Shown: positions 1 through 64,000 of the stretch, one piece after another | Position numbering within the stretch: position 1 is the stretch's first letter | Layout: every line of letters begins with the position of its first letter | Assembly: GCF_000143535.2 (NCBI RefSeq) | Contig: NC_037316.1 | Coordinates: forward strand, 372,001 to 436,000 | Source of the DNA: Botrytis cinerea B05.10 | Taxonomy: Eukaryota; Ascomycota; Leotiomycetes; Helotiales; Sclerotiniaceae | Direction: 5' to 3' | Length of the DNA: 64,000 nt | The notes under the pieces: model-generated | What the model was told of the DNA's origin: nothing | What the model saw: only the letters and a program-made list of their open reading frames with translations | Database searches by the model: none | Made by a program: the position numbers and the translations under genes

Positions 1-436
1 TGGTACTGGGAAGCAAGACTTGACTTTAATGTTTAAGATTTTACAGAATAATGGTCACGTGTCTTGCTTCGTGTCGAAGTTGTGCTACAATTGTTCGGAA
101 TCGACAGGATTGGAAAGCTCAATTATCTAACTCAAGAGAGATACAGTGTTCAAATACGAACGAATATCAGGCTTGTGTGAATAAATGCAATATGAAAGTA
201 CAACGTGGAAGTCATTTTGTTTGAGACAAAATCTGTGACACAAGTCCTGTACAAATTTACGACTTCACAAATGTCATCCGGCGTTGCATCGCAATTACAA
301 TGCAATTTGTAATTTCAAACTGAAGTCACAAATGTCACATGAATGGGACAGTGATTGAAATGCTTAGATACAAGAAAGCCTATATACCATTCCATCTCTA
401 TCCCTTCACCAAAGACTACTTCGTTTTCATCTCAAA
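1..436. other. 5' flank of the decayed carboxylesterase
   Basis: No coding region seen. A CTATATACC TATA-like element lies near 378-386, about 50 bases before the first ATG of the esterase remnant. The stretch also holds two copies of a CACAAATGTCA-like motif. Nothing else is recognisable. Confidence 0.4.
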
Positions 437-2339
437 ATGAAGCTCTTAGGCATCTTTGCATGCACAATTACTCCAGTTGAAGCAGCAGGAGGAATTCATC
501 ATGGCCGTTCCTTCCAACCATCCCCACTTTCCCTACGTCCCCCAACAAGTTTCCCAGGACCTCATCCCAAAAACCCTTCTATCCCTAGACCAATAATCGA
601 TCTCGGCTACGAACGTCATCAAGCCATGGTCAATGTCAGTACATCTTATCCATTCCCATTTCCAAATCATCACTAACTAGATCCTCATGTAGTCCACCGG
701 TCACTACAACAACTTTAGCAATATTCCATACGCCATTCCACCTCTCCAAGATCTTCGTTTTTCAAAGCCTCTTCCTATAAATAGTACTTCTTCGCATATC
801 AATCATGGTTCCATAGGTCATATATGTCCACAAGCTCATCCAGATTGGTGAAAGATGCCGGTTTACTGGTTGCGTTGTACACTTTGGGGCTTATCAATAA
901 TATAGACCCAAGTCACTTGAAACCAGATCCATTTCAAGGGGTTCCTCATGGCTGGGAGAGCGAGGATTGTTTGCTGTTGGATGTAGTTGTGCCAGAGGGA
1001 GTGGCCGAGGCGGTGAAGGAAGATGATGATTTTGTTCCTTGTAAGCAATATCACCATATGATATCGAACAATGGAGAGATTGACAAAATTATGTAGTGCC
1101 GGTAATTGTTTGGATCCATGGAGGAGGCTTCGCATTCGGACATAAAAATCAAGATGGAAGCCCATATAGTTTTTTCAATGCTTCAAAATTCACACCAGAC
1201 AGTGTAGCTATCCGCGGTAGTGTGATATTCGTTTGTTCCCCTCTCCTGTATAGTTGCTCACAGCTCACTAGAAGGGATTTTATTTACAGATATCAAATCT
1301 GTGGAAAACGATGATACATTTGCAGCATTCATACGGAACAGTTTACCGGGATTGAAAGATGAAGATGTGGAGTATATTGTCAAATATTTATATCCTTTGG
1401 AAGAGGAAAATACAGGAGTTCTACATAAATTACTCAGAGGTGCGAATGCCACCGCGCAATTGAGCACAATTTGCAATGCTGTTTATTTGCTTGATGCTTT
1501 TGGGGATGAGGAGAGTTATAAATATGTTTTTGGGGTGGAACCAGGTGTTCATGGACAGGATGTTGGGTTTTCGGTTAGTCGATTCGTTCTTGATGTTCTA
1601 TTTTCTTTCTCAAAGATTCTAACTATATACATGGTTCTATCAAAAACCACCCTCCGATCCAACAGATATATACAACACGGGAAAATCTCTCCCATCAACT
1701 GAGATTATTGCACAAACACTTCAAGCCTATATTGTTGGATTTGTGAAAGAAGGAGATCCGAATCGCGGGTTGATAGGACCGGAGTTTCCAGTTTATAAAG
1801 ATGGGATTGTGATTCTTGGATCGAAGGAAAATGGAAGTATGATTGTACCGGAAGGAGATGTGAGGGTAGAAGGCGATACGTGGGTTGATGAGGGGACGAG
1901 AGAAAGATGTAAGTGGTGGGGTGAAGCGAGATATCAGGATGGATATGAGGGAGGTGATGAAGATGATGGGGACGATGGAAGTGATGGGGATGGGGACGAT
2001 GGAAGTGATGGGGATGGGGACGGGGATGGAAATGACGGAAACGAGAATAACGATGACCAAGACGATGAGAACGAGGATACTCTGTCCAGCCTTAAACTAA
2101 ACAGTATACCTCTTGGGAAGACCTCACACTCGTTAAAGAGTTGGAAAAACAAACCTTTTTCATCTCAACTTCAAACCACCGACTCCACCACACCCACATT
2201 TTCTGATATCTTCAAAACGAAAAACAATGGTAAGAAGGTGGAATGGCATTCGGAATGGAAAGCCGACTGGATAGGTAGTAGTAGAAATGCTTTTGTAGAC
2301 ACTGAGGGAAGTGATAATAAAGGAAAGGATAGTGTGTGA
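437..2339 (+). pseudogene. Decayed type-B carboxylesterase/lipase lacking the nucleophile elbow
   Basis: Pieces of a carboxylesterase type B (alpha/beta hydrolase) can be read in order. They are a short N-terminal exon (437-), YNNFSNIPYAIPPLQDLRF and CPQAHPDW (about 701-851), ESEDCLLLDVVVPEG (about 955-1002), the oxyanion-hole block VIVWIHGGGFAFG (about 1102-1142), a C-terminal HGQDVGF with the usual catalytic-His position, then IIAQTLQAYIVGFVKEGDPN and ERCKWW. Some introns still look usable (for example 1041-1096). Three lesions argue for loss of function. The frame changes next to a TGA at about 850-855. The whole middle, including the YRLG and GESAGG nucleophile region, is absent between about 1216 and 1290. 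The intron ending near 1632 has a CTAAC branch site but no AG where the frame resumes. An Asp/Gly-rich tail follows the family end. A heavily remodelled expressed protein is a less likely alternative. Confidence 0.6.
1951..2065 (+). repeat. GATGGGGA-type repeat encoding an Asp/Gly tail
   Basis: Imperfect purine-rich repeats of GATGGGGACG/GATGGAAGT type. In the esterase frame they read as Asp-Gly-Asp-Asp-Gly-Ser units beyond the normal C-terminus of the family. This is probably microsatellite-like expansion. Confidence 0.6.
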
Positions 2340-5300
2340 ACGGAGTGAATAACTTCAATTCAATTACCACTGTAATATAGCAACTATAATAAAGCCCTAA
2401 GCGAATGCGAAAGAGACTAGCTCTTTCTGTAAGCCTTTATAAGGCTTACTACTTTCGATACGTAGCTAGCTCTTTAGACAGAATACAATTAGACATACAG
2501 GACCTACGATATTCGTGGGTGCTACGTCTTCCGTATCCTTCTCGTACCAACAGATAGTGAGGTTGAAGGGAAAGAAGAGCTGAGATAATATAGCCGAAGG
2601 ACAGACTTGAGAAATTTGAGAGATTGGTTACTTCATAACGGATTTTTGCTTGATTATATCTTAAATCTGAATCTATCATTCACTCAACTGATATCGTGAA
2701 CAGTGTGTTGTGATTTTACAATCATTCCTATCATCATTAGCTAATTACCCAGGAAACTACATAATGCATTCTTGCACTCGTTTATATGACATTGAGTTAT
2801 TCAAACGATAATATAATACCAATCTAGCTTGATTGTTCAAACCTATAACAAACATTAGGATGATTTAGAACACTCTTCCATTTGAGACAATGAAATATAA
2901 TGGCACTTCTTCTCATCAGTTCTTACTTATCAAGTTATGAAATCACCAACCTTCGTCTAACATAGAAATGGAGAACATCCATTTTCGCAGCACTCTCCCT
3001 CCATCCCAAACTTCTTGGTCAGAAATCCCCACGACTCTCATCTATCTTACTCAAATTGCAATTTACAAAGCCGTCCTCCCACCACCAATCAAAACTACAA
3101 TCTCCAACTTCGATGCAGTCAACTCTCCCAACACCTTCTCCTGCCACTTTGTCAACATCAAAAGAATTCTCCTGCTGACTACAGCCATCATGCATACCCA
3201 TACCCATATGCAAACCCACACAAAAATGTAACCTCGCCTCAGCATGCTCTCATCTCGTGGTCCCAATACATCCAAGTATTCATACATGCATACATACATA
3301 CATACATATATACACACCACTCCATTCACAAATTCCCAATCTGTCGTTAGACCCTTGAAAATATCACAAACAAAACCAGCCCCATAGACAGCATCTCAAA
3401 TATCCACATCTTCTCGTATCGAACTATTATCCCACTCCAATCCATCGGAGATGTAAATATCAACATCAAGTTTCAACGACATATATTCCCAGTTTCTCAT
3501 CATATATCGTCTCATATCATATTGAAGTCTATCCCACCATCCAACAATCATCCAACTTCCCTTCGCACACCCTCCCACACCCAACCCTTCAGGTTCAAAA
3601 CCCCCCAAGAAAGCAAAAGATCGCCACCACAATCCTCATACCCACTTACCCCTCCTTTCCATCCCACCAAGTCCATATAAACAAACCACTCTCAAGCCAC
3701 TCAGCTCCATCTCCACTTTGCTGCATAAAGCACAGATCCACATCTCGGGATTCGATCGCACGCCATCCAATCCAACTCATCTTCTCATTTTCTCCCTACC
3801 CGAACTCTGAAGTTCGTGTCTGGGGCAAATTTCTTCTAGGTAAAACCTTATCCTCTTACATATTAGCTTTCCCGCATCCCCATTTTAATACTTGTGAATA
3901 TCATACACATCATGCATACCAAGATAAGAAGATCCTCTTCTAGAAACTCCAGCACACATGTCGAACAATACATTCCCACTATCCAGTTTCCTAAATACCC
4001 ACCTACCTACATACACTATGACCAAGTATGTAGCTCCGTCGTTAACCCGAACCGATGATCACAAATAAGCTTATAAACGCGATCCGATGAGACTCCATCG
4101 ATGCACAAGAACCGACATGTTTCTATCCACCTATCCGTCTCTATCTCGTTATGGATCTCCATCCCAAAAGCTTCATTCATGAATCCCATCTTTATCTATG
4201 ATGTTTCACATAAAGATGGAGATGCACGAAAGCGGTTATGCACGCATTGCTTCGCTTGCCCATTTGTCTCATCATGCAGCACAGCTTCATCCTACAAGCT
4301 TCATACCTAAATCTGAATTCTCAAGTTTGGCCCTTCCCTTTCTGACACGTCTTTCTATTTCCTATTTCCCATATTAGCCTCTCTTTTCCCATTTCATCTT
4401 ATACTTATCTGCTTGCTTCCCCACTTCCTTCTCCCCCGGACTCCCCACAACTCCAGATACAAATATTCCGCAATCTCTCTTTCACCCCCCTCATACACAC
4501 ACACATATACCTACCCCTCACTGAATTCCAACTTCCCCCGCCCCTTCACAACTTCACACCCTCACACCTTCACTTCCTCTCCACTCTTCCTCCCACTTTC
4601 CACCCCCCCTCAAACCCCACCAATCAAACCCACTCTCCCAAATTCCAAATCCAAACCCAAACCCACGCACCCCTCACACATAAACACATAAATACCTACA
4701 TACCCCCCTCCAAATCTGAAACATATCCTCTCCCGTGCATGCATTCATCTTTCCAAAAATCCTCCCACCTCCTCCCCCTCCTCGTATCTCCTCGTACTTC
4801 CCATCTCGCAACCTAAATCTCTAATTCTCGAATCTACGAAAACAAGAAAATAAGCCTACCTGTGCGCACCACTTTCTAGCCAGCCCAGACCAGCCCAGCC
4901 CAGCCACCCGTTCGCATAGCAATGGCATAGTGCGATGTAAACACGCAGTAAATACTGAGTATCTGCCCACTGATAACCCCAGAAACACTTTCCATCAGCC
5001 TTCTAACCAATCCACCAACCAATTGGCTCATACAGCAGTCTTGTCCAACCCAATCCAATCCGATACTCTAGACTCACCACACACTATCCATCAATGACCT
5101 CTCTCCTCGAAATACAACCCCAGTATCTCCATCTCCATCTCCAAACATCCATTTTCAAACCCCCTCAATCTTCATTTAACATTCCCTCCCTACCCACCTC
5201 CTTCCCACCCACCAACCCACCAAATCCAAACCCCAACGTCATGACCCCCTCTCCCTTCCTCTTCCCCTCCCCTCCCCCTCCCCCTCCCCAAAAAGCAAGA

Positions 5301-7184
5301 CCTAAAGCCGCAAAAGCCGCAAAAGCAAAAGCAAAAGCAAAAACAAAAACAAAAGCAAAACCCCTCCAAAAGTGAAAACAGCGAGGTTGGTATGTACATA
5401 CATATTCATAATTCATAAACCCTAAACTGTAAACCACAAAGCATAAATTCTAAAGCTAAAAATACATCCAAGCATCCATCTATATCCATCGAGGTATACA
5501 TACATGCATATACTATGCACATGCATAAACTCTTTCATTCTTTCATTGTTCTATGCAGATACCACAAATATAACACAAATGCAACACAAATGCAACATAC
5601 TGCAACATAATACAAGATAGACAGAAAGATATGCCTTCCAATGAATGATTGACCCACATTACATGCATAGTGCATAATCCAGAAATTTAAAATCCACACA
5701 CACACACACATACGCATACGCATACATCAACAAGCCCACCCTACAGATAACTCCGAAATCGAAACTATCACGCACACACACACACACATTCATCCTCCAA
5801 ACAAGATAAGATGTGTTTCCAAGTTTGTTAGATATCTATCCATTAACTACCTACCTACATGCCTACCTACCTACCTACATTTCTATCAAACCTATCAACA
5901 CTCGACCATATTAACCCTACATGCATACAAATTTAAAGATAATTGTATTATGCACAAGTCAAGTCAAGTAAAACCAGGCTAAAGCCAACTCCTCTCCCCT
6001 CCACCACCCTACCCCCCAAAAATATCCAGCCCTTCCATACACCATCCATTCAATCATACAACCATATCCCACCCAGTCCAGCCCACGCCGTCCGGCCAAT
6101 AACCCTACATGCATAGGTACACACAACCCTCCATCCATCCCTCCCTCCCTCTAACCAACCATCCATCCACAAATCCCCAAACCACCCAGCCCACCCAGCC
6201 CATTTCCCAGCTCCACGGGTTAAAAGATCAAACCCCGTATTCTCAAATTTTGAGGACATATTTAACATACTAAAAGGACCCCTAGATACGAAGATGCAAG
6301 CATGAAAAACAGACTAACAAGACGCCAGCCAGCCAACCAGTTCATTCCATCCCAAAATCCATGACATCACACAATCTTCGGCCTTGATAGCAATTCCCCA
6401 GATCCGAATATTATATCTGCCACTTATGAAAATGAAGGAGCACACACACATGTCTAGAACCGTAAACTCTAAAGAAAATTACCGAAATAACTTTGAGAAA
6501 ATGATTGAATAGCATTTGGGTATAGAGGTATCAATAGTGCAAATCTCATAGCCAAGTCATAGCCAAGCATACCGCCCATTAGAAAATCCCGAGTAGAGTA
6601 CCGCCTTGTCCTGACGCTAGAAATAACAATTGAAACCTCCCAAGTACGCTAAATCATAATAAACAATCCAAAGTAATCCCACCCAAACGCTACCCAAAAA
6701 TCAGACCTGAATACAAAGGAGATAGGTTAGAAACTCGGGCTCGAGCTTCCTCCAAGTCATTGGAGAAAATCGAAGTTTCGTATAGGACATCAATGCACTG
6801 TGTGGTAAGTGGTCAAAAATATCTGATTTGACGACGAAAACGCTAGACACAATAACAGGTACTAGCCCCGGTACATGAGATCTACTGTATATTCCACAAC
6901 ATTGAATGGCGTGAAGAATTCGATGAAGCTTCAGAGGGAAAAATAGAAAGAAAGAAAAAAACAGTTAATAATGCCAAAACCCTAAACACCAACGCTGGCA
7001 AATCACAATGTCCCATTCCCAGTAATCGCAGAAAAAAAGGGAAAATCGTGATAAAAAAGTTAATCTGTCTTGTTTCATGAATTCGTGACATTCTTCAAAT
7101 AGAATGTAAATCGGGTATCGTTAAAAGAAATTGACTCGAGGTGTAATATTTACGCAAAAGGTATGAACCAACGAAATCAATCCT
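2340..7184. other. Gene-poor low-complexity region
   Basis: About 4.8 kb with no ORF that looks like a protein. The plus strand from about 3.0 to 6.4 kb is strikingly G-poor and C/A/T-rich. It holds runs of CATACATA (about 3285-3310), (CA)n (about 5693-5711 and 5773-5788), CTAC/CATC tetramers, and a purine-rich AAAAGC tract (about 5295-5370). Short ORFs across it are made of Pro/Ser/Thr/His low complexity and are not credible genes. The last part is the 3' flank of the C2H2 gene. A long non-coding or untranslated transcript cannot be excluded. Confidence 0.5.
2429..2449. repeat. Perfect short palindrome/hairpin
   Basis: Arms GTAAGCCTT and AAGGCTTAC flank a TAT centre, giving a perfect inverted repeat. 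It is bracketed by CGAAAG (about 2408) and CTTTCG (about 2453) and by two copies of a CTAGCTCTTT motif (about 2418 and 2467). The nested inverted and direct repeats look like the end of a small mobile element (MITE-like), but no second end or target duplication was found. Confidence 0.45.
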
Positions 7185-9773
7185 TCAAAATGCATTGTTG
7201 TGTACACTGATCTGACCACTTGTTGCGGCTGCTGCCAGAGCGTCCAATCCTTCAGTGCGATAATGTTGCGTAGATGACTGGGGGACTTGTGGATACATGG
7301 TTTGAGTTGACGTAGGGGGCTTATGTGTGTAAGAATGTTCATTGCCATTTGATAGTGTGTGGTAGTGGTGAACAGTTGGTTGTTGGGGATGAACGGTTCG
7401 GGAATGTTCCTCGTGGTACCCGTTTGATCGTACAACGGCAGGGTTATAATCTGTCGCGGTGGCACTCTGTGGAGTTATAGGCGCTGCACCTTCGGAGCCA
7501 GTTGACCCTTCCGGAGAGGTTCCTTGAAATCTGTTATCAGAAGTCTGTTGGTATACCACTGGACCATTGTACCATCCATCGCGTCTGTTTGATCTGTGCA
7601 TGTTGACAGGTAAACTAGCAGTATGCTTGTGGTGATAGGACGAAGAAGCCCCTGTTCGAGGACCAAGTGCTGGTTGCTCAAATGTGACTCTTGGCTGATT
7701 GGCCTGTGATTGCTGCGCAGTTGCATGAACAGCACGAGCTGTCTCGGTAGCCCAGCTTGCAGCATCCGCATGTGGTGGGCCTTGGATTTCTAGTTGGTTG
7801 AATTGTCGATCAAGGTGAGAGCTAAGAGGTCGGTCCCTGGAAGTCATGGGTCTTGAGCTAGAATAGGGAACTGATTCTGATATAGAATGTCTTGGTTGAT
7901 AATAAGAGCTTGGTCTATCAGTCATAATTTGACTTGGACGACGTTCAGGCACAATCGGGTTTGGCTGGTGGTAAGAATTTGGTCTATCGTTCATCAATTG
8001 ACTCGGGCGAGGGTCATCGGACATGGGAGTATTGTTCTGATAGTAAGGCGGTGGTCTATCAATCATCCTTTGGCTTGGACCACGATTAGCCATGTCAGAA
8101 ATCGGCTGGTAATAGGACGCTGGTCTATCAACAGGATTTTCTCTTGGACGCTCAGCCATGCTAAGGCTTGGCTGATGGTAAGAGTGTGGTCTGTCAATCA
8201 TCATTTGTTCTCGACTGCGAAGAGGCGGAGGGGATTCTCCTCTGCCGGGTAACAAGCTTGAAATTCCGGGAAGTCTTGCATGTTCTTGTGGAGGAGCATT
8301 ACTGCGAAGAATCGCGGCGGGTTCAGGTATAGGACCATCAGCGTAGTGGTTTGCGTTCATGACACTGTGCAGTCTTGTGGTAAATGATGCTAGTGTAGCC
8401 GCATTGGTTCCCTGGTGCCATGTTCTCCTTCTATTATCCATATCTGAATGATGGGCAGCCATTGATTGTCCAGCATTGTTGAATGACGAGTTAGTAGGGC
8501 TCGAAATCAAACTTGGCGAATAGGGTGCCGCTGCAGAGTAAGTTGATGAAGTGCCAAAAGGGTTGGAAGCGGGACCAGAAGGAGAGAACGGATTTGCGGC
8601 CGAGGGTGTAGACAATCTTCGACCGGGCGTGTGATGCCCGTCGTAAATGCGACCAGCTGGTATTGGTACACCTACGCCTGGTCCAGGAGATGATTGAAAC
8701 CCAAGTGTTGGCCATCGCGGACTATTCTGACCGGTTGAGAAAGTAGCGGAAGTGGGCGTACTATAACCTCCAGGTGAACTTGGGCGTCTTGTTAGGGGGC
8801 TAGGCATCTGTAGAGCGAGCGGACGTCTGAGATTGTGTGCTTGACTATAACCGGATACGTGCGACATATTCGACATTATGCTGGAAGTGGAGTAGGAATT
8901 TCGATGATGACCACGATATGAAGGTACCTGTTCGCTCACCGTGGCAGCTCTTTGTCTGCCAGGGGGCTTAGATCTATCTGTACGAGGCTGTCTAGGAAAT
9001 CTTGTGCTAGTGGCTGCCAACGATCCTGGGGGGATTTCCTCCTTTTGATGCACCGTTTGAGCATGCTGGCGTAGATTGTCTCTTCGAGAGAAGTAACGCC
9101 CACAAAAGCATTCGTAGGGACGTTCTCCTGTGTGTTTTCTGCGTCACACCAAGGGTTAGTAGATGAGAAGTGATTGTAGAGTAGCTCAAAACGTAGTGAA
9201 TTACCTTATATGACGCTGCAAATGCTCGGTTCTGGTAAAGTTGAGGTTACAAGGCGGATAATCCGTGCAATAGAATTTCTGACTCTTCTTCTTCTTGTGC
9301 GGCCTTGGGCTATTGCCATTGGAACTAGCAGCATCGGATTTATCCATATCAACGTCTTCAGAACCAACAGAATTGTTTGACCTCGTCGAATTGTCTCGGT
9401 TCATGGCTGTCAAACCTGCCACGGTTTCTGGAATGGTCGCGGCGACATCGAAAGGGGCTTGTGGGAGAGGTCTTTGATTGGCAAGCGCATCTGAGACTGG
9501 TCTGAATGTGACTGTCGTAGGAGTCGTTGCATCTTCCGATCCATGCATCGGCCGAGGTTGGGTATTGGGTGCGGTATTGGGTCGAGGTGTCGTAACCGCC
9601 GACTCCTGGGGATTATGGCCGCCGAATGTTCCTTCGACTTCGGAACCATTGAGATCATTTGTACGGATGATATTGGTAGGTAGAAAGGAGGGACCGGATC
9701 TCGGGCCAGATGCTGGCTCCCGAGTTGATTGAGGATCGGTACTCATTGTGGTCGACGATATTGATCTGATCAC
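7185..9773 (-). CDS. C2H2 zinc-finger transcription factor, 840 aa
   Basis: Two exons, 9773-9205 and 9138-7185, flank a 66-bp intron (GTAATT...CTAAC...GCAG) that splits the codon after the first zinc finger. Together they encode 840 residues. Two adjacent C2H2 fingers lie at about residues 166-219. The first has Cys-x5-Cys and reads [12 protein letters not shown]. The second has the unusual close pair CFC and reads [15 protein letters not shown]. They are joined by the canonical KHTGERPYE linker. The N-terminus is Ser/Thr/Pro-rich with an Asp/Glu patch and a KKKK basic stretch just before finger 1. After the fingers comes a long disordered region with tandem DRPxSYYQP repeats. Finger sequences resemble the Msn2/Usv1/Com2 type of fungal stress and nutrient regulators; targets are unknown. 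An internal ATG at 9746 (MSTDPQ) is an alternative start. Confidence 0.88.
7850..8204 (-). repeat. Tandem repeat inside the C2H2 regulator
   Basis: Five to six imperfect copies of a unit of about 22-24 residues, consensus M-x-DRP-x-SY-x-QP-x4-M-x2-RPSQ (variants [44 protein letters not shown], then a decayed SRDRPLSSH). It lies in the low-complexity C-terminal half. The function is unknown; candidates are a binding array or simply an expanded disordered tract. Confidence 0.75.
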
Positions 9774-12700
9774 TACGGGCTCGACGAGAGGGGTGATCGC
9801 GATGGCAGGTCGTGAAACGGATGGAAAGGATGAGGTGATATGGATCGTATCTCTGTCACCGCATCAAGACAAACAAGAGCGTGTTGTGGAATTCGTAAGC
9901 AGGGCAAAGGTACCCAAGTAGAGGCTTGGTTTCAGAAGAATCCAGCTCCGATGATTTTCTTTCAGCCTGGAAATGGAGACGACACAGCCTAGACCGGCAA
10001 CCGAATCGAAGAGGGGATTGTTGACAGGTCGATGTATTAATAATCGAGGATTTCTTTTTCCTGGAATGCTTTTTTGCTTTTTTTTCTTCAGTAGTTGTCC
10101 AGTATTGTACTGTCGAGGTCGAGGTTGAGGTTATCCGATTAACGGCGATAATATTATGTCGTCGATAAGAGGATGGCGGGGGGACAAGGAAATACTAGGT
10201 AGGTAGTAGTTACAACGATAATATGCGACCGGGAGAAGGAATGATGTTGCTCTTTTGCTCTTTTCCTCTTTTTGCCTCGTTTCAGTCCGCGAAGATTAAA
10301 AATTGATTTGATTGCGAAAGATTATCGCTACCCGGTATAGTGTAGTGAGTGATGCAAGGATTGTTTTCTATAAACCTTTAGACGCTTTAGACGACTGTTA
10401 TAAGATCTGCAAGAACTTGCTCTCGATACCGTCGTAAGTGGATAGATGGATGATTCAAGAGCCGTACCTTGAATTGATCCAAAGGCTACGAGGGACGGCA
10501 AGGTAGAAGTATATCTGTCATGTATGTTATAGTGGGAAGATATTATGAAGATTGTTTGCTTGCGTTGATTGTAGTTGATGGTTTTCCGTTCCAAGTTTGC
10601 TTGCTGGCGGTGGCAGAAGCAAATGAAGGGGCAGAAAGAAGAATAGCTCGACTCGAGTAGCTAAGTAGCTCGCCTTAAGTGTTTCAAGAGAGGAAGGATT
10701 CGGGTCAGGACGAGACGAACACCTGAACAAATATACCTGGACGATTTGATAGATTCGAAAGACTCGAAAGATTTTTCTGACTGAATATGCAATGTATGAG
10801 AAGGGGTGTAAGTATTGGGGTACAAAGGCTTTTCATATATCTCCACTCTCCTTTCTAGCTTCAATAGTATTTCATTAATATATTATAACTATGTTATGTG
10901 TTATAACGATGAAAATAGATCGGTCTCGTAGCTGGAGAGTATTGATAGATGGGGTGAGTTTCAGATACGATTACTTATTTTTACGGTCAGAGGAAGAGGG
11001 AGAGGGAGAGGGAGAGTTTTATCCAAAGAATCTTTTGGCCTCCTCTCCTATTATTATACCAAATGTTAGTACTCCTTTCAAGCAGGGAAGCTGGTAAAGT
11101 ATAACTTTATTACTATGGTTCGTATGCTTCGTAGCAGCTGTCCTCAAGCTCACTCGAGCTGTCATAGTAGAACCGATAACCTTATGGTAGCGTAACGATA
11201 AGCGAATTCAAAGTGGTCTACCAAAAGGTACGAACAGGTACGAAAGGTACGAAGGGAAAAGTTAACGAATGATAGCGAGAAGATCAAAGGAAATCGTTGG
11301 CATGAAAGTTAGTCGAAGTCTATCTTTGATACAAAGAAACTGGGTTTCCGGTTATCGACACTCAACACACATTTGCCTTTCCAAATCGGAATCCCAAAAT
11401 AATTTCTCGGCAGAAATAATCGATAGATTCATTACCCCTTCATTCCGTCAGTCATACATCGCGTACTAGCTACAGGTTTGGTATTCCTATTCTGTTAGTC
11501 TACCCCAAGCTGAACGATATTTAATTATAAACCATTTGATGGCTTATTAGCTGCTACAAAGCTGGCTGTTCAGATGAAACCAAAGTCCGTACGGAGTACG
11601 TACTCCTATGAGCATCGGTTCGGACGGATGAATAAAGGAATGAATGGGCGTACGGATGAATGAATATACGGAGAACCTGACAGGATGACAAGATGACAGC
11701 GGGAAACCCATATTTCCAGGAACGGTACACCTTTTTTTTTCTTTCTCAATCAACAACCTCTCTTGCATCTTCAAGCCTTTCATTCAACTCTCGAGCCACT
11801 TAAAGTGACGAGGATTAACTTGAATTCATGTTCCTGTCCCTTACCTGAACCGCTCCAGCCTGCAGCATATGCGCTTAATCTAACACAAGCATCCTATTAT
11901 ATTCCAGTAAGCACTGCAAGTCATCGTCTTATATTTTCATAAAGTGGATCGAAATTAAATAGTATATTCAATAGGTTTCTTCTGCGATTCTACCCCTCTT
12001 GAAAACATACTGGGAAGAATTCTATTTGTTAACATCGAGTAGATTACACGTAACGTGTTCTCATCATATAAAGTGTAATACGTGTAATGCGTGTAATATG
12101 TGTAATATTACAATATCCTAAACATACATAATCCATAAATCGACTCTCGAGAGCCGCCTCGTGAACATGAACATGATATGATATTGGGCTATCGGTATCA
12201 TACCGGGTCTTACTCTTTGCTTTCTACACTACACGGTGGCTCGGTGGGTAATCTTTCTTGTTCATTCGTTCTTTTGGATCTCATGGCTTGACAAGATGCT
12301 TGACACTTTCTATCCGATACGCCCTGTGCTCTCTCTACCTTTGAGCTAACGTGCCGCCACTAACTGCGATAAGCAATCGAGGGGCGGGGCAGGGCAGGGC
12401 AGGGCAAAAAGTACTGGAGTCCTTGTGGAATCATATCGTTCATTATCTTTGGCTTCTTACTCACCGTCAAACAGAATTCAAATAAACAGAATTTTGATTT
12501 TTCTCCTGTTTTCTCGTTGACTCGAGTCAATCGGTGTACTTGGTTGATCCGATGCAACAACACCAACAAAGAAGCGAATCAAAAGGCAATCCGTATACTT
12601 GGGAAGAAGGAAGGTTTCGTCCATCCAACACGTTGTGCACAATCAACTTGAAGCCAAGACAACACTACGATACTGTCAAGAAGATGGATTACTACGTTTA

Positions 12701-15700
12701 CTAAATCCACCCCCCAAAACAGTAAGCTGACTCTATCATTCCACCACTCCGGACGATCACAAATGATCAGACACCAGTCTGGTACACTCATCTCGTCCTA
12801 TCTAGCCTCATCTTCTCCGTACAAAGATATCCATCGTCTAAGCAATTCTATTTGGCAGCTTAGGTGCTTAGATATTAGTAGGCATAACTTGACGATGCAG
12901 ATCTTGAATAGATCGTCCAGCCGGACCATACTTAGACAAAAGCGAATCCAGGTCCGAATTCCCCTACCACACTCAGACACTCAGGAACCACAAAAAAAAA
13001 GATACTTTTGCATCTGCAAAATGCAAGGCACGAAAAACAATCACAGAAATTTTCAAAAAATAAGTGGCAGAATATTAATGGCGGCGTACTTTGGTCTACG
13101 CATGATAATGATCATGATGATGATGAAAGGAAGGATGTCTCGTAAGTGATTATTGATTTTCCTTCTCTTAAAACCACCCATCCATCAACTGACCCGAATC
13201 CCAAAGCCTTGGGTCACACAACATCGACTTCAAATCCAGCCACTTATGTTTCTTGGCTCCCGTTTTTGGAAATATCCTTGCCGAGGCAGGTGGTGCCATC
13301 TACAATCTTTGTTCCTGGTACCTGGAAAATATCCTCTCTCAACTCACATATATCTGTGTTCTCCACTGTTCGAACAAATCTTTCGAACCTCGTTTTTCTG
13401 CGTTACACCTGAGCACCTTGAAATGCACCCGATGCATCAGCAGAACAAACTTCCGATGGGTTTTACGTCACGGGACTCATTCGACCAATGAAATCTCAGA
13501 AACGATATATTGGTCCAGGTACTAGTATTCACATGTGTTGTGTGCTGGCAGACCTTATTGCATGCACTAAGTCTATATCTTCAAACAGATAAAGAATTGA
13601 AAGACCGACGCAATGACTATTTTAATGGAAGTCCATATAAAAGTTCACTCTGATGTCGACCTAGTCCGAACAGCACCAAATCAAGACACAAGAATGAGTG
13701 GAATATCTGTATGAAACCAGTCTTGTGAATCCCACGTGTACCATTATCTCCCTACATTCCCGGCTTGGGATGTCCGAAATCTTTGATATAAGTTTTGATA
13801 TGCACAATGTGTGTCTCTTTGAGTTTGGCTAGTTGCAGACTGGATATTATAATGGCCTGCACGGGAAAGTTTATTTTTCCTCACAACTCCTGTATTTTCT
13901 CAGGGTGGTATTACAACACATGTTACCACTATTTCCTTTGAGCTAAGTGGCCTGATGGTTGCAGGTGGTGCTATCTACTGGACCATCTCATCATAGATCT
14001 AAAACTTCTACCATTTCAACATATGAATGTACATTCGAATGTACATGATTCATGATGAGAAAGCAGCCTGATGTCTAGTTCCAGACCACAGCACATTTCC
14101 CCATCATTCACAGCCTATAGGCTTTCATATCATAATTTCTCCCAGGCAAGGCAATCGATACTATTCTACTTCGAATCAAATCCTCTTACTTCCACGTGTA
14201 AAGCTGACACCAAACCACCAAACTTGGTTTCGAATCACATACATCTTCCAAATTCAAGATAGCCATTCTCACGAGCCTCACTTTTATGACGCACATCGTA
14301 TTATCTAAAGAAGAATGAAATGGGGTTGATCCTACGAATCGGTATTAGTGCTTGTCGATCAACCTGGGGTAGGTAGACATCTACTATCGCGTCGATTCAC
14401 CAGTGAGTGTATGGACTAATGGGATACTACAAAAATTGACTTAGAAAAATCTTTTGGGATATCGATTTTTAAATCATAAGAATTGTTACAATGATTTATT
14501 GGAGATTGAAAAATGAATAGATAGATTCTAATATCACACAATCAAAAATGAAATAATCAAAAACATCGGAGGGTGAGGAGTGTCCTATTATTCTATACAC
14601 TCACTAGCGATTCTACAACTTGGCATTACATACTCTACTATACAACTATATCACCTAGCAATACTAGTCGTATCAAACTCCAACCCAAGCAAGAACTCTC
14701 TATTTTCTCATTCAAATGTAGATTAATCTTCACCCAACAAATGAGATAGAATCAAACTTCCTTTACAATAAGAAGCTCTTAATCGAATACATACGCCAAG
14801 AAAAACGTTCAATATGATATTCATCCATCCGTCCATCCATCCATCCTTCTTCGCAAGACCTAAAAAATAACCCATAAACTAACTATATACAACATACTCC
14901 CTAACATCCTTTTTAGTATGAATAAGTGTATATGCATTTATCCATTTATTCATATACATTTTCTAAACAAATAAATAAAAAAACAATAATTTTCTCGATT
15001 CGCGAACCAGATGTGTATCTCGTAATTGGGGTTATATTTATTTATATCTACATAATCATAATCATAATCACAATCAATCTCATACGATTATGATTATGAT
15101 TATGATTATGATTACGACACTACTGTTCAACATCCATATCCACATGCATCTTCTCACAGACAAGTGACAGGTCACCACATCTCATCTAAAGAAACAGCGA
15201 ATGATGTTTGAGCACTGTGAGATATTTATCTACCAGCTCACCCACCTCCCAAATAGAGCAACAAACCCCTCCCATCCCATCCCCCAAACCCAAACCTGAT
15301 AAAACCCACCTCTTCACAGTCCATTCAAGATCGATGCAGATACAATATTGTTAACATCCAGGTGATTTTCATATTTCACATCTTTTCCATTTTCATGATA
15401 TCCGATGATTCGAATTCCATATCTATCATCCATTTATCCATCCATCCAATCTCCAACCTTCTCATCTTTCAACCCCTCAGTCTAAAAGCCTCACCATCCA
15501 TATCCAGCCTCGAACCTCTTCTCTTTCTCCCCTCGCCTGCAACCCATTACACGCCACCCACCCAGTCACTCAACTCAATTCAGATAAAGCCAAATCAAGT
15601 CAAATACCCCATCTAATTTCCAATTTCTACAATCTTCATCATTATCACTAGATTCAATACCAAGCTATCCAACTATACAACTACCCAATTAAAGTAAACT

Positions 15701-16057
15701 TTCAAACCATTCATGTAAAACACATTACACACCATATATCTATATTACAATATGTATAAACAACCCCATGATTTGTATACGGGGTATCATTGTATTTGTA
15801 TAGAAGGCTAGGTATATGCATGATCTTTGTGTATCTCCTTTAATCCTATCCCAGCCCATCCTATCCCATCCGATTTATATACCGTTGCTTTTTATTCCAT
15901 ACCATCATGTCCCAGCCGAACCTTGTAACATTCCATGTCATCCGATCTCAGTCCATCTCACACTATCCCAAATTACCCCCGAAACCCGACCCATCCATCC
16001 ATCCGTTTATCTATCTATTCACCCAGTCCTCCTTTTAACTCCACCAAATCCTTGACC
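9774..16057. other. Gene-poor region upstream of the C2H2 gene
   Basis: 9774 to about 10.9 kb is the promoter and 5' leader side of the C2H2 gene. The rest to 16057 contains no ORF I would call a gene. Visible items are a perfect GGAGTACGTACTCC palindrome (about 11593-11606), four tandem GTGTAATxC units (about 12074-12102), a GAATGTACATTCGAATGTACAT direct/inverted repeat pair (about 14033-14046), a CATC microsatellite (about 14822-14848), and the ATAATC hairpin listed separately. 15.2-16.05 kb is C/T-rich and is the 3' flank of the histidine kinase. Confidence 0.45.
15051..15114. repeat. Inverted repeat of ATAATC/GATTAT units
   Basis: The left arm 15051-15075 is built from CATAAT units and the right arm 15086-15114 from GATTAT units. 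The first 25 bases of the right arm pair with the left arm with a single mismatch across a 10-base loop. RNA or single-stranded DNA from here would form a long, AT-rich hairpin. It lies about 1 kb beyond the stop codon of the histidine kinase. Confidence 0.7.
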
Positions 16058-19000
16058 CTACCCACTCCCTCTCCTCTCGCTCTCCTTCTCCATTTCCACC
16101 ACTATCTTTCCCAATTCCTTCAAAGGTACAGGTTTACTCATAAAAAGATTGATCCCGCTACTATATGCCTCCCTCTGGCTCTCATCACTAGCCAACCCAG
16201 TCACCGCCACTATAACACTTGCTTTCCAACCCTCTTTCTTCTCCAACCCCCTAATCTTTCGAGATGCCTCAAACCCGTTCATGATCGGCATACTTATGTC
16301 CATAAAAATAATATCAGGTTTCACTCTCGCGTTTTGGTAGGTGGTTACTGCATGTAGACCATTTACTGCGCAGTAATATTGCACAGATAATTTTTTCATA
16401 CACGCGATGAGAATTTTCATATTAATGGTGTTGTCTTCGACGAGGAGTGCGATCGGCTTAGTGGTCAAGAGAATTTCGGATAGTGAACGATTGTGTTCTG
16501 GTTTAGCACTACTTGTGTTAAGAGCAGGAGAAGTGGTTCGTCGTGGATTAGGAGGCATTGTGAGGAAGGAATTATTATTCCGGCTACTAGATCTTTCGAA
16601 TATAGAGAGAAAACAATCTGCGAGCTTTTTGGGGCCAATTCTAGAATATTGTTAGTCATATTCAGGAATCTCAATTGAGCGAGAAAATTTCAAAGTCATG
16701 AGCAATGAAGAGAAAACGTACGGATTGCTGAGGAAATGTATATTTTGGTGGGTCTCGAACAAGGTTCTTCTTTCAGATTGTTCAAAGCCTGTTAAAACAA
16801 TCAAATGCTTCTTATGATTATCACCTGTAGTTTCCGAGTAGAGAGTTTTCCAATGATTCTCCAGTTCGTAGAATTTTTCGGAAGTTACCATGAAGACATC
16901 TGCACTCATTGCATCAAGTCCAACAGCTTCACTAAGCTTCATTCCAAACCAATTCCTGGCCATCCTAGAGATTGCTGGACCCACAGATATATCATGGCTA
17001 GATTCCCCACCTGCCTTTTTCTCAGGCTCAGGCGGTGAAATTTCCATTCCTATCAATACCAACTCTAGGCCATGAGTGTAACTTCTAGCTTTTTCGATAT
17101 TGTTTGGCATGCGAGGTAGGTCGCCAAATTGTGGTTGGGACTGATCTAGTTTGAGAACAACGTTGACAACTGTACCGGTACCTTGGATACTAAAAACGTC
17201 GATTTTCCCATCGAGTGCTCCGACAATTTGACGAACGATACTGAGACCCAAGCCAGCGCCAGGTGTCAAGCTATCTTCCTGGGCAAAAGGAGTGTATATT
17301 TGACGCTTCAGGAAATCTTCCGCAATTCCCCTACCAGTATCACTAATCGTCAAAGTGACTAACGCTTGATTGACTCTTGAATTTTTCGATGTGACAGTCT
17401 TACACCCAAGACTGACTTTGATCAATCCTGATGTGGTATACTTCAATGCGTTGCCAAATATATTCATCAGAATACGCTTCCAAGCCCCAGGTTGAGTTAA
17501 AAAAGTCCAGTTGGATTTGTGGTCTACATCAAGAATTACAGCTAACGGCGCTGAGTCCTTCGTTCCTTGAAAATCAGAATTGGTAGGCGAATTTAGGTAG
17601 TCAACATCAGTGTAAGTGTCATGTGGATTCGAGTGAATAACATGAATGTGCCCAGCATATATCCCATTAATGACATCCTCTGTAATTGAAGCAATATCAA
17701 GATCTGAGGTCAAGCTGATTGTCCCGTAAATCTGAAACTTCTCTGCTGGAACGGCCCTTCTTCTCTTAGACGAGTTGCGTACCACTCTTTGTTCCGTCTT
17801 TTGCGCCGTGGTAAAATTATTGATTTTGGCATAGTCAAGTACATTAGTTAATGTATCAAGTAGAGTTGTAGAACAATGTCCAATTGTCTCCAACGCACTC
17901 CTTTGATATGTGCTAATTTGTGTATCTTGTAGAAGCTCGATCGATCCTTGAATTCCTTGTAGCGGACTCCTCAGTTCATGACTTATTGATGATATCAAAG
18001 CAGTCTTCGTTTGGTCAGATGCGACTATCTCTAGACGAGAGACTTCAGCCATGATACTATTTCCGAAAGCAGCAACATAATTTAGATCGTCATCTAGACT
18101 AAGTACTCGAGTTGGATCTGAGGTCCAAAGCATAGTACTAGCAAACCAGCGCTCACTATGCGAATCCCATAATGGTAAAATCATTACGTATCTAGCGCCG
18201 GGAAATATTTGTAGCATAGTTCGACCTTCCATAACCTTAGAAGATGCTTTCTTACATATCGAGTTTTGGGAAGTTTCCGCAACGACTGATATTTCTCCAG
18301 TCGGCGCAGCGTCGAGAATTTCATCTTCACTTGACGACATATGACCTCCTTCGTCAAAGGCAAAAACTTTGCCATGAGGATGGCGCTTGAGAAGGCGGCG
18401 AACAAAGTTTTCTTTAACAGTGAGGTGCTCTGGAAAACTTGTATCCCCACGCAATGTACAACGTGAGGCTGTGGAATATGCTAGTACTTCACACATGCGT
18501 GTTTGCGACGACTGTGCCTTCACTTCTGGCCCCCTGTCAGAATCCCTTCCATCAACACTATCCGAGGTATCGTGCCGCGAAGAGGTTCTTGAAGCATCTT
18601 CGCTGCTGGAAATCTGTGCAGCATCGTGTAAGCCAGCGGTTCTCTCTTGATCATTCAAAGAAGATTGACGTCCAAAAGAGCTTTCTTTAGCATCAAAAAA
18701 AATCACGCCTTCCACATCTGTTGACTCACGTATGAGATTACTAGCACGAGAAAGCATTCTTTTTAAAACTTCGGCTTTTTCGGAAGGAGAACGAGCTTTA
18801 ACATCGTTGATAGTTGTATCTCTAGGTGTCATAGGTGTATGCGCTTGATCGAGAGACTTGGATAATGAGCTTCTAGGGGTTTCGTTTGATGGCGAGTCAA
18901 GAGGTATTTGAGGAGAATGAATGGGTGAATTGAGGGTGGATGGTTGGTCGAGTTGTTCCTTGAAGCAGGGTGAGATATTCCTCACTTGAACATAGGAATG

Positions 19001-20088
19001 GTTATTTGATTCGTTGTTTTCACCTCCCGGCCTGAGCGGCAGACCATTGCAAAGATTACTCGGAGGTGAGGATGAGGTCGGAAGTAGAGATGTCAACTCC
19101 TCCATCTTTTGAAATCGATTGGCAGACGATGAATTTGCTTCAGGGCCAACAATCGCTAAATTCTCAAGGGAAGCTTCAGTAGGAACCGTCGGATTCCCTA
19201 CGCTTCTTGTAGCATATGAATCTTTGCCCCGAACAGATGTTTCGCGATCATTTCGAGTGCGCAGCCACCAAGACTTGATGCTAGAATGGCCTTCCACAAA
19301 CAATCCTAATCCTTTCACCATCTTCTCTCCTCTCTGATGGTCTCGCTTTACAGCAATGTTCTCAAGGTGCTCCATCACTGTATCAGTTATGTCCGTTAAA
19401 AATTCCAATTCTTCTGGCAACAATCCGTTCCGAGGTATGTCATCAAACACACTATATGCGCCTATGTCAAATCCTTGACGAGATCGTATGGGCACAGTAG
19501 CCACGAACCGGATCTTCGGGCATCCAATAATATTGGGGTCGAAACGCAAAGTTTCTCCAGACAGATCGTTTATAACTTTTGGTATTACCTTAGGTCGAAA
19601 TTCAGTATCGTTGCGCTGGCTCTCTGATCGTGGTGTGTTTATAACAGCAGCACATAATGAGTCTTCGCGAGGTATAGTTCGTAAGCCTAGCCATAGGGAA
19701 TCTCCATCATCGTGCACATCATCATTCTGTGATGATAACGTCTTGGTCGACTCTGCCAAAATATATTCATGTGTGCGATCAACAAGGGAGATCATAGCCC
19801 GCCTTGCCCTTAATCGCAGAGCACCAAGTTGTGCGAAGGCATTGAGTGCTCTATCCGATGACGAGAAAGCCTTGGGGTAGTTTTTGGAACTTTCTGCATT
19901 TTTATCATTTTGTTCGCGCGGGGGGATGAGGGGTGCTGCAAAGGGGGGAAGATATCTGGATAGTCAAATGTTAGGATGGAATGAGTCGAAAGGATAAGGA
20001 AGATTCATTTCACTGACTTGTAAACTTCTCGTACCCTATGAACTTCAGACACCCTAATAGATGTTTCCGAACTGAACTTGGCTGGCAT
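16058..20088 (-). CDS. Hybrid histidine kinase (GAF-HisKA-HATPase-REC), 1295 aa
   Basis: Three exons (20088-20018, 19955-16722, 16640-16058) with introns of 62 and 81 bp encode 1295 residues. The N-terminus REVYKYLPPFAAPLIPP and ALNAFAQLGALRLRARRAMISLVDR is typical of fungal GAF-containing hybrid kinases; the GAF-like region runs to about residue 230. A long Ser-rich linker follows. The H box SSISHELRSPLQG puts the phosphorylated His near residue 683. The N box is MNIFGNALKYT (about 855), with G boxes DTGRGIAEDF and GAGLGLSIV. The receiver domain has the acidic pocket LLVEDN, the phospho-acceptor Asp in IIFMDISMPIMNG (about 1213) and the Lys in FMSKPVP. It would phosphorylate its own receiver and pass phosphate to a histidine phosphotransfer protein. 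The stimulus is unknown. All catalytic boxes are present, so it should be active. I did not assign a fungal HK group number. Confidence 0.92.
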
Positions 20089-22117
20089 CGCAGTTGGGAG
20101 GCGAATTAATGGAATCTTCTCACAGGCGTCATGCTCAAATGTGACCATACAATTCTTCCAAAAGGGCAAACTCTACCTAGGTAATCACGAAAGCGGGACA
20201 GGATTGGATTTAACAAATGGACGGACGAGCAAGCGAGCGAGTGAATGTAGCATAAATGAAATCGTATACAAACAGACACACGGTACCATAGCGAGGTGTA
20301 GTAATCATGAAAATAAGAATTCAAAGACAAGTTATTAAGGTTTGAAAGGCCCCAAAAGATTGTAGTAGCAATAGCAGGTAGCTAGGTATAAGGCGGCGGA
20401 GATCTGAAGATCTTGATTGGACTGATCAGTAGAAGTGGATGCCGTCTATCAGATAAAATCTGCATGCTGATCGCCGGCAATGGCATGGTGAATTATGAAT
20501 CCGATGATTTGAATTTCTTAGTGGGCTGCGGTAGGTAACTTGAGTCGAGTAGTCGGCATAAGAGATGATACGAAGGAAATGGCTATCGGTGGTTGGATCT
20601 TTTCGTTTTTTTTGTTTTTCGCGTTTTTCCTCTTCCACTACGAAGAGCCGGGATGGATGGATTGGAAGAGGTTTTGGGGAGGTGGGGTAAATGTGTGATC
20701 TTACGTACTCATCCGCCCATGCACGCAAGTGCTGTGTCACGTGTATGTATAGCCAATTGTGAAGATGTCTGCTGTGGCTGGTGAAATGTGGCTGATGGCT
20801 TCTGGAGCGTCGACTGGAATGTGGCGTGGCTTATGTTTGAGACCCTGATGAGGTAACCACTTTGACCTAGCACGTGCCCGCGCACCTCGTAGTGAAGAAC
20901 ATCAACCACTTCCAGTTCCACTGGTGAAAAGTTGAGACATTGTTGCAGAATCCAGACTACACTGTATATCATCAACCCTTAGCTTCAGTGCTGCAGTATT
21001 GGCCGTCGCAACCCAAATCAAACCTCATTTCATCAGTCTTCTACATCAATTACAACAATAACCACAACTCAACCTCGCAATCCGACATCATCCACGATGA
21101 TCCACCTACCTAGGCCTTCTTGATCCTTCGGTACTTTTACGACTCTGTACGCTTGATGCGGGGTATAGTGCATACAGAAGCTTGAAATTTGTTTAGCCAT
21201 AGTCACGTTTCATCTATTAAAGGGGAAGACATGTTATGATATGCGTAAATATCTCCTTATTGGGTAATCGATGGCTAAGTTTGACTTGGATAGGAGCCGC
21301 TGATTTTCGGGATACCGGTATGTTATGAAAGACAGGCTAGTATACCACATGTGGACCACGAGTATGAGACATATTTTAATATAGATACGCCATGTCTCTA
21401 CTGGTTACCATGTGTCTAACCCTCTACCAGCACCGTTCACGAGCATCAGCGCGAACTCCATCCCACCAAATTCATGGTCCTCATCCATCACCAACTCCCG
21501 TTTCCCATTTTCAACGCCACCATTCTAATTAGATCAAAACCAAAAATGGCTGTATTTTGGTTATGTTACTTGGTGTTTTTTGATGGCCTGTGGCTATCGT
21601 CGATGTAGTGTGGAAAACTGCACAGCACTTTACCAACGGTTATCTTCGGATTGAGACGACATTTCATCGCAGGATTTATAGAAAATCAACATGGGTGGGT
21701 CCTCAGGCTACACAATAGTCCTCGAGTGGAGCGAAATAGCTTCGTTGCTCTTCAAAGCAGCTTTTCTGTGGTACATTCTATCTCGAAATATTTCTGGTTA
21801 TCTGAGGAATCCTGTCTCGTGAAATTCCAGCCCCTTTAAGCGCGACTTCGCAGCTACAGGGGAAATTATTTAGAGAGTGCATGCTTCACATCAGACATAA
21901 CCAACAGCTTGGTGTGTAAAAATAAAGTTATTCAGATTCAATTTATATCTACAAAATCTTCGACGGGTTTGCCTGCGCACTAAAAGTCTAAACTCAAATT
22001 TTCTAAAGCGCATGGATAGAAGCTGTCAAGAGCGCCACGAACTTTGCGAGCCATTAAAGTTCTTACTCAAACGGGTGACACTCTTGTAAACATTCTCCTC
22101 GTCAGCATGATTTTCTA
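20089..22117. other. Intergenic region between kinase and lipase genes
   Basis: This is the promoter side of the histidine kinase and the 3' flank of the lipase gene. No credible ORF. CACGTG-like motifs occur at about 20738 and 20871 in mixed sequence. No other structure is recognised. Confidence 0.4.
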
Positions 22118-23533
22118 TCATTCACCCCCTCCCAGTAAGCTCAACAGAGGTTCCTCGTTGAGAGGAAGCTCTAATGGGGTTTTGGCCACGTCCAAATTGA
22201 ATGGCACAATCGTGGTATCCGACGACTTGCGAGATTGCTTCTTATGAGCAAACAGCTCAGCTAGATATTTCAACCACAAAGGAGTAGAAGCTGTGATTGT
22301 CGCAGAGTGGTCCAGTCCCGGGTATCTAACCAAATGCGCAACATTGCCTGCTTTCACGGTTTCCTGGAATGACGTCAAGGTGCTTTCAGGGAGAACCGAA
22401 GTATCGTTCCATCCCTGAATGATCAATATTGGCTTCGAAGCTCGATCACCTTGTGCTGGGGCGTTCATATCCTGAAATTTTTTGAAAAGTTCATCATTCG
22501 CAGGTGTTCCATTAGCGACTACGAACTGGTCCCGTGGCAAGTCTAGGGAGAGGCCCATGAAAGCCAAAGTACAAGACTGCATTATATTGGCCAACTCCAC
22601 CCGCTTGTTCATCCCATAGGCCAAAAATGGCGACGTGTAATTGGGAAAGATTGCTTTGAGGCCGTAAATAACTTGGCCCAATTCGGCAGTAACGACAAAC
22701 TGATGAAAATCAGGACGAGGGACTATGCGTTCGAAGGTCTCGACCGCCATGTCAAAAATCTTGGATCCGGGAGATATGGCAACTGTTCCAAGATATCCAG
22801 AGGTATGGTTTTGTATAAGAGGGTGCTCCGATAGCTTCCACACGGCGCCACCACCTTGAGAATGCCCCAAACTCGCCCATTCTTTTGTGAACACACCGGG
22901 AAATGCTTTCCGAGCTGCCTGGATGGAATAGAGTACATCATTGGCATGAGCCGTGTAAGCACTGTATTTGTGTAAGGTATGGTTGTTGCCGAGACCGGCG
23001 TAATCGGTGGCTACAACAGCATAGCCACTATACAACAATTGAGCCCAGCTATTATAGTTGAAAAGACTTGGGGAAGATGATGGCGCGCATCCTCGATGAA
23101 CACCAAGTGTACCGTGGGCATAGGCGACAAGGGGAAACTGACTCCCATTTGCTGGTGAGGCAAAAGGAAATGCTATGAAGCCACTCGATGGTACGATACT
23201 ACCATCTAAGTCTATGGAAGTATACTGAAATCGAAAAGTTGCAGTGCCATCGGGTATGCTCAGGGCAGAGCTATCGACTGGTTGCAGTTTTAGAAGGTCG
23301 CCTGGAGCAGAGGAAGAGAAATTGTTTGCTGTACTGTAGAAATCAAAGTCGAATTCTGTACCGACGGTTTCGAGGTCGGCAGTATTAGATATGGATAGGA
23401 TTGCTTGACAGGACGCATTACACCCATATGATTGGAGCTCAACTATGCTGACATTGAAGTTTGATGCTTGGCCGGTTGCTGATCTCGCTGGTAATGCCAG
23501 ATATAGAAAGGAAAGAATTGTAATGATGATCAT
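22118..23533 (-). CDS. Secreted LIP-family lipase / alpha/beta hydrolase, 471 aa
   Basis: Intronless ORF. I start at 23533 because MIIITILSFLYLALPARSA then reads as a clean signal peptide; the same frame is open 27 codons further upstream (to 23614), but that extension would bury the signal sequence. The nucleophile elbow GHSQGG (in WASLGHSQGGGAVW) and oxyanion-side motif AYAHGTLGVHRGCAPS match fungal secretory lipases (PF03583, Candida LIP type). The acid and base are likely in IIQGWNDTSV and GLDHSAT near the C-terminus. Cysteines NASCQA, RGCAPS and QSCTLAF could form disulphides. Many N-glycosylation sites (NHT, NGT, NDT) fit an extracellular enzyme. Substrate is uncertain within the family (lipids or other esters). 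A TATATAA lies 68 bp upstream of the chosen ATG. Confidence 0.87.
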   Translation of the reverse strand: MIIITILSFLYLALPARSATGQASNFNVSIVELQSYGCNASCQAILSISNTADLETVGTEFDFDFYSTANNFSSSAPGDLLKLQPVDSSALSIPDGTATFRFQYTSIDLDGSIVPSSGFIAFPFASPANGSQFPLVAYAHGTLGVHRGCAPSSSPSLFNYNSWAQLLYSGYAVVATDYAGLGNNHTLHKYSAYTAHANDVLYSIQAARKAFPGVFTKEWASLGHSQGGGAVWKLSEHPLIQNHTSGYLGTVAISPGSKIFDMAVETFERIVPRPDFHQFVVTAELGQVIYGLKAIFPNYTSPFLAYGMNKRVELANIMQSCTLAFMGLSLDLPRDQFVVANGTPANDELFKKFQDMNAPAQGDRASKPILIIQGWNDTSVLPESTLTSFQETVKAGNVAHLVRYPGLDHSATITASTPLWLKYLAELFAHKKQSRKSSDTTIVPFNLDVAKTPLELPLNEEPLLSLLGGGE

Positions 23534-24355
23534 GATGGTAGAGTGAGTATGTACAGTTTGATAAAGATGGTGATTGGAAGGAGACGAGAAAAGAGTACAC
23601 TTATATATGCTCAAAGATTTAGCAGAGCATCCTCAGGTCGGAACCTGCGGACGTTAAGTTCATGTAGTTCTCCTTTCGTTAAAGTTTAATTAATGATGGC
23701 TAACGCTGTAAGTGTTATGAGAATGATCCATATATCCAAAAAGAATATTGCATGTCCTGCGAATTTCAATTTCCTCATGATCTACCCAACTTTCTCTTCG
23801 CGCAGAACGAGCCTTGCTATTTGCGATAGTAATATGGGAGTTCACTCACAAGGCCAGCTCGTACGCCATTTAAAGTGGATCGGTACATACGAATAAGAAC
23901 CGAAGTTTTGCCGTCGTATGGACATCGTATGGACATCGTAGGAACATTAGCTGAGTCTACGCATGTGCTGCACTTCAGGAAGATTTACAGAGCAATGGCC
24001 GTCTTAATGGTCTGATTTGAGGTTTGGCATCGAATCGGCCTACATGTACAGTCGGATCGTAGTTGCTGCAGTAACGCAAGCATTTATGAATCAATTTCTG
24101 AGATTGATTTTGCGATGTCATACGGTGAGCTAAATGGGTCTTCATTTTCTTCTTCGGCTTCATTTGGGAGTGGAGTATCAGGGACAACAGAATCGTTTAG
24201 TGGTTTTTGAGAATTTAGAAATGAAGAGGAGTTGAATATTGGAGATAGAAGGATTCTGGAAGGTACTGTGAATGTGAATATGAATGCCTCGCTTTATTTT
24301 TTGGTCTTCTGATGCGGGACACCAAGGCTTGTTTAAATTTTACAAGTATGAAAGA
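23534..24355. other. Promoter of the lipase gene and 3' flank of the oxidoreductase
   Basis: No gene seen. A short tandem CGTATGGACAT repeat lies at about 23914-23940. The part nearest 23600 is the core promoter of the lipase. Confidence 0.5.
23601..23607 (-). promoter_or_regulatory. TATA box of the secreted lipase
   Basis: TATATAA on the minus strand, 68 bp upstream of the chosen lipase ATG. It fits a core promoter and supports the downstream ATG (23533) over the far upstream one at 23614, which would lie before the TATA box. Confidence 0.5.
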
Positions 24356-26020
24356 TTATATGAGACGGGGAAGCTCGTGGATGCTGCTTTGAGCAACCCT
24401 TTTGGAAGAGCAAATAAACTCCTCTGGAAACCAGTCGCTGACTACTCCATCTGGTTTCCAGATCTGCCCATTAGAATTGACATTTTCGCGACCGAGAACC
24501 TGGAGTGCAACAGCCACCCCGCTTAGCCAGGTGGTAACCATGCCTGATCCGTTGAATCCTGCTGCTATCCACTCTGCTGGCGCAGCGTTTGTATTCGCAG
24601 TGACCTGCTTGTTTCCTACGTTCACAGCACGCTTGGTTAGACTTGGTGAAAGTTTTCCTACGAGAGGCATGAAGTCACAAGTTAGTCCCATAGCACCGGT
24701 CCACATACTTTTAACGATAGAGCCATTGGCATCTTCTCCCCAAAAACTGGAGCGGAAAGATACCGGAAGTACACCTGCGAGATATGATCCGATGGGTTGT
24801 TCAATCTTGTCATCGTCCCATTGACCAACTTCATTTAAGCCGGTGCCATCCATGTGGACTGATCCACCTCCGGTCATAATCTCAGCCCCCAAACCATCCG
24901 TCGCATCGGGCTTTCCAGGCCGCTGCGTGATATATTCATAGTCTCGACTACCAACGATAGACCAAGAGATCTTACCATCGTAGTGAGGAAAAGATTTTCC
25001 TGGTCGTTGAGCAGACATGTGTCCACGCAGAGGAAAAAGTTTCCCAACCAATCCGGGTACTAGGTTTGCGGTGAAGGCTTCTGTTGCATGGACGACATGT
25101 GCGGCTGTGATGTCGCCCCGTGAGGTGTTCAGAAGGAAAGGACTATCTGGGTTACTCGTAGTTTGGATTGATTGCACCATGGTTCCTGTCTCGATAGAGA
25201 ACTGCTCTGGAAATTTTGATAGCAGAGCCGCATATATAGCAGTGACAAATCGATATGGCCATAATGCACCACTGGTGTAGGTAATCCCTCCATGGAACTG
25301 ACTACTGAAACCAAATTGCTGCGGAGATTTAGAAAGTGCTCTTTATTGGAGATTGTGCCGGGGGTTTACCTTCTGGACTGTCTCTCCGTCTAGAATCTCA
25401 ATTCCTTTGGCAAGCTCGGGTAGATCTTCTCGCAAGATACATAGCATCTCAGTAGCTTCTTTAAGCCTCTCCGCATCAGTGAAAGCATCCACTGTCGTAA
25501 CGTCTCGTGCTTCACCTTCTTTCAATCCTTCTTCTTTTGATAAGTTGAGGAGGAAAGGTCTATGCTTCAAATAAAACTCCAATATCTTTTGTGCACTTGC
25601 GGCTCCGAACCTATCCTTAAATTTTTTGTACTCATAGAAAGGGGCCACTTTGATATGTCCACCATTCCTGCCCGTTGCACCGCTACATATAGTCCGCCCC
25701 TCTAGAATAGCTACTTTTATTGGTCTCCCAATAGCCAGACATTCATTCAGGATGGTATATGCGACACTGGCTCCAGTCATACCAGACCCAATAATCACAA
25801 TATCTGCACGTGGAGCCAATTGCTCAGACTGAACATTTACAAGTTCAGGATGTAAAGGCTGCTGTTCCCAAAAAGAGCTTGTGGGATTTTCGTGGGGAAA
25901 TTTCACTCGAGTGATGCGATCAAGCAGCGCAGAAGCGGCCTTGTTGCTCTCGGCAATAATGGCAATGAGGCCCAAGATGCCGAAATAGCCATCTCGCAAG
26001 AGTGAGAACACAGAGCCCAT
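24356..26020 (-). CDS. FAD-dependent oxidoreductase (DAO family), 537 aa
   Basis: Two exons, 26020-25370 and 25318-24356, joined across a 51-bp phase-0 intron (GTAAAC...CCGCAG) to give 537 residues. A hydrophobic N-terminal segment precedes the dinucleotide-binding motif IVIIGSGMTGASVAYTIL (about residues 74-91) and the flavin-contacting GATGRNGGHIK. QFGFSSQFHGGITYTSGALWPYRFV and a C-terminal AAGFNGSGMVTTWLSG complete the DAO fold (PF01266). This branch is annotated variously as gamma-glutamylputrescine oxidoreductase-like or simply FAD-dependent oxidoreductase. It would oxidise an amine or amino acid using FAD and oxygen, but the substrate cannot be read from the sequence. It is transcribed in the same direction as the lipase about 0.8 kb downstream, with no sign of joint control. 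Confidence 0.88.
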
Positions 26021-27991
26021 TATTGTGTGTGCTGCGAATTCAGCAAGAAGGAGATTATTAAGGAGGGCTGCGGCAGATGTAGTTATCGAAGTTATAGTAC
26101 ATGTATATAAGTAAGAGTTGTGGCCCTAGCTTATCGTATGTACCTTAAGTGAGATTAGGCCAACCACCTCAATTTTGAATCACGAATTTGAATATTCTAT
26201 TGGAATGCGAATTTTGTACTTTTTTGATTCAAATTAAAGATACATATTTATATTGATGAAGATGATGATGATAGGTTTTATTAATATTGACATACCTTTC
26301 AATGTTTTAAAGTTATCCAAGCTAATTCAAGGGAAGATCGGTTCGCTCAAATTTGAGTACACCTCAATCTATAGCAAGAAGCATTTGTAAGATAATGTCA
26401 CGGGCTCGAGGTTTCACTAGCGTAGTAGGCGCTTAGTCGCCTTTGCTGAGATATAGTAAAGTTACATGGCACTTCCTTTCTTCCTTCCTTCTCCATAAAG
26501 TATCACATATAAGCTTGTACCAATCCCTTGCAGAGTGGTACAAAATCAACTCGAAACCCAAGAAACAAGGTTTATATTCAATCTATGATAATGATAGAAG
26601 AGCTCAAAAAATTATAAGAACTATAAAAAAATATCAAAAAAAGTAACGGATAACCTTCAAATGACAGAAAGTTTTCATGGCTTTGAATCGGTGTGAAAAA
26701 AGGATTGTCAAGTCAGTACAAGCTCCCTTGTTTCGTAATTTTTCTTCAAGATATATCTAATCATGATAACTGACTCTTGCTTTTGGTAGTTTTGGAAAGG
26801 AATGGAGACTTGACGATCAGTCTATTTATTTGAATTATGTGAGTAAGAGACAAAAAGTTTTTAATGGCTGTGCAGAGGTTAATGAGGATAAACTCAGGTT
26901 TATACAAAGGAAGTATGATCCCGAGGGAGAGTTTGAAAGGTTGTGGCCGGGGTATTTCAGACTTTGACTGGAGAATGATGGATGAGGATGGCCGATGAAT
27001 TCGGGATGAATTCGAGTTAGGTAATGAAAATCGACAATGAGTGGGCAAGATTTGCTATTTTGGGAGATCTAGATTGAACCGTCTTTTCAATTCAATTGAA
27101 TGAACCTGAATCTAGACTTTTCTCTAGAATCATTCTCATGCAAACAATCAGATTATTGGATCCTCGCAGATCTCGGAAGATCGAGGCACGCAGCCGTTCA
27201 ATGGCCACCATTTAGGTAACCTACCACAGCACGGGCACTGAGCCTCAATCCTGAATTACTCAATGCTTTCAACGGCAATTCATTGAATATACCGATCTAT
27301 TTCCAACCTGACTAGTTTACGTTACATTTCCCATGTGAGTCAAGCTTTTCATTCGCGCTTGTCGTTTCACCCACTCATTTTCGGGTTCGCTAAACACATC
27401 CCCTGAAATTAATGCTAGCCAATCAAATGATTCACAACACGAGTCTTTCAGACGAGATAATTTTACTAAGCGCCAACGTCATGTTTGAGCTTCATGCTGT
27501 GTATTTTCCATTTATTGGATGGGAAAACTTGAGTGGGAACTACAATAAACTGTGGTGAAATCGTACAGCAAATACACTAGTTGTCTATTTACCTGTCGAT
27601 CTGGTGGAGTTCTGGAAAGGCGCCAAGTTTGTAATGCAGTGCACTGGTTTTGGGTCGCAGTCCCGGTCATGTTCATTGAGATTTCGAGTATATAGAATCA
27701 GTCGAGACTTTTGGTAACATGATTTCAATTTCCATATTCTACTCATCGTTCGTTTTCCTATTTTCAATTCCATTCATTGTTTCGTATCTTGTCTGTCATT
27801 GATTATTTCCTTCTTTTTCTTTTTCCTTTCACAACTTTCTTTGCTAAATTGTTAATCATTAATTTTGGTACCAAAAATTTGCAATCTTTCACATATTTAT
27901 CAGTCTATAACCCTAGTACACATCTAGCTTTTCTTTTCCTCCTAAAAATCCTTCCCACGAAACAATTCTTAGAAGTATCATTTCTACAATC
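26021..27991. other. Intergenic region between oxidoreductase and Ser/Thr-rich protein
   Basis: AT-rich, with no credible gene. The short ORFs here lack any family signature. A TTATATAC TATA-like element on the minus strand (about 26102-26109) lies about 85 bp upstream of the oxidoreductase ATG. The T-rich stretch at 27780-27990 just before the next ATG is probably its promoter and leader. Confidence 0.4.
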
Positions 27992-30292
27992 ATGAAGGTC
28001 TCTCATCCACTCTCTTTTTTTAGTACAATTTTTCTTTCTCATCTTGTTGCGGCTGGTCCGTTGTGGCGCAACGGAACAAGTAGGAAGTAAGTAAACTTCT
28101 CTCTCACCCCAGGTCACTTTGCCTGGTTGGTTCCTGGATCGATAGTTCTGATTTGATTTGGCCTTAGCTTTATACGAGGGGGTGAAATGAAAAGGGATAG
28201 CGTTACTCCCATCGCGATCACTATTCTCCCTGGGACGGTCACTTCTTCGATAATTAGTTCTACAGCCCAAGCCGAATCCACATTGTCGATAGAAGGCACC
28301 ACCTCATCCAGTGCAACAGATTTTACTTCACAGTCGAGCAGCACTTCAGCTACGTCCATAATACAGTCAACGGAGGGATCGAAAACGACAGAATCAAAAA
28401 GCGAAACGAGTACTTCTAGCACATCATCGGACAAAGATAGCGAATCGAGGACTCCATTGAGCTCTGCTACATCCTCGCAACTAGCGTCTTCAATTATATC
28501 GAGTATAGGAGGTACAGCTCCAATACGATCAAGTAAATTTTCAAATACCGAAACCATAGATGGAAGCGTAATTCCAACAGCAACAGAATTAACTCTTACT
28601 CTTACTCCACCACTAAGCACGACGTCCACCGGGGAATCTTCTACGAAAACTGAAACGTCAAGTCAGGGTACATCTGGGTCACAAGCTGGTTCTCCCTCAT
28701 CGAGCCAGGTTTCTTTGCAGACTACAACGTTTGCGCCTCTTCCTACTAGTTTACCTGAGAGTAGTCTTACGGCAAAAGCTTCTTCAATCTCATTAGATAG
28801 TTCGACACTGTCAAGTCTGAATTCTGTTCAAACTACAACATTCCCACCGCTTCCAACTACCTCTCCAAAGGCTACTACAACCCCAGAAAGCTCTTCGGGT
28901 GAAACTTCCGAGGAATCTCCGTCAGCAACTCCATCATTCGTGCCGACATTAGCGTCGAGTATATCGGTCGCACCATTCGGTACTGGAAACTCAAGCACGG
29001 CAGCTACAAGAGATCCGCAAAGTTCCGGTAATTCGGATCCGAGTTTTGGATCCACGATTGGCATCACAACGGAAGCTTCTAGGATCACTTCTCAAACTTC
29101 TATAAGGGAAACTCTGTCACCTACCACGGTTTCATCAAGCACTGCTAGAGCTTCAAGCTTGGTGGAAAGTGTCGTTTCGACGAAGGAGACTTCAAAGGTT
29201 ACCGCTCAACCGCAAAGCACTATCGTGCAGTCTAGTGTGGTGGCGACTCAAGACTTAGGATCTACCACAGGAGCATCTGACCAGAGCATTACTTCTCAAA
29301 CCTCAATAACTGGAGGTCTGTCTCAGGCGACATCGATTGATTCTTTACAGACAACATTTGTATACGTAACCACAGTTGTTCCATCTTCAACTCTTGGAGT
29401 TATCCCATCCTCCTCCTTTTTATCCAAAACCTCAACTTCATCTACACAAGTAGAAACCACAAAACTTGAATCTTCAACGTCTTCACTCTCTTCGGCAGCA
29501 ATAACCATCAAGACAACCGAGGTCTCTTCGTTTTCCTCGTCCTCGGAGCCACAAACTACAATTTTCCCCGAACTGCCCACTACACAACCTGCTAGCACAG
29601 CAGAGATTCTCGTAACAACCGTAACATTATCAAGTAAAACAAGAGAATCGTCTTCTAGCACCACAAGAATATCCACTGCTACATCCTCCATCAAAGAAAC
29701 CACAACCCAAGAATCTATCCTCCTACCTACCACCCAGATCACTACAGCTGATATCCCCAAGACTACTGAAATAGCCAGCACTATAATCATCAGTGTAAAC
29801 ACTGCAGATTCGAATAATGGAGCTGTAACTGTATTGACTATCATTCCTGTTACTGCTGGTTCAGGTTCAGGTTCAGGTTCTGGCAACGACATTGGCATTA
29901 CCAAAACCAATGATGGAAACAGCGGCGCAACCACATCCATAACCATCATCAACGCCAGTCCCACTGCTACCACAACAGCCGGAGGTAATGGCCTAGCGCA
30001 GACTACACTTACTCTTTCGCCCACTTCTCCGACTCCCATACGCACGTCTATTTCTATATCTACAAGTGCGATAGATGATGGGTTGAGAACAACGACGTTG
30101 AGTATTTCACCACCGAAGGAAACGATTATTACTAGTGCGCCTGCAGCGACGACTACGAGCGCGGCAGAGAATATTTGTTTGGGGGTGGGAGGGGATGGGA
30201 AACTTACTAGTATGAGTAGCTGTGTGGGTGGCGCGACGGAGACGGTGAGTGTGACGGTTACGGCAAGAGAGACGGTTACGGTTAGGGGGTAG
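27992..30292 (+). CDS. Secreted Ser/Thr-rich repeat protein, 739 aa
   Basis: Exon 1 (27992-28086) encodes MKVSHPLSFFSTIFLSHLV plus AAGPLWRNG, a clear signal peptide. An 81-bp intron (GTAAGT...CCTTAG) joins it in frame to exon 2 (28168-30292), giving 739 residues. The mature protein is almost entirely Ser/Thr with Glu, Ala and Pro, and would be heavily O-mannosylated. It has spaced copies of a QTTTFxPLPTT motif (QTTTFAPLPTS, QTTTFPPLPTT, QTTIFPELPTT) and a (GS)n spacer. The C-terminus has a small Cys pair (NICLGVGG...MSSCVGG) and ends TVSVTVTARETVTVRG with no GPI-attachment signal. It is probably a cell-wall or matrix protein. An earlier acceptor at 28112 would hit a stop, so 28168 was chosen. 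It converges on the UstYa gene with 615 bp between the stop codons. Confidence 0.8.
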
Positions 30293-30907
30293 AGTATGGG
30301 GATGAGTGATAGGGGTGTCATTGGGGAGGGTGGAGTGGAGTGATGAAATAAGTGAATGAATGAATACACGAACAAAAAGTGAAAATGAGGGGGGGGGGGG
30401 GGAAAGGAAGAGAAAAAATTGACAACTTGGCGTTTGGATATTGGATACTGGATATCGGATAGATGGGGCAGTATGTAATGGACCGAAGGAATTGAATTGA
30501 TTTATTTAGAGATTTCATGTTATGATGGATTGAAGAAAGAATTGTGTGTAAATCGTATAGGGTGATGAGAGCTTGAATGACTACAAACCTTATTGGAAAT
30601 TTTCAATCTTTTCTTGTTCAAATTGTAGATCTCTTGGGAAGTGGTATGGGTTAAAATAAACGGCTGTTGTGTAGTCACCAAGGATTGTTTGTTTTTCCAG
30701 CTTTGTAGCTTTTGCTACTAGGTCCATTGTGATTGAGATATGATTTGTATTAGACAGGCTATATATATATTGGTAGGCTTTCCTTCTCAGGAATAGAGAC
30801 AACTTTTCCTCAGCACGATGCACATTATCCAAAGTTCTTGTCCACTATCTAACTCCAAGAACCCTATATTCTCACAAAACATTTCCTTCGCCTCCAAATT
30901 TAATCCA
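30293..30907. other. Convergent intergenic region with a G14 run
   Basis: Shared 3' flank of the Ser/Thr-rich protein and the UstYa-type gene. It contains a homopolymer of 14 G at 30389-30402. No gene seen. Confidence 0.55.
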
Positions 30908-31967
30908 TCACAAAATCTCCATTCCATCCTGTCCATCATCCTCATGATTATCAAACCACCTAAAGATCTCCTTTGCCTCATGCGACATATGTCTAACCGG
31001 CTCATTCAGCGGTCTCCTCAACGCCCCAAACTTTTCCAACGGCACCGCAATCTCATCATGATACTCTAGTATCGCTTCAAAATCCCTACATTTATGATTG
31101 ATATTGAAATCCGGCACTGCATTTTCCTGCATATCCACCCAGTAATGACCATACGTATCCACATTTCCCTGACACATCAGATTCTGCAGCAGCGCATACA
31201 CGCAATGTGAAGCGTGCAGTTGGTGGTATTTTCCCATCTGTTCGTCAGGATAGTAGTATGCTACGTTCCAATAGAGATGCATACGCAATCGGTTGAGACA
31301 GTGAATTTGATGAAAGACGTCGATGCGTCCGATGAAGGCGTCAGGGCCGAAACCAAAAGATTCGGGAAATTTGGCGTACATATCTGGATCTTTTCCTTGG
31401 TTGACAAGATCTTGTCGGGATAGGGGAATGGGATTTTGCGTCTCGATACGAGCCCATGCTGCATCGACTTCGGGAGATGGGGGTTTTCGATAGATGGATT
31501 CGTCCTCGCGCTCTAGAAATGTGCCGTTGAGTCGCCAGGTTGAAAGCGGAATCTCGATTGCGTCGAGAATTGGAGCTGTGGGTCTTTTTATGAGATACAT
31601 CTTCAGTGCTGGAGAATTCTTGGATCTTACATTTTTCTGAAACTTGTTTCAACGCCCAATTTCGCTCCCTTCCACCTGGGACTTGCTTCCAATTAAGCAT
31701 GGCAGCGGTGAACAAGTACAAAGACAGACAAAAGAAAAGACCATTCAGCCAGCCCAGACATCTCACAAATGAGTGATGCCTATGGCAGCAATTAGTTTCT
31801 CCCTTTTCAGCATGTTCAAATGAATCATCGCCGACAGAAAGGCGGTTCAGAAGTCGATCTTCATCTTGATATTCGTTATCCGAGCTTACATGTGAGGGGT
31901 CTAATTCTGCATATGTAAATGATTTATTGCGCTTGAATACATGTAATATGCGTTGATTGAAACCCAT
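30908..31967 (-). CDS. UstYa/DUF3328-family oxidase-like protein, 334 aa
   Basis: Two exons, 31967-31631 and 31575-30908, with a 55-bp intron (GTAAGA...CCACAG). The splice joins ALKQVSEK to SPILDAIEIPLS, which restores the conserved family block. Layout: cytosolic N-terminus with FTYAELDP, one membrane segment at about residues 70-92, then the DUF3328 domain. Both diagnostic motifs are present: HQIHC at about 201-205 (in DVFHQIHCLNRLRMHLYW) and HASHC at about 233-237. The block KPPSPEVDAAW is also typical. UstYa and UstYb relatives act in maturing fungal ribosomal peptides (ustiloxin, phomopsin, asperipin types), where they are implicated in oxidative macrocyclisation at Tyr or Phe side chains. 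The gene lies 1.96 kb from a divergent secreted-repeat precursor whose core contains Tyr, so it is the obvious candidate tailoring enzyme. A genome-scattered UstYa paralogue with another substrate is the alternative. Confidence 0.88.
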
Positions 31968-33925
31968 TTTGAAGAACGGAGAGGGTGGGTATGCAAAAAG
32001 TGAAAAGTATAATGCGGATATGAAAGGTAAATGATAGAGTTGCTGTTTTCAAACTGAATGTAGAATATGTCTTAGTCGATGTGAACAACTACTTGCCAAT
32101 AAATTATAATTTGCTCTTCTAGAACCAACTACAAGTGACACTAAATTTCAAACGTTCGATAATCTCAAAACGTTACACTTACTAGTCATGACTCCCTCAC
32201 TCCCTCACTCCCTCCCCCGCATTCTCTCGAGATAGGAGAAAACCATTATCCTCTCTTTCAGCCAAGAAAGGATAAGCCATATACTGCACAATTATCTATA
32301 TGTAACTGATCGACGAATATGCAAGCCAACTCATGCAGATAGGAATATGCAAGACGACATCTGTAGTCCCGGAATCGAAGTTTCGGCTAACTTCTCCCGT
32401 TCGCGTGGCAAACTTTGTGTTTCTCGTTTGGTTGTACAGGTTGTGTTCGACCTTTAGTTGGATGAGAAGAGATCTTATATATGCTTATCTGCCGGTAGAT
32501 TGGATTTTTGTTCCTTGTATCAATGATGATTTTGCAAGCTGTGGGTAAATCTTCCGAGTGTATACTTACGCGAATTTGAAGAATTGACATTTATCGGATC
32601 CAAATTTTGAATTTGGAAGCATCGCCAATAGATCAGCAGCAGAGAACAAAAATCAAGATATATTTTCATCTTTATCCCAATAAGCTGTTTGCTAGATGTG
32701 AAATCTACGTTATTCGTAACTCGGAGATAGATATCTGAGTGACATTACTGTTTGTATAAATCAATCATATTTTATACAGTGAATAAACGGATTGGTGACA
32801 GATAAAAGATACACGACAGTGAGATAAGTGGCATCATAACGGATGACCTACTCTCAGCCAATGCTATATAAACCATGTAAACACTATATCCCCTTCTGGA
32901 CATGTCCAAAACACTCAAAGTCTGTAAAAACTAGTATAGAAAGCAAACATCAGTTCTAGTCACATCAAGTCACCTAAAAAAAAACACAAGTTAGACCAGT
33001 GTAGATCTCTCCTATCTATGATGATCAACGAGATCCTCCCACCCCTATTCCAATCAACCCCGCTTACTCCCCGCGTAATCCTCGTTTGCACACCCGTATG
33101 TTCTCCAGAGATTCTCCTCATGCTCCTACCTCACGCTTACTTTTCGGCATGTAATACAAATCAACTCTATTCTCGTAAGGGTGTGAAGTCACTCATGCAT
33201 GCAGATATATGTCCAAAAACGACGTATAACCGATTACTTACACGAGTTGTTTCAGCAGACACAAAAAACGTATTGATGATACAGAATAACAAATTGAGGC
33301 ATTTCTTCAACGCTTGCTTCGCCACGATTCTCGTCGCAGCGGAGATTTTTCAAATTTCTCACAATTACCTGTTTTGACATGTATGTCGTCTTTTCGGCAA
33401 ACCTCGAGTTGCCGATTTAGTTTGAAACGATACTAGGATCCAACTCACAGTTCGGTACATCTTTATGATTCCTCGAATCATGATTGAGTTTGATTTTGCG
33501 TGATGCATACATTATCCGATAGACTCCACGACTCTTTGTTACAAATTATGTCGGCTGTGCGTGTAGTTGTACGTTTAAGAACGTATTACAGCCCTCTTAT
33601 TTGTGGGGACAATCTAATCTTGTATCAATAAACGAAAAAAAAAGATTGAAAGCAAGATAACAGTAAGTTACAAGACTTCAAAACATGTCACTCTGTAGAA
33701 TAGTTTTGTGCAGCGCCTTCGGATCTCCCCGTCGGCTTTGCAGGTAGACCGAAAGACTTACGCCTTTCATTGCTCTGAAAGTTAAAAAAATATCTATATA
33801 AACAGTCTATAACTAGAGAACTGGCATTACTCTTCTCAACCATCCAATCCAACATACATTCTTTCAAGTCAAACTCAAATATATATACCCCAGAACGCCC
33901 AAAATCCTCAAAACACCTCTTCAAA
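31968..33925. other. Divergent intergenic region of UstYa and peptide-precursor genes
   Basis: Shared upstream region of the two divergent genes. The only longer ORF (33018-33377) has no signature and is not called. A CTCCCTCA triplication lies at about 32193-32214. The TATA box listed separately belongs to the precursor. Confidence 0.45.
33795..33802 (+). promoter_or_regulatory. TATA box of the repeat-peptide precursor
   Basis: TATATAAA, 124 bp upstream of the precursor ATG; a second TATATATA lies at about 33880-33887. This is consistent with a strongly or conditionally expressed gene. Confidence 0.5.
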
Positions 33926-35020
33926 ATGGTTCGAATGACCGCGATCCTGGCCACGGCTATTCTCAGTCTCGCATATGCTGCTCCGCTGAGCCCTGCTCAA
34001 GGTCTATATAATTTCTCTCTGAAGTTAAGAATATCATCACTGACTTTAAACAGAAGAAGTTAAACCACGAGGTGTGTTGGATGCTACGTATGCTCAGTTG
34101 GATTGGTTTATGGCTAAACGTGATCCAGAGCTATCTTATGTGAATAGCCGTGCAGCGGAATTGAGCTATGTCAATTCTAAGCGTGAACCGGAACTTAGCT
34201 ACGTTAACTCCAAACGCGCTGAACTCAGCTATGTGGTATGTTTCTCAAGAGATAGTGCGGAATTTAGCTCATCGAAGTGTAGAATTCGAAACGTGAACCG
34301 GAGTTGAGCTATGTGAATTCCAAGCGCGAGCCAGAGCTAAGCTACGTAGTAAGTATCATAGAAAACCTTTTCAGTATCCAGCTCACATAAACACAGAATT
34401 CCAAGAGAGAGCCCGAGCTCAGCTATGTGAACTCCAAACGTGAAGCCGAGCCAGAGCTCAGCTACGTGAATTCAAAGAGAGAGCCAGAGCTTAGCTATGT
34501 GGTTTGTTGACACTTCCCATTATTCAGTAGACCCTCGTTGACAGGTTTTCAGAACTCCAAGCGGGAGCCTGAGCTGAGCTATGTGAATTCGAAGAGAGAG
34601 GCAGAATTGAGCTACGTCAACTCCAAACGTGAAGCCGAGCTCAGCTATGTCAATTCTAAACGTGAAGCCGAGCCTGAGCTTAGCTACGTCAACTCCAAAC
34701 GTGAAGCCGAGCTCAGCTATGTCAATTCTAAACGTGAAGCCGAGCCTGAGCTTAGCTACGTCAACTCCAAACGCGAGCCTGAGTCGAGCTATGTGAATTC
34801 AAAGAGAGAAGCAGAGCTTAGCTATGTCAACTCCAAACGTTCTCCTGAACTAAGCTACGTGGTATATTCAACCCCAACCCTAACCCCATCTCAGTCCTAT
34901 TCACTAACCTCCCCTTTCTAGAACTCCAAGCGGGAGCCCGAACTCAGCTATGTCAACTCCAAGCGTGAAGCCGAAGCCGAACTCAGCTACGTCAACAGCC
35001 GGCACACACACAAGGAATAG
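33926..35020 (+). CDS. Secreted Kex2-type repeat precursor: 20 copies of an ELSYVNS core
   Basis: Six exons (33926-34001, 34054-34235, 34283-34348, 34397-34501, 34553-34861, 34922-35020) encode 278 residues. Signal peptide MVRMTAILATAILSLAYA is followed by a leader of about 35 residues ending FMAKR. Then come 20 repeats whose invariant part is SYVNS (ELSYVNS in nearly all; one ESSYVNS). Units end in Lys-Arg, the Kex2 site, except units 1 and 20, which end in a single Arg. The tail is HTHKE. Each core is preceded by EP, EA, DP, SP, AA, EAEP or EAEA, i.e. X-Pro/X-Ala dipeptides removable by a Ste13-type dipeptidyl aminopeptidase, as in yeast alpha-factor; unit 4 has a single Ala. Introns 2-5 all interrupt YV|NS in phase 0. 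The first donor (GTCTAT) is weak. It could be a dikaritin-type RiPP precursor matured by the neighbouring UstYa protein, or a secreted signalling peptide. It lacks Cys, unlike the WCxxPGQxC alpha pheromones of related fungi. Confidence 0.9.
34122..35002 (+). repeat. Tandem coding repeat array of the peptide precursor
   Basis: Twenty imperfect units, mostly 33 or 39 nt, are interrupted by four introns of 47-60 bp at the identical repeat position. Exons carry 4, 2, 3, 9 and 2 SYV-terminated units. Nearby units in exon 5 are nearly identical at the DNA level (alternating EAELSYVNSKR and EAEPELSYVNSKR), implying recent duplication or conversion. Codons for the same residues differ between distant units, so the protein core is kept under selection. 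Confidence 0.88.
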
Positions 35021-36549
35021 GTTCCCACATCTCACATCTCACATCCCACAAACCTATTCCGTGTTTCTTAGCAAGGATTCCACAAAGACATCCACGACAC
35101 TTTCCTCTCCCGGACAAAAACAGAAACACAAAGCAAAATCTAAATTGGACACACACACACACACAACCTCCCTCTCTATTTTGATGGATTTAGTTTCCCT
35201 TTTTTTCAATTTCCTTATCCTCGTCGTCACACCAGATCAAGGCTCTCTCATTCCCAACTTCCAGCTTCCAACTTCCAATTTTTCATACACAGTACAATCC
35301 AGTTTGCAGAATAAATCAATGAAAGCACGTTACCGATTCTCATCTTTTATATGCATGTGCTTTTCCCGATATGAAATCAAATGAAATGATTATGACAATA
35401 TACACGTCCTTCTTCTCTTGTTTCCTTCCCTGAACCAAAAGCTAAACCCCCTCAACTTTTCACTCTTTTGTGATTCTCATCATTTCCTCTCCAAAATTTT
35501 CCTTTCAAATCACCATAGCACCCACTCACGCTCATCTATCAATACCAAGGAGAAACCCTCACTCCCCAATCCTCAATCCCCAATCCCAAGTACCCAACCA
35601 CACCCATCCATCCACCCATCTATTTCTTCATTCTTCATGAAAGAATGTACATACATACACACAAATATTCCTCTCCCCACACACACACACACACACTCTC
35701 TCTCTCTCCAACCCATACCCATACCCATACCCAACTCAAAGCTTTATATCACTCAATCACTCACTTTCTCACTTCCTCCCTCTCTCCATCCATCCATCCA
35801 TCTTAACGACCTATCCAGATTCCCCACCTCTCTCCCCCCTTTCCTCTTCCCCCTTTCTCCAGCTCTTCATCTCAACCTTTCCTCATCTCTTGGCCTCGTT
35901 TTACCTCACCATACCTCGCCTCCCCTAGCTACCTCATCGCATCCCATCCTATATACTCGAGTACAGCACAACAAAACGGGGTCATAAACGAATTATATAA
36001 TCAACTAATCATAATAACAAACAGAACGAACGATAAATTAAGCTTAATCAACATTTCGGTAAAACCATAAAGTTTGTGATCTAACTACTCTATAGATCAC
36101 TCAAATCACATATCACACTATTCAATGAAGTCATTCCAGTTTTCATAGAGCCACTTATTGCAGTCCAATTGGATCTTCATTCTCATTTCTCATGCTTCCC
36201 TTCTCATCTCTTTTGAAAACAAAAGATAATGACTAATTACAATTGATTAAGTATCCTTGGTGAGTTTCACGTGCTTTCTTCGTCAAAGGTTGAAGAAATT
36301 ACACAAACCAACTCTTCCATCCCTATCTTCATTACTACTTTCATGAATAACGCCTATCCTTCCCCTAATATTTAATGGACAGAAATGTTTGAACGCCCAG
36401 TCTAATGCATTAAAATGATCATAACCTTACTGCCGCAACTTTGCCCCTAGTGTGCGGAGATTGGCGTTCCGATAATAAAAAAAATGGTGAGAAGGTAGTG
36501 TGAAGATTGATGAAAAATTTCGAAATTTCGAATAGAGATATCAAGATAA
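35021..36549. other. Convergent intergenic region, CT/CA-rich
   Basis: This is the 3' flank of the peptide precursor and of ERG5. The plus strand is strongly C/T/A-rich from 35.0 to 35.97 kb, with (CA)n at about 35148-35163 and 35679-35696, (CT)n at about 35695-35708, and CCCATA repeats at about 35715-35732. The ORFs here (34950-35384 and 35418-35987) are low-complexity Ser/Pro/His translations and are not called. Confidence 0.5.
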
Positions 36550-38367
36550 TTAAGATCTCTTTGTAAAGGTCAATGGACAGTCATCCTGTAAATTGTGTTA
36601 GTAAGGATCAAGAGCCATTCAATGTGGATCTGTACTAACCATAGGGAAAATTGTAGCAAAGACCTTAATCTCTTCTGATTTTGGAGTAGGATGATGGACC
36701 CAATCAAGTTCCATCGATGCCTTTCCAATCATAAGAGCAAGGTTCATTTGGGCATATTCTTGTCCCAGACAATAATGAGCACCAGTTCCAAAGACCAAAT
36801 AGTTCTTAGCACCCTTTACTTCTGCGTCGCCAGAGAAATAACGTTCGGGATCAAATTCATCAGGACGGTCATATACATCAGGATCGCGTAAAGCTGGGTA
36901 TGTTGTTGGCACAATCATGGCTCCTATTTCAGTGGTTAGAATTGGATTTTAGTTTTTGTGTCAGCTTGACATACCTTTGGGAACAGTATAATCTGGGGTG
37001 ATTGGGAATGCTTTCTTCGCAACGTATGGGACCATGAGAACAGGAGGGCGCCATCTCAACAATTCTCTAACCACGGCACGAGTATATTTCATGCTTTCCA
37101 TCATATCCATGTTTGGTCTAACTCGTTTATCACCACCACGAACGCGTAAGTTCTCCTCACGGACCTTATCTAAAACCTCAGGACGTTGAGCCATAACTTG
37201 GAATAACCAGGTGGCGGCACTGCTAGTAGCATCTTGGGAAGCGAACAAAAAGGTGAAGACGGTTTGAGCGATTTCGAAGTCGGTGAACTCACGGAGTAAC
37301 GGTGTTGGCTTTGTCATTCCTTCCGTTGAACCCTTTGCTTCTGCCTCGATCCAAGCAACAGACTCGAGTTGAGACTTGATCCATCCATCCATAATACAAG
37401 AAACTTCACCACCGGCAGCCATGCGAACCTTACTCTTTGCGGCACATTTGGAAAATTCCTCGAGAACCATATCAGCAGCAATCTTTCCATACCAAGACTT
37501 GGTGAATGGGAGAATGATTGGGAAATTGACCAATTCCAAGGCAGCAGTGATGTTGTAGTAATCGTCCGCAATCTTCTTGATAGCTTCGTCTGAGATATAG
37601 AAACCAACGAATGTACGGCAGGAAACGGCGCACAACAATTCTCGGAATTCGGACATGAATGGTACAGGCTTTCCTCCAGCTTCCTCGGTAACCTTGGCGA
37701 ATCTTTCATTGTATTGATTGTAGACGTCATCTTGTCCTGGGAGATAGCAGTCGAGAGCTTTGCGAGTGAACAATCCATTGAGACCCTTTCGGTAATCAAC
37801 ATGGGCCTTTCCGTCAAGGAAAACCCAGTTGGTCTCGCCCAATAATTTGTGTGCTGAATCGACTACACATGGTTTGACGTATGCTGGGGAATTGAAAACT
37901 TTTCTCGCCATATCACGAGTAGAAGCAATGACAACGAATCTGGCAATGATTAGGACCCGATGTCCGAGTAGCAGATAATGGTGTTGACTTACTTGTGGAA
38001 AACAGAAACGCAACTGAGGTCGCCGCTTGCCCATTTTGCTTGATATTCGTGAAATTTAGGATTGACAGATTGTAAAAATGGACCGATAAAGGGGGCTTTC
38101 CATGCTGGCCCGATGATTGAACCTTTTTGCCAGATATAACTGCCTGTAAAGTTGTTAGTGGTGCAATTGATTGATCGACGCGTGGAGAAGTTTCTTACAT
38201 TGATCATACGCTACCATCAGGCAAAGAATCGTGAGCACAATCTGCCATGCGCTGACCTCTGCCAGCTTGGCTAGATAACTATTGAGCTGGGGATGCCCAA
38301 TAATCTGCGCAAGTTTTGCATCTGCCACGGGTGAGGCATAAGTGATATTTTGTACCACGTCCGCCAT
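36550..38367 (-). CDS. erg5: Sterol C-22 desaturase, cytochrome P450 CYP61
   Basis: Five exons (38367-38199, 38143-37993, 37939-36975, 36923-36640, 36585-36550), all with GT-AG introns of 51-55 bp, encode 534 residues. One N-terminal membrane anchor ([14 protein letters not shown]) places it in the ER. The P450 hallmarks are I-helix FASQDATSS, the ExxR helix in [15 protein letters not shown]-like DPERYFS, and heme loop [10 protein letters not shown] with the thiolate Cys at about 480. [18 protein letters not shown] and [22 protein letters not shown] are nearly diagnostic for CYP61. The enzyme introduces the C22-23 double bond late in ergosterol synthesis. The tiny last exon ([11 protein letters not shown]) is recovered by splice signals. 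An in-frame ATG 32 codons upstream exists, but MADVV is the more usual type of start. It is a primary-metabolism gene despite lying beside the peptide locus. Confidence 0.96.
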
Positions 38368-41052
38368 GATTGTTCGCCGTGGTGTGTGTGCCCAACGCAA
38401 AATGTAATGTAATGACAACAGTCGCAAGTAACAATTACAATGGAAGATTGATATGAAGAGCAATCTTATAAGAATATCAGTCTGACGGTTGACTGTAGAG
38501 TCTTGTCAGAAGATACCTGCTACTTGTACGGCACGACAAGTGTTGAATAAAAAGTATTAAGAAGAATTGAAGGTAAGGGAAGGGAAGGGAAGGAAAGGAA
38601 GAGGAGTTTTTGGGTGGGTAAATAGGTGGATGGGAAAGTCGGGGATTATAATTGCACTAAGAAGCACCAGAACCTTACCTCATCAAGGACCTTAAGGAAC
38701 AATTGGGAAGTTGCGGAATTTGATTAAGTAATCCACTCAGACTGTCTGAGCAACGACCGTACCCAATCGTCTTTGCATCAAATCTCGTCAAACAGGTTAG
38801 ATTGGGACACAATCGGGTGAATAGACCGATCTAAAATTTCATCCAACGGGGAGCTCTGGGAGTAGCTTATTTGCTATTGGGTTATTGCATTGAACTAGGA
38901 TTAAATCTCATTAAAGCCCCTCGAGAGACCATTAGCAACAAGGGTCAATCCGCCCGGAAGGAAAGGATAGAAAGGAAAGAAAATTCGAACATGAACATCA
39001 GTGGAGTGGGTTTGTGTGAGCTCACCATACTAGGGAGGATTCAGAGGTAAAAAGAGGTCATCTATGATCTATTGACTAGTGGCGCGATGTCGGGTGGATT
39101 GTTCTGCACCATCAGGTGTCATCAGGGGAAGATACCTAGGTGCCTTTGAGTGAATACACGATGTTGGGAAATGAGATATTCATCTGGAGCGCTGTGCTGT
39201 ATATACATGGCGTGCCGAATGTACCGAAGTACAGTTGCACAGGAGTACCGTTGTCAGTAGGAGACATTTAGATAGAATCTACTCAAAAAGGAGGAGAGGT
39301 GTAGCGAATGCGCGTGTTGTACTGTACCTAGGTAGTTACATGCTCACTTCATTTCTGTACTCGGTAATTTTCTACATGCAACAGATAAAGGAGGGCAAAA
39401 AAAAGTGAGTTCAATAGCATCTCATCCTTTCAAAAAGACGTCATGGTCTGTTCAATTCATTCATCTATTCATGTGTCTAGGTCGGGTATCTAGGTAGATA
39501 ACGGGAGCAGCAGACAATAGGGCTAGATGGTCGTTCAAGGATTCATGGGTTGATTGATAGGTTGATAGGTTGAGAGGTTCGCCAGGTCAAGCTTTTGAAT
39601 GAAGAAAGTAAAAAGTTTGTATAACGAAAAGTATAAGCAAGCAGGTACGGGTTGATTGTGGTTGGTTCCCAGAGTATGTGCCTCACCTATGTGGTGACCC
39701 TTTGCTGACCTGATTTACATTTATTGATTCTCATATCCTCCGTCCACCACCATTAGAAATTAGAGATATACATACATACATACTACCACTATCTAGGGAC
39801 CTGGTACACACGGAAGAATCCTTGTCAAATAACACTATCACCTGCAGTCACTCACTCACACTTGTCTGACCAATCATTTTCCACATCTTCCAACGCTTCC
39901 TCCATACTTGGGTAGACGGAAGGAAGAGAAGGATTTGCAGTAAACTCCATTCTGGAACGACATCTATTGCTATATATTGTGCATTACTTGTATATATTAG
40001 ATGTTCTACCTACTAATAAGGACACTCGATAGACTTTGATCGCGAACACCTAGACAGGGCTACAATTAGATGCTTCTCACTCGAAGCATACCTAGGTAGC
40101 AAACCAAAATACTCAAATCTCAATCAGAATGATAGAGAGATGACCAACTCCATCCGCGCACGACGACGAAGAGGCTCATTATACTTAGATAGTCATGAAT
40201 CTCTATTTCTCCAAATAAATCACGAGAGATCCATTCATACTCGGATCCTTCGGTTTGTACTTTGCACCTAGTGAAGAAAACTGGTGGCTGGTTGTGCAAA
40301 TAACCTGACAAATACAAGTCTCGGCATCCATCCATCCCCTATTCCGAATATATCTTCATCCGCAAGCAAGACTCACCCACAAGCACCACAACTTCACACC
40401 AGGACCGGCCTCCCACTCCAAACATATCAATCGGCACCTACACACGGGAAATAAATTCTCACGCCAGCTTTTTTCATCAATCAGTCAAACAAGCAAACAG
40501 GCAAAACCCATCATCTCCAAACTCTTCAAACTCCACAAAAATCCACTCAAAACTTAATCTGAATCAACTTTTCAGATCACCTCATAAATAAAACATGTGT
40601 TGACTATGACTATGACCATGACCATAACCATGACCATGACCCAACCCAGCTCAGCTCAGTCCACCAAATCCAACAACGTTATTTAGTCGAATGCTTCTTT
40701 TCTATACGCGTATACAAAGTACTTACTCGTATCGCATACTTAACACGCAATACGGAATATATGGAGTGTTACAACGACAACAGTGGGGAAGTACGTATCT
40801 GTTTCGAGCGTATCCTGCCTACAGAGTAATACGAAACATCCAATTCTGCAACAACCTCGAATTCTCAAAAAATCAGCACCGGGAACTCATATTCCAATCA
40901 TATAACATCTCTCACTCCAGGATCCCAACATGGACCCCCATTTTTACTCATCCCAAGATGGATGACCTCCAAATAGTCAAGCCATCTACTTACTACGAAA
41001 AGCAAAATCCAATCATATTCCTCTCCACACAATCCATTCTCTGCACATATGA
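38368..41052. other. Long upstream region of ERG5
   Basis: The ERG5 promoter side. AAGGG repeats lie at about 38575-38600, a GGTTGATA repeat at about 39547-39575, CATA repeats at about 39770-39782, and a GACTAT/GACCAT hexamer array at about 40602-40640. No credible protein gene. The 40691-41056 ORF has no signature. Confidence 0.45.
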
Positions 41053-41616
41053 ATGAGTTCCAGCCCGCAACAGCAAGATCAATATCAACAAACCGAGCTA
41101 GAATTTCACGTGAAGGAATACGACATATATAGCCGAACGATTTTCCATGGAAACGGCTTTGCGGTGCTTTTGACCCGGAAGATGAGGGGTGTGAATCCTT
41201 CGTCAGAAACTGTCATGTTGATCACGAGTCATTCGTCTCTTGAGTGGGAGATTCTAGACTCGGTACTGGCTGCGAGTTTTGGTAATCTTGGCTTATCATC
41301 CGTCATTGGTTTGGAATCTTATTGTCGTATGTTTGGTTGCTACTTCATTTCTCTTGGGACCCCTCATATCGACATTTCAGGATATGTCGCTTATCTTTTC
41401 ACTTCTCTCTCCGATATTTCTACTCTCTCCCCTCTACTTCGTCTTTATACCTCAATTCCACGCTGGTAAACACCCGCAGAAACACTCCATCACATTGCTG
41501 GATACAAACTCCTTCCTTCACATATGGTTATAGACGAAGGACGGCAGATCGACATTTTAGCTATGCTCAGATTTAATACACGCCGGTCTATATCTCAAGT
41601 TAAGTTTAAATACTGA
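41053..41616 (+). CDS. Small hypothetical protein, 121 aa, two exons
   Basis: Exon 1 (41053-41281) and exon 2 (41480-41616) join across a 198-bp GTAATC...CGCAG intron to give an uninterrupted 121-residue protein. The reading is Gln-rich at the start, then EFHVKEYDIYSRTIFHGNGFAVLLTRKMRG, LEWEILDSVLAASF, and after the splice ETLHHIAGYKLLPSH plus MVIDEGRQIDILAMLRFNTRR. The second exon has normal, non-repetitive amino-acid composition. That, with the in-frame splice, is the main evidence for a real gene in this desert. No signal peptide or membrane segment. I do not recognise a family. An unspliced reading (138 aa) becomes low-complexity Leu/Ser after 41282 and is less likely. Confidence 0.5.
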
Positions 41617-41799
41617 TTATGATTCTATCTTGCCATTTCGCACCAGGAAGATTTGGAAAAGCCTATCTTTTAAGTACTGACACAAATACAAAATCATCTT
41701 CACAAAAGTTTGGATCCCCAACAATAGAATCGAGTATCAACTCTATACACCCCCAAATGTCTCGTTCCTCCTAAACGACGTCTTTTGATTGGATTGGAT

Positions 41800-42132
41800 T
41801 CAAGATCTCGCAGTTGATGAAAATGCTTCTTGTCTTGTTCTCTCTCTTCCCATTCTTTCTGTCTTTCTTATTCCTTTTTTATCTCTTCTTGCTCTTCTTT
41901 CTCCGGTTTCACCCTTTGCCCTTTTCTCTCCCCCTTCCTTCTCCTGTTCTACCGCTGCTGCTCTCAACTTTTCTTGCAATTTCTTCCTCTTCTCTACCGT
42001 TTCAAGAACCTCATCTTCATTAGATACCTTCAATTTTCCCAGTATCTTGCAGATTTTCTTCAACAACACGCGTAGATGTGGTCGTCGTATTTTCGGATCT
42101 ACAGTCAATTGTAAATATAATGTTTCGTCCAC
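41800..42132 (-). CDS. Possible small charged protein (uncertain)
   Basis: A 110-codon ORF starting MDETLYLQLTVDPKIRRPHLRVLLKKICKIL in segments of ordinary composition. It becomes a Lys/Arg/Glu-rich helix (EKRKKLQEKLRAAAVEQEKE) where it reads antisense to a TTCTTC/CTCTTC-rich tract. The first 45 residues are the only protein-like part. A GTATCT donor at about 42026 could also end an exon there. No family recognised. It may be a chance ORF. Confidence 0.25.
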   Translation of the reverse strand: MDETLYLQLTVDPKIRRPHLRVLLKKICKILGKLKVSNEDEVLETVEKRKKLQEKLRAAAVEQEKEGGEKRAKGETGERRARRDKKGIRKTERMGRERTRQEAFSSTARS

Positions 42133-43772
42133 ATCTTCACTATAAATCCTTTTTTGTCACCCTTAAGAATAGAAGTACATCTCCTCCATTGTTGAACATT
42201 CCGCTTTCTTCTCAATTTCCTCCCCTCACTCTGTTTTAGCCCTCAAATCTGCTCCATATGTCTTCAGTCTACGATTAGAAAGATTCAAAAAATTAGTACC
42301 TGTAATAAATAAAGGCTCGTCATCATCATACCTTGGAAAGCTCTTTTCCTTGTTTATAAGCACATTCGCACATTTAGCAACCTACCATACATTAGTCTGA
42401 CAATTACCCTTTCTAAATCTCAGGTATCATGAACTATCTATCACCTTTTCTCAAAGCCTCCATTTGTACTTCAGTTTACAAACTCTTATTATCAATACAT
42501 CGACCAAACCATCTCATCTAACGATTGAAAGAATTAGCATCTTGAACACAAATCATCATTCAGTTTTCTAATTTTCATAATCAGATATTCGGAGTGTCTA
42601 CTATACCTTTGTACCTTGGTCCCACGAGAATTACCCACTACCAAAAGTGATTAACAAATCTAGTAACCCCAGAGGAAGACTCAGGAAGTATCTCATCCTC
42701 ACTATTATCAGACGTAATATCCATATACACAAAACCAAGCCAAAATCTCGATCTAGAGCCGTATCTACAATTAATCTACAAGTCATCCAAACAATCCATT
42801 TCTGAATTCCAGTACGCATACCCTCCTTTTCAAACATTCAAAATGCCCTTCTTCCTCCCCCTCCGCCTCCCCCTTTCCAGAAAAATTTCTTCAATGCCCT
42901 CGCTACGCTCTCCTGATGTAAGTTGCCAAAAGGACTATGAGACTAGTACTTGCTATATCTTCACATCATCATATCACCACATCAACAATTTCTGCATCAA
43001 ACTCCAACTAGAAGAATCTATAAACATACAAAACACGTTTTTTCCACAACAGCGATGAATTCTATGAATTCATCTCACCATCGTCTTCGTATCCTCTCTT
43101 TCCGGATGCACATCTGGATTTGCTCATCCAGGACTTGTTATTATCGAAACTGTCCAATCCTATACTTATTAAAGGTGCCGGTGTGTACAATATACGGTAT
43201 ACGAACAACAAGCTAGCTCTCCATACATATGTATATATACGTACATACTCAAGAATGCTAAAGACCACCCCACCAACCTCACAATCCAGTTCTCGTAACC
43301 ATAAAGATCCCATCCCTTCATTCCTTTGTTCACTCCTCGCTCACTATCTCTCCAGCGTTCTCAAATCCTCAAACCCATGAACCGAATTCCTATTTTCCAG
43401 TTTTCCCACTTTCACCTAACATACCTCCACCTAATACACCTCCACTTAACATATCACAAACCACAAACCCACAAATCGTTGGTATTAAAACCAATATAAT
43501 CTATCACCGATGATCTATACAAGTAAGTACACGAATATGAATATGAATCTCCAGGGGAGTTGTGCACATACACCCATCATCCTCACAAAGTGAAACTAAG
43601 CACTTTCTTGCTTACTTCTAACATATACCCACTAGTACAAGATATAACAGTGAGTATATCAAAATGAACGTACCAAGAAGTTTTCCTCTGGGTGTCAAAT
43701 TCTACCTTTTCTTTCTTTGCAACACGAGGTTCGGAAGGGTTTCTCGTATCCTCATTTTTAGGCCCGCCTTTT

Positions 43773-43820
43773 TCTTCTCCTTCTCCTTCTCCTTCTCCTT
43801 CTCCTTCTCCTTCTCCTTCT
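43773..43820. repeat. (CTTCTC)n microsatellite
   Basis: About eight tandem TTCTCC hexamers. On the plus strand they translate as Phe-Ser repeats and on the minus strand as Glu-Gly repeats, which explains the ORFs seen there. Confidence 0.8.
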
Positions 43821-44163
43821 GCCTCTCCCTCTCTCACAAAATCTCAAACCACAATAGAACAAAGACCTCTAGATACTCGCATTTCTATATATACATGTAT
43901 ATACATCATCGAATCCTCAAAACCGTAACACACACATAGTCACATTATCCATAGCAGAGAATAATGTCTCCAACGAGCAACAAGCAACAAGCCACACTCC
44001 ATCAGATTCAAAGCGGCATCTCAGTTACGACTCCATATCATATGATTTTACAATCCAGAAGGAGTAATACACAACTAGAGATGTGTGAAAATAATAGTTC
44101 CTCGGCGAAATGTATGGATTGAGAGTTAAGAGTTAAGAGTTAAGAAGGCGGAAGTAATCGATA

Positions 44164-44203
44164 CCTCCTCCCTCCTCCCTCCTCCCTCCTCCCTCCTCCC
44201 TCT
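44164..44203. repeat. (CCTCCCT)n minisatellite
   Basis: Tandem 7-mers of CCTCCCT on the plus strand, followed 30 bp later by a CA then TA dinucleotide tract. Confidence 0.75.
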
Positions 44204-44234
44204 CTCCCCTAAACCAACCCAATGTCCTCATTTC

Positions 44235-44268
<34 letters not shown>

Positions 44269-45783
44269 GTAGACAGAAATCCGAAAAAATAGCAAAAAAA
44301 AAACTATGAAAAATGAGATACCTAAAACACAATCACAGGAATTCACCAACGACAATATCGTTACACCACTCCTCTCCAACTCCAACAATATCTCTTTTCT
44401 TTCAAAAAAAATAAAAATGAAAATAAAAATCAAAATCCATTTCCAGCAGGACGATCGCTCTACTTCTCCAATCTTCCATATCCATCTACCCAGGAACTGA
44501 CACTTCACAGCTATCCACAAGAGCTTCGATCGAGGTGCGCACAAGCCCTCTCTTCTCAAACTTCCTGGTTGGATTTATATCTATATTCATGTCACACTTC
44601 GTATATGTATGATTTCCAGATATGTGTTTCCGTATCTGTATATGTCTATCTATCTCCCAACTCGTAAATAAACAGTAAACCATCCAACCACTGTGAAAGA
44701 GTAAAACAACCTTAATACATTCACCACATCACATCACATCACATCACGTTCCCACCCATTGACACACAACACACAACAAGTTCGAAGGCAGCTCTGAAAA
44801 GAAAAATAAACGGGGTTGGGACTTAGATATTTATTTCGCTTTCACGAGTCTTCAACAACATTCCACGAACGTGGGATAGACGCGGTCTATCGCGACATGA
44901 CACGTGTGTGAAGAGCAGAGAGTGAGATTCTTGAAGAGTATATGGATCATCTCCATTTGATGAACGAACGGGCGTTTGGAACGGGGAATGGGGAATCGAG
45001 GAAAGAAATACGAGATGAGAGGAGAGGAGAGGAGAGGATGTGCAATGGGATATGTGAAGGCTTGCCGGATAATAGTATGTGCTGAATAGGGATATATGCA
45101 GGAAGGGAGCAACTCGGTAAGAAGAAACAGAATCACATGGGATAGTATGATATGAATAGATGAATAGACGGTACAGAAGGGGAAAAGGAGATCGCATTAT
45201 ATGGCATATAAGAAAAGTGGAAAGAGCAAGAAAGACTATCCTATTTCTGGAACTTGAACTTGAGCATCAGACGGTAGCGATGTAAGGAAGTAGCGGGCTA
45301 GGTCATTTCATTACCTAGCTTATGGAAGAATATACATTGAAACATCTGATTGAAGTTTATGTACTTCATATCTATCATGAGATATCTAGGAGAGATAGTG
45401 ATGCCGATCATCTCAGAGATGGGAATAATGCATATTCGTATTGAATGTGTAGAGTTGAATACAAGACTCGTACAAATGCAAGTACTTTGCTTCATGGTAT
45501 GGTATACTTGAAGAGAAGGTAATGATAGAGTTTCTTTTCTCTGCCTGCGACTACTAGGTCTGCAGTGCGTGGCTTCATATTCCTCGCCAGAGAAATCCAT
45601 CTTGTAGCTGTGCACTTCAGAATACAACATGAACACATCTGTAATCCACAGATTGCAGTCTATCAATGATATATTCCATCAAATCGCCATTTACAACACA
45701 CAACCAGCACTCCAACTCTCACAACTTCCACACCCTCAATCCCAAACCTCCTCCCCCAACCATATCTCTCCCCCGCTCCCATC

Positions 45784-46438
45784 CTACTTCTCCACCTCCC
45801 CTCCCATCGCACTCCACTCCCCCCAACTCCCCTCAAACTCCCCTACGTTGCTCCACCCATTCCCCCTCGCAATCTGGGCCGCCGCCCGAGACCTCACCCC
45901 CGCCTTACAATAAAACACACAGTGCTCCTCCTTCCCCGGCCTCTCAAACCCAAAGCGATCTTCAAATTCTTCTTCGCTAATACTAAACGCATCCGGATAC
46001 GACGTTATGGAAATATTCACCGCGCTGGGAATGCGTCCCGTTTGCTGCACTTCGAGGGGTGTGCGAACATCGATGATGTGAGTATCGGGATGTGGAGCAG
46101 ACGTGAGCTTTTGCATCTACAGAAAGAAAAGGTGAGTGAGTAAGCTAGAAAACTCCATTGAAGAAGAAACGGGCAGCAGGAGAGCGCACATCTTCAAAAG
46201 TGTAGTATTTAGATTTCGCCTCCGATTCTTGCGAATACGATCGAACTTGTCTTGAATGTCGAGCCGACTCCCGACCCAAGATCCCCGTACTCTTCAACCC
46301 GCCATCTCGAATCTGAGCACTAAAACTGTTGCGACTGCTCGTGGAGAAATGCGACATGGTATAGCATTTTGCAGACGAAGCTCCCATGCGCGATTGGAAC
46401 GCGCGGGCTAATGTGCGAGATACTCGAGGGGTGGACAT
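45784..46438 (-). CDS. Mitochondrial rhodanese-domain protein, 193 aa
   Basis: Exon 1 (46438-46190) and exon 2 (46116-45784) join across a 73-bp intron (GTGCGC...CTGTAG) as YTFEDMQKLTSAPHP, giving 193 residues. From MSTPRVSRTLARAFQSRMG on, the N-terminus is Arg/Ser-rich without acids, as in a mitochondrial presequence, so I chose the ATG at 46438 over the open upstream one at 46549. The single rhodanese domain has IIDVRTPLEVQQTGRIPSAVNI, then YCKAGVRSRAAA with the persulfide Cys near residue 153, and GSWGEW near the end. It resembles yeast Rdl1/Rdl2-type thiosulfate sulfurtransferases, which handle sulfane sulfur. The donor site is weak, but the joint matches the family. Confidence 0.88.
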
Positions 46439-47264
46439 ATTTTCTTCGTTTTTGGTGCCGAAGTTGTGAAGACAGGATCTGTATTCGGTGCTGGGCACTT
46501 CAATTGACGACTGCGAGGGTGTGGAAGGTTGGGTTTTGGAAAAGCTCACTTTCTATTCGAGGTTTGGTTTTGATGGCGGGATGAATGGAGGGATGAAATA
46601 TTACCCCGGATTTTAGGGACGTCTAGCGATCCTTGTTGGATTTCGTCATGTCAATGTCAAGACAAATAACTGAATGCACATCAAAATAAAGAAAACAAAG
46701 GGCACCGGACGAAATCACAAGTTGTATTAAAAACAAGATTCTTCATGAATTATGACACAGTAAAAAATCATAGGGCTCGTTCGTCAGTCTATAAGGCGGC
46801 TCACCGGGAGTAACAAATAGCCAAACCTGGTTCTCAAACGAGCTCACCGGGAGTTCATCAGGAGCAACTTGCCATGTAAGAGCGTAAGCACCTCAATACT
46901 CTTACTTTAAGGAAGACGACAATTTGGCGAGTTACAAAAACAAATCGAGAAATTTCTAGGTAAACAAGATTCAAAGCTAAAATTTTAATTCTCGGACACC
47001 TTGGATGGCTGTTGCAAATCAAGTGTATTGTACATCCATGATAGAAGGGAGACAGATTACTTCAAACGAAAGTTGATACACAGTGAGCAATAGGTTAACA
47101 TGATATATTGTACATGATAATGGGTATCGATCTATTTGTTTGATTTTGAAATGACTTATACTCCTTGAAGATATTCACCCCCCCTTGATTCGGGCCAGCC
47201 TTTACTCAGTCTCTTCTCAACCCTTCATCCCCAGACAAAAATGTTTCTCAAGATATCCCCAACT
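46439..47264. other. Intergenic region between rhodanese and Yip1-family genes
   Basis: Promoter side of the rhodanese gene and 3' flank of the Yip1-family gene. Contains a repeated CACCGGGAGT motif (46802-46811 and 46849-46858). No gene. Confidence 0.45.
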
Positions 47265-48295
47265 TTAGAACAACATCCTACTTGGATCGGCCCCCTTGGC
47301 AGGGTCTTCCGCCTCAGGCTTCTTGGCTACCGGACTTCCATGGGCAAAAAACAACACCTTAATAGCAATTGCCAAACCTGCATGTAGAACAACCACTAAG
47401 ATAAGTAGTATTTTACTTGTCTGTTTATCCGTAGCGCTGAGAACTGGATATAAATTCCTAAGGAGGAAAGCAACGCTCAACCCAAATCCGACTCCTACGA
47501 ATACCCAATTCATGATTGTAAAGGATGACCAGGAGACCAATGCGACGGGAATCCATACGAGATTGGAGTAGCCGTAAAGAGCGGCGCATTCAAGAAGATT
47601 GGCAGATTCGCTGCCAAAATATTTAAGGGCTAGGAAGAGAAGGATTGGAATTACGAATGTATATCCATAGATTAGACCTGCGGCGCCTGTTGAAGAACCC
47701 GAGTTAGTTTTATGTTCGTTTTCTCTAGCCTTGAATGCGCTTCAATTTCCACGCAAGCAAAAGAAAGAACCTACCGCTCAACAGCCCAAAATCGTATGCA
47801 AATCTTCCTTCTCCTCTTTCCGCCAGATACAAACTAACCGTTCCTCCCATAAACAATATAAAAATAACCGTCGTAGCAATCCAAAATGGACCATACAAGT
47901 CCGGATTCCCCTCTAACACATCCAAGAAATTTGCACGAGGATATAAAGCTGCCCAGCATCGTGCTAGAACGGAAGAAGTATCGACATCGAAGAACTGTGA
48001 GTAGAAATGTAGGGACCAGAGATAACGTTTTGAGGTATTGGGACCACCTGCAGTTGCTGGAGCGGGGAGACCAGGCGATGTGGGCTTATGGCGGGATGAG
48101 GATGGATTGTTTTCGAAATTGGAATTGTGGAAGGAGAGATCTTCTTGGAGATCAGTGTGGCCTAGATCGCCCTGGGTTTGTTAGTATGAGAAAACGGGTT
48201 GATTGAAGACAGGAAAATGAGTCCTGGAGGAAGTAAAAGATGAAACATACTTCCTCATCCACATCGACAACGACATCATATCCAGCTCCTGACAT
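47265..48295 (-). CDS. Yip1-domain Golgi/ER membrane protein, 287 aa
   Basis: Three exons (48295-48251, 48171-47775, 47686-47265) with introns of 79 and 88 bp encode 287 residues; the first exon is only 15 codons (MSGAGYDVVVDVDEE). A cytosolic N-terminus with YLWSLHFYSQFFDVDTSSV and the family block FWIATTVIFILF precede five membrane segments: FWIATTVIFILFMGGTVSLY, AAGLIYGYTFVIPILLFLAL, ALYGYSNLVWIPVALV, WVFVGVGFGLSVAFLL and ILLILVVVLHAGLAIAIKVL. DLYGPFW and YGYS are hallmarks of the YIPF1/YIPF2 branch. These proteins bind prenylated Rab GTPases and act in ER-Golgi membrane traffic. The exact yeast counterpart (Yip4/Yip5 type) is not certain. Confidence 0.9.
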
Positions 48296-49307
48296 TTTGT
48301 TTTGCTGCAACTAGAATGATTTTGATATGGCGAGGATTGTTGCATGAGTGGTGTTCGGTGTTGTAGCTTGGGACAGCTTGCGAATCTGGAGATGGGCGCG
48401 CTAAGAGATGCAGGCGATATCATCCCTGCAAAGCGAGCGTTCCGCTGATTAGATGAGATGAGATATCAAAAAGTTGAAAACGAATCCAATGTTATTCTAT
48501 GGAAGTATCAAAGTCGTATAACGATATATTTTATAATGCTATACTAGGCGTGAATCACTCAGACACATTCATTCAGATGATCATATATAATAATTGATCT
48601 AATAAACCACTTGCGATTTTATAACATTGTGTCTTTCACAATAGCCACAATGCTGGGAAGAATTGTGCTGACTGATCCAGCGACAATAAGACTAAAAACT
48701 CTTGATATATATCCATCCACCCTTGAAGATGACCGCCGATGATTATATTACCCTTGTTCTACTACGTGCCCAGTAACTCATGATCCCACTCCGTTCAATT
48801 CTGGTTGGGTTTCTGCTGGAAGGGACTTTGCCCATCAGGCGAAAGATCTATCTTTTCTTCATCTTCTGTACTCTTCATTTGGCACCAGGTCGCCCGGAAA
48901 TGATGCTGAGCCAAGGAAGAATATCGGAATACCATGTCACAAAATCGTCGCTTGCTGTAGCACTGGGCAGTAGAGAGTGGATAGATCGTTCCCATGCTGC
49001 ATCTATCCTGGCCAAAGTGAGAATCCCTCCAACATTGGCCAAAGCCCACTACCGAACTGGAAAGTTAAAATGGAATTAGTTCAGACAGACAGGCACATAT
49101 CGACTTCAATTTCAACTACACACGAAAGAGTGTTCTTGAAGATATTTGTAATTGGTGTGCTGAATAATCGTCTCATTGCTTCATTTGCCTCATGCTATTG
49201 ATCTCAAATACAGAGCCGGCCACGCAAAGAATCCATTGATATATCCGCGCACCAATCCTCCCTTCCACAATCTCCCTGTGAACCCAAACGCCATAGGAGC
49301 GAAACAT
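48296..49307. other. Intergenic region between Yip1-family and ubiquitin-eL40 genes
   Basis: Holds the promoter of the Yip1-family gene and the 3' flank of ubiquitin-eL40. ORFs at 48780-49079 (+) and 48795-49049 (-) overlap each other, have no signature, and are not called. Confidence 0.4.
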
Positions 49308-50074
<767 letters not shown>

Positions 50075-50493
50075 GGTTGCTGAGGTTCTTCGATTTGTCG
50101 TACTTGTCGTGGAAATCTAAATTTCGAAGTCCCAACTCAAGTCGAATATTGCAAAGAATGTGGGTTGGGAAGCGAGAAAAACCCTAGCGCGTTGAGTCAC
50201 ATGACATGACCAAACACCAACCCTCGAATTTGAGGCTGCCCGCCCATCAAGCAGGTAGCCATCAAGGTGAAAATAGTGGGATGATGTCAGGAAAGAATTG
50301 ATTTATTGATGTAAACATCGTCGAGTCTGAAGATTCCATTAACTTATATCTTTGGGTATCTATAATAAATCCTAAACACCAATTTCAAAGCAAGATTGCA
50401 GCCTTTTCTTTCCAATACATTCGAATCAGAACCATTACCTATACCCGTCCTTCGAAAATCGTATACCAATTAAGGAACCCAATTGCTTCATGT
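50075..50493. promoter_or_regulatory. Promoter and leader of ubiquitin-eL40
   Basis: Between the RRN7 stop codon and the split ATG of ubiquitin-eL40 on the same strand. It holds the leader exon ending at 50074 and the promoter. No TATA box in the usual place is evident and no gene is seen. Confidence 0.4.
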
Positions 50494-52446
50494 TCACTCT
50501 TTCGTAGGAGAATCAACGTCGCCCTCATCGAATCCTTCCTCCCCGACTTCGCGATCCATCCCGACGACATGTGTCATCTCCTGAGCAGCGTTTTCTTCCT
50601 CGCTCTCCTGCTCCAACAACTCTTTCCTACGTTCATCTAACATCCATTTTTCTAATTGGATTTCTGTAGTAAAAACGCCGTGTACCATTTTTTGAATAGA
50701 AGTTCCAATGTTTCTCGCTACATCAGTCAATGAGAGCACGAAGACATCATTTAAGAAGAGCAACTTACCAGCAATCTCAAAAAAGGCCTTGGCACTTTCA
50801 GGTAATTCTTCAACTGTCCGGTATCTTCTATACTTCTCACCTGGACGAACAATATCTTGGGATCCTCCATCGTCCATACGAGCCACTGGCTTTTGAAGGG
50901 TTAATGTTTTGTGAACTTCCTTGGCCCGATTGATTGGATCGGGATCAACTATTCCCATTGTCGTCTCAGGTATAATATCCGGCAATGGGAAGAGCTCTAG
51001 AATCTGCTGAGGAACTGTTCATAACCTTAGTAAAAAGCATACTCAACTAATGTAGCGTCTGCGCACCTTTTTGATCTCTATCATCGATCCAAGTTTTGTG
51101 ATACCAATTCATCCAGTCATCCATTTGTTCTCCAGTCATTTTAAAAACGTCTGCATCTGTAATTTTGATCTCGTCTCCACGCTTCATACCTTCAATCGGA
51201 TCATCGAACATAATACTTTGCCATTTAGCCCAGTTGATTCTTGCAGCTTTGGCATCTAGATTGCCTTCTGGGTGACGTTGTATGTCATCGAATGGCTGGC
51301 TGAGTTTTGTGGCAATAACTATCAGACTGGCGAGCTGATATTCTGGATACCCAGTTGTTCCATGTAGCCGCTTGTTATGGATTGGGTATGAAAAATTGTA
51401 TTCCAGAATCTCAGCAAGATGATTTACAGCCATGTAAATGTCAACTGAGAAAGTTTAGATTTAAATAAAACTCTGAATCTGAGGTTGAGAACACACCTGT
51501 GAGACCCAGATCTCTAACACTCTTGTATAGAAGCAATTTGTGGTTTATTGGGGGAAACACCATTTCGAAATTGAAATTGAAAAAAGAAACCATGTCAAGT
51601 ACTGTCTGATGAAGTCTATGCCCATTCAAGATACCATGGATTTCGAGTGCTCTGAAATAATGACCTGGTAATCGAGATCTCATATCTTTAGGTATTTCTT
51701 TAATCTGCATTCGTTTAGTAAATATGAATCTATATTCTAGAACCTCACTTACCGCTCGAGTATAAAGAATCTCATCCCTGGTTGCCCATCTGTATATTTC
51801 CCCTAAACTTGTTGGCAATCGCAAAAGCAATGTTCCAAGGTAACAAAACCCCAGAGTCTCAATCAACTTTGGAAGATTTTTCTTGGCCCTAGATGCTCTT
51901 TTCCTACTCATAACAGTCGAGGCCGTACTTCTATACCCCGTCCCATCCGTATCCGTGTCGTCTCCTTCTGTCGTTGACCCAAATTCGGTCCCATACTCAC
52001 TTCTCTCATCTCCCGAACCTTGTAAAACTCTCAGTCTCAATTCCCACAAATCTCTTACGATAGTTTCTAATTCTTTTGGAAAGCCCTTCACTGTCACTAA
52101 CCAGTGGGTTTGTTTCCAAAGAATTAATTGGTAACATTGTAGGTAGAGTTGTGTGGCATCACGACCCCCGAAAACTTTTTCCACCTGCTCCTTTTCCTCC
52201 CGCCGCTTTCTTGACTTCTTTCCTTGTTGATTCCAGTCATCCTCATCTTGTTGAGTTTGCGTAAAACCCTAGAGTGTGTTATTTTGTGATACTTTTGGTC
52301 TGGAAGCGTCGTCTACAAACCGCTTGCTCGTGGCCTCGTTGACAAAACTTTTTACCATCTTCAATATAGAATTTTCGAGCGCGACATCCTTCTTCACTAC
52401 ATGTCTCCCCTCTGCGAAACTTATGATAATCAATCGCCGATGACAT
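50494..52446 (-). CDS. rrn7: RNA polymerase I core-factor subunit Rrn7 (TAF1B-like), 565 aa
   Basis: Six exons (52446-52321, 52268-51753, 51704-51497, 51444-51067, 51014-50769, 50717-50494) encode 565 residues. The N-terminal zinc ribbon has Cys16, Cys21, Cys35 and His39 in RGETCSEEGCRARKFYIEDG and FCQRGHE, the Rrn7/TAF1B B-reader-like arrangement. Then come the linker QDEDDWNQQGKKSRKRRE, the first cyclin-like region (QLYLQCYQLILWKQTHWLV, LGFCYLGTLLLRLP) and the second (MAVNHLAEILEYNFSYPIH, YPEYQLASLIVIATKL). The tail is acidic. Rrn7 belongs to the TFIIB-related core factor that recruits Pol I to rDNA promoters. Two of its introns (51705-51752, 48 nt; 50718-50768, 51 nt) are multiples of three without stop codons, so they can be read through. 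I removed them because the joints TRA|IKEIPKDM and EIA|ARNIGTSI fit the family better. Confidence 0.9.
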
Positions 52447-52969
52447 AGCTGATAGTAGAGATTAACACTTTGGCAATTCTCGAATCATGACTTCCAGTGA
52501 CACATTCAGTACATGGAATCGGGTGCCCAGTTTCCGGGAATCGTTTAGGTGGAAAAATCGACGCTAAAAGCGGGTGGATATAGCTCGTCTACTTTTTTTT
52601 TTTAAATGTACTACTACTTCGCTGATGAAATTGTAAATTCATGCGTCTCACGTAGATTCTTGACAACTGGGAGATAATTTTTTATTTCGTGAAGACAAAC
52701 TATGTAGCATGCCCGCTTGACTACGCCGGTCAAGGATACCATAAAACAGCATTCAGCTATGAAATTATGATACTGGGGAAGCTAGGAGAGATAAGATAAC
52801 CAGTATGACCAAGTTTTCGTAGATCAAATCGCCCCAACGTAGACCATAAGAATGCAGATATCCGAAAGCATCATATTCCTCTGAATTTAAAGGACCTTCG
52901 AGCGAACAGATATTCACGCAAAACAACCCATGCTATTGCGAAAATCCCGGTGATATTACTTTCAGATAT
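52447..52969. other. Upstream region of RRN7 and 3' flank of eIF5A
   Basis: No gene seen. A T11 run lies at about 52592-52602. It contains the RRN7 promoter. Confidence 0.45.
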
Positions 52970-53739
52970 TTAACCAGATTTTGGTGCCTCCTTTCCATCG
53001 ATAGCGAGTTGCTCACCCATAGCAGTGAGGACAATGACGTCTAGAAGAATTTGTTAGTTGTGTTTTAGAGATTTTCCAATCATGCGTTACTTACTGGTGT
53101 CCTTTTCAGAGTCGAAAAGAGCACGGATCTTTTGTCCGACCTCTCCATCTGGCAACTTGACATCATCCTTAGTATCACCTCCCTCAGACATCAAGGAGAG
53201 GAAATCATCATCGATGTCAAGCTTTATAGATTCGTTAGTGAACGCGCCCAACAATTGACCATGTATTTATATTCTTACCAATTGGTACTCGATACGGGAA
53301 ACGTTAGGGACATCCATGTTGTGGGTGGATGGGCAAAGTTCTTCGAGCTTCTTTCCGGTGAAGATATCGGTGGCGATGAGATGGACTTTGGCGTGACCGT
53401 GCTTACCAGTCTTGGAGGTAGACATGTCGACGATCTTGCAAGGGCGGCCCTTGATGACGACGTGGCCGTTCTTTCTCAAGGCAGAACATTGCATGGGGAA
53501 GGTGGTAGATGCACCGGCATCGGCAGAATCGAAGGTGTGCTCATGCTATTAAAAGGAATAATGGTCAGTTGTCAGGTTTTTATCGTCTTCGTCGTCGTTG
53601 ATTTTGGTCGATATGCACGCAAAGCGAATTTGGTGCGGGGGGGGGAAAGAGTGCATGTGCGGGGTGAAATCAACACACAAAAAGAAAGGACAAAATTCAA
53701 ACTTACTTGAGAGTCATCAACTGGGGCTTCTCCAGACAT
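52970..53739 (-). CDS. eIF5A: Translation factor eIF5A, 165 aa
   Basis: Four exons (53739-53707, 53545-53279, 53221-53095, 53040-52970) with introns of 161, 57 and 54 bp encode 165 residues, the normal size. The acidic N-terminus ([11 protein letters not shown], then [13 protein letters not shown]) leads into [35 protein letters not shown]. The hypusinated lysine is Lys59 in TGKHGH. The C-terminal OB domain follows ([39 protein letters not shown]). The protein promotes peptide-bond formation on stalled ribosomes after modification by deoxyhypusine synthase and hydroxylase. It is divergent from VPS52, with about 1.1 kb between their starts. Confidence 0.96.
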
Positions 53740-54842
53740 CTTGAGAGGTATTGGGGGGATTTGGGGAGGTAGAATAAAAATTGATAGAGTTGAGGAGTCG
53801 TGATGAGAATGATTGCGAAAAGATTAGGAGGTGTGGAAGAATTTATAAATTCGAGGAAGAATAGAAAGTGGTGTGTGGAAGGGAATCTGGTCCTGGAAAG
53901 ATTGGTAGATTTTAGCGACCATTAGTTCCAGTTTTTTTGTGAAAAAAAGTCGAGGGTGGAGACAGTGCGACCAGTGAAATTGTTGTATTTGAACTTCATT
54001 CCTATTACGGTTATTGGATAAATCGAGCATGGAAGAGTGGCTGAAAAACAGAACGCTGGGTCTCGGGTGTTGATTGGCTGCCTGGATCAGCTATTGTTTG
54101 TTATATCAAAGCCAGCTGGGCATGTTGGGATGCAAAGTGAGGGGAACACTGGTCACATGACATTACATTGCTGAAAGGTGGAAGGAAGAGTGGCTGGTAT
54201 ATCATCAGTACGTCCAGATCCTCGCCAATCCAGCTTGTGTGTAGAAGCTCGAGAGAAGGAATAAAAGTATATGCACAACTTTATCATCCAGTCTTCTCTT
54301 ATCAGGGTCATAGGTGGAGGGAGGTACTACGTCTACGTCCAGCCACAGACACCAGCCACTCTACTCTGTGGCTGGACTTGAGTCACATTCCTTATCGCTA
54401 TCGCTATCACTTCATACACACATCCCATCAGTGCCTTGTAACCTACCGCCTGGGTATTTCACTCCCTTCAACAATGATACAAAAGCTTTCGAAAGCCGCT
54501 TGAGTAAGTAAGAAGGCAATAAGAGAGGTCCTCGTCCGTGTCGAGATGTGATGCTTGAGTCATTTTCCTGGTATAGCTTCTGCAATCGAGGTAATTATTT
54601 TCCATTACTTCGCTTTGTTACCTATTTCAAAGCTTTGGCTGCTGAGGATGCCATGTTCGATAATCTGGTCTGTTCCGTATCGATAAGCTGAAGCTCCCTT
54701 TAGTTCACACTCTACTACTTGATTCAGATTACACCAGGAGTAACACCTCAAGTATTCCATATTAAATACAAACCTTTCCCATCTTAATCTATTGTTGGCG
54801 CATGGGGAGAGGAATTAATTGCTTTGCTTTTTGGCCATCAGG
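53740..54842. promoter_or_regulatory. Divergent promoter region of eIF5A and VPS52
   Basis: About 1.1 kb between divergent starts. No credible ORF. The stretch near 53740-53830 is the eIF5A leader. No TATA element stands out. Confidence 0.45.
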
Positions 54843-56964
54843 ATGTGGTCATTAGATCGATTATCCGGACACACAACACCTTCTGCCTCTCCACCTCCCC
54901 CGTTAAATAGGATCCCAAATCTCCCTCGTCGTCCGAGTCATCTTGTGCCATCCCCAGTTGGTGGTAGACCTCCTTTCAACCCAAGATCGTCTTCCCTGTC
55001 GTTAATCTCCAATGACTCTAATTCATCGTTGCTATCATCACGGAGACCCAATGGTTCGAATCTCAAACAAGCAGTCACATCTCCGAATGTGCCAGATCCT
55101 TTGGAGGTTTTGGGAACACTACTGAATAATGGGGAAGAGACAAAATTGCCATCAGCGAAAAGCCCGGGGGCGACAAATGGGACAGTTGCTCCCATTGAAG
55201 AGGAAGACGATGAAGGCGAATGGGATTTCGGAGGTTTAAGTCTGCAAGACATTGTAGCAGGAGAACCTCTCGATGTTGAGGATGAGCATGTGTATAAATC
55301 TCAAACGCTGGAAGAATGTATGTCTGATACTTCCCAAATTGCAGTGCGCAATTGCTGATAGCTTCAACAGATGAGCGCGAGAAAGAGAAGTTTGAAGACC
55401 TCCATCGATCAATTCGCGCCTGCGATGACGTTCTTAATTCAGTCGAGATAAACCTCACAAGCTTTCAAAACGACCTTGCTATGGTATCTGCGGAGATTGA
55501 AACTCTGCAAGCACGATCGACGGCTTTGAGTGTAAGGTTGGAAAATCGCAAAGTAGTAGAGAACGGACTTGGGCCTATAGTGGAGGAGATCAGTGTCTCT
55601 CCAGCTGTCGTTAAAAAAATTGTGGATGGAGCTATAGATGAAGCTTGGGTTCGAGCATTGGCGGAAGTTGAGAAACGATCAAAAGCAATGGATGCTAAAT
55701 CGAAGGAGCAACGTACTATAAAGGGCGTGAACGATCTTAAGCCTTTACTGGAGAATCTAGTTTCCAAGGTAGACTCGCCTACTCTGGTCTCTCCTACAAA
55801 TATATTGACTTTAATATCTAGGCATTGGAAAGAATCAGAGATTTCCTCGTTGCTCAAGTGAAAGCATTGCGATCGCCCAATATAAATGCACAGATCATTC
55901 AGCAACAGCACTTTCTTCGCTATAAGGATTTATATGCATTCTTGCATAGACATCACCCAAAGTTGGCTGAGGAGCTTGGTCAAGCATATATGAATACAAT
56001 GCGATGGTACTTCCTTAATCAGTTCACGAGGTATTTGAAGGCGTTGGAAAAGATCAAGCTTCATGTGTTGGACAGATACGATGTGCTCGGATCAGATGAC
56101 GGGTCTCGTAAGGCCACTCTTCTTTCAGGATCCAAACAGACAGGTCCACCACACGACGCATTCAATCTAGGTCGACGAATCGACCTTCTCAAGACGCCAA
56201 ACCAAACTGCACTTCCCTCTTTCTTAGCCGAAGAAGACAAACAAACCCACTATATGGAATTTCCTTTCCGTAACTTCAACCTCGCACTGATTGATAACGC
56301 TTCCGCCGAATACTCCTTTCTTACCTCTTTCTTCTCTCCCTCTCTAAGCTACGCTACCATTTCCCGACACTTCAACTACATCTTCGAACCCACTTTTTCC
56401 CTCGGCCAATCTCTCACCAAATCCCTCATCCACGAGTCCCATGATTGTCTCGGCCTCCTCCTATGTGTGCGCTTGAATCAACACTTTGCATTTTCCCTTC
56501 AACGCCGCAAGATCCCCGCTGTAGATTCCTACATAAATGCAACATCCATGCTCCTCTGGCCACGCTTCCAACTCACAATGGATATCCACTGCGAATCCGT
56601 CCGCACCCTAACATCCGCTCTCCCTACCCGCAAACCCTCAGCTTCGGAACAAGCTAAACAATCTGCAGCTCCACACTTCATGACCCAACGTTTCGGTCAA
56701 TTCCTACAGGGTATCTTAGAATTGAGTACGGAAGCGGGAGATGATGAACCTGTAGCGAGTAGTTTGGCAAGATTGAGAGGCGAGATGGAAGCATTTTTGA
56801 CAAAGTGCGCGGGGGTTATGCCGGATAAGAGGAAGAAGGAACGATTTTTGTTTAATAATTATTCGTTGATTTTGACAATTGTAGGGGACGTAGAGGGTAA
56901 ATTAGCCGGGGAACAAAGGGCGCATTTTGAGGAGCTGAAGAAAGCTTTTGGAGATGGTGTCTGA
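54843..56964 (+). CDS. vps52: Vps52/Sac2-family subunit of the GARP tethering complex, 671 aa
   Basis: Three exons (54843-55317, 55371-55768, 55822-56964) with two 53-bp introns encode 671 residues. The N-terminal 110 residues are Ser/Pro-rich and variable, followed by an acidic EEEDDEGEWDFGGLSLQDIV. The conserved Vps52 core starts at TLEEYEREKEKFEDLHRSI with a coiled coil (NSVEINLTSFQNDLAMVSAEIETLQ). It continues with GAIDEAWVRALAEVEKRSKA, LVSKALERIRDFLVAQVKALR, FLRYKDLYAFLHRHHPKLAEEL and AYMNTMRWYFLNQFTRYLKAL, and ends AHFEELKKAFGDG. Vps52 is part of the GARP complex, which tethers endosome-derived vesicles at the trans-Golgi. An open frame reaches 24 nt further upstream, but the first ATG is 54843. 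Confidence 0.93.
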
Positions 56965-57217
56965 TCCTTCACTTCATTTTGATACTTAATTGGAAGTTTT
57001 TGAGCGTGTACACTTATCAAAGCGTATTATTTGATCATGTATTTTGTATTTGTGAAGAGAAACAAAGAACTTTTATTATGGTAGAAATAGAGCCGGAAAT
57101 AATCTATGCTGTGGAAGAAACCATGTTCCACCCAACCATTAATTACGCCGTCTATACTCCATTCCCAATGCCCCTGCGACCTTATACACAGTCAATAGAC
57201 CCCACCCATCCTATGTT

Positions 57218-58597
57218 TTAATGGACATTGTAACCCCCGCCCATTAATTCCCAGAAAAGTCCAACTGCAGACGTCCAGCGTCTTCCTGTTACATTTGACC
57301 TAGGCAAACAATGATATGAGAAAATTCCGACCAAAATTGCAACACCAATAGCCTTAGCAGGCCGTCTGTATCTCCACATCATCTTTAACAGCTCATCACG
57401 CTTCGCAGCCCATTGTAATTCCTTGACTTGCTGCGCAAAATACCTCTGGCCATCTGAAAGGCTCTGTTTTGTGATCTGATCAGACCAACGAGCGGTTTTA
57501 AGGACGCTAGATGAAGATATCCATCTCCAGGAGGGCAAAGTTTCAGGCGGATGCTCCTCAAATAATTTGACAGTGTTGGAAATGAGAGATTCGAGATCGA
57601 GAGGTTTAGGTAGTTTCGAAAGTATAGAATGTAACATTTCCGGTTCATCGGCGGGTGTCTCGAAAAGCTCTTCGGAGCGTGAAAGGACAATTTGTGCAAA
57701 CATATAAACAGAAAAGACAGCCTCTCGTGCCAATAAAACGTCGAAAAGTCGAGCAATATCACCATATTCTTGTATATCATGTGCGTACATTGTAAGGGTG
57801 CCCGAGAGAGCAAAGAATGGTTGGGTTTGCGAGAGGTGAGTGCAAAGAGCAGGAGAGACAGTATTTATGATGGATGGAATGAGGCGAAGTTGTGCGAGAG
57901 CTGGGGATAGAGTCGGAAGCATAAAGTCTCGAATTCGAAGTGCAGAAAGCCGAGCAACTGAGGGGGTGCGAGTAGTAGGTGGGAGAACAAGAAGAAGTAC
58001 TTGGCAGATATCGTGGTAACCTTGAAAGTAGCAGAGATAAGGATTGCAACGCAAGACTTCAATAATGAGGTCAGAGAGTTCTTCCTTTCTATGGCCAATC
58101 TCTTTCGAGGTTTGATCTGGGTAACAATTAGCTTGTGCTGGCTATGCTGCTTCATCGTGTTTCCGTAACCATACCATTTGGGTAGTATATGAAAGACCGA
58201 TTGACATCCAGAGCAACCTGATCCTCATCCCCATGCTTTGGCAGTTCCCTCCAGCTCGTCAAGTTGCCCTTTGTGTCGCCGTGTTTATCGTCACAACCGA
58301 GGAGTATAGGCCCTATTATTCATTGTCAATATCCAATTGCAAGGTCTGTCCGGGGAGCTTGAACGTCTTACATGCTTGACGACGAACTTCATCTGAGATC
58401 AAGCCATCTTTCGATGTTGCTAATTCTCTAATAGCCTCCAAATCCTTCCATTTGCACGCCTCCAAGATCTTTACTTCCTTTTCAGTAGGCTCTCGTGGTT
58501 GCTTCTCTTTGATGGAATGTGAGGGGGAGCGGGACGAGGCTCTTGAGGAGCTTGCCGAGGACTTCTCTTCCTTGATGGGCTGCTCATTAGACTCCAT
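57218..58597 (-). CDS. TBC-domain Rab GAP, TBC1D20-like, tail-anchored, 420 aa
   Basis: Three exons (58597-58372, 58312-58175, 58116-57218) with introns of 59 and 58 bp encode 420 residues. The catalytic dual fingers of TBC GAPs are present: Arg near residue 114 in ALDVNRSFIYYP and Gln near 153 in YFQGYHDI. ICQVLLLVLP, IRDFMLPTLSPALAQL and MYAHDIQEYGDIARLFDVLLAREAVF match the TBC1D20/Gyp10 branch. A single C-terminal membrane segment (AIGVAILVGIFSYHCL) suggests ER anchoring, as in TBC1D20, which acts on Rab1/Ypt1-type GTPases. The N-terminus is Ser-rich and charged. It converges with VPS52, with 253 bp between the stop codons, so two traffic genes sit side by side. Confidence 0.92.
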
Positions 58598-59593
58598 ATT
58601 GAGTATGATGAAATCTCGAGAGTCGAATTATCATGATAGCCTCTTGTAAAGTCGGAAAAAGGAATCCGACAAAGGGCCAATAAGTCACTTGCAGTGAGGC
58701 TCGCAGAGTATCCCTTCCATTGTTGTCCAGTTTCATAGCTTCGCGTAAAAATAGAGTAGAAGCGACCTTGATGGTTTCCCGTCTTCAGTCAGGGATTCTT
58801 TTCAATCCATGTCGGATAAAATATGATAACCAAAATATGACATCCAGTTGAAAAGGGTACGAATGAATTTTTCCAGAGAATACTTTACGTTTTCTAGAGA
58901 TAGATAAATGTCTGAAGTCTTACATTTTCTACGATATTTCGGGCCGAAAGAGGTCTATCAATCAGCCTTGTTTTGTAAAGGCTAAATACAAATACAGAAG
59001 TCACGATCAAGGTCACATTCCTACCCAGCATCCAGGCCATACATATATCAGATACTGGACCGGTAAATTTGTATTGATACGACGATTCGTGCTGGCCACG
59101 GCATTTCAAATTCTCAAGTGGTGGATACAACTGTTAGGCGGTTCATCTGAGGAGCATGATCGGAATACCAGCACTTGGAAGCAACCTCAAGTATCAATAT
59201 TGTCCTTACTAGGTGGCCATGGATGAATAGGCTCGCTCGTTCATAGGCCAAACTTTCATGTCGTTCACCTACCTGGGTATCATTATCGGAATATTACTGC
59301 TCTGAGGCACCTCCAACTGTCAATATTAGTATTCTCCTCCTTGCCCTATGGTCAAAAGTCTAAAAGAAAAGTTCCCGAGGCTAATGAAACCACCACTATC
59401 TGTCCAATATCATTGATCAGTCCCCTCGAAGTTCACACTCAATACCTAAGGTCATCGCTCATTCATCATCCCGCCTTTTATTCAATACTTATTACCAAGT
59501 ACCTCTCGATTAGGTTTGCATATACGAGGTACGCCGAGTCTTCCTGATTCGGATGACAATTGATTGGCAATCAATCTTATTTGAATTGTCCCC
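58598..59593. promoter_or_regulatory. Divergent promoter region of the Rab GAP and the MMS1_N-type gene
   Basis: About 1 kb between divergent starts. The short ORFs on both strands lack any signature. No other structure seen. Confidence 0.4.
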
Positions 59594-62500
59594 ATGGCTT
59601 TTCCTTTGCAAACACAAGTCTTGGTTGACGGACAATGGGTTACCAGGACTGTCGATACCCATACACTGCTTCAACGCTACAATCAAATGGATGACAGAGA
59701 AGTTGATCATACCATGGAAACGATACGTCCTCCAGTCCGTGGAGTTCTGACTCAAACAATCGTTCCCAGCCCTCTTGTACATTGGATTTTGCCCATTAGG
59801 ATTCGTGGCCAGGAGTATAATGATGTAGCATATATTGGAGTAAGTAAATGTAGCTTTCGTTTATCAGGCTGTTGGGATGCATGCTGGCGATGTTGCTTTT
59901 GTTCATTGTTGTTAGTAGTTCTTTGATTGCCTGTGGTAGAATTGGACTGTCGTCGCTGAAGTTCTGCAAGCATCGGAGAAAATCATGCGATGACGGTGAC
60001 CCAGAGCCTATCAGGAAACCGAAACATCTAATATAATCAATCATTAGAGGCAATCACGATACCCAATGTACTCACAGTGTTGGTGGGCTTTCATACAATT
60101 GCAAACGTTCGAGGCTTAGCAGGTATTTGTAGTGCCTTGCATACTTTCTATCTTGAGCATGTATGAGGATATTAATAAGTCACTGCGAAATCTGGCACCT
60201 GTTTCTTTCATGTGATGATACCCATTTTTCTTCGAATGGCCGCTAACAGAATCAGGACACATTTGTTGAGATTAGACGATTAGGGGTTGGCCCGCATCTA
60301 TTCGAAGTCATCCGAAAGGACGACTTTGGTTCCAGAATTCGCAATGCAACTGTCCTAGGATCGCTCGAAGACTACGAAAAGGAGCAAGTTCGTGTCAAAC
60401 AGGAGTACGAAGACAATGATATGATCAACTTTTCGGCATCGTCAGACAGCCCATCGTCTTCCAAGTCACTCTTGCCTCCTCAGACTCTAGTACTACAACT
60501 CGAAACGGATACGTCTAGCGATTCAGTCTTTTTAACGCTGCATCAATCCGGCGATGGATCATGGAAGTTTAAGTCTAGCAGGCGACGGTTATCCAGAGCG
60601 ATGGATAAGCTCCAGCCTGGAACACATTTATCAATTGACCCGAGTTCAAAATATATGGTCATAGGTTGTTCTGAACAATGTTTTACAGTGCAGGCATTGA
60701 AGCCAAGAACGGAGTTGAGTCTTCAACATATCAATGGAGAAGAACTCCAGTTTATCGAGTCTGAGAAGATCATTCTCTGTAAAGGAGCAATTTTGAAATT
60801 GGAATTCCTTCATCCCCCAGCTGAATCCGACAATGACGTTATTCTGCTACTGATCGTAACCGTGAATGGCAAGATAAAGATGCTCATATATTCATGGAGA
60901 GCTGGGGATCCTCTGTCAACCATTAAATCGCGAAATTCTCGAGGTAAAAAAGGCTATGCCTTGATGGAGATGCCCCTATTGCTCATACCTTTACGCTTTC
61001 AATCCGCGTTTGTTCTAGTAAACAAGAATTCCATGGTGGCTTACAAAGGCATCTTGGAGGGCGCACCTGAATGCATACCAATTGGAACCTCTCCAAGGAA
61101 ACCCCTCGACCTTTATCAAGGCTCAGACGTGCCCTTATGGACAGCCTGGGCAAAACCGACTCGTTTGCCCCACTATATAGCGGAATATGATGATATATAT
61201 CTCGCTCGAGAGGATGGATGGATCTGTCTATTGCAGGTGAATCACGATAGAGAAGATCTTGATCTTGCTATAACCGACGTTGGCAATATGCAATGCAATA
61301 TCGGGAAAGCTTTTGCATGTGCAGACTATTCACTCGATCCGGATGTTCACCGCCATGGTGATGTGCTTGTTTCTGGGGGTGACGCTAGTATCGGAGGAAC
61401 TTATTTGGTGAGTATGAACACATGGCTTATCATTGCAACAGTGTATTGAAGAAATTTGCCGAGAACTTGGCTGATCATCCATTACCATAGGTAACAGCTC
61501 GAGCACAACCTAATGTAAAAAAAGACACACAAAACTGGTCACCAGCTATGGATCTTGTAGTAATTAGGAAAAATTCAAAACCTAACTCAGACATCAATAC
61601 TAGGATCCAAAGCTTTGTTCCTTCGCCAGATTCGATATTTGTTTGCAGCGGAAAAGGAGCACTATCATCCATAACAGAATTGAGGTCTGGTATCGAAGCT
61701 ATTCTTGGTCTGGACCTTGAGTTTCATTCTGCGGTTACGAAAGCATGGGTTTTAAATTCAGAAACTTACTCAGGTTCAGCTGGTGGTGACGATTGGGTAT
61801 TGCTTTCACTCGAGGATCGATCAGCCATTTTACAAATTTCTCTAGACCGGACGAATGCAGAAGAACTTGACCCGAATCATATACCATTAGATCTGATGAG
61901 CCGGACTATTGCAATCAGCTTCTGTGGAAATCGTGCAATACAAGTAACAGAACGATCCATTGTTGTTCTCGACTCTGGCAATTGGTATGTCTTTCAGCTT
62001 CTCATATCATGAGTTATACTTTGAACGATTGTATGGATGTGATCAAGCCTGACCGTTTTCTTAGTACTATACTTAACGACTTAGATGTGATGGGCTATCC
62101 TCAAGCTCCACCCATTTCAGCCTCATTCATTAATGATGCCATCATTTGCAATGGAAAGGTATTATTTACCACACATTACGAGGAAAGGCGTCTACTTCGC
62201 GTACTCGATACCGCCATTGATAATAGTACATCGCCACCTACCATACTGTATTACCCCAAGACAGTTATTGAGTGGACCCACGACGATGGAGAAGTAACGT
62301 GCATCGCGATGCATCTGCATCCACAAGATCATCAAGAGCTTATTATTACCGGTAAGAGGAAGGATGGGGAAATCTTCTTGATGTTCATTAGACGGGGAGA
62401 ATTCCACTTACGCGTACCTACCACCTACGAAGGGTGTAGCTATGACCTTCGAGCACTGGCCAGTATTCTTGTTATACCCTCGTCAACTCCTGACAGCTTT

Positions 62501-64000
62501 ACGTTACTGTGCGGAACACTCACTGGATTGGTTATTTGTTTGGAAATTTCTCAGGTCGGACAAGACTTCCATATCCACAGGTCTTGCTGCGTTAGATTCG
62601 GAGGCAGTGTGGCAATTTTGACTCAAGCTGAACATTCGAGCTACTTGTTTGTGAATTGCGACGAGAAGATTTTTAAGATTAATCTAAGTACTCTGAGTAG
62701 TGATGGAAACTCCCCAAGGAAGCAGACAACGAGAATGACTATTGGAGCGGATCAAATTTGGCTGGTAGATGCACTGAATACTACCCTACAACAGCCGAAT
62801 ATTAATTCCATATTACCACTCGAATCTGAATCAATAGCTGATACCGATCTTCTTCTGATATCATACAATCGACTTCTACTTGCCAGAATGGGGATGAAGC
62901 AGAAAACGGTACCTCGCCGCATCCCCATCAGAGGAACACCATATCGAATCATCCATTCGGAAATTCGCAATGCGTTTGTCGTTGGCGCTTCTATAGACGG
63001 TCGAAGTACACTCTACTTTGTAGACCCTGAAACTGGCGAAGATTTATCTGACCCAAGGGTCAAGAAGAACGGGCCACAAACAAGTTTTGTAGCAGGATTG
63101 GGTCGCTTTGATGAGAAAATTCTTTGCATTTATGAGTGGCTGTATTGCCATGGGACTTCCATTTGGAATTTTATTGTCGTATGTACCAGTGGAGGCCGAG
63201 TCGTGATTGTATCAACTAACAATGACGACGCTCCGGGGACACATTCTGGTCGAGCTAAGATATCGTTTTGGCAAACGACTCAATTTAAGAATTTCACTTC
63301 TGTGTATTCAGTTGTTGGAGACTCTGAAGGCTTGTACTACTGTGCGCAAAGCGGCAACGAAGTCAAATTATACTACAGCACGCTGAATAGGGCAGAAAGA
63401 AAGTTTAATGAAAACGTGGCAGAAGCCAAACTACTTTCACCAGCAATTTCACTGTCTTATGATGCTGGAAAGATATATGCTCTCACCAGACATCATTCTC
63501 TACAAATTATAGAGGTCATCAAAACCGATGGAACTGTTCATCTTCGTCATACGCATACTGATCAACTTCAACACGAATCTCTCCACCATATGATTGGCAG
63601 ACCAAATCCTCTTGGAGGATCTGATAGCAGTCAAATTGATCTTGTCTCAGACAGGTCAAAATCTGTTATTGGTTTGTGGGCTAGTTCTGGCTTGAAAGTT
63701 GACACACTCGATACTATATTTGAAGCACAACTACCGGCTTCAGTAGTTCGATTTCGATCTGCAAATTGTCGTCCTGTTTGGGATGCAAGCTGGAAAGTTC
63801 ATAAAGTTGGGGATTTCATCGAGGACCCCACTCGTCTTCATGGTCTTGGTGCGATCTTCAATGATGAAATGAATTCAGAGACCTTGGGATTAGGAATTGA
63901 TGGATCATTATACCATTTCACCACCCTTGATGTCCGAGCATGGCAGTTTCTCAAATATGTTGCCAATCTTGCAGGAAATTCTGGTCTTGTTGGAGGGCGA
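59594..64000 (+). CDS. Large MMS1_N/CPSF-A-type beta-propeller protein, 5' part (runs off the window)
   Basis: Exons 59594-59839, 60256-61407, 61491-61984 and 62065-64000 (open to the window end) give at least 1276 codons. Introns are 416, 83 and 80 bp. The first is long for this window, but YNDVAYIG|DTFVEIRRLG and LFEVIRKDDFGSRIRNA fit the MMS1_N family (PF10433, N-terminal propeller of DDB1/Rse1/CPSF160/Mms1-like proteins). Conserved propeller phrases include HWILPIRIRGQEYNDVAYIG, YIAEYDDIYLAREDGWICLL, RHGDVLVSGGDASIGGTYL, GALSSITELRSGIEAILGLDLE and YTLLCGTL-like blades. Such proteins scaffold ubiquitin ligases, the U2 snRNP or the polyadenylation complex. This fungal branch is often labelled thermotolerance protein, and its partner is not evident. 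The C-terminal CPSF-A part lies outside the window. Confidence 0.8.

Follow-up and report, generated by a model that had tools for sequence, protein, structure and literature searches.

We found a predicted secreted repeat precursor, encoded on the plus strand at 33926..35020, next to a divergent gene for a UstYa-family (DUF3328) oxidase (30908..31967, minus strand), and this pair likely specifies a new secreted peptide signal. We hold with moderate confidence that the peptide ELSYVNS is processed in the manner of alpha-factor and that its tyrosine is oxidised by the adjacent UstYa protein. This reading is preferred because both of its marks, Ste13-type spacers and a UstYa neighbour, are strong and adjacent at this one locus, as judged from the sequence. 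From the DNA we infer the splicing and secretion of the precursor, the order of its processing, the action of the UstYa protein on it, the resulting chemistry, and the role of the product. Kex2 and Kex1 would cut the predicted secreted precursor at Lys-Arg, a Ste13-like dipeptidyl aminopeptidase would remove X-Ala/X-Pro dipeptides to leave ELSYVNS, and the neighbouring oxidase would likely cross-link the sole tyrosine of this peptide oxidatively, yielding up to 20 modified copies of the signal per precursor. The product would act as an extracellular fungal signal, either developmental or host-directed. The locus lies in a window (the whole stretch of DNA that was analysed, 64,000 nucleotides) that corresponds to C7:372001-436000 of a genome of 42,630,066 bp in 18 contigs.

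The precursor gene, of the KEP (Kex2-processed repeat protein) type, has six predicted exons, with the ATG at 33926 and a stop codon ending at 35020; under this splice model, the coding sequence of 837 nt is translated into 278 aa with 20 SYVNS cores. Exon 1 (33926..34001) encodes a signal-peptide-like start (MVRMTAILATAILSLAYA-APLSPAQ), in which the typical n, h and c regions of a signal peptide can be recognised by eye. Exon 2 (34054..34235) carries the remainder of the leader, which closes with the Lys-Arg of LDWFMAKR (residues 47-48), followed by cores 1-3 and by core 4 up to SYV. Exon 3 (34283..34348) contributes the NS of core 4 and further repeats; like exons 4 (34397..34501) and 5 (34553..34861), which also consist of repeats, it has SYV at its end. 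Exon 6 (34922..35020) contains the final repeats, the C-terminal SRHTHKE and the stop. The five introns measure 52, 47, 48, 51 and 60 nt; each has GT-AG ends and a branch-like YTNAY beginning 14-18 nt upstream of its 3' end. A spliced six-exon gene with a leader ending in KR had been proposed in an earlier, sequence-only reading of this DNA, and both proposals hold under this splice model, with exact coordinates and an open frame. The sequence TATATA occurs 131 bp and 46 bp upstream of the ATG.

It should be noted that four of the five introns (window 34236-34921) split four different repeats at one and the same codon (SYV|NS, phase 0). The mutual sequence similarity of these four introns is not above that of shuffles. 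Either the introns of a duplicated ancestral intron-bearing repeat have since diverged, or the other units have lost theirs.

SYVNS is present in all 20 cores and ELSYVNS in 19 of them, core 16 being ESSYVNS; thus, the earlier count of 20 cores stands, as does SYVNS as their constant part, but one of the supposed 20 copies of ELSYVNS is a variant. Every core contains tyrosine, and none contains Cys or Trp. The cores had been described as nearly all bounded by Lys-Arg, which agrees with a KR directly after 18 of the 20 (R-A follows core 1 and R-H follows core 20), i.e., with the arrangement of repeated cores between Kex2 sites that characterises KEPs. Among the 20 SYVNS copies there are zero amino-acid differences, compared to a pS of 0.78 at synonymous positions; a nominal pN of 0.05 stems from AGC versus TCN serine codons. 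Because the residues are identical across 20 copies while the synonymous sites differ heavily, the repeat is not a product of chance, and what has been conserved, by this measure, is the peptide rather than the DNA. A search of this genome for the repeat gave five matches, all inside the precursor gene.

Relatives were sought in protein searches in which the best 7,996 and the best 7,995 candidates were scored. The 278-aa query retrieved P0001, a JGI-sourced protein of 157 aa (E 1.3e-4), which has three EELMYVNS cores behind the spacers AP, EAEP and DASP (X-A/X-P in all three) and shares the leader motif AQLD with the precursor. P0001 also carries five GIAYD/GIPYD-type repeats (GI[AP]Y; GIAYDAAKF-like), and its two kinds of core suggest that two products may be made from one gene. 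A profile built from the precursor and P0001 returned six proteins at E <= 10, P0001 among them. P0123 (an ENA record) is an 88-aa ORF nearly identical to precursor exon 2 with a continuation into intron 2, and one of its cores is SYVDS; P0124 from Aspergillus hancockii (E 1.5e-4) has the four repeats AYANS, ACVNS, TYVNS and VYPNS; the further profile matches P0125, P0126 and P0002 were not counted as relatives. Y-x-N-S is found in 8 of the 10 complete cores of P0001, P0123 and P0124 (3 + 3 + 4), the other two being CVNS and YVDS. The link to A. hancockii is weak, because the sequence is short and compositionally similar. P0001 and, weakly, P0124 suggest a wider YxNS family. In viral contigs, patterns for precursor relatives matched 1 and 10 stretches, none of which was confirmed.

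No full-length annotated copy of the precursor was found among the scored proteins (lengths of about 153-486 aa; profile matches of 88-335 aa). This would suit a decaying or untranscribed repeat without a product, a reading that we find scarcely credible in view of the identical residues of all 20 SYVNS copies despite the high pS, the GT-AG ends and near-constant branch-like motif of all five introns, and the relatives P0001, P0123 and P0124.

The precursor also matches the Pfam model PF16058 at 154 bits (cut-off 28.7), and we probed this model with eight artificial repeat peptides. A letter-permuted core gave no match, and the letters of the core therefore count; a GLSYVQS core scored 36 bits, KREPE with poly-Ala scored 16 bits, and a 9-residue repeat without the spacer gave no match. 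P0001 and P0124 were unmatched, and P0123 stayed under the cut-off. PF16058 appears to be a loose model of repeats with an 11-residue period, and we draw no function from the match. The model is also listed for an ORF from an algal culture (PMC7594059). Its name, 'Mucin-like', can mislead annotation.

One or two X-Ala/X-Pro dipeptides stand ahead of the core in 19 of the 20 units, as DP, AA, EP, EA, SP, EAEP or EAEA. This is the STE13 signature (X-A/X-P after a Kex2 site) described for alpha-pheromones (PMC6339444). Core 2, one of these 19, stands behind a lone Arg instead of Lys-Arg; the exception to the code is core 4, whose spacer is a single A and would leave AELSYVNS. Ste13-type trimming is thus predicted to give ELSYVNS from 18 units, ESSYVNS from one and AELSYVNS from one. 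Cores 1, 2 and 20 require a single-Arg cut on one side; exact ELSYVNS after trimming, with Lys-Arg flanking the unit at either end, is expected for 15 of the 20 units. The genome has one match to the Kex2 P-domain and one to the DPPIV_N (Ste13-type) domain. The computed m/z is 811.383 for linear ELSYVNS, 809.368 for its -2H form and 807.352 for its -4H form; peptides that keep an EP or EA dipeptide would be at 1037.479 and 1011.463, respectively.

The genome's own alpha-pheromone gene is on C1, where 14 of the 15 genome matches to the WCxxPGQxC pattern are clustered; 14 cores are present in it, and all 12 of the spacers read follow the X-Ala/X-Pro code. Because this gene sits elsewhere, and the core of our precursor has no Cys, identity with the mating pheromone was ruled out, as the sequence-only reading had anticipated from the composition of the core.

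The same spacers lend weight to the main rival, a linear, unmodified hormone-like signal that is processed as alpha-factor is, by Kex2, Kex1 and Ste13, while the UstYa protein serves something else. We consider this unlikely, though it has more behind it than the other rivals: the Ste13 code recurs in 19 of 20 units, as it does in the genome's alpha-pheromone; the signature has been tied to linear signals (PMC6339444); and the contig is without a tyrosinase match. Under the rules of two surveys (PMC6339444, PMC7329392), a Ste13 code speaks for a linear peptide, which counts against a UstYa cross-link. The evidence against this rival comes from the neighbouring gene, described below, and from the one invariant tyrosine of each core, the residue modified by UstYa-type enzymes (PMC7329392, PMC6514808). 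A yield of 20 copies per precursor would also suit a surface or structural peptide of the Rep1/repellent kind, i.e., a bulk product and not a signal; the precursor of Ustilago maydis Rep1 is processed by Kex2 into hypha-attached peptides (PMC6339444). We regard this as very improbable, since the core is, in our judgement, short and polar, and Rep1 does not have the Ste13 signature (PMC6339444).

The UstYa-family gene is the divergent neighbour of the precursor, with 1,958 bp (31968..33925) between the two start codons. It is composed of exon 1 (31631-31967), an intron (31576-31630, GTAAGA...CCACAG) and exon 2 (30908-31575), all on the minus strand; the intron was picked among alternatives, and the resulting protein of 334 aa agrees from end to end with a B. 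cinerea record. The exon-2 frame matches PF11807 with E 3.1e-48 (165 bits, cut-off 25). Identity to a protein of B. cinerea BcDW1 is 100% (rounded) over 334 aa, the listed representative differing at one residue; among the matches listed, identity is 92% to a B. aclada protein and 87% to P0005, a protein of 352 aa with a B. cinerea label. These matches place the DNA in Botrytis, most likely in B. cinerea. From the best 120 of 140 related proteins, 21 sequences were picked for alignment; there are two HxxHC motifs, in which H201, H204, C205, H233 and H236 are invariant among the 21 aligned sequences and C237 is nearly so. In a structure model of modest confidence (mean pLDDT 67), a single long N-terminal helix spans 64-94, and the two motifs are on two further helices. 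The neighbour thus combines a PF11807 score over the cut-off, the HxxHC motifs and, from the helix of the model, a predicted transmembrane anchor, by which the UstYa family is recognised. Among solved structures, no relative was found by sequence below E 0.27, and none by fold at E <= 0.001 (best E 1.7, for the model with mean pLDDT 67).

UstYa exons have 44 matches in the genome, in 32 places, and the neighbour of the precursor scores best. Roughly 0.3% of the genome falls no farther than 1,959 bp from a UstYa match, and the adjacency is therefore unlikely to be due to chance, although the figure was computed after the adjacency had been seen. This adjacency argues against an unmodified linear peptide, and the UstYa neighbour favours oxidation of the tyrosine in the core, the first of the two fates (Tyr cross-linking or a linear signal) that the sequence-only reading had offered. 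A Ser/Thr-rich open frame of 711 aa (stop to stop; window 28157-30292, plus strand), without a Pfam match, adjoins the UstYa gene.

The adjacent UstYa gene and the tyrosine in the core are also marks of dikaritins. An ordinary dikaritin-type secondary metabolite (a toxin, an effector or an antimicrobial), with X-A/X-P spacers arising by coincidence, would account for the adjacency, and dikaritin precursors of plant-pathogenic fungi have been discussed as effectors (Venturia, PMC9632046). We think this improbable, more so than the linear signal. None of 23 genome matches to tyrosinase is on this contig, a nearby tyrosinase being a feature of ustiloxin and phomopsin clusters and not of that of asperipin-2a. 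A transporter, a methyltransferase or a peptide-pathway peptidase was not found in 16 Pfam-scanned ORFs of 60 (at least 120 aa) in the window; the core has Y-V-N-S and not Y-x-I; and one code governs 19 of 20 spacers. The absence of further peptide-pathway genes from the 16 scanned ORFs, the departures of cores 1, 2, 4 and 20 from the regular pattern, and the SYVDS core of P0123 also weigh against the preferred reading.

Three other genes in the window were set aside as tailoring candidates. The convergent P450 gene (36550-38367, minus strand), with CYP51 and CYP3A chains as the best solved-structure matches of its product (E 8e-22 and weaker), is presumably an ERG5-type sterol enzyme. An FAD oxidoreductase (24356-26125, minus strand) and a lipase-like protein (22118-23632, minus strand) were considered distant and not typical.

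Elsewhere in the genome, UstYa and tyrosinase matches are co-located at C15:1390094-1399350 and C3:1780267-1781337, which are candidate ustiloxin-like clusters; a simple repeat rule, which skips intron-crossing repeats, found no precursor at these two places. The same rule found no KEPs beside UstYa genes in 30 loci (L006-L035, about 3.1-3.7 kb each). This result says little, because L006, the locus of the UstYa gene described here, was also empty, its precursor being outside the locus, and the rule crosses no introns.

For the preferred reading, alpha-factor-like processing with oxidation of the tyrosine, the candidate bond is between the oxygen of Tyr and the beta-carbon of the Asn two residues on. 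This is a guess, made because no core residues are more constant across the relatives than Tyr, Asn and Ser, and because the known Y-x-I cores have their bond between Tyr and Ile, whose place Asn holds here. More tentatively, and less probably than not, the peptide would be a signal formed through both pathways, with pheromone-like trimming and a single dedicated UstYa protein making a new Tyr-x-Asn linkage; the YxNS family (Botrytis, Aspergillus and other fungi) would then be a link between linear pheromones and cyclic RiPPs. The locus bears on the question of UstYa action on hormone-type peptides and predicts exact masses; its core, repeated 20 times with great regularity, belongs to a fungus of economic importance that is amenable to genetics.

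Full-text searches of the literature brought up no related peptide, among the matches listed, for a SYVNS, ELSYVNS or YVNS core, and the listed works on Botrytis dikaritins, UstYa proteins and RiPPs showed no mention of the precursor. To this extent, the core appears new, as the sequence-only reading had suspected; the KEP lists supplementing PMC7329392 and PMC6339444 fall outside that search and might include the precursor. The YVNS of a paper on plant peptides belongs to a rice lipid-transfer protein and is unrelated (PMC12349381), and a Trichoderma paper (PMC7099791) and a protease paper (PMC10885120) contributed nothing on the ELSYVNS core.

The two surveys keep Ste13-type precursors, proposed to be hormones, apart from UstYa-linked ones, thought to be cyclised at tyrosine (PMC6339444, PMC7329392). 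According to Le Marquer et al., toxic cyclic tetrapeptides and epichloecyclins have precursors that lack the STE13 signature, and KEPs that carry it point to hormones (PMC6339444). Umemura reports that yeast alpha-factors have no DUF3328 gene nearby, and that among fungal pheromones just three such genes were found in the vicinity (PMC7329392); this regularity for alpha-pheromones is broken here by the adjacent UstYa gene. The mixture has a looser precedent, since 17 of 76 pheromone-like KEPs of basidiomycetes have a DUF3328 gene in the vicinity (PMC7329392). Cyclisation at tyrosine depends on UstYa-type proteins (PMC6514808, PMC7329392, PMC12048977). Ustiloxins and phomopsins need a tyrosinase in addition (PMC7329392), whereas the asperipin-2a cluster, without tyrosinase, has a single UstY homologue, AprY, which is essential and for which closure of the two ether rings has been proposed (PMC6514808, PMC12048977).

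Compared to these systems, the precursor shares with KEPs many near-identical cores behind a putative secretion signal, split by Lys-Arg (PMC6339444, PMC7329392), and Botrytis is among the genera of KEP type G-5/P-1 (PMC7329392); however, ELSYVNS is not named in the main-text parts of either survey, and here Ste13 spacers occur together with a UstYa neighbour. With the dikaritins (ustiloxin, phomopsin, asperipin-2a), it has in common a repeat precursor beside a UstYa/DUF3328 gene and a tyrosine in the core, and with asperipin-2a the possession of one UstY homologue. It differs from them in having Y-V-N-S instead of Y-x-I-x or FYYTGY (PMC6514808, PMC7329392), which confirms the earlier remark that the core is unlike those of ustiloxin and phomopsin, and in its Ste13-type spacers and the absence of a tyrosinase from the contig. 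With ascomycete alpha-pheromone precursors, including the gene on C1, it shares Kex2 sites followed by X-A/X-P dipeptides in many copies, whereas it has no Cys and no WCxxPGQxC, and occupies a separate locus with a UstYa neighbour. The earlier suggestion of a secreted, Kex2-processed repeat precursor of the alpha-factor or dikaritin type is thus supported from both sides, by the X-Ala/X-Pro spacers and by the UstYa neighbour, and this two-gene locus joins pheromone-like and dikaritin-like marks that the two surveys sort apart (PMC6339444, PMC7329392).
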